Assembly (NCBI GenBank): GCA_003670475.1
Contig: QWRJ01000002.1
Location: 1 to 34,239 of the forward strand
DNA: 34,239 nt
Direction: 5' to 3'
Source of the DNA: Candidatus Limnocylindrus primus
Lineage (GTDB): Bacteria; Chloroflexota; Limnocylindria; Limnocylindrales; Limnocylindraceae
Within the stretch, counting starts at the first letter, position 1, and every line of letters starts with the position of its first letter. Of the stretch, positions 1-34,239 are shown in pieces. The position numbers and the translations under genes are program-made. Under the pieces are notes generated by a model. It was not told where the DNA came from. It worked only from the letters and a program-made list of their open reading frames with translations, and did no database searches.

Positions 1-1
1 G

Positions 2-1198
2 GCGGGGTCTGGCTGGCAGCCCGCGCTCCTCGCACCCACCGAGCTCCTTGCACGGCAGCACGCCGCGACCGCGCAGCGACTGCTGGCGCCGCTCAACGTT
101 GGCGTTGAACTACTTGTTGGAAGCCTCTCGGCGCCAGAACGTCGACGCGTTCGCGCCGCCGCGGAGTCTGGTGCGGCCTCGCTGCTGATCGGCACACACG
201 CCCTCTTCGCAGAGGCGACGCAGTTCTCGGCACTCGGCCTTGTGGTGGTTGATGAGCAGCACCGTTTTGGTGTTGAGGAGCGCAGCCAACTCACCGCAAA
301 AGGGGAGGGTGAGCCGCACCTCCTCCTGATGACGGCGACACCGATCCCTCGCACGATTGCGCAACTCCTCTACGCCGACGTCGCATCCTCTGAGCTGCGT
401 GCACTCCCAGCGGGGCGCCAGCCGATTCGGACGGCGATTCGACGGAGCAGCGACCTTGAGAAGTTGTGGGCCTTTGTCGGCGCTGAAGCGGCGGCTGGGC
501 GCGGAACCTTCGTCGTGGTGCCGCGAATCGGTGATGAGGATCCAGGCGAGGAGCCAATCGGCGAGCTGGTTGGTGAGGCCTTAGAGCGAGCGGGCGAGGC
601 GGGCGTGGAGGAGGAGGCGAAACTACTTGCCGTCGCACTCCCGAAGCTGCGCATTGGTGTGGTGCACGGGAGGCAGCGCGCAGAGCTTCGCGCTCAGAAC
701 ATGGCCGCCTTCGCTACGGGAGAGCTTGATGTGCTGGTTGGGACAACGGTGGTTGAGGTGGGCGTTGATGTTCCGCGCGCAAGCGTGATGGTGGTGCTGA
801 GTGCCGATCGCTTCGGTCTCGCCACACTGCATCAGCTACGTGGCCGAGTTGGCCGCGGTGGGAGTGAGGGCTGGTGCGTCCTCGTGAGCGATAGCGAGGA
901 TGAGGTGGCGGCGGCGCGCCTGCAGGCGATCGAGTCAACACGCGATGGCTTCCTCCTTGCCGAGCGCGATGTAGAGCTGCGCGGCGAAGGCGACGTGCTC
1001 GGCACAGAGCAGAGCGGACTTCCGCCACTCCGGATTGCGGCGCTCTCACGCGCTGAGGACCGCGCACTCGCCGTTCTTGCGCGTGCTGACGCCGAGGAGC
1101 TCCTCGACAGCATCGGCCGTCCCCGTGCGGCGGCTCCGCCACCCATTGAGTCGTATCTCCGTGGTTGGCCGACCGACATCTTGGTCGGCACGAAGTGA
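2..1198 (+). CDS. recG: ATP-dependent DNA helicase RecG, C-terminal part (5' truncated by window edge)
   Basis: The frame is open from base 2 (AGSGWQPALLAPTELLARQHA...VVVDEQHRFGVEERSQL...LLMTATPIPRTIAQLLYAD...VGTTVVEVGVDVPRASVMVVLSADRFGLATLHQLRGRVGRG). DEQH box, TATPIPRT and QLRGRVGR helicase motifs are typical of RecG. Confidence 0.96.
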   Translation, partial: AGSGWQPALLAPTELLARQHAATAQRLLAPLNVGVELLVGSLSAPERRRVRAAAESGAASLLIGTHALFAEATQFSALGLVVVDEQHRFGVEERSQLTAKGEGEPHLLLMTATPIPRTIAQLLYADVASSELRALPAGRQPIRTAIRRSSDLEKLWAFVGAEAAAGRGTFVVVPRIGDEDPGEEPIGELVGEALERAGEAGVEEEAKLLAVALPKLRIGVVHGRQRAELRAQNMAAFATGELDVLVGTTVVEVGVDVPRASVMVVLSADRFGLATLHQLRGRVGRGGSEGWCVLVSDSEDEVAAARLQAIESTRDGFLLAERDVELRGEGDVLGTEQSGLPPLRIAALSRAEDRALAVLARADAEELLDSIGRPRAAAPPPIESYLRGWPTDILVGTK

Positions 1199-1219
1199 GG
1201 CGCCTGTGAGGATCTCCCG

Positions 1220-1822
1220 ATGAGTAGCCGGCTGCGCATCATCGCTGGCTCACTAGGTGGCCGCCTGATTGAGGTGCCAGAGGAGGGGACGCGCCCATTC
1301 GCCGATCGTGTTCGGCAGGCGCTCTTCGCTGTGCTTGAGCCGCGACTGCCAGGCGCTCGCGTCCTTGACCTTTGCGCCGGGAGTGGCGCCGCTGGCATTG
1401 AGGCGCTCAGCCGTGGCGCTGAGTCCGTCCTCTTCGTTGATCTGTCACGACGCGCCGCTGAGGTGATTCGACGGAATCTTGCCGGCCTTGATCTTGTTGC
1501 TCGCGCCGAGGTGCGCGTCGCCGATGCGGGGAGTAGCGCAGCATCACTTACGGCCAGTGGGCGAGCGTTTGATCTTGTGATCGCCGATCCTCCGTATGAC
1601 GATCTCGCCGTACGACGCGAGATCCTCCGTGTGCTCGGGGCGACCCCTTCACCGCTCGCCGCGCAGGGGCTTCTCGTCCTCTCCGGACGCAAGCAGAAGG
1701 AGGGTGCTGCACAGGAGGAGGGAAGCGGTCTACGATTGGTGCGAAGCCTCACCTTCGGTGAGACGGTGGTTGAACTGTATGAGCGTGATGGTGATCACGT
1801 ACGAGAGACGGAGGAAGCGTGA
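1220..1822 (+). CDS. rsmD: 16S rRNA (guanine(966)-N2)-methyltransferase RsmD
   Basis: SSRLRIIAGSLGGRLIEVP...RPFADRVRQALFAVL...VLDLCAGSGAAGIEALSRGA...DLVIADPPYDD; followed directly by coaD, as is common. Confidence 0.95.
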   Translation: MSSRLRIIAGSLGGRLIEVPEEGTRPFADRVRQALFAVLEPRLPGARVLDLCAGSGAAGIEALSRGAESVLFVDLSRRAAEVIRRNLAGLDLVARAEVRVADAGSSAASLTASGRAFDLVIADPPYDDLAVRREILRVLGATPSPLAAQGLLVLSGRKQKEGAAQEEGSGLRLVRSLTFGETVVELYERDGDHVRETEEA

Positions 1823-2337
1823 GCGAACGAGTTGGACTCTATCCGGGGAGTTTTGATCCGATCACGTTCGGCCACGTTGATCTGATTCGGCGCAGCCTGA
1901 GCGTTGTTGATCGGCTCGTTGTAGCGATCCTTCCAAATGCCACAAAAGAGGCGCTACTGACACTTGCTGAGCGGGAGGCGCTCCTCCGCGCCGTGATCGG
2001 CGAGCAGCTCGGTGCCGACGCGAGTCGGATTGAGATTCGTGCCGCATCAAATCTTGCCGTTCGCGTTGCTGAAGAGGCGGGGGCGAGCGTAATCATTCGC
2101 GGACTTCGTGCCGGATCTGACTTTGAGGCAGAGCTGCGCATGGCCCATGCAAACCGACTCCTCGCGCCGTCGATTGAGACGCTCTTCTTAATGACCGCAC
2201 CAGAGCACGCTTCAACCTCGAGCCGCTTGGTGCGCGAGATCGCGCGGTACGGCGGTCCACTCGAGCGACTCGTTCCACCCGCCGTGGTCCCCGTACTGAC
2301 GGCGGCGGCGGCACGTCGCAACCCAGCAGGCGGGTGA
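1819..2337 (+). CDS. coaD: Pantetheine-phosphate adenylyltransferase
   Basis: GTG start; VGLYPGSFDPITFGHVDLIRRS...IIRGLRAGSDFEAELRMAHANRLL; 4-nt overlap with rsmD. Confidence 0.97.
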   Translation: MSERVGLYPGSFDPITFGHVDLIRRSLSVVDRLVVAILPNATKEALLTLAEREALLRAVIGEQLGADASRIEIRAASNLAVRVAEEAGASVIIRGLRAGSDFEAELRMAHANRLLAPSIETLFLMTAPEHASTSSRLVREIARYGGPLERLVPPAVVPVLTAAAARRNPAGG

Positions 2338-2891
2338 GTCACTCCAGCGAGGCCCCCCTCACGCCAGAAGGGGTGACAGAGCCGCTGCACCTGATTGATT
2401 GCTCGCCACTTCTCTCGCAGTCATCAGGGACGAGTGCGCCAATCCCGCACTTCAGCGTTGCGAGCGATTCGGGCGGTGAGCGAATTAGCGCCCAAGCGCA
2501 ACTCCGCGCCGATCGAACGAATCGTGGCGTGCGCATTGTTGGTAGTGCAACTGGCATTCAGGAGGGCCTCTGCGCGCGCTGCCTTGCTCCGGCACGCGCC
2601 AACCTCCAGGCGACGCTTGACGAAGAGATCGTTGAGGAGCGCTTCGCAACGGGCGAGGTGGAACGCTTCGGACCAGGGAACTCCGTTGACCTTGGTCGGC
2701 TCGCGATTGAAGGGCTCGACCTCGTCCGCCAGCTGGTTCTGCACTGCGACCCTCCCTGCCCAGAACGCTGTGAGCGCTGCGGGGCGGCGCACCCTGTCGC
2801 CGATTGCCCTCAGCACGAGGTTGACCCTCGACTCGCCGTCCTGGGCCGCCTTCTGCCGCCCGTAGAGGGGGAGCCGAAGCGAGAGGGGTGA
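2334..2891 (+). CDS. YceD/DUF177 family protein
   Basis: GLCARCLAPA...EERF...CDPPCPERCERCGAAHPVADC...DPRLAVLGRLL; located directly upstream of rpmF, the conserved DUF177 context. Confidence 0.85.
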   Translation: MSHSSEAPLTPEGVTEPLHLIDCSPLLSQSSGTSAPIPHFSVASDSGGERISAQAQLRADRTNRGVRIVGSATGIQEGLCARCLAPARANLQATLDEEIVEERFATGEVERFGPGNSVDLGRLAIEGLDLVRQLVLHCDPPCPERCERCGAAHPVADCPQHEVDPRLAVLGRLLPPVEGEPKREG

Positions 2892-3013
2892 GCCCAACGA
2901 CCAGGTCGCAGAGGGTGGGCTAGACCCCCGCCGCGACGAGGGGGAGGCGGATCGGGTAGGCTTCGCTCTCCAAGTCATGCCCCTCAGGGCAGAGAGTGCG
3001 AGGTTCATCAGCG

Positions 3014-3216
3014 ATGGGCGTACCGAAGCGAAAGGCATCGAAGTCCCGCCAGGGAGATCGTCGTGCGCATCATGCGCTCACGATTCCGGCGATGGATCGC
3101 TGCGCGCAGTGCGGTGCAACCAAGCGCGCACATCACGCCTGTCTCGCCTGTGGCACTATCGGGGCCGCGAAGTGATCCGACGCCCAGCGCCGGACACGGA
3201 ACCAACTGACGCCTAG
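3014..3216 (+). CDS. rpmF: 50S ribosomal protein L32, with apparent frameshift near the C-terminus (frame-0 stop at 3173-3175; conserved tail continues in another frame to 3216)
   Basis: MGVPKRKASKSRQGDRRAHHALTIPAMDRCAQCGATKRAHHACLACGT (frame 0), then YRGREVIRRPAPDTEPTDA* in the frame of the listed ORF 2977..3216. CxxC...CxxC zinc-binding motif and DUF177-rpmF-plsX synteny. Confidence 0.85.
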
Positions 3217-3223
3217 TTAACCC

Positions 3224-4276
3224 ATGGCCGCGCCGTCAGGCCGCGTCCGCCTTGCACTCGATGCAATGGGCGGCGACCACGGTCCCGCAGAGGTAGTCCC
3301 AGGCGGCATTCGCTGGGCAAAAGAGAACCCGCATGACGAGCTGATCCTTGTTGGCGATGAGCCGCTCCTCCTGGAGCTTGCTGGTGGCACTCTCCCTGCG
3401 AATACCCGCATCGTGCACGGGCCCGATGTCATCGGTATGGATGAACACCCCGCGCAGGCGCTTCGTGAGCGAAAGGGCGCCTCAATCCTTGTTGCGACGA
3501 ATCTCGTGCGCGAAGGGCTCGCCGACGCGGTCGTCACCGCTGGTCACACCGGCGCCGGCATGGCGGCCGCGGTCTTACGCCTCGGACGCCTCCCTGGAGT
3601 TGATCGCCCCGCCCTCGCGGTGCAGTTCCTCTTGCGCGAGAAGCCGCTTGTGGTCCTGGACATTGGCGCAAACCCGGATGCAACGCCAGAGAATCTTTAT
3701 CAGTTCGCGCACATGGGGAGCGTCTTCTCAGAGCGTGTGCTCGGCGTGGCGAATCCGCGTGTCGCTCTCCTTTCGATCGGCGAAGAGAAGGGGAAGGGCG
3801 ATCAGCGGATTCAGCGTGCAACGGAGCTGCTCGACCTTGCCGACCTGAACTTCACGGGGAACGTTGAGGGACGCCATCTCGCATCTGACGAGGCCGATGT
3901 CGTGGTCTGCGATGCGGTGCTCGGCAACGTTTCAATCAAACTCGTTGAAGGGGTCACCACTACGATCACGGACATGTTCCGTGCGGAATTCCGCAGGCTG
4001 CCGCTCGGTCCGATCGCTGCGCTTCTGATGCGACCGGCGATCGCGCGCATTCGCGCGAAGCTTGACTATGAGCGCATCGGTGGCGCGATCCTCCTTGGCG
4101 TTAAAGGAAGTGTTGTGATCACGCATGGTCGCGCGCGCAGTCGCATGGTCTATTACGCCTGCGGCACTGCCGCGGACGCGGTTCGCGAAGGGATTAACAC
4201 GCGCATCGCTACGGCGCTCGCGGAGGCTGTCCCTGTGGCGGCCGATGGCCTGCCGAGCGGCCCACCCCCCTCCTGA
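3224..4276 (+). CDS. plsX: Phosphate acyltransferase PlsX
   Basis: RLALDAMGGDHGPAEVVPGGIRWA...VVTAGHTGAGMAAAVLRLGRLPGVDRPALAV...LDIGANPDATPENLYQFAHMGSVF. Confidence 0.97.
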   Translation: MAAPSGRVRLALDAMGGDHGPAEVVPGGIRWAKENPHDELILVGDEPLLLELAGGTLPANTRIVHGPDVIGMDEHPAQALRERKGASILVATNLVREGLADAVVTAGHTGAGMAAAVLRLGRLPGVDRPALAVQFLLREKPLVVLDIGANPDATPENLYQFAHMGSVFSERVLGVANPRVALLSIGEEKGKGDQRIQRATELLDLADLNFTGNVEGRHLASDEADVVVCDAVLGNVSIKLVEGVTTTITDMFRAEFRRLPLGPIAALLMRPAIARIRAKLDYERIGGAILLGVKGSVVITHGRARSRMVYYACGTAADAVREGINTRIATALAEAVPVAADGLPSGPPPS

Positions 4277-4277
4277 G

Positions 4278-4760
4278 ATGCCAGGGAAGAAGTCGCCAGC
4301 TGCGCCGCGGGACGCAGCGTTGCGCCTGCGGAGCGCTGGTCGTCGTGATGCACTTACCGCACTCTATGAGGCGGAGTTCGGGCTCCGTAGCGCTGCGGAG
4401 ATCCTCGGCCGGCGTGCCGCCTCTGGTGAGGTCGAGGGCGAACCGCTCGCGGTCGCGAGCGCGCTGATCACCCTGATTGAGGAGCAGCGGCCACATCTTG
4501 ACGCAACGCTGGAGCGTCTCGCCCCCGCATTTCCCCTCGCGTCAATGACCCATATCGACCGCACAATCCTTCGGGCGGGCCTAGCCGAGGTGCTACACTC
4601 GCGCGCGGCGGCGCCTGCGGAGGCACTCGCGGCCTGGACGGCTCTGGCTCGCACGTACAGTGGTGAGCCGGCACGAAAACTGGTGAGCGGCGTCCTTGGG
4701 ACGGCTCACCGTGAGGTGAGCACCGCGACAGCGGATAGAGATGGAGGGAGCGAGAGATGA
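4278..4760 (+). CDS. nusB: Transcription antitermination protein NusB
   Basis: ATG at 4278 is in frame with ORF 4125..4760; ALTALYEAEFG...LDATLERLAPAFPLASMTHIDRTILRAGLAEVLH...EPARKLVSGVLGTAHRE. Confidence 0.88.
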   Translation: MPGKKSPAAPRDAALRLRSAGRRDALTALYEAEFGLRSAAEILGRRAASGEVEGEPLAVASALITLIEEQRPHLDATLERLAPAFPLASMTHIDRTILRAGLAEVLHSRAAAPAEALAAWTALARTYSGEPARKLVSGVLGTAHREVSTATADRDGGSER

Positions 4761-5002
4761 GCGACAACGCACAGATCTTCCAGGAGCTTCAGAGCTACAT
4801 CGTTGAGCAGCTTGGCGTCGAGAAGGAGAAGGTCACCCTTGAGGCGGCCTTCATCGAGGACCTCAACGCAGACTCACTCGACCTTGTTGAGTTCGCCATG
4901 GGCCTTGAGGAGAAGTTCGGCGTCACGATTGCGGACGAAGAGCTGACCAAGATCAAGACGGTGCAAGACGCGGTCAACGCGATCGTCGAGAAGAAGGCGT
5001 AA
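4757..5002 (+). CDS. acpP: Acyl carrier protein
   Basis: IVEQLGVEKEKVTLEAAFIEDLNADSLDLVEFAMGLEEKFGVTIADEE; DSL phosphopantetheine attachment site. Confidence 0.97.
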   Translation: MSDNAQIFQELQSYIVEQLGVEKEKVTLEAAFIEDLNADSLDLVEFAMGLEEKFGVTIADEELTKIKTVQDAVNAIVEKKA

Positions 5003-5044
5003 GGTGCGGCGGCCCGCTGGCCGCCTGGCGCCACCCCTCCGATC

Positions 5045-5767
5045 GTGAGCCAGGCCGCAGACTCCACGCTTGACCACGCTTCGCGCGTTGCGCTGCGCCT
5101 CGGGATTCTTCCTGGCGCTGAGCCGCTCCTCCTCCTTGCGCTCACACACCCCTCGCGTCGCCACCAATCTGGAGCGACCGAAGATAACGAGCGACTTGAG
5201 TTTCTCGGTGACGCCGTCCTGGGCGCCGTGGTGAGCGCCGCGTTGTACACCGCAGACCCCACCGCATCTGAGGGCGACCTCTCTGAGCGCCGCGCCTCAA
5301 TCGTGAGCCGCATCGGCCTCGCCGATGTCGCACAGCGGCTCGCCCTTGATGAACTCCTCCTTCTCGGTGAGGGCGAGGCGCAGCGTGGTGGTGGGCAGCG
5401 ACCGGCCGCTCTCGCAGCGGCACTCGAGGCGATCATCGGTGCCGTCTATCTCGCACACGGATTCGAGGCGGCGGAACGCTTCGTGTTGACGCACCTTGAG
5501 CCTGAGATTGCTGCGCCACGTGCTGCCATCGGCAAAGGGATCAAGACGATGCTCCAGGAGTGGACGCAGGCGCGCAATGGTTCGCTGCCGCGCTACGACA
5601 TCATAAGTACGAGTGGCCCAGAACATGAGCGCATCTATGAGTGCGCCGTACGCATTGACGGGGGAGAGGTTGCGCGAGGGAGTGGCCCAAGTCGGCGTGC
5701 TGCAGAGGCGGCGGCGGCAGAGGCGGCGATTGATCTGCTCGGCGTGACGAAGGAGGCGGTCCTGTGA
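5045..5767 (+). CDS. rnc: Ribonuclease III
   Basis: GTG start; LLLALTHPSRR...ATEDNERLEFLGDAVLGAVVSAALY...ALEAIIGAVYLAHGFEAAERF; C-terminal dsRBD. Confidence 0.96.
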   Translation: MSQAADSTLDHASRVALRLGILPGAEPLLLLALTHPSRRHQSGATEDNERLEFLGDAVLGAVVSAALYTADPTASEGDLSERRASIVSRIGLADVAQRLALDELLLLGEGEAQRGGGQRPAALAAALEAIIGAVYLAHGFEAAERFVLTHLEPEIAAPRAAIGKGIKTMLQEWTQARNGSLPRYDIISTSGPEHERIYECAVRIDGGEVARGSGPSRRAAEAAAAEAAIDLLGVTKEAVL

Positions 5768-8700
5768 GTCGCCTCCGACTCCGCGAAGTTCGCCTCAGCG
5801 GGTTCAAGACCTTTGCGGATAAGACAACGATTGCCTTCACCCCGGGCATCACAGCGATCGTTGGACCGAACGGGAGCGGTAAATCAAACATCGTTGACGC
5901 GCTTCGTTGGGCACTCGGCGAAGCGGGTCGTGGTATTCGCTCAAAGCGCGTCGATGAGGTGATCTTCGCCGGCTCCGAGAAGCGACGCCAGCTCGGCCTC
6001 GCCGAAGTTTCGCTCAGCATTGCGAATGATGATGGTCTCTTCGACCTCCCCTTCACGGAGATTGAGATCGCACGTCGTGCCGATCGCGGTGGCGGTCAGG
6101 AGTACCTGCTCAATCGCGAGCGCGTCCGACTGCGCGACCTGAACGAACTCCTTGACGGCGCTGGGCTCGCTGAGAATGGACTCCTTTTTATTGGACAGGG
6201 TGCGGTGGATCAGGCGCTCAGCCTACGCGCTGAAGAGCGTCGCGCCCTAGTAGAAGAGTTTGCCGGCACGGCGCGACATGAGCGACGCCGCGCACGCGCA
6301 GAGTCTGAGATGAAAGAGGCAACAGAGAATCGCGCCCGTGTTGAGGAGATCCTCGCAGCGCTACGGCCACAGGAGCGCCGTCTCGCCACACTCGCGCGCC
6401 AGGAGGCTGGGCGTGACGAGCTCCTCTCTGAGGCGGTCGATTGGATCGCAACGCTTGGCGCGCAGCGCTCCGGCTGGTTTACCACTCGTCGCCTCCAGAG
6501 CCGCACCCGACTGAGCGAGGTGAGCGCGGAGCTCGCCACCGTCCGAGAGGCGCTGCGCTCCGCAGACGGAGAGGCGCAGGTTCGGCGCGTACGACTCGCA
6601 GAGGCGCGACTCGCCCTAGAGGCGGCGCGTCAGCAGCTTGAGGCGGCGCGAGCAACACGTGAGGCGGCGGAGCGGAATCGCGCACGCTCTGATGCGGAGG
6701 CAGCAGCGGTGCAGCGTGATACGGAACGACTCAGCGCCGAGGTTGCCGCTGCAGAGCGAGAGGTCTTCGCCGTTGAGCAGATCCGCGCCACCCCAGCCCC
6801 CGCCGCCGATGCAGAGGCGGCAGCAGCACTTGAACTTCTTGATGCCGACCTTGCAACCGCTCGGCGTGAGCTCCGCGCACTGAGCGGCGAAGGCTCGAGC
6901 GAAGCGGCGAGCGGACAGTCACTCCTTCGTGCAGAACGCTCGCGATCATCTGAGCTCGCGGAGACCGAGGCGCGCATCCTCCGCAGCGAGGCGGAGATTG
7001 AGGCGGTCGAAGCTGATCACTCCGCAGAGGAACTGATTGCGGCCACGGGACGTCGAGATACGGCAGCGGCCGCATATACAGAGGTGGCGAGCCGACTCGA
7101 ACGCGCAACGGCGGCGGTGACCGCCGCGGAGGCTGCTGAGGCGAAGGCGCGCGCCCTTGTTGGCGACCGCGACAGTGCCGCGCGCGCCGCTGAGGCGGAG
7201 AGCGCAACACTGCAGGGGCGACTCAGCGCGTTGGAAGCACGCCGCACCGCACTTCAAGAGCGTGCACTTGCACGCGCTGCGCGCGCTATCGGTGGTCGAA
7301 GCCTCTTGGCTGGTGTGGAGATTCGTGAAGAGGGGCGTAGCGCCGTCCTCGCCGCCCTCGGCGCACTTGCGCGCGGATTCATTGTTGACCGGAGTGGCGC
7401 AACTCTTCTTGATGATGAGCAGGGCGCGCTGTTGATTGAAGGGGTGACGCAGGCAGCGATCGCCGATCACCCAACACTCCCACGACTGAGCGGTGAGATC
7501 ATCAACGACCCAGACGGAGTCCTCCAGCGCATCCTGGCCGGAGTTGCGGTTGCGCCATCTGTTGCTAGCGCGCTCGACGCGCTGCAAGATCTTCCAGCCG
7601 GCGGGCTGATCGTTACGCGCGGCGGTGCGGTCATCCGCGCTGGTGGCCTCGTCACCCGAGAGACCGAATCCGAAGACGCGCTCCTAGATACCGAGGCCAC
7701 GCGCCTCGCTGGCGAACTTGAACGCCGAAGTGCCGCTTCCGCTGCGTTGCGCGCCGAGGCGAACGCTGAAGACGGCCGCCTTGCCGAAGCGGTGAAGGGG
7801 GCGCTCGCCAGCCGTGCGGCGGACCTGGCCGCGCGCAGCGCGATGCGCAGTGCCGCCGACCTGCGTGCTGAGGCTGAGCGAGATCTTGCAGCGGCGATGC
7901 GGAAGAGTGCAGATCGAGAAGCGCGCCTGCACCACCTCACAGAGACGCTCCGCAGCCTCCGCGCCAGAAGGGATCAGCTGCAGACGAGCGCTCAAGGGAC
8001 GACTGGTAGCGGCGGCGCCGCGCAGGAGTGGCAGGATCGCATCCGTGAGCTGACCGAGCGCAGGGGGGTGATCTCTGCTGCAGTGGAGGCGGACCGACAG
8101 GCACTACGGACATGGGAGATCGCTCGTGCGCGCGGCGATGCGAGTGTTGCCGCCGCAACGGCACGGATCGCTCGTGCAGCAGAGGAGCGGGGCGCACTTG
8201 AATCACGAAGCGCCGCACTCCAAGTGGAGCGCAGTGATCTGATCGGCCGCTCAGAGGCTGCACAGGTTGCGGTCGCTGAGCGAGAGCGGCTTGTGCAGAC
8301 ACTCGCCGAACAACAGGAGGCGATCGAGCGCGAAAGTGCCGCTGACGAAGAGAGGAAGCGAACCCTTCGCGGACGTGAGGGGCACCTTGATGAAGCGTTG
8401 CGACCACTGGAGCGCGACGCGCAGGGCCTTGAGTTTGAATATGAGCGACTGATTGAAGAGTTGAGCGGTGACCTCGCAGCGTTCGGGCGCCGTCTCGCCG
8501 ATGATGCACGCATTGCGGCTGGGATCCCGGCGCACCTTCGCACATCCGTTGCGGATCCTGCTGAGGGAGAGCTAGCTGATGCCGTTGGTAGCGACAACAA
8601 CGCTGCGCGCGAGGCGATCGCTCGCGAGCAGGCAGTTGCACTCCTTGAACACTGGGGTACAGCTGCCGGCCGAGGGGGTGCGGGGGCGCCGAGCGCACCT

Positions 8701-9405
8701 GACCCTGAGGAGATCCGCACGCTTGAGCGCCTCCGTCGCAAGATCGGTCCGCTTGATGCGGGTGGTGCGAGCGTCGCGATTGAGCACCGTGAGCTGCGAG
8801 ATCGGCTTGAGAGCCTTGAGGCGCAGACGGTTGACCTTGATGGCGCGATCGCCAAGGCGTCAGAGCTCATGAACGAGTTGGACAGACTCGTTGAGAGCAC
8901 ATTTGCTGAGCAGTTCACCGCGCTGCAGTCGAGTTTCTCCGCGAACTTCCAACTCCTCTTCGGAGGTGGTGACGCGCAGCTGCGACTCGCTACGGAAGAT
9001 GGCGTACGTCGTCCAGGTGTAGAGATCGATGCCCGGCCACCACTGAAGCGACGACAGCAGCTCTCACTCCTCTCTGGCGGCGAGCGCGCACTCACTGGTG
9101 TCGCACTCCTTCTCGGGATGCTTGCCGTGCGCCCGCTCCCATTCGTAGTGCTTGATGAGGTTGATGCGGCGCTTGATGAGGCGAACGTGACACGATTCGG
9201 TGATGCGATTCGCGAGCTAAGCGAGCGCACCCAGGTCATTGTGATCACGCACAACCGCGGCACTGTTGAGGTGGCAGATAGCCTCTGGGGTGTCACCGCT
9301 GGCGAGGATGCGGCGAGCCGCGTCTTTGGTCTCCGACTCGATGAGGCGAAGAAGATTGCCGACGCTGCCCGTGCTGAGCGTGCGGAGCGCGAGGCGATCC
9401 GTTGA
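5764..9405 (+). CDS. smc: Chromosome segregation protein SMC
   Basis: VRLSGFKTFADKTTIAFTPGITAIVGPNGSGKSNIVDALRWALGE; long coiled coil; C-terminal LSLLSGGERALTGVALLLGMLAVRPLPFVVLDEVDAALDEANVTRF. Confidence 0.97.
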   Translation: MSRLRLREVRLSGFKTFADKTTIAFTPGITAIVGPNGSGKSNIVDALRWALGEAGRGIRSKRVDEVIFAGSEKRRQLGLAEVSLSIANDDGLFDLPFTEIEIARRADRGGGQEYLLNRERVRLRDLNELLDGAGLAENGLLFIGQGAVDQALSLRAEERRALVEEFAGTARHERRRARAESEMKEATENRARVEEILAALRPQERRLATLARQEAGRDELLSEAVDWIATLGAQRSGWFTTRRLQSRTRLSEVSAELATVREALRSADGEAQVRRVRLAEARLALEAARQQLEAARATREAAERNRARSDAEAAAVQRDTERLSAEVAAAEREVFAVEQIRATPAPAADAEAAAALELLDADLATARRELRALSGEGSSEAASGQSLLRAERSRSSELAETEARILRSEAEIEAVEADHSAEELIAATGRRDTAAAAYTEVASRLERATAAVTAAEAAEAKARALVGDRDSAARAAEAESATLQGRLSALEARRTALQERALARAARAIGGRSLLAGVEIREEGRSAVLAALGALARGFIVDRSGATLLDDEQGALLIEGVTQAAIADHPTLPRLSGEIINDPDGVLQRILAGVAVAPSVASALDALQDLPAGGLIVTRGGAVIRAGGLVTRETESEDALLDTEATRLAGELERRSAASAALRAEANAEDGRLAEAVKGALASRAADLAARSAMRSAADLRAEAERDLAAAMRKSADREARLHHLTETLRSLRARRDQLQTSAQGTTGSGGAAQEWQDRIRELTERRGVISAAVEADRQALRTWEIARARGDASVAAATARIARAAEERGALESRSAALQVERSDLIGRSEAAQVAVAERERLVQTLAEQQEAIERESAADEERKRTLRGREGHLDEALRPLERDAQGLEFEYERLIEELSGDLAAFGRRLADDARIAAGIPAHLRTSVADPAEGELADAVGSDNNAAREAIAREQAVALLEHWGTAAGRGGAGAPSAPDPEEIRTLERLRRKIGPLDAGGASVAIEHRELRDRLESLEAQTVDLDGAIAKASELMNELDRLVESTFAEQFTALQSSFSANFQLLFGGGDAQLRLATEDGVRRPGVEIDARPPLKRRQQLSLLSGGERALTGVALLLGMLAVRPLPFVVLDEVDAALDEANVTRFGDAIRELSERTQVIVITHNRGTVEVADSLWGVTAGEDAASRVFGLRLDEAKKIADAARAERAEREAIR

Positions 9406-10316
9406 AGCTCGCCTTCTGGCGCAAATCGACAAAGGAAGAGCAGAGCAGCATCAGCGCCGCAACCGCCCCCTCTGCTGGCGGCATCATTCAGGCGCTTCGC
9501 CGTTCGCTCGCCCCTGAGCCAGACTGGAGCGCCCTGGAAGAGGCGTTGATTCTGAGCGATGCCGGAACCGCAACGGCGCGCGCGATCATCGCAGACGCAC
9601 AGGAGATTCGTGATGGTGACGGCCACGCGCGGCTCCGCACGGCACTGATGCGGTTGATGCAAGAAGAGGGGGATCGCTCAGCGGCTACCGAGGCGGAGAT
9701 CGAGGTGATCCTCCTTGTTGGCGTCAATGGGGCAGGGAAGACCACCTCTGCAGCAAAGCTCGCTGCGCGTGCGAAGGCGGCGGGTGGCCAGCCGCTCCTT
9801 GTCGCTGCCGATACCTTTCGGGCGGCGGCGATCGAACAGTTGCGACTCCTCGCCGAGCGAGAGGGCGTTGAAATCATTGAGGGTCGGCCAGGCGGCGATC
9901 CGTCAGCGGCAATTCACGATGCACTCACTGCGGCAAGCGCGCGAAAGCTTCAGCCGGTGATCATTGATACCGCTGGGCGCATGCAGACGAAGAGCGGGCT
10001 GATGGAAGAACTCTCCAAGATGCGCCGTGTGATCGGAAAGCTCGCCCCTGAGGCAAAGGTTGAAGTGCTGTTGATTCTGGACGCTACAGCTGGGCAGAAC
10101 GGACTCGCGCAGGCGAAGGGGTTTGATCGAGCGGCGGGCGTTGACGGTGTGATCCTCACGAAGTTGGATGCTGGTGCACGTGGTGGCGTGGCGCTCTCTG
10201 TGCGCCGTGAACTGTCACTCCCTGTGCGCTGGGTTGGCGTGGGTGAACGCGGCACCGACCTACTCCCGTTTGATGCCGCCGCCTATGTTGCTGGCCTACT
10301 CGGTGAGGGTGCCTAG
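9402..10316 (+). CDS. ftsY: Signal recognition particle receptor FtsY
   Basis: TTG start; ILLVGVNGAGKTTSAAKLAARAKAAGGQPLLVAADTFRAAAIEQL...IIDTAGRMQTKSGLMEELSKM...LTKLDAGARGGVALSV. Confidence 0.95.
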   Translation: MKLAFWRKSTKEEQSSISAATAPSAGGIIQALRRSLAPEPDWSALEEALILSDAGTATARAIIADAQEIRDGDGHARLRTALMRLMQEEGDRSAATEAEIEVILLVGVNGAGKTTSAAKLAARAKAAGGQPLLVAADTFRAAAIEQLRLLAEREGVEIIEGRPGGDPSAAIHDALTAASARKLQPVIIDTAGRMQTKSGLMEELSKMRRVIGKLAPEAKVEVLLILDATAGQNGLAQAKGFDRAAGVDGVILTKLDAGARGGVALSVRRELSLPVRWVGVGERGTDLLPFDAAAYVAGLLGEGA

Positions 10317-10348
10317 GGGCGAGTCGCAGCGGAGCGAGTATTGGATCG

Positions 10349-11638
10349 CTAGCGCGCCTGAGGGAGTTCGCTGATCCGTTTAACGCGACCGAGGCGGGTC
10401 ACGGCAATGGCGAGGCCGGCAACGATTGAAGCGGCTGCACCAGCGAAGAGTGCAGTGCCACTCCCAGCGATAGAGCTTCCGAGCGCACCACCAAGAAGGA
10501 TTCCAGCGAGCCGCCCAAGGATGCTGATCCCTTCAAATGCCGCATTGGCGCGACCCTGGAGCGCATCTGGAAGGACACGCCCGCGGATCGCCCCCTGATT
10601 CGCCTCCCATACCGTCTCAAAGCCATCACTGAGTAACTGATGCGCGATGAGGAGTGCGATGCCAAGGACTGATGCGGCAGGCGCAAGTGGGACAAGTGCA
10701 AGGCCAACACCGACGATGATCAGGCTGACGCTGATGGCGCGGCCAGTGCCGAGTGCTCGAGAGATGCGCTCGGTGAACACCCCTCCCATGTACGACGCGA
10801 TCCCACCCGTCGCGATCACGAACCCGATCGCCTCTGCGGGGAGGTCGAGCGTTCGGGCGACATAAATCATGTACGCGGAGCGGAAGAGGCCGAAGTAGAG
10901 ACCGATCGCCGCGCTTGTGCCGAGCAGCGGTCGCAGGATGGGGATCGCCCACGTCTTTGCGAAGCCCTCACGTGCCTCAGTAATGAAGCTCCGCCGCTGG
11001 CGCGCTGTAGGGAGGCGAGGCTCACGGACGCGCAGCGCGGTGATAAGGAGTGCCGAGACGATATACGTGATGGCGTCAACGCCGATCGCCGCTGGGCCCC
11101 CGATGGTGCCGATCAGAATGCCAGCGCTGCCGAAGCCGAAGAACTCTGCTGCGCCGCGGATCCCGAGCACGCGGGCGAGCACGGCGCGGAGCTGTGGTGC
11201 TGGCACGAGCCCGGCCAGGTAGCTGCGCTCGGCAATATCGAAGGCGGTGGCGCACATGCCACTGAGAGCGCTCACGGCGATCAGATGCGCGAGCGTGACG
11301 CCGCCAAAGAGTGCTGCGGCGAGCGGGATGCTGCCAAGAAGCAGCGCGCGAATCAGATCGGTGCCGATAAGTACGGGCCGGCGTGGGAGTCGGTCAATCC
11401 AGACGCCAGCGACCTGGCTGATCAGTGCGGCTGCGATCAGGTCGACTGCGGCGAGAAGTGCCGCCTCTGCAGGGGAGATCTGTAGGCCGATGATCGCGAG
11501 GAGGGGGAGTGCCGCGCGCGTGATGAACGAGCCGAAGGTAGAGACAGCCTGCGCCCCGATCAAATAGCGCACATCGCGCTGGATGCCCACAGCTGCTGCA
11601 GTCGGGCGAGGGATCGGTGCGGGCTTCCTCTGACTCAC
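10349..11638 (-). CDS. MFS transporter, 12-TM type
   Basis: Hydrophobic multi-TM protein on the minus strand (ORF 10349..11653; GTG at 11638 is the probable start: VSQRKPAPIPRP...DVRYLIGAQAVSTFGSFITRAALPLLAI...GVWIDRLPRRPVLIGTDLIRALLL). Confidence 0.85.
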   Translation of the reverse strand: MSQRKPAPIPRPTAAAVGIQRDVRYLIGAQAVSTFGSFITRAALPLLAIIGLQISPAEAALLAAVDLIAAALISQVAGVWIDRLPRRPVLIGTDLIRALLLGSIPLAAALFGGVTLAHLIAVSALSGMCATAFDIAERSYLAGLVPAPQLRAVLARVLGIRGAAEFFGFGSAGILIGTIGGPAAIGVDAITYIVSALLITALRVREPRLPTARQRRSFITEAREGFAKTWAIPILRPLLGTSAAIGLYFGLFRSAYMIYVARTLDLPAEAIGFVIATGGIASYMGGVFTERISRALGTGRAISVSLIIVGVGLALVPLAPAASVLGIALLIAHQLLSDGFETVWEANQGAIRGRVLPDALQGRANAAFEGISILGRLAGILLGGALGSSIAGSGTALFAGAAASIVAGLAIAVTRLGRVKRISELPQAR

Positions 11639-11661
11639 GCATGCAGCGTACACTCTTGATC

Positions 11662-13080
11662 ATGTTTGATGCGCTAGGAAGTCGCCTTCGCGCCTCGCTG
11701 CAGCGACTCGGCGGGAAGGGTCGCATCAGTGAGGCTGACCTAGAAGCCGGCCTCGCTGAGATTCGCGGTGCGCTCCTTGACGCAGATGTTGCCCTCCCTG
11801 TAACGACGCAGCTTGTTGATGCGATGCGCACACGCGCCGTGGGTGATGGGATCGTGGGCGGGCTTGGTGCTGGCGATCGACTTGTCAGCGTTGTACATGG
11901 CGCTCTTACCGAAGCACTTGGTGGGTCAGGCCGTGAGCTTGATTTGCGCGAGCGCCCGGCGAGTATTCTGTTGCTTGGCCTACAGGGAGCAGGGAAGACC
12001 ACCACCGCCGCAAAGCTCGCGCTCCGACTGCAGCGAGAGGGGAGGCGGCCACTCCTTGTGGCTGCTGACCCACGCCGCCCCGCCGCAGCAGAGCAGTTGG
12101 CGCTACTCGGTGAAGCCGTCGGTATTCCAGTTCATCGAGAGCCGATCGGAACCCCAGTTGCAGAGATCGGCCGACGTGCGCTTGAGTCGGCGCGTCGGCT
12201 CGGTCGAGACCTTCTAATCATTGACTCGTCTGGTAGGACAACACTCGACGATGAGTTGATGCAGGAGTTGCGCGACCTGCGTGAAGCGGTACAGCCGCGC
12301 GAGCGCATCCTCGTCCTTGACGCGGCGACTGGACAGCAGGCGCTCGCCGTTGCTGAGGGTTTCAAGCGCGCCGCAGACCCGACCGGTCTGATCCTTGCGA
12401 AGCTCGACGGTGATGCGCGTGGCGGCGCCGCTCTCTCCATCGCTGGTGGCGCTGGCATTCCCGTGCTCTTCATCGGCACTGGTGAACGACCAGAGGCGCT
12501 TGAACGCTTCCATCCTGATCGCATCGCGGGTCGCATCCTGGAGATGGGTGACCTTGCAACACTCGCCGAGATCGTTCGCGATGCTGGTGGTGACGTTACG
12601 GCGGCACCAGCAGTGCGCCTCAACGCCAAGGGACGGCCGCCAGAGATGAGCTTCACCGATCTGCTCGATCAGTTGCGACAGATCTCATCAATGGGACCGA
12701 TCGGTCAAGTGATGAAGATGATCCCTGGGATGGGCGGAGCGGCGCAGCAGGCGGAGGAGGCGGTTGCGGGAGGCGAGTTGAAGCGGGCTGAGGCGATCAT
12801 CCTCTCGATGACACCGATCGAGCGCAACGAGCCGGCGCTGCTGACGATTCCGCGCCGCCGCCGCATTGCCGAGGGGGCTGGGCGCAGCATTGAGGAGGTC
12901 AATCGGCTGGTGAAGCGCCTCGAAGAGATTCGCCTCCTGATGCGGCGCGCAGGGGGGATGGACCCCGCTCGCCTCGCCGCTGGCGGTGCTGGGCTCCCAG
13001 GGAAGCACTCAGGGGGCTACATCCGCCCCAAGGAGGATCGGAAGGCGAAGAAGGCCCGTCGCAAGGGGGGCCGCCGCTAG
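11662..13080 (+). CDS. ffh: Signal recognition particle protein Ffh (SRP54)
   Basis: MFDALGSRLRASLQRLGGKGRISEADLEAGLAEIRGALLDADVAL...LLGLQGAGKTTTAAKLALRLQREGRRPLLVAADPRRPAAAEQL...LAKLDGDARGGAALSI; M-domain VMKMIPGMGG. Confidence 0.96.
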   Translation: MFDALGSRLRASLQRLGGKGRISEADLEAGLAEIRGALLDADVALPVTTQLVDAMRTRAVGDGIVGGLGAGDRLVSVVHGALTEALGGSGRELDLRERPASILLLGLQGAGKTTTAAKLALRLQREGRRPLLVAADPRRPAAAEQLALLGEAVGIPVHREPIGTPVAEIGRRALESARRLGRDLLIIDSSGRTTLDDELMQELRDLREAVQPRERILVLDAATGQQALAVAEGFKRAADPTGLILAKLDGDARGGAALSIAGGAGIPVLFIGTGERPEALERFHPDRIAGRILEMGDLATLAEIVRDAGGDVTAAPAVRLNAKGRPPEMSFTDLLDQLRQISSMGPIGQVMKMIPGMGGAAQQAEEAVAGGELKRAEAIILSMTPIERNEPALLTIPRRRRIAEGAGRSIEEVNRLVKRLEEIRLLMRRAGGMDPARLAAGGAGLPGKHSGGYIRPKEDRKAKKARRKGGRR

Positions 13081-13198
13081 CCTCAGGCGCCCCAGATGCG
13101 CAGGTCACCCTGAGCGGCTACTATCCCCAGACACACACCCCATCGCTTCGGGGTTATTCGCCTTGGCGACCGCCAGGCACACGGAGGAAACGACACGA

Positions 13199-13750
13199 AT
13201 GAGCGTTCGAATCAGGTTGACACGAGTCGGAGCAACAGGACAGCCGTCATACCGCGTTGTCGCAACTGATCGCCGCCGCGCGCGCGACGGGCGTTCGCTT
13301 GAGACGCTCGGCCACTACAACCCGCGCACTGAGCCAATGACACTCGTCCTCGACCTTCCAAAGGTTGATGCGTGGATTACAAAGGGTGCGCTCCCATCAG
13401 AGGTTGTTGGGAAGCTGATCGCAAAGGCTCGCGCCGGTGGTCTGCACCCTGGCGGAAAGACTGGAGCAAAGGCTGCCGAGAAGGGCTACACCGCCCCAGG
13501 CACTCGCCCAGTTGTTGAAGAAGAGACCGTTGTCGTTGAGGCCGCACCAGAGGCTGTAGCAGAAGCTGCGCCAGAGGTTGCCGCCGAAGCTGCATCAGAG
13601 GCTCCAGCTGAACTCGCTGCGGAAGCCGCCGCAGAGGTCGCAACGGAAGAGGCTGCGGATGCTGTTGCTGACGCAGCTCCAGAAGTTGTCGCAGAAGTTG
13701 TCGCCGAAGCTGCACCGGCAGAGGCCGCTGCGCCAGCTGAGGAGGCATAG
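13199..13750 (+). CDS. rpsP: 30S ribosomal protein S16 with long Ala/Glu-rich C-terminal tail
   Basis: ATG at 13199 preceded by GGAGGAAA; MSVRIRLTRVGATGQPSYRVVATDRRRARDGRSLETLGHYNPRTEP; low-complexity tail [31 protein letters not shown]... Confidence 0.96.
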   Translation: MSVRIRLTRVGATGQPSYRVVATDRRRARDGRSLETLGHYNPRTEPMTLVLDLPKVDAWITKGALPSEVVGKLIAKARAGGLHPGGKTGAKAAEKGYTAPGTRPVVEEETVVVEAAPEAVAEAAPEVAAEAASEAPAELAAEAAAEVATEEAADAVADAAPEVVAEVVAEAAPAEAAAPAEEA

Positions 13751-13983
13751 TGGCCGCAGCACAGCTTGTTGAGTACGTCGCAAAGTCACTCGCTGACAAT
13801 CCTGACGGCGTCAGCGTTGAGGTTGAAGAGGATGGCGATGCCATCGTCCTGCGACTGATCGTTGACGAAGATGACATGGGGCGAGTGATTGGCCGCAACG
13901 GCAGCATCGCCAAGGCCTTGCGCAGCCTGCTCAAGGTGATCTCCAATCGCACCGGAGAGAACTACGTCCTCGAAATCGGCTGA
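13750..13983 (+). CDS. khpA: KH-domain RNA-binding protein (KhpA/YlqC family)
   Basis: GTG start; LVEYVAKSLADNPDGVSVE...LIVDEDDMGRVIGRNGSIAKALRSLLKVI; between rpsP and rimM as is canonical. Confidence 0.93.
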   Translation: MAAAQLVEYVAKSLADNPDGVSVEVEEDGDAIVLRLIVDEDDMGRVIGRNGSIAKALRSLLKVISNRTGENYVLEIG

Positions 13984-14011
13984 CGCGGTTCGCGACCTTC
14001 GCGTCGCGCAG

Positions 14012-14545
14012 GTGCGTGGCATCCGCGGGCTCGACGGTACGCTTCGGCTGGAGATCCTCACCGACCATCCTGATGAGCGCTTTGTCGTGGGCACTCGCCT
14101 ACAAGTCGAAGGGGCTGAGCGCGAGTTGACGCTCACTGAGTGGATGCCCGCTTCGCCTGGCGCGTTTGCAAAATTCGCCGAGATCGTTGATCGCGGAACT
14201 GCGCAGGTCCTTGTTGGTTCCTACCTCTCCGCAACGCTCGCAGCCGAACCTGGTGAGCCTGGGCGCGTCTATTGGGACGAGATTGTTGGCGTTGAGGTGC
14301 GCGATCCAGCGGGTGAACTGATCGGGACGATCACTGACTGCTATCGCGCTGGCGGCGCAGAGGTCTACATCCTGCGCACCCCAGATGGTGGCGAGATGGA
14401 TCTCCCCTCCGTCGCCTCAATCATCGTGACATTCAAGCCCCGCGAAGGGATCATCGTTGCGAACATTGCAGGATCAGAGTTGACCGTCCGTACACCAAAG
14501 CGCGTCCGTACCCCACGCCCACCAAACCCGGTGCGCACCAAATGA
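14012..14545 (+). CDS. rimM: Ribosome maturation factor RimM (N-terminus uncertain)
   Basis: VRGIRGLDGTLRLEILTDHPDERFVVGTRLQVEG...VYWDEIVGVEVRDPAGELIGTITDCYRAGGAEVYILRTPDGGEMDLPSVASIIVTFKPREGIIVAN; between khpA and trmD. Confidence 0.88.
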   Translation: MRGIRGLDGTLRLEILTDHPDERFVVGTRLQVEGAERELTLTEWMPASPGAFAKFAEIVDRGTAQVLVGSYLSATLAAEPGEPGRVYWDEIVGVEVRDPAGELIGTITDCYRAGGAEVYILRTPDGGEMDLPSVASIIVTFKPREGIIVANIAGSELTVRTPKRVRTPRPPNPVRTK

Positions 14546-15261
14546 GCTCCGGGGAAGCAGCGTTGCGCATCGATGTCGTCTCGCTCTTCCCTGAAACGGT
14601 GCGTGCTGCACTGGCAGCGAGCATCCCCGCTCGCGCCGTTGAGCGCGGTCTCGCCGAACTGAAGGTTCACGATCTCCGGGAGTGGGGGATTGGGAAGCAT
14701 CGCGCCGTGGACGATGAGCCATACGGTGGTGGTGCCGGGATGCTGATGCGACCAGAGCCGCTCGTTGACGCCATTGAGGCGCTACGGGGCGAGAAGAGCA
14801 CCGTGATCCTGTTGGACGCCGGCGGTGAGCGGTTGAAGCAGGCACGTGTTCGGAGCCTTGCGACAGACGGACACCTGATCATCCTCTGCGGTCGCTACGA
14901 AGGGGTAGATGACCGCGTGCGGACCTATGTCGACCTTGAGCTCAGCATCGGCGACTTTGTCCTCTCTGGCGGTGAGCCCGCTGCCATCGTGCTCTGCGAT
15001 GCGCTCCTCCGCCTCGTCCCGGGCGCGATTGATGCCGCATCACTGGAGGAGGAGTCCTTCTCGTCAAACCTTCTTGAGTACCCGCAGTACACGCGACCCG
15101 CTGAGTTCCGTGGTGCTGCCGTTCCCGAGATCCTCCTCTCCGGCAACCACGCCGCGGTGGCTGCCTGGCGGCAGGAGCAGTCGCGCCAGCGGACCGCCAA
15201 GCGCCGCCCAGACCTCCTCCGCCCAGAGGGGGGTCGAGCCGGTTCCGAGCGGGGCGAGTAG
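14542..15261 (+). CDS. trmD: tRNA (guanine(37)-N1)-methyltransferase TrmD
   Basis: RIDVVSLFPETVRAALAASIPARAVERGLAELKVHDLREWGIGKHRAVDDEPYGGGAGMLMRPEPL...LCGRYEGVDDRVRTYVDLELSIGDFVLSGGEPAA. Confidence 0.97.
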   Translation: MSSGEAALRIDVVSLFPETVRAALAASIPARAVERGLAELKVHDLREWGIGKHRAVDDEPYGGGAGMLMRPEPLVDAIEALRGEKSTVILLDAGGERLKQARVRSLATDGHLIILCGRYEGVDDRVRTYVDLELSIGDFVLSGGEPAAIVLCDALLRLVPGAIDAASLEEESFSSNLLEYPQYTRPAEFRGAAVPEILLSGNHAAVAAWRQEQSRQRTAKRRPDLLRPEGGRAGSERGE

Positions 15262-15286
15262 CGCGCCTAGCCACCTCGAGCCCCTG

Positions 15287-15295
15287 TGCTATCCT
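15287..15295 (+). promoter_or_regulatory. Candidate extended -10 element (TGCTATCCT) upstream of rplS
   Basis: TG-n-TATCCT in the trmD-rplS gap, 47 nt before the rplS ATG. Confidence 0.4.
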
Positions 15296-15342
15296 CCCGC
15301 TTCGCACAGGCAGGACCTCTGCCGAAGAGCCACGGAGACAAA

Positions 15343-15904
15343 ATGGACCTGATCCGAACGATTACAAACGAGCAGATGAAGCGCGATCTGCCTCCGATCA
15401 AGACCGGACACCGTCAAGGTGTCGGCGAAGGTTGTTGAGGGGAATCGCGAACGCATCCAGGTCTTTGAGGGTACGGTCATGCGCCTTCGCGGCGGCGGAC
15501 TGGGCCTCACCATCACCGTGCGCCGCATCGCCTCTGGCGTTGGCGTTGAGCGAACCTTCAAGGTGCACAGCCCACGCATTGAGAAGATTGAGATCATTCG
15601 ACACGGCGTCTCACATCGTGCGCAGCTCTACTTCCTCCGCGACCGCGTTGGGAAGCAGTCGTCACTTCGTGAGAAGCGCGCTGAGGCTGGCGAGATCCTG
15701 AACCCTGTCTTTGAGAAGCCAGTCGAAGTTGTTGCCGAAGTGGCACCAGTTGCCGAAGCAGCACCAGTGGCTGAAGAGGTCGCGGTTGTTGAGGAGGCTG
15801 CCGTGGCTGAAGCCCCGGTTGTTGAGGAGGCTCCAGAACCAGTTGCTGAAGCCGTAGCAGAGGCCGCACCAGCAGCGGACGATTCGGAGCAGGCTCCGGC
15901 GTGA
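15343..15904 (+). CDS. rplS: 50S ribosomal protein L19, with apparent frameshift after about 22 codons; long acidic C-terminal tail
   Basis: Frame 0 from ATG 15343: [23 protein letters not shown] then stop at 15436. In another frame: [67 protein letters not shown]...REKR (ORF 15419..15904 extended upstream). Confidence 0.88.
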
Positions 15905-16584
15905 CCCCTTCGCGGCCGTCAGACGGCCGTGCACTCCCAACACGTGAGCTTGAATCTCACCACGGTCATCCAACACGCCTGATTGCCGGCATTGACGAAG
16001 TTGGCCTTGCGCCGCTCGCTGGCCCAGTTGTTGCCTGCGCGATCATCATGCCGCCCGGGGAGCCGATCGTTGGCGTTCGCGACTCTAAGGCGCTCTCACG
16101 CCTCCAGCGTGAGCGACTTGATCCAATCATTCGCAGCGCTGCGATCGCATACGGGATAGGCGCGGCTTCAGCGCGCGAGGTTGAGCGGCTGAACCCTCGT
16201 GCAGCATCACACCTTGCGATGTCGCGAGCTCTGGCAACGCTTCAGCGCAGGTATCACCTCAGCGTTGACTTCACGCTGGTTGACGGCTCGCCCGCGCGCG
16301 AGCTTGATGCGTTGATCGGGCCGCATGAGACCGTGATCAAGGGGGATGCCAGCGTCTATCCGATCGCATGTGCATCGATCGTTGCAAAGGTGCTCCGAGA
16401 CCAGTTGATGGCTCGCCTTGATCGTCGCTACCCAGGCTACGACTGGGAGTCGAACGTTGGCTATCCAGCGCCACTCCATCTTGCAGCACTCATTGACCTA
16501 GGTGTGACGCCACATCACCGACGCACCTACGCTCCCGTCGCCGCCGTCATCAGCGCCGCGCGTAACGCTGCGAGCCGTTCGTAG
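15901..16584 (+). CDS. rnhB: Ribonuclease HII (atypical GRG motif)
   Basis: [25 protein letters not shown]...[17 protein letters not shown]...LVDGSPA...[51 protein letters not shown]. Confidence 0.93.
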
Positions 16585-16626
16585 ACGAGTACGTTTCGAT
16601 TACGCCGTAGCGGCGATGCTGCAGGC

Positions 16627-17268
16627 GTGGAGACGGCGCAGCAGCGGCGGGGGAGGCGGGCGGAGGAGTTGGCGTGCGAAAGCCTTCGCGCCGCAGGCTG
16701 GATCATTATTCAGCGCAACGTGCGAGTGGCCGGGCTGGAGATTGATCTCCTTGCCTGCGATGAGCGCCGACTGCTGGTGGCGGTAGAGGTGCGCGCGCGC
16801 CTTAGTGTCGGCGAGCTGGGTCCACGAGCACTCTTGGGAGCGGGAAAGGTTGCGGCACTGGCGCGACAGCGCGAGGCCCTCCCCGAACTCCGCAGGGTTG
16901 ACCTGCTGCTGGTCATCGGGCCTCCCCAGGGGGAGCGGCTGCGTCTGATCCGTGGCATCGCTGAGCGTGGGGCACCCGCCGTGAGAGGGGAGACGCGTGA
17001 GGGTGGTAGGATCTCCCGGCACCCGATTCGGGGGCCCTTGGCTTCGGTCAGGGAATACGCACGCGGAACATGTCGCCTCGCAACGGTGGCCCCTCGGGGT
17101 CGCGATGGCGTCCCGCGGTGGCATAACCGTGTTGAGGAGAACTATGGCCGCAGTTACGATGCGCGAACTTTTGGAGGTCGGCGCCCACTTTGGGCATCAG
17201 ACCCGGCGCTGGAACCCAAAGATGGCGCCATTCATTTACGCCCAGCGCAATGGGATCCACATCCTTGA
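16627..17268 (+). CDS. YraN/UPF0102 family endonuclease-like protein, with run-on C-terminus overlapping rpsB
   Basis: RRGRRAEELACESLRAAGWIIIQRNVRVAGLEIDLLACDERRLLVAVEVRARLSVGELGPRALLGAGKVAALARQ; follows rnhB as is common. Confidence 0.8.
   Translation: METAQQRRGRRAEELACESLRAAGWIIIQRNVRVAGLEIDLLACDERRLLVAVEVRARLSVGELGPRALLGAGKVAALARQREALPELRRVDLLLVIGPPQGERLRLIRGIAERGAPAVRGETREGGRISRHPIRGPLASVREYARGTCRLATVAPRGRDGVPRWHNRVEENYGRSYDARTFGGRRPLWASDPALEPKDGAIHLRPAQWDPHP
17004..17012 (+). promoter_or_regulatory. Candidate extended -10 element (TGGTAGGAT) upstream of rpsB-tsf
   Basis: TG-n-TAGGAT 131 nt before rpsB ATG, followed by GC-rich inverted repeats such as GGCCCCTCGGGGTC. Confidence 0.35.
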
Positions 17269-18019
17269 CCTCGCCAAGAGTGCGAAGCACCTTGAGGCCG
17301 CGCTTGTAGCGGTTCGCGAGGCCGCCGCAAACGGCGAGACGATCCTCTTTGTTGGCACCAAGAAGCAGGCGCAGGGACCAATCCTTGAAGAGGCAACGCG
17401 TGCAGGCCAGCCGTACGTCATCAAGCGCTGGCTTGGCGGCATGCTCACCAACTTCGCAACCATCCGCAAGCGCCTCACGCTGCTTGAGCAGCTCGAAGCC
17501 CGCGAGCAGGCGGGCGAGTTCGAGCTGATGTCAAAGAAGGAGGCGGCGAAGCTCAAGGACAAGCTTGAGAAACTTCGCGGTGTGCTTGGTGGCATGCGTC
17601 GGCTGCGACGCGCCCCAGGGATGGTCTTCATCATTGATCCGAGCCGCGAGACACTCGCCGCCGTTGAGGCGAACAAGCTCGGCATCCCGGTGGTTGGCAC
17701 TGCAGATACCAACGTGAATCCAGACCAGTTGCAGTACCCAATCCCAGTCAATGACGATGCGATCAAGTGCATCACGCTGATCTGCAAGTCGGTTGCCGAT
17801 GCGGTGATCGAGGGTGCCGCTGAGCGTGCAGCACGTCTCCCAGAGCTTGAGGCGCAGGAGGCTGCCGCAGCTGCCGCCGCCGCACCAGAGAGCCAGGCGG
17901 CCTCTGACGTTCAGGATGATCTTGTTGCTGCACTCAGCGCCGCTGGGACGCTCAGCTTCTCGCCTGATGAGGAGCCAGCGCCAACCGCACCAGCTGACGA
18001 AAGCACACCAAGTGCGTAA
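17144..18019 (+). CDS. rpsB: 30S ribosomal protein S2
   Basis: ATG 17144 after [56 protein letters not shown]...[16 protein letters not shown]...[49 protein letters not shown]. Confidence 0.97.
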   Translation: [291 protein letters not shown]

Positions 18020-18041
18020 CGCGTAGAAGGGGAGTACGACG

Positions 18042-18638
18042 ATGGCAATTAGCGCAGAGGCGGTAAAAGATCTTCGCGAACGTACTGGCGCCGGCTTCAT
18101 GGATTGCAAACGCGCCCTTGAAGAGTCAGCGGGCGATGTAGAGAAGGCGGTCGCAACGCTTCGTGAGGCTGGCCTTGCCGCTGCGGCGAAGAAGGCTGGT
18201 CGCGATGCACGTGAGGGGCTCGTCTCCTCGTACATCCACACCGGTGGTCGCGTTGGCGTCTTGCTCGAGATCAACTGCGAAACCGACTTCGTTGCACGCA
18301 ACGACCAGTTCCAGAAGCTCGTCAAAGATATCGGTATGCAGATCGCGGGTCTGAATCCGCTCTACGTGAGCCAAGAGCAGATCCCTGCCGCGCTGCTCGC
18401 TGAGAAGCGTGCGGCGCTTGAGGCGGACGAGGCACTGGCGAAGAAGCCAGAGGCGGTCCGCGCGCAGATCGTTGATGGCCAGATGCGCAAGTGGTTCGAA
18501 GAGGTCTGTCTCCTTGAGCAGCCCTTCCGCGATGGCGATGAGACCGTTGCACAGTTGATCACCAACGCCATTGCAACGATCGGCGAAAACATCCGCGTGC
18601 GGCGCTTCGTGCGCTACGCACTCGGCGAAGAGCTCTGA
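18042..18638 (+). CDS. tsf: Elongation factor Ts
   Basis: [88 protein letters not shown]. Confidence 0.97.
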
Positions 18639-18669
18639 GCACGGTCGCGGCGAGCCGAGCGGCGAAGCC

Positions 18670-19404
18670 ATGACAACTCAGCCCCGCTACTCACGCATCC
18701 TCCTGAAACTTTCAGGGGAGGCGCTGCTCGGAGATCAGCAGTACGGTGTAGACCCAAAGGTGCTCGCCTTCGTTGCGGAGCAGGTGCGCGGAGTGCGCGC
18801 GCTCGGCGTTGAGGTTGGGATCGTTGTTGGCGGTGGGAACATCTTCCGCGGCCTAGCGGCAGCCAATGCAACTGGCATGGAGCGAGCCACCGCAGACCAC
18901 ATTGGGATGCTTGCAACGGTGATGAACGGACTTGCGCTCCAGGACGGCCTTGAGCGCGCCGGCGTGGAGACGCGGGTGATGACCGCCATCGAGATGAATG
19001 AGGTGGCTGAGCCGTACATTCGACGTCGCGCCATCCGCCATATTGAGAAGGGTAGGGTGGTCGTCTTTGTTGCAGGAACGGGCAACCCGTACTTCACAAC
19101 AGATACTGCCGCCGCACTGCGTGCCGTTGAGATCGGCGCCCAGGTGATGCTGAAGGCGACCAAGGTGGATGGCGTCTATGACAAGGATCCGAAGGTGCAC
19201 TCCGATGCGGTGCGCATCCCGTCTATCAGTTACGGCCGCGTGCTTGTAGACGGGCTGAAGGTACTCGATGCGGCTGCGGTCTCGCTCTGCATGGAGAACG
19301 ATCTGCCGATCGTCGTCTTTGACCTTGATGCGCATGAGAACATCCTGCGCGCGGTGAAGGGCGAAGAGGTTGGGACAATTATTTCGAAGGAGGGGACGCG
19401 ATGA
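18670..19404 (+). CDS. pyrH: UMP kinase
   Basis: ATG 18670; [35 protein letters not shown]...[43 protein letters not shown]...[14 protein letters not shown]. Confidence 0.97.
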
Positions 19405-19946
19405 GCGGAACGGTTGAAGAGCGCATGGGCCGTGCCGTAGAGGCGTTCGGCAAGGATCTCGGTGGCTTCCGGACCGGTCGTGCGAGCGCCTCGCTGGTTG
19501 AGCACATCACGGTGGACCATTACGGTGCAAAGACGCCACTTAACCAGATGGCCGGAATCAGCGTACCCGAGAACACGCTCCTCGTTGTTCAGCCGTGGGA
19601 CCCATCCGCGATCCCAGCGATCGAGAAGGCACTCAACAACGCCCAGCTCGGCATGACACCAGCCGTCGACGGGAACATCATCCGGCTGCGCGTGCCATCC
19701 ATGACCGAAGAGCGCCGTAAGGATCTCGTCAAGCAGATGGGGAAGCGCACCGAAGAGGCGCGCATCGAGATCCGTAGCGCACGTCGCGATGAGCAGGAGG
19801 CGATTAAGAAGTTGGAGAAGAACAAGGAGATCGGCGAAGATGACGCGCGCCGACGCCTTGAAGCACTTCAGAAGGCGACAGATGCCAAGACCGCAGAGAT
19901 TGACCGTATGGCGGCATCGAAGGAGCGCGAGGTTCTCGAAGGTTGA
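19401..19946 (+). CDS. frr: Ribosome recycling factor
   Basis: [56 protein letters not shown]...[27 protein letters not shown]. Confidence 0.97.
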
Positions 19947-20692
19947 CCGAGCGTAGCGTCGATCGACCGGTTGACGCTCCACCGCTCGTCCATGAAGGGC
20001 AGGCGGTGCAGGGCCTACCGCGCCACGTCGCCATCATCATGGATGGCAACCGTCGCTGGGCGCGTGCGCAAGGTCGCGATGAGCTTGATGGACATACCGC
20101 CGGCACCGAAGCACTTCGTGGCGTCATTACGCGCGCGGCGGAACTCGGCATCGCCCACCTCACCGTCTACGCCTTTAGCCGAGAGAACTGGGGTCGTGAT
20201 GATCGAGAGGTCGCTCGGCTCTTCGCACTCCTTGCCGAAACGATTGAGCGAGAGACAGCGACGCTGATCAAGAACGGGATTAGCGTAGATTTCATTGGTC
20301 GGCTCCATGAACTTCCTTCCGACGCTGTTGAACGTATCCAGCGCGCCTGTGCCGCCACCGCCAACGGGGCAACGATGAAGCTGCACGTGGCATTCAACTA
20401 CGGCGGAAGGACGGAGATTGTTGATGCGGTCCGATCCATCTTGGCATCTGGCGTAGCCGCTGACGCTGTGGATGAGCAGACGATTAGCAGTGCCCTCTAC
20501 ACCAACGGGATCCCGGATCCGGACCTGCTGATTCGTACAGGCGGAGAGGAGCGACTCTCCAACTTCCTCTTATGGCAGGCGGCGTACACAGAGCTCGTCA
20601 CCTGGCCAGGCCTCTGGCCAGACTTCAGTGGCGCTGACCTTGAATCTACACTGCGCGCATTCGCTGAACGGACGCGGCGGTACGGACGATGA
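19943..20692 (+). CDS. uppS: Isoprenyl (undecaprenyl) diphosphate synthase
   Basis: TTG start; LPRHVAIIMDGNRRWARAQG...LTVYAFSRENWGRDDREVARLF...NGIPDPDLLIRTGGEERLSNFLLWQAAYTEL. Confidence 0.96.
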   Translation: MTERSVDRPVDAPPLVHEGQAVQGLPRHVAIIMDGNRRWARAQGRDELDGHTAGTEALRGVITRAAELGIAHLTVYAFSRENWGRDDREVARLFALLAETIERETATLIKNGISVDFIGRLHELPSDAVERIQRACAATANGATMKLHVAFNYGGRTEIVDAVRSILASGVAADAVDEQTISSALYTNGIPDPDLLIRTGGEERLSNFLLWQAAYTELVTWPGLWPDFSGADLESTLRAFAERTRRYGR

Positions 20693-21540
20693 GCCTCCGC
20701 GGTGGTGGCCTCCCAGCGCGCGCCGTTGGAGCGCTCTTTATCGTGCCGTTTGGTGCAGGCCTGCTGATCTGGCCGTACGGGACGCTCCCACTGACAGCGC
20801 TCCTCATCTTCCTCGCCGCACGCGAAGGCGCTCAGATCGTTGGTGCGATCTCCGGTGGCGCCTCAGCGGCATGGAGCGCAGCGCTCCTCGTTGTGCCGCT
20901 CGCCGCACTTGTCGCCGCAGGTCCCGTCGCTGCTGCAACGCTGGGGGTACTCACGCTGCTCGCGCTTGTTGCAGTGCAACTTCTCCGTGCACTCCGCGTC
21001 AAGCGCGGGAGTGTGGCGCCGTACGCGCGCGCACTCTTCGGAACGCTCGCTACGGCGACCTGGCTTTCGCCGCTTCTCCTCCTTCCGCTCTTCGGGTACG
21101 TTGGAGGAGCGACACCCTCACCGTGGATCGCGTGGCTCCTCGCAGTGGTCTGGAGTGCGGACACCGGCGCCTACCTAATCGGTCGACGCTTCGGTAAGCG
21201 CAAGCTCGCCCCGCTGATCTCTCCGCGTAAAAGCGTTGAGGGACTGGTTGGCGGACTGTTCACTGCCACAGTTATTGGGTCAGCTGCTGCAATGAACTGG
21301 CTCGACGCACCACTGATCTGGGCGCTCCCTACGAGCCTCGCCGTTGCCGCCGCCGCCGAAGCTGGAGACCTTGTTGAGTCACTCTTCAAGCGGGCCGCTG
21401 GTACCAAGAACTCTGCAACGCTCATTCCTGGGCATGGCGGAGTGCTTGACCGTATTGATAGCCTCCTTCTTGCGGCGCCCGTCACTCTCTTCGCCGCGAT
21501 CCTCTTGGAACTCTCGCGGTACAACTTCTTTAACGACTGA
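20689..21540 (+). CDS. cdsA: Phosphatidate cytidylyltransferase
   Basis: DTGAYLIGRRFGKRKLAPLISPRKSVEGLVGGLF...AGDLVESLFKRAAGTKNSATLIPGHGGVLDRIDSLLLAAPV. Confidence 0.94.
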   Translation: MSLRGGGLPARAVGALFIVPFGAGLLIWPYGTLPLTALLIFLAAREGAQIVGAISGGASAAWSAALLVVPLAALVAAGPVAAATLGVLTLLALVAVQLLRALRVKRGSVAPYARALFGTLATATWLSPLLLLPLFGYVGGATPSPWIAWLLAVVWSADTGAYLIGRRFGKRKLAPLISPRKSVEGLVGGLFTATVIGSAAAMNWLDAPLIWALPTSLAVAAAAEAGDLVESLFKRAAGTKNSATLIPGHGGVLDRIDSLLLAAPVTLFAAILLELSRYNFFND

Positions 21541-22664
21541 TGGGTCGCCAGCGCGTCGCCCTGATCGGCGCGACCGGATCAATCGGCGCGCAGACGCTTC
21601 AGGTGCTCAGCGAGAACCGAGAACGCTTTGAACTTGTTGCACTCGCCGTCGGTGGTGAGAGCGCTGCGTCTCGCGAACTTGCCACCGCCCATCCGGGCGC
21701 GCGCCTCCTGATTGGGCTGAGTGGGGAGCAGCTGAGCGACGCAATTCTGAGCACGACACCAGACCTCGTCGTTGCTGCTGCAACGGGGCTCGTTGGCATC
21801 CACGCCACAATCGCCGCCCTTGATGCTGGCGCCGCCGTCGCAATTGCCAACAAGGAGACGATTGTTGCTGGTGGTGAGATGGTGATCGGTGCGGCGCGCC
21901 GCGCAGCCACACGGAGTGGGACGTCGATTCTTGAGCGACTGCGACCCGTAGATAGCGAGCACTCAGCCCTCTGGCAGTGCCTCGCCGGCGAGTCGCCAGA
22001 GCGCGTAGAGCGACTCTGGCTCACCGCAAGTGGCGGTCCGTTCCGTACCTGGGATGCGTCGCGGATCGCCAGCGCAACAGTTGACGACGCACTGAATCAT
22101 CCAACGTGGAAGATGGGCGGGAAGATCACGATCGACTCCGCCTCTCTCGTGAACAAGGGGCTCGAAGTCATTGAGGCACACCGGCTCTTTGAGGTGCCGA
22201 TGGAGCGCATCTCCATCCTTGTCCACCCTCAGAGCATCTTGCATGGTGCGGTGAGCTTCACCGATGGTTCGATGAAGGGGCAGATGGGTGAGCCGGATAT
22301 GCGCGTTCCGATCAGCTATGCGCTCAACTATCCAGAACGAAGCGTGCACCAAGCGCGGAGCGTTGACCTTGCCGCAGCGGGGGAGCTCACCTTTGAGGCA
22401 CCCGATCTCGTACGCTTCCCAGGGCTCGCCGTTGCCCTGGCCGCGGGTGAGCGTGGCGGGGCGGCACCCGCCGCGCTGATCGTTGCCGATGATGTCGCCA
22501 CAGCCCGCTTCCTCGCCGGAGAGATCAGCTTCGGCGCGATCCCAACGCTCCTCTCTGCCGCCGTTGAGCGCTTCGGCGGGCTCCCTGAGGCGGGCGACCT
22601 CGCCACCCTCTCGAGCCTTCATCTCGACGTTCGGAACTTCGCCGAAACGTGGCGCCCAGCATGA
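21540..22664 (+). CDS. dxr: 1-deoxy-D-xylulose-5-phosphate reductoisomerase
   Basis: VALIGATGSIGAQTLQVLSENRERFELVALAVGGE...AIANKETIVAGGEMV...PVDSEHSALWQCLAGE...LTASGGPFR...NHPTWKMGGKITIDSASLVNKGLEVIEAHRLFEV. Confidence 0.97.
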   Translation: MGRQRVALIGATGSIGAQTLQVLSENRERFELVALAVGGESAASRELATAHPGARLLIGLSGEQLSDAILSTTPDLVVAAATGLVGIHATIAALDAGAAVAIANKETIVAGGEMVIGAARRAATRSGTSILERLRPVDSEHSALWQCLAGESPERVERLWLTASGGPFRTWDASRIASATVDDALNHPTWKMGGKITIDSASLVNKGLEVIEAHRLFEVPMERISILVHPQSILHGAVSFTDGSMKGQMGEPDMRVPISYALNYPERSVHQARSVDLAAAGELTFEAPDLVRFPGLAVALAAGERGGAAPAALIVADDVATARFLAGEISFGAIPTLLSAAVERFGGLPEAGDLATLSSLHLDVRNFAETWRPA

Positions 22665-22691
22665 GTGCGCGCGCCAGCGTAGGCTGAGGTT

Positions 22692-23789
22692 ATGGCTGAA
22701 CTGTTCGGGCTCGTGGGCGGGGTTGTAGGGCCACTCCTGGTCTTGATTCTTCTTGTTGTGCCGTTGATCGTGGTGCACGAGCTCGGCCACCTGCTCGTCG
22801 CTCGCTGGCGGGGAATCGCCGTTGAAGAGTTCGGCATCGGCTTCCCGCCACGGATCGCCGTGCTGCATCGTGGCTCACGCACCCTCCTCACACTGAACGC
22901 CCTCCCATTCGGCGGCTTTGTTCGCATGGCTGGAGCCACGGAGGGGAGCAGTGAGCTAGATGGGTGGGAGCGCGCATCGCTCCTCTCAAAGACGATGGTC
23001 ATGCTCGCGGGTGTTCTCGTCAATCTTCTTCTCGCCTTTGCGCTGATGCTCCTCCTCGCCGGCCCACTGGCGGAGCGCGGTGAGCTAACGCTTGACGCGG
23101 TGCAGCCTGGCTCGCCTGCTGCAGCGGCGGGGATCGTTGCAAGTGACAGGATCGCCGCGCTGAATGGCGCTCCCTTTGACCGATTTGAGCCGCCACTCGC
23201 CAACATTCGTGCACTCGCTGGCGAACAGGTCAGCCTGACGATCGTCTCCTCTTCAAACGTAACGCGAGAGATCTCCGTGCGCCTGCGCACGTTGGAGGAG
23301 GCGGTAGACCAGGGGGTACTCGGCATTCAGATCAGTGGGCTCGCCCCAGCTGGCCCGCTGACACGACCGGCTGATCAAGTGATCACGGTTGCTGCAGCGC
23401 GCACAGCGGAGGCGGGCGGCGCAATTATTGGTGGTTTAGCGGAACTGGTGAGTGCACCGTTCCGCTCGGACAGCGAAGCGCCAACGCTCGCCGGCCCCGT
23501 TGGTATTGCCGTTGGAGTTGCTGGCGCGGCTGAACGGCTCGGGTTGAGCGGCCTCCTGCAGATCGCCGCACTCCTCTCCGCCAACCTTGCGATCTTGAAT
23601 CTGCTCCCTATCCCGCCGCTCGACGGCGGGAGAGTTGCCGTGCTCTTGCTACGACGTGTGCTCGGTGGCGAACGAGGTCGTCGTGCCGAGCAGGCGCTTG
23701 TTACTGGCGGGGCACTCGCGATGCTGCTGCTCTTTGTCTGGATCACGCTTGGCGACCTTGCTGGCATCTTTACTGGAGTGGCGCAGTGA
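22692..23789 (+). CDS. rseP: RseP-family site-2 zinc metalloprotease (M50)
   Basis: [29 protein letters not shown]...[14 protein letters not shown] domain; [13 protein letters not shown]. Confidence 0.94.
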
Positions 23790-25054
23790 GCCGCGAGCTT
23801 CCTGTGGTGCCACGACCGGCCGCGGATCGACCTGATCTACTGCGCCCAACGCGACGCAGCACTCCATCGGTGAGCATCGGCGGAGTGCTTGTTGGTGCAG
23901 CGCACCCGATCGTCGTGCAGTCAATGACGAATACCGACACCGCCGACGCGGTTGGTACGGCGGCTCAGGTTGCACACCTCGCGCGTGGAGGGAGTCAGAT
24001 CGTCCGCATTACGGTGAATCACGAAGCGGCGGCGGCGGCGGTACCCGAGATTGTGCAACGCGTTGCCGATGAAGGTTTGCAGGTGCCAATCGTTGGCGAT
24101 TTCCACTACAACGGGCATAAGCTCCTCGCCGCCTTCCCCGAGGCAGCTGGAGCACTTGCAAAGTACCGCATCAATCCGGGGAATGTTGGGACGAAGCGGC
24201 GCGATGAGAACTTCCAGACCATCGTCAAGATTGCGAACGACAACGCGAAACCTGTACGCATTGGCGTGAACTGGGGCTCACTTGATCAGGATCTATTGAC
24301 CCTCCTGATGGAAGAGAATGCGAAGGCGCCGCAGCCAGCGAGCGCGCGCGCCGTGACGATGGAGGCGATTGTGCGCAGCGCGCTGCAGTCAGCGGAGCTC
24401 GCCGAATCGACTGGGATGCCGCACGATCACATCCTCCTCTCCGCCAAGACCTCCAATGTCCGCGACCTTATCGACGTCTATCGCGAGCTTGGATCGCGCT
24501 GTGACTACCCGTTGCACCTCGGCCTTACAGAGGCGGGGATGGGGATGAAGGGGATCGTGGCCACAACTGCGGCGCTTGCCAATCTGCTGAACGAGGGGAT
24601 CGGCGACACGATCCGCGTCTCGCGCACCCCAGAGCCAGGTGCCGACCGCGCACTTGAGGTGGAGGTTGCACAGCAGATCCTCCAGTCACTCGGCCTTCGC
24701 GCCTTTGCGCCGCAGGTCACCTCGTGCCCAGGGTGCGGCCGCACCACCAGCGTCTTCTTCCAGGAGATGGCGCAAGAGATCCAGAACTACCTGAAGGCGC
24801 AGATGCCGAGCTGGCGTGAGCGCCATCCGGGCGTTGAGAGCATGGAGGTGGCGGTGATGGGCTGCGTGGTGAATGGCCCTGGCGAGTCGAAGCACGCCAA
24901 CCTTGGCATCAGCCTCCCTGGCACCTTTGAGGAGCCGGTCGCCCCAGTCTTCCAGGACGGCGCCCTGCTCACCACCCTGCGTGGGGAGCGCATCGTGGCT
25001 GAGTTCACGGAGATCCTCGAGCGCTACGTGCAGGGGCACTACCCGAGCCGATAG
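23786..25054 (+). CDS. ispG: 4-hydroxy-3-methylbut-2-en-1-yl diphosphate synthase
   Basis: [52 protein letters not shown]...[10 protein letters not shown]...[10 protein letters not shown]...SCPGCGRT...[22 protein letters not shown]. Confidence 0.97.
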
Positions 25055-25068
25055 CCCTCTGGCGGGCG

Positions 25069-25077
25069 TGCTATGAT
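25069..25077 (+). promoter_or_regulatory. Extended -10 promoter element (TGCTATGAT) upstream of nusA
   Basis: TG-n-TATGAT just after the ispG stop codon; no clear -35 element. Confidence 0.55.
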
Positions 25078-25103
25078 CTTGGGGATAACGGCCGCCGAAC
25101 GAT

Positions 25104-25132
25104 AGACGTGGGTGACCCCCGCGTCTTTTTTT
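25104..25132 (+). terminator. Intrinsic terminator/attenuator in the nusA leader
   Basis: AGACGTGGG-TGACC-CCCGCGTCT followed by TTTTTT: 9-bp stem (one T-G wobble), 5-nt loop, uninterrupted T-tract; lies between the extended -10 and the nusA start. Confidence 0.75.
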
Positions 25133-25165
25133 ATCGGGGCTGCCAAGTGTGAAGGGAGGCCTGAA

Positions 25166-26251
25166 ATGAGCAAGGAGCTTGTTGGCGCCCTCGTACAGTT
25201 GGGGGCAGAGCGGGGGATCGACCGCGAGAGCGTGCTTCAGGCGGCCGAAGAGGCGTACGCCGTTGCCCTCAACCGCCGCCACAGTTCAGCTGATATCCAC
25301 GTCCGACTCGACCCTGAGACGGGATCGATGCGGGTCTTCCGCGCGCGTCGCGTCGTTGAAGAGGTGCTCGTACCTGGTGCCGAATGGACCCTTGCAGAGG
25401 CGCAGGTAGAGCACCCTGAAACGGCGGTTGGCGCCCTGATTGAGACCGAAGAGATGAACGGCGACATGGGGCGCATCGTGGCGGCGCAGGCGCGCCAGAC
25501 GCTCCAGGCGCGACTTGTGCAGATCCAGCGCGACCAGGTGATGCGCTCCTTCGCTGAGCGCGAAGGGGAGATCCTCACCGGCGTAGTGATGCGTGTGGAC
25601 CGTCGCAACCTCGTGCTTGATGTGGGGCGTGCTGAGGCATACCTCCCGTCAACCGAGCTCTCACCACTCGACACCTTCCGCATTGGGGAGAACGTCAAGG
25701 CGCTCCTTCTTGAGGTTCGCACTACCGTGCGTGGCCCAGAGATCCTCCTGACGCGCTCACATAAGAACTTCGTCAAGAAGCTCTTTGAGCTTGAGGTGCC
25801 AGAGATTGGCACCGGTCTCGTTGAGATCAGCTCGATTGCACGTGAGCCAGGGCACCGCAGCAAGGTGATCGTCACTGCGCATCAGGTTGGGCTTGATCCC
25901 GTTGGCACCGTTGTTGGGCAGCGCGGCGCGCGCGTCCAGGCGGTGGTTGAGGAGCTTGGCGGCGAAAAGGTAGACATCATCGCCTTCGCAGATGATCCGG
26001 CTGAGATGATCGGCCGCGCACTCTCGCCAGCGCCAGTGATCTCCGTAGTAGTGGATGAAGTGGCGAAGGCTGCCGTTGTCACCGTCCCTGAGCATGCCCT
26101 CTCCTTGGCGATCGGCCGTGAGGGGCAGAATGCACGACTTGCCGCTCGCCTCACCGGCTATCGCATTGATATTGCAAGCGACGGATCTGGCACTCCACCT
26201 GCCGCAGAACCGATTGACGGTGAAGCGGTTGCAGTAGAGGGCGAGGCATAG
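25166..26251 (+). CDS. nusA: Transcription termination/antitermination factor NusA
   Basis: ATG 25166 after GGGAGG; MSKELVGALVQLGAERGIDRESVLQAAEEAYAVALNRR...GEILTGVVMRVDRRNLVLDVGRAEAYLPSTEL...LTRSHKNFVKKLFELEVPEI...VGQRGARVQAVVEELGGEKVDIIAF...GREGQNARLAARLTGYRIDI. Confidence 0.96.
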   Translation: MSKELVGALVQLGAERGIDRESVLQAAEEAYAVALNRRHSSADIHVRLDPETGSMRVFRARRVVEEVLVPGAEWTLAEAQVEHPETAVGALIETEEMNGDMGRIVAAQARQTLQARLVQIQRDQVMRSFAEREGEILTGVVMRVDRRNLVLDVGRAEAYLPSTELSPLDTFRIGENVKALLLEVRTTVRGPEILLTRSHKNFVKKLFELEVPEIGTGLVEISSIAREPGHRSKVIVTAHQVGLDPVGTVVGQRGARVQAVVEELGGEKVDIIAFADDPAEMIGRALSPAPVISVVVDEVAKAAVVTVPEHALSLAIGREGQNARLAARLTGYRIDIASDGSGTPPAAEPIDGEAVAVEGEA

Positions 26252-26261
26252 CACGCGCACT

Positions 26262-26513
26262 CTGTCAGAGCGCACCTGTGTGCTCTGCAAGTGGCGGGGT
26301 GATTCGCGACTAATGTTGCGCATCAGCCGCCAGCCCTCAGGCGAAATCGTCGCTGGAGGAGTTGGAGGTCGAGGCGTTTGGATCTGCGCAGCGCGGGATG
26401 CAGCGCATGAGACAGATCTCCGCGCCGCGGTGAGTCGTGGTCTACGCGGTGAAGTGAAGCGTGAAGAGGTTGATCTGATTGAACAGGCGCGTCGCGCCTG
26501 GGTAGAGAAGTAG
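26262..26513 (+). CDS. YlxR (DUF448) family RNA-binding protein, probable non-canonical CTG start
   Basis: (CTG)SERTCVLCKWRGDSRLMLRISRQPSGEIVAGGVGGRGVWICAARDAAHE...; between nusA and infB; the listed ORF starts later (GTG 26280) and cuts off the RTC motif. Confidence 0.8.
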   Translation: MSERTCVLCKWRGDSRLMLRISRQPSGEIVAGGVGGRGVWICAARDAAHETDLRAAVSRGLRGEVKREEVDLIEQARRAWVEK

Positions 26514-26526
26514 GAAGGAGGGGAGC

Positions 26527-28404
26527 ATGACGAAGCAGCGAAAGAGCGTGCGCCCCGTACGTCCAGACCGCGCCGATCCTGCGCCGCGCCCACCGAAGCC
26601 ACTACAGGTGCATGAGACGGGAGTACTCGTGCTCCCCCCGTCAATGACCGTGGGTGAGCTCGCTCAGATTCTTAAGGTAAACCCGGCCGACATCATCAAT
26701 CCGCTGATCCGGAGCGGTGTCTTCGCAACCATGAACCAGGGGATTGACCGCGAGACCGCATCACTGATCGCAACGGAACTCGGTTTCACCGTTGCTGAGC
26801 CTGAGCCGGAAGAGGCGGAGGCTGCACCTGAAGAGGTCGTCGAAGCCCTCCCAGCGGCGACGAAGGAGATTCTCTTTGAAGAGCGCGTCGGCGCCAAGCT
26901 TGAGACGCGTGCGCCGATCGTCACGGTGATGGGTCACGTTGACCACGGCAAGACGAGCCTGCTGGACGCACTGCGCAAGACGACGGTCGCCGCAGGTGAG
27001 CGCGGTGGCATCACGCAGCACCTCGGTGCGAGCCGGGTGAAGCGTGGTGATCGCAGCATCCTCTTCCTTGATACCCCTGGACATGAGGCCTTCACCGCCA
27101 TGCGGGCACGTGGTGCGCGTGTCACCGATATCGCGATCATCGTGGTTGCCGCCGATGACGGCGTGATGCCTCAGACGAAAGAGGCGATCAGCCACGCTCG
27201 TGCCGCGAACGTCCCGAGCATCATCGCCCTGAACAAGGTCGATAAGCCTGACGCCAACCCTGACCGCGTCAAGACGGAACTCGCTGAGTCAAACGTGGTG
27301 ATCGAGGCATACGGTGGCGACGTGCCGCTCGTTGCCGTCTCCGCCCGGACTGGCGCTGGGCTCGATGACCTTCTCGACATGATCCTCCTCGTCGCTGATC
27401 TTGGCGACTACAAGGCCGATCCAACCCGACCAGCAATCGGTACCGTCATCGAGGCGCAGCGCGACAAGGGTCGCGGTCCGATCGCCACAGTGATCGTCCA
27501 GACCGGCACCCTCCGCATCGGCGACGCGGTCGTTGCTGGGGCGATCTCTGGAAAGGTGCGCTCGCTTGAGACGACGGACGGGGCACGCGTGAAGCTTTCT
27601 GGGCCCTCCACCGCAGTCGTGATCTCTGGCCTCCCGGAGGTGCCATCGAGCGGCGATGTCTTCCGCGTTGCGACGGATGAGCGTGAGGCACGCGACATGG
27701 CGGAGAGCGCGAAGAACGAAGCGACTGCGGCCCGAGATGGTGGCGGCCGCGCCACGATGGAAGAGCTGTATCGACGCATTCAATCTGGTGCCGGCAAAGA
27801 GGTTCGCGTCATCCTCAAGTCGGACGTTGCCGGTTCACTTGGCGCTATTGAGCATCAACTCGAAAAGTTGCAGAGCGACGAGGTTCGCATCAACGTTTTG
27901 ATGTCCGCCGCTGGTGAGATCACCGAGAACGATATTCTCCTCGCCAGCGCATCGGATGCGATCGTGCTTGGCTTCACCACCACGTTGACTCCAGGTGCGC
28001 GCCGCATGGCGGATAACGAGAAGGTGGACGTGCGCCTCTACGAGATCATCTATGAGCTTGCTGACGATATGAAGGCGGCAATCGAGGGGATGCTTGACCC
28101 TGAGAAGTCCGAGACGATTGATGGCCGCGCCGAAGTGAAGCAGATCTTCCCAGGGAAGGGCTTCGTCATCGCCGGCTGCGTTGTTCGTGAGGGTCGCGTG
28201 ACGCGCGGATCAAAGGTTCGACTGATGCGCGGTGGCAACGTTGTTGCAACGGATGTTGTTGAATCCCTCCGACGCTTCCGCGACGATGTTCGCGAGGTGA
28301 AAGAGGGGCAGGAGTGCGGCATCGGACTTGGCCCAACGATCACGATCCAGGAGGGTGACATCCTGGAGATCCTTGGGGAGCAGTCCACGCGAAGGACGCT
28401 CTAA
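26527..28404 (+). CDS. infB: Translation initiation factor IF-2
   Basis: [40 protein letters not shown]...[64 protein letters not shown]. Confidence 0.98.
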
Positions 28405-28811
28405 TGAGCGAGCGCATGCCGCGCGTAGACGAGCTGCTCCGCGAGGAGATCAGCACGCACCTCTCGCGCTCCATTAGCGATCCACGCCTAGGGTTCGTCA
28501 CCGTCGTTGGAGTTGAGACATCGCCAGATCTACGCCATGCGAAGGTCTACGTCAGCATGATCGGAAGCGATGAGCAGCGCGCAGCGTCACTCACGGCGCT
28601 ACGCAGTGCAACGCCATACCTACGCACCGTGATTTCGAAGGGGCTCCGCATTCGTCGTGTGCCAGCACTCCACTTTGAGCTTGATGCGGCGGGGGAGCGT
28701 GGCACCCGAATCCAGCAGCTGCTCGGCAGCCTGGAGCAGGGGCGCAACCTTCCCGACGAAGGCCTCGCGCCACTCCCTAGCCCTGGCGCACCAAAAGAGG
28801 AGCCGGTATGA
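28404..28811 (+). CDS. rbfA: Ribosome-binding factor A
   Basis: RMPRVDELLREEISTHLSRSISDPRLGFVTVVGVETSPDLRHAKVYVSMIG...LRTVISKGLRIRRVPALHFELD. Confidence 0.95.
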   Translation: MSERMPRVDELLREEISTHLSRSISDPRLGFVTVVGVETSPDLRHAKVYVSMIGSDEQRAASLTALRSATPYLRTVISKGLRIRRVPALHFELDAAGERGTRIQQLLGSLEQGRNLPDEGLAPLPSPGAPKEEPV

Positions 28812-29851
28812 GCGCCGTCGATCGAGCTGCAGCACTGCGTTCTGAGGCGAACGCCTCCGTCCCCGCAGCACTCATTGCGCTGCTCCGCAGCGTCAAACGG
28901 ATCTGGGTTGTCCCGCACGAGCGACCCGACGGCGATGCGCTCGGTGCAGCACTCGGGCTTCAGGGGATCCTTGCGCAGCGTGGCGTTGAGGTTGCCGTTC
29001 TCTGCTCAGAGGTTCCGCCAAAGGTGTACGAGGTCATCCCAACACTTGATCGCGTGTTGCTCAGCCCACCGGACTGGACCCCAGACGCGGTGATCCTTGT
29101 TGACTGTGGGGATACCAGGCGGGCTGGGAGTGTTGGGGCTCTAGTCCAGGAGCTGCCATCTAGCGTGCAGCGCGCAACGATTGATCACCACGTCTCTAAC
29201 ACCAGCGCGAGCCCGCTTGAGTGGATCGACCCGAAGGCGGCGGCGACCTGCGAGATGGTTTCGCTGATCGGCGTTGCACTTGAGGCGGATCTTGCAGTTG
29301 ATGGTGGGGCGCTCGCGACAACTCTCGCGACGGGGGTGATCATGGATACCGCCACCTTCCAGCACAACAACACCACCCCTCGAACGCTCCAGGTTGCTGG
29401 GCTCCTCCTCGCCGCAGGGGCACCAATCAGCGAGATCTCCCGCCGTCTCTATCGCGCCAAGCCCTTCACGCAGGTGCAGCTTCATGCCCGCGTGCTTGAC
29501 CGGGTGGAGCATGCAGATAGCGGGAAGACCGTCTGGGCGGCGATGCTCCGCTCAGATCTCGCCGCCTCTGGGGCAACGGTGGAGGAGAGCGAAGGGATCG
29601 TGGACACGCTGGCTCAAATCAATGAAGCGGACGTTGCCCTCTTTTTCAAGGAGGAGAGTGCGAGCGAGACACGACTATCTATTCGCACAAAAGAGAGTGG
29701 TCTCGATGCAACAGCGATCGCCGCAGCCTTCTCTGGTGGCGGTCATGCACGTGCGGCTGGGGCGAGCATCCCAAGTCCACTTGACACCGCAGTTGCGGCC
29801 GTCTTGCGATGTGTCACCTCACTTCGCGCGGAGCGCGGCGAAGCGAGCTGA
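28808..29851 (+). CDS. nrnA: DHH/DHHA1 family phosphoesterase, NrnA-like (nanoRNase/pAp phosphatase)
   Basis: VVPHERPDGDALGAALGLQGIL...ILVDCGDTRR...ATIDHHVSNT...GVIMDTATFQHNNTTPRTLQVAGLLLAAGA...GGGHARAAGASI. Confidence 0.93.
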   Translation: MSAVDRAAALRSEANASVPAALIALLRSVKRIWVVPHERPDGDALGAALGLQGILAQRGVEVAVLCSEVPPKVYEVIPTLDRVLLSPPDWTPDAVILVDCGDTRRAGSVGALVQELPSSVQRATIDHHVSNTSASPLEWIDPKAAATCEMVSLIGVALEADLAVDGGALATTLATGVIMDTATFQHNNTTPRTLQVAGLLLAAGAPISEISRRLYRAKPFTQVQLHARVLDRVEHADSGKTVWAAMLRSDLAASGATVEESEGIVDTLAQINEADVALFFKEESASETRLSIRTKESGLDATAIAAAFSGGGHARAAGASIPSPLDTAVAAVLRCVTSLRAERGEAS

Positions 29852-29854
29852 GTC

Positions 29855-30817
29855 GTGGCACGGCGGCGACCGAGCACCCTAGGGATTGATGGCATCCTGC
29901 TTCTTGATAAGTCGAACGGCCCAACAAGTCACGATGTTGTAGCTAAGGTGCGCCGACTCGCCGGCCAGCCACGCATTGGGCATGGCGGAACGCTTGATCC
30001 ATTTGCAACGGGCCTCCTCGTCTTGGTCTTAGGGCGTGCCACGCGCCTCGCCGCGCTCCATCAAGGTGGCGCAAAGCGGTATGAGGCGACCTTCTCCTTT
30101 GGTGGCGCAACAACAACAGATGATCTTGATGGGGAGAAGATTCTGAGCAGCGGTCCCGCTGCAACCCGAGAGCGCGTTGAAGCGCTGCTCCCGCGCTTCC
30201 GTGGTGCGCTTGAACAGGTGCCCCCGAGCCACTCAGCGAAGCGCACGGACGGTGTGCGCGCCTATGAGCGCGCGCGCGCAGGGGAGATCGTGGAGCTTGC
30301 ACCACGTGCTGTTGAGGTAACGCGCTTTGAGGTCACGTCGTGGGACGAGAGCCATCCAGAGGAGCCGCTGATGGGCGCGCTGCTTGATGTGAGTTCGGGA
30401 ACCTACATCCGCGCGATTGCGCGAGATCTTGGTGCCGCTCTCGGTTGCGGCGCACACCTTGTTGCGCTGCGCCGTATCGGATCGGGGCCATTCAACGTTG
30501 CGCAGGCACACACGATGGAGGCGGTTGCTGAAGCGTCACTTGGTGGATCGCTTACGCGTCTGCTTCTGCCGCTCGATGCTGGCATTGAAGCGATCCCAGC
30601 AATCACGCTGGGAGAGCTCGGCACAGATCTTCTCCGTGACGGTGCCGCAATCCCAGATGTGCTCCTAAATGAACATCTGTCCGTCTCTGTTGGGGAGCAG
30701 GTGCGACTGATTGCTGAGGGTGTGCTTGTGGCACTCGGTCGACGCACCGAGACTGGCGTGCAGCCGGAGCGTGTCTTCATCACCCCGAATGCGGCGCCAC
30801 CTGTGAAGGGCGCATGA
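29855..30817 (+). CDS. truB: tRNA pseudouridine(55) synthase TruB
   Basis: GTG start; GILLLDKSNGPTSHDVVAKVRRLAGQPRIGHGGTLDPFATGLLVLVLGRATRL...PPSHSAKRTDGVRAYERARAGE...VSSGTYIRAIARDLG. Confidence 0.96.
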   Translation: MARRRPSTLGIDGILLLDKSNGPTSHDVVAKVRRLAGQPRIGHGGTLDPFATGLLVLVLGRATRLAALHQGGAKRYEATFSFGGATTTDDLDGEKILSSGPAATRERVEALLPRFRGALEQVPPSHSAKRTDGVRAYERARAGEIVELAPRAVEVTRFEVTSWDESHPEEPLMGALLDVSSGTYIRAIARDLGAALGCGAHLVALRRIGSGPFNVAQAHTMEAVAEASLGGSLTRLLLPLDAGIEAIPAITLGELGTDLLRDGAAIPDVLLNEHLSVSVGEQVRLIAEGVLVALGRRTETGVQPERVFITPNAAPPVKGA

Positions 30818-31704
30818 TGCCGCGCGCTGCTGAGGGATCGAAGCGCATGATCGGCTGGGAGGGGCTCGCAGGCGACGAACTCGTCACGGCGAGAGAGCGC
30901 GGTGCGGTGGTCACGATCGGCGTCTTTGATGGCCTTCATCGTGGACATCTTCGCCTCCTCGCTGCAGCTGAGCGGCTGGCGCTCTCTGCTGGCCTTACGC
31001 GCGTCCATTTAGGCTTTGATCCACATCCGGATCTTCTCTTGCGCGGTTCAACACCGCTCAGGCTTCTTGACCCGATTGAGTTTGAGATGCGACTCGCTGG
31101 TGCTGGCGTTGAACACTGGTGCGATCTCCCATTTGACGAAGCGATGCGTGACACCCCGTGGGGGGAGTTCCTTGAACGCGTCGTGGATCTGACCGGAGCG
31201 AAAAGCTTCGTGCTCTCTCCCGAGAGCGCCTTCGGGCGCAACCGTGAAGGGCGACTCGACCGCGTCCGGGCCTGGGGGGCGGGGCGGGGGATCCAGGTGC
31301 ATCCGGTGAGTGAGGCGCGCACCGGTGGCGAGAAGATCAGCAGCACAAGTATTCGCGCGGCAATCGCCTCCGGGGAGCTCTCCACTGCGGCACGGGCGCT
31401 CGGGCGACCCCACGCCATCGTGGCGCACGCGTTAGGGGGAGGTGGGACCAGCGCGACTGGAGCCCTCACCCTTGAGGCCGAGGGGTTCGCCCTCCCCCCA
31501 GAGGGGGAGTACCAACTCCGCGTTGGGTTCGCCGCCCACCTCACGGGGCGTCTCCCGCTCACAGGACGCCTGATGCGGGGTCACCTCGACCCAGTGGCGG
31601 GGAGGCTCCAGATCGCCCCTGAGGGGCTCCAGCGCCTCCCTGAGGGGGGAGGACGCCTCAGGGCTGCCCTCCTCGGGCGCCTCGCTGGACGGAGTGGGCG
31701 CTGA
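30814..31704 (+). CDS. ribF: RibF-like FAD synthetase (adenylyltransferase domain) with apparently degenerate riboflavin kinase half
   Basis: AVVTIGVFDGLHRGHLRLLAAAERLA...HLGFDPHPDLLLRG...LLDPIEFEMRL...DLPFDEAMRDTPWGEFLERVV...GAKSFVLSPESAFGRNREGRLDRVR...GEKISSTSIRAAIASGEL. Only about 95 residues follow, with no GFPTAN motif; truB-ribF-rpsO synteny. Confidence 0.85.
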   Translation: MMPRAAEGSKRMIGWEGLAGDELVTARERGAVVTIGVFDGLHRGHLRLLAAAERLALSAGLTRVHLGFDPHPDLLLRGSTPLRLLDPIEFEMRLAGAGVEHWCDLPFDEAMRDTPWGEFLERVVDLTGAKSFVLSPESAFGRNREGRLDRVRAWGAGRGIQVHPVSEARTGGEKISSTSIRAAIASGELSTAARALGRPHAIVAHALGGGGTSATGALTLEAEGFALPPEGEYQLRVGFAAHLTGRLPLTGRLMRGHLDPVAGRLQIAPEGLQRLPEGGGRLRAALLGRLAGRSGR

Positions 31705-31705
31705 T

Positions 31706-31714
31706 TGCTACGCT
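31706..31714 (+). promoter_or_regulatory. Candidate extended -10 element (TGCTACGCT) upstream of rpsO
   Basis: TG-n-TACGCT in the ribF-rpsO gap; weak -35-like TGGACG at 31686-31691 with 17-nt spacing. Confidence 0.35.
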
Positions 31715-31785
31715 TCACGCATCCAAGAGAGATGTAAGTAGATGACGGGGCGACCTTGGAGTCCCCCAGACAGGAGAGAGAACCC

Positions 31786-32055
31786 TTGCCGCTAGACCGA
31801 ACGACCACGGAGCGCATCGTTGCCGCAAACGGGCGACACGCTCAGGACACCGGCTCTGCCGAGGTCCAGATCGCACTCCTCACGGAGCGCATTGAGGGGC
31901 TCACAGGGCACCTCCAGACATTTAAGCAGGACAATCACTCGCGCCGCGGGCTCTTGAAGCTCGTCGGCCAGCGACGTCGCCTGCTTACCTTCCTACGACG
32001 CGAGGATGTGGCTCGACACGCTGCACTCACCGAGAAGCTCGGCCTCCGTCGCTAA
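31786..32055 (+). CDS. rpsO: 30S ribosomal protein S15
   Basis: TTG start at 31786 after [95 protein letters not shown]. Confidence 0.96.
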
Positions 32056-32060
32056 CCCCC

Positions 32061-32077
32061 GCTCAGCACCGCTGAGC
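32061..32077 (+). promoter_or_regulatory. Hairpin GCTCAGC-ACC-GCTGAGC between rpsO and pnp
   Basis: Perfect 7-bp inverted repeat with 3-nt loop just after the rpsO stop; no T-tract. Confidence 0.5.
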
Positions 32078-32086
32078 ACCTAGATT

Positions 32087-32111
32087 GGCCGGGCGCCATA
32101 TGGGCGCGGCC
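32087..32111 (+). promoter_or_regulatory. Long GC-rich hairpin in the pnp 5' leader
   Basis: GGCCGGGCGCC-ATAT-GGGCGCGGCC: about 9-10 bp stem with a 2-nt bulge, 15 nt upstream of the pnp ATG (32126). Confidence 0.55.
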
Positions 32112-32125
32112 TGAAGAGGAGCAAC

Positions 32126-34239
32126 ATGGAAATCACAACCGTATCCGCCGAGTTTGGCGGCCAGACACTCACCATTGAGACGGGACGAATGGCACGCCTT
32201 GCAGGTGGCGCCGTAACGGTTCGCTACGGCGACACGGTCGTCCTCGGCACCGCAAACCGAAGCGACCCACGACCGGGTCTCGACTTCTTCCCACTGACGA
32301 TTGAATTCGAAGAGCGCATGTACGCGGCAGGGAAGATTCCCGGCGGCTACATCAAGCGCGAAGGGAAGGCCTCAGAGAACGCAACGCTCTCTGCGCGGCT
32401 TACCGACCGACCGATTCGCCCACTCTTCCCTGAAGGCTACAAGGACGACGTCCAGGTAGTCATCACGGTACTCAGCGCAGATCAGGAGAACGATCCGGAT
32501 ATCCTCGGGACGATCGCTGCATCAGCGGCGCTCACAATCTCGGAGATCCCGTTCCTTGGCCCAATCGGTGCCGTTCGCGTTGGCCTTGTCGACGACAAGT
32601 TCATCTTGAACCCAACGTTTGAGCAGCTTGAGACAAGCGACCTTGACCTTGTGGTCTCCGGCACAGCAGACGCCATCATGATGGTTGAGGCTGGTGCGAA
32701 CCTGATCAACGAAGCGAAGATGGCCGAGGCGATTGAGTTCGGGCACGATGCCATCAAGGCGCTGATCTCCTTGCAGGAGCAGCTGCGCGCAAAGGTAGGG
32801 AAGGTGAAGCGCGTTCCGTACATTGAGCCTGGCGTTGACAGCGTCCTCACCTTCGCAGAGGCCGCCGCAAACGGCGCCGCCTTTGTTGTGGTGGACACTG
32901 AGACCACTGGCCTCGACGCGAAGCTCTCCGACCTCGTTGAGGTTGCCGCCGTAAAGATCAAGGGTGGCAAGATCACCGACCGTTGGAGCACGCTCGTCAA
33001 CGCGGGGAACCCAATCGTCGGCGCGCAGATGCACGGCATCACCACTGCCGACCTGAAGAAGGGGATCCCCCCAAAGGAGGCGGCGGAGAAGTTCGCCGAC
33101 TTCGCGAAGGGGGCAATCATCGTTGGCCATAACCTTGGCTTTGACGTCTCTTTCCTTGACGAAGCGCTCGGCAAGGGCCGCAGCTTCGCCACGGAGCAGG
33201 GGCAGTACCTCGATACGTTTGTCCTCTTCCGTGAGGCGTACCCAGAGAGCGAGTCATTCAAGCTCGGCGACCTGGCGCGCATCTACGGCGTAGCGACGGC
33301 CCCAACGCACCGCGCAGGGACCGACGCAGAGGCAACAGCAGAGCTGCTCCTCCTCCTCGCCGCAGAGCTGCCAGAGCGACTCGCCACCCTCAAGGAGGGG
33401 ATCAGCGACTCGATCCGTGCAGCACGTAGCGGGAAGGGCGAACCGAAGGCGCTCCTCGAAGCGGCACGTCGCAAGGCGCGCCTCGGAAAGAACCTCTTCG
33501 GCTACATGCATAAGAAGACCGGTCGCGCCCTCACGATGAAGGAGGGGATCCGCATTGACGGCCGAAAGGTGGATCAGATCCGCCCGATCACCGTTGAGGT
33601 TGGACTTCTGCCACGTGCCCACGGCACGGGGCTCTTCACGCGCGGCGAGACGCAGGCGCTCAGCATTGCAACACTCGGACCGATCGCTCAGGCTCAGCGC
33701 CTGGATACGATCTCGCCAGTTGCAACGAAGCGCTACCTGCATCACTACAACATGCCGCCATACAGCACCGGCGAGAACAAGCCGATGCGTGGCCCTGGTC
33801 GCCGAGAGATCGGACACGGTGCACTTGCAGAGCGAGCGCTCCTTCCGGTTCTTCCGTCGGCGGAGGAGTTCCCGTACACAATTCGCGTAGTTTCCGAGTG
33901 CGTCACGTCAAACGGCTCCACCTCGATGGCCTCCACGTGTGGCTCGAGCTTGGCGCTCCTTGATGCAGGCGTACCGATCAAGGCCTCTGTTGCCGGCGCA
34001 GCAATGGGCCTGATGTCAGAGCCAGGCGGCGAGTTCGTAGTCCTTACTGACATTCTCGGCAAGGAAGACGCGTTCGGCGACATGGACTTCAAGGTGACCG
34101 GCACCCGCGAGGGGATCTCGGCGCTGCAGATGGACATCAAGGTGCAGGGCATTACAGGAAAGATTATTCGAACAGGTCTGAAGGATGCGCTCGCTGCGCG
34201 ACTTGAGATCCTTGACAAGATGGATGCGGTGATCTCAAC
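32126..34239 (+). CDS. pnp: Polyribonucleotide nucleotidyltransferase (PNPase) with inserted DEDDh exonuclease domain; 3' end outside window
   Basis: Open frame from ATG 32126 (after GAGGAG) to the window end, not in the ORF track. RNase PH domain 1 ([24 protein letters not shown]...[52 protein letters not shown]). Exonuclease ([12 protein letters not shown]...[15 protein letters not shown]...[10 protein letters not shown]). RNase PH domain 2 ([40 protein letters not shown]...[53 protein letters not shown]). Confidence 0.96.

Follow-up and report, generated by a model that had tools for sequence, protein, structure and literature searches.

A candidate attenuator in the nusA leader of a freshwater Chloroflexota and its relatives

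In the small-genome freshwater Chloroflexota lineage studied here, nusA is preceded by an extended -10 promoter and, downstream of it, an intrinsic terminator, and sequence comparison indicates that this promoter-terminator-nusA unit is kept almost unchanged over the phylum. Conservation of this kind implies that the nusA-leader element is not a product of chance and is under strong selection. Its reading as an attenuator is well supported by the comparisons, and it is probable that NusA-stimulated termination at this site provides negative autoregulation of the nusA operon. Homologous systems make NusA the likely effector; we infer the start site, actual termination and the part played by NusA from sequence. 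The window, by which we mean the whole stretch of 34,239 nucleotides that was analyzed, comes from Candidatus Limnocylindrus primus, whose nearest named relatives are uncultured Chloroflexi metagenome-assembled genomes, several of them lake-derived according to their isolate names.

How might such an element work? RNA polymerase would start at the extended -10 promoter and make a leader of ∼46–49 nt, and some of these transcripts would end 34 nt before nusA, at the hairpin and its T-tract. Those that continue would form the nusA-ylxR-infB-rbfA-nrnA-truB-ribF mRNA. When NusA is abundant, more termination at its own leader would lower expression of the operon; when NusA is scarce, this repression would be relieved. 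Read-through from ispG would be stopped at the same terminator.

The features of the locus are given in Table 1. When the sequence was re-checked, the -10, hairpin, T-run, Shine-Dalgarno sequence and ATG of a preliminary description were all present, and the positions that it gave proved correct. The hairpin arms, AGACGTGGG and CCCGCGTCT (25104–25126), enclose the loop, and the first T of the T-tract (25126–25132) pairs with A25104. The encoded NusA is a short form, with S1-KH-KH domains and without C-terminal repeats. (In one relative, at locus L064 on G167:C23, a single in-frame TGA lies within the match to the NusA N terminus.) Among the terminator-like sites in the scanned 22–34 kb stretch, the leader hairpin is the strongest, and it forms both the minimum free energy and the centroid element in fold predictions of the leader, and no competing antiterminator structure appeared in the predicted folds of the window leader. 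The isolated 52-nt fold of the hairpin is moderately unusual (z = -1.83), which is weak evidence alone. A sigma-70 consensus scan of the window did not pick up the nusA promoter because the window copy has no -35 hexamer. It is comparison across genomes that decides for a real element.

Table 1. Positions of the elements of the ispG-nusA region in the window
Feature	Position	Strand	Evidence and remarks
ispG	23786..25054	+	Gene 5′ of nusA; TIGR00612 match
Extended -10 of nusA, TGCTATGAT	25069..25077	+	TGSTATRRT in 17/17 genus leaders; predicted start ∼25084
Order-specific 5′ leader segment including GGCCGCC box	25087..25103	+	Mean majority fraction 0.96 in genus
Predicted intrinsic terminator: 9-bp stem, apical GTGGG/CCCGC, TGACC loop, T7 tract	25104..25132	+	Sequence and comparison
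ATCGGGG immediately 3′ of T-tract	25133..25139	+	0.99 conserved in genus; may pair with 25089–25098 as the 3′ side of an outer stem
Shine-Dalgarno GGGAGG of nusA	25153..25158	+	Sequence; ∼7 nt 5′ of ATG at 25166
nusA, 361 aa	25166..26251	+	TIGR01953, 349.9 bits

Within the genus, we compared 17 genomes that have nusA. A block of the form AACGGCCGCCG.ACGA.AGACGTGGGTGACCCCC.CGTC-T6/7-ATCGGGG is kept with few changes in every one of them, with majority fractions of 0.96–0.99 in the block and 0.58–0.60 in the adjoining stretches. The average difference is 7.5% over the 42-nt block, as against 53% at 4-fold sites of nusA. While the flanks drift on both the ispG side and the nusA side, promoter, spacing and hairpin are fixed: the 9-nt spacer from the -10 to the conserved leader is the same in 17/17 leaders, and a purine occupies the predicted start in every genus member. 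Comparison beyond the genus found hairpin and T-tract conserved at class and phylum levels also; the loss of conservation that the preliminary description had named as refuting it was thus not seen.

Conservation of the whole leader from about +4 in the genus could also reflect a functional small RNA, with the short terminated transcript acting in trans. Similarities to small RNAs in Rfam were found, but these are weak and far below gathering scores; no family reached its gathering score, and the relaxed threshold gave chance-level small RNA matches only. As it is only the hairpin and promoter that are conserved beyond the order, and these in cis to nusA, we regard a trans-acting RNA as extremely improbable.

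Across the phylum, nusA upstream regions from 156 Chloroflexota genomes were scanned for a [T/C]GGG...CCC[A/G] hairpin with a T-tract no more than 260 nt from nusA. Such a hairpin and T-tract precede nusA in 145 regions, as against 0/1756 control windows taken at these loci. Among the 11 exceptions, several show longer-loop variants or adjoin rimP; by eye, the motif was not found before nusA or rimP in families f9, f22 and f44. In 133/145 leaders, a good -10 is located 10–85 nt 5′ of the hairpin GGG, compared with 20/801 control windows, and the predicted start is a median of 20 nt from the hairpin. Matches to the -35 at four or more of six positions are found in 31% of the leader set and 9% of controls.

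Could the hairpin be no more than a 3′ terminator for the ispG operon, with nusA transcribed by read-through or from a downstream promoter? ispG stops only 15 nt 5′ of the -10, and there is no other terminator in the window sequence between the end of ispG and the nusA promoter. However, the promoter is conserved on the upstream side of the terminator, and a plausible -10 between terminator and nusA exists in only 2/145 leaders. Furthermore, the promoter-hairpin unit is preceded by a divergent upstream gene in at least eight relatives, where the neighbor encodes UvrC (L124, L140), GAPDH (L078), a CofD/YvcK-type protein (L068), a ComM-type Mg-chelatase (L089, L163), MarC (L125) or UbiD (L073). 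A hairpin in this position cannot end the neighbor's transcript and is part of the nusA leader, and retention of the unit beside divergent genes rules against a mere ispG terminator, which we consider very unlikely. The candidate attenuator of the preliminary description is thereby upheld. So is its suggestion that the terminator could stop both ispG read-through and new transcripts: with no other terminator between ispG and the promoter, the window hairpin can serve both jobs.

The stem itself also bears the marks of selection. Over 50 diverse leaders, 93% of stem cells are paired and both sides have changed at 6/10 pairs; none of 500 shuffles gave covariation as high, and sliding the stem partner cut pairing to 46%–67%. 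All 119 unique arm pairs have GGG/CCC, an observation that carries no independent weight since the scan demanded it. The pairs next to it are nearly fixed, mostly as U-A and then as G-C, and the lower pairs vary among A-U, C-G and G-C. These fixed letters exceed what a terminator needs and suggest sequence-specific recognition, beyond hairpin strength alone, as does the retention of a GTGGG stem from Firmicutes to Chloroflexota.

A covariance model built from the Chloroflexota nusA leaders found one site in the window's genome, the nusA-leader hairpin, which it also matched weakly when read on the opposite strand. Over 101 phylum genomes, it matched in 67, mostly at nusA leaders; in nine genomes where the nusA position was outside our earlier list, NusA is encoded downstream of the model match. 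Five matches lie away from nusA, as determined by comparing positions by hand between the nusA-locus and model-match tables. Four are weak and lie in near-identical copies of one repeated region in family f12, and the fifth (G163:C603, E 5.9e-5) belongs to a contaminated genome. A pattern search of the window's own genome, allowing 2 mismatches, found other copies only at chance level (20+18, compared with 16+14 for the control). We also note four near-identical loci (L209–L212), two of them in G160 and the others in G172 and G220, each with a pair of tandem terminators and two small ORFs; they resemble a repeated element of mobile or proviral kind.

By architecture, the nusA-leader element is a rimP-leader type of attenuator as described in 2010, and finding it phylum-wide and without rimP extends that description modestly. 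Of the predicted attenuators, the rimP-leader was described as the most ubiquitous (Naville and Gautheret, 2010, PMC2965389); its terminator stem has the form GGGc...gCCC, an antiterminator is lacking and NusA was named the best candidate for its regulator. Both it and the window element consist of a short terminator hairpin with an apical GGG...CCC and a T-tract, without a visible antiterminator, just 5′ of the first gene of a nusA/infB operon. In the window, as in rimP-leaders, the T-stretch directly follows the stem, the motif is operon-specific and the distance to the first gene (34 nt) falls within the 4–130 nt of that class. Unlike the rimP-leader, the window element sits before nusA and has an extra order-specific GGCCGC box. 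The loop is mostly TGACC, and so the c...g closing pair of the published motif, formed in several relatives, is not formed in the window copy.

In B. subtilis, where attenuation has been demonstrated experimentally, NusA autoregulates through NusA-stimulated termination in the leader (Mondal et al., 2016, as described in PMC12288461). The promoter of that ylxS(rimP)-nusA leader is 5′ of the leader terminator, as in the window, where the likeness is one of architecture and the predicted leader is shorter than the 180 nt reported for B. subtilis (PMC2965389). The S. agalactiae rimP-nusA-infB operon has a similar leader terminator, but there rimP is the first gene; termination occurs 31 nt past the start, short and long transcripts from the same start site were seen in the 5′ UTR by RNA sequencing and NusA feedback was proposed (PMC4448216). 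Negative feedback by NusA on its own operon is also reported for E. coli metY-nusA-infB (Bylund et al., 2011, as cited in PMC4448216), whose operon start differs from that of the window and whose leader is more complex. Several Gammaproteobacteria have a complex leader with tandem terminators (PMC2965389).

If the element is an attenuator, is NusA what tunes it? Terminators that depend on NusA or NusG tend to have a suboptimal hairpin or an interrupted distal U-tract, although this is not a strict requirement. An interrupted T-tract, TTTTCTTGTTG, is found in many Chloroflexota relatives. The genus of the window has an unbroken T-tract (T6–T7) and strong pairs at the stem end, and the window terminator, with its uninterrupted T7, may be effective without NusA. 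NusA dependence is therefore less certain than attenuation in this genus. Termination could instead be fixed, or tuned by NusG, a cold-shock or helicase antiterminator or the state of transcription and translation, and another factor could bind at the GGCCGC box specific to the order and at the possible outer stem. However, in distant phyla the sequence-specific GTGGG stem goes together with the nusA/rimP operon, and there NusA has been tested or proposed as the effector; we consider an attenuator that does not respond to NusA to be unlikely, although worth keeping in mind.

The distribution of rimP bears on where attenuation by NusA would be placed. RimP (PF02576) is absent in 151/151 searched genomes of the window's class, and so the window element lies directly before nusA. 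(The window does contain rbfA and infB, although RimP was found in none of these genomes.) RimP was found in 17/151 phylum genomes searched, in families f9, f19, f22 and f44. In f19 (L182, L183), a promoter-like TATACT and a GC hairpin with T-tract are located directly before rimP; this hairpin is of the GGGCC(GCG)GGCCC type, unlike the GTGGG stem found elsewhere. In Phascolarctobacterium (Negativicutes), a weak model match, GAGTGGG...CCCGCTC (E 0.25–0.46), lies ∼25 nt before rimP. It seems, then, that the element accompanies whatever gene comes first in the operon.

In the window's order, the leader carries additional conserved sequence. A GGCCGCY box, conserved in family f2, is found 5′ of the hairpin, and the letters after the T-tract are ATCGGGG or GAGCGGC. 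In fold predictions, read-through transcripts can form an outer stem between the box and the sequence past the T-tract. This pairing is stronger than in shuffles in families f1 and f2 (49% of f2 at p ≤ 0.05) and is at chance level in the rest of the phylum (4% at p ≤ 0.05). Neither column covariation of the outer stem at order level nor a partner-swap test was significant, and we view an outer stem around the terminator as suggestive. Since the pairing needs RNA made past the T-tract, an effect on the termination decision itself seems unlikely. It is conceivable, if rather doubtful, that the order has gained a second module in which the box and the post-T-tract sequence serve as an outer stem or as a binding site for a factor. 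If so, how much read-through occurs, or how stable the mRNA is, would be set by this module and would follow some signal other than NusA.

As an attenuator of the rimP-leader type, the element extends the range of a predicted bacterial attenuator, the most widespread one, to a phylum in which most of the sampled genomes have no rimP. Its rimP-less placement separates the element from RimP and leaves NusA as the leading candidate effector.
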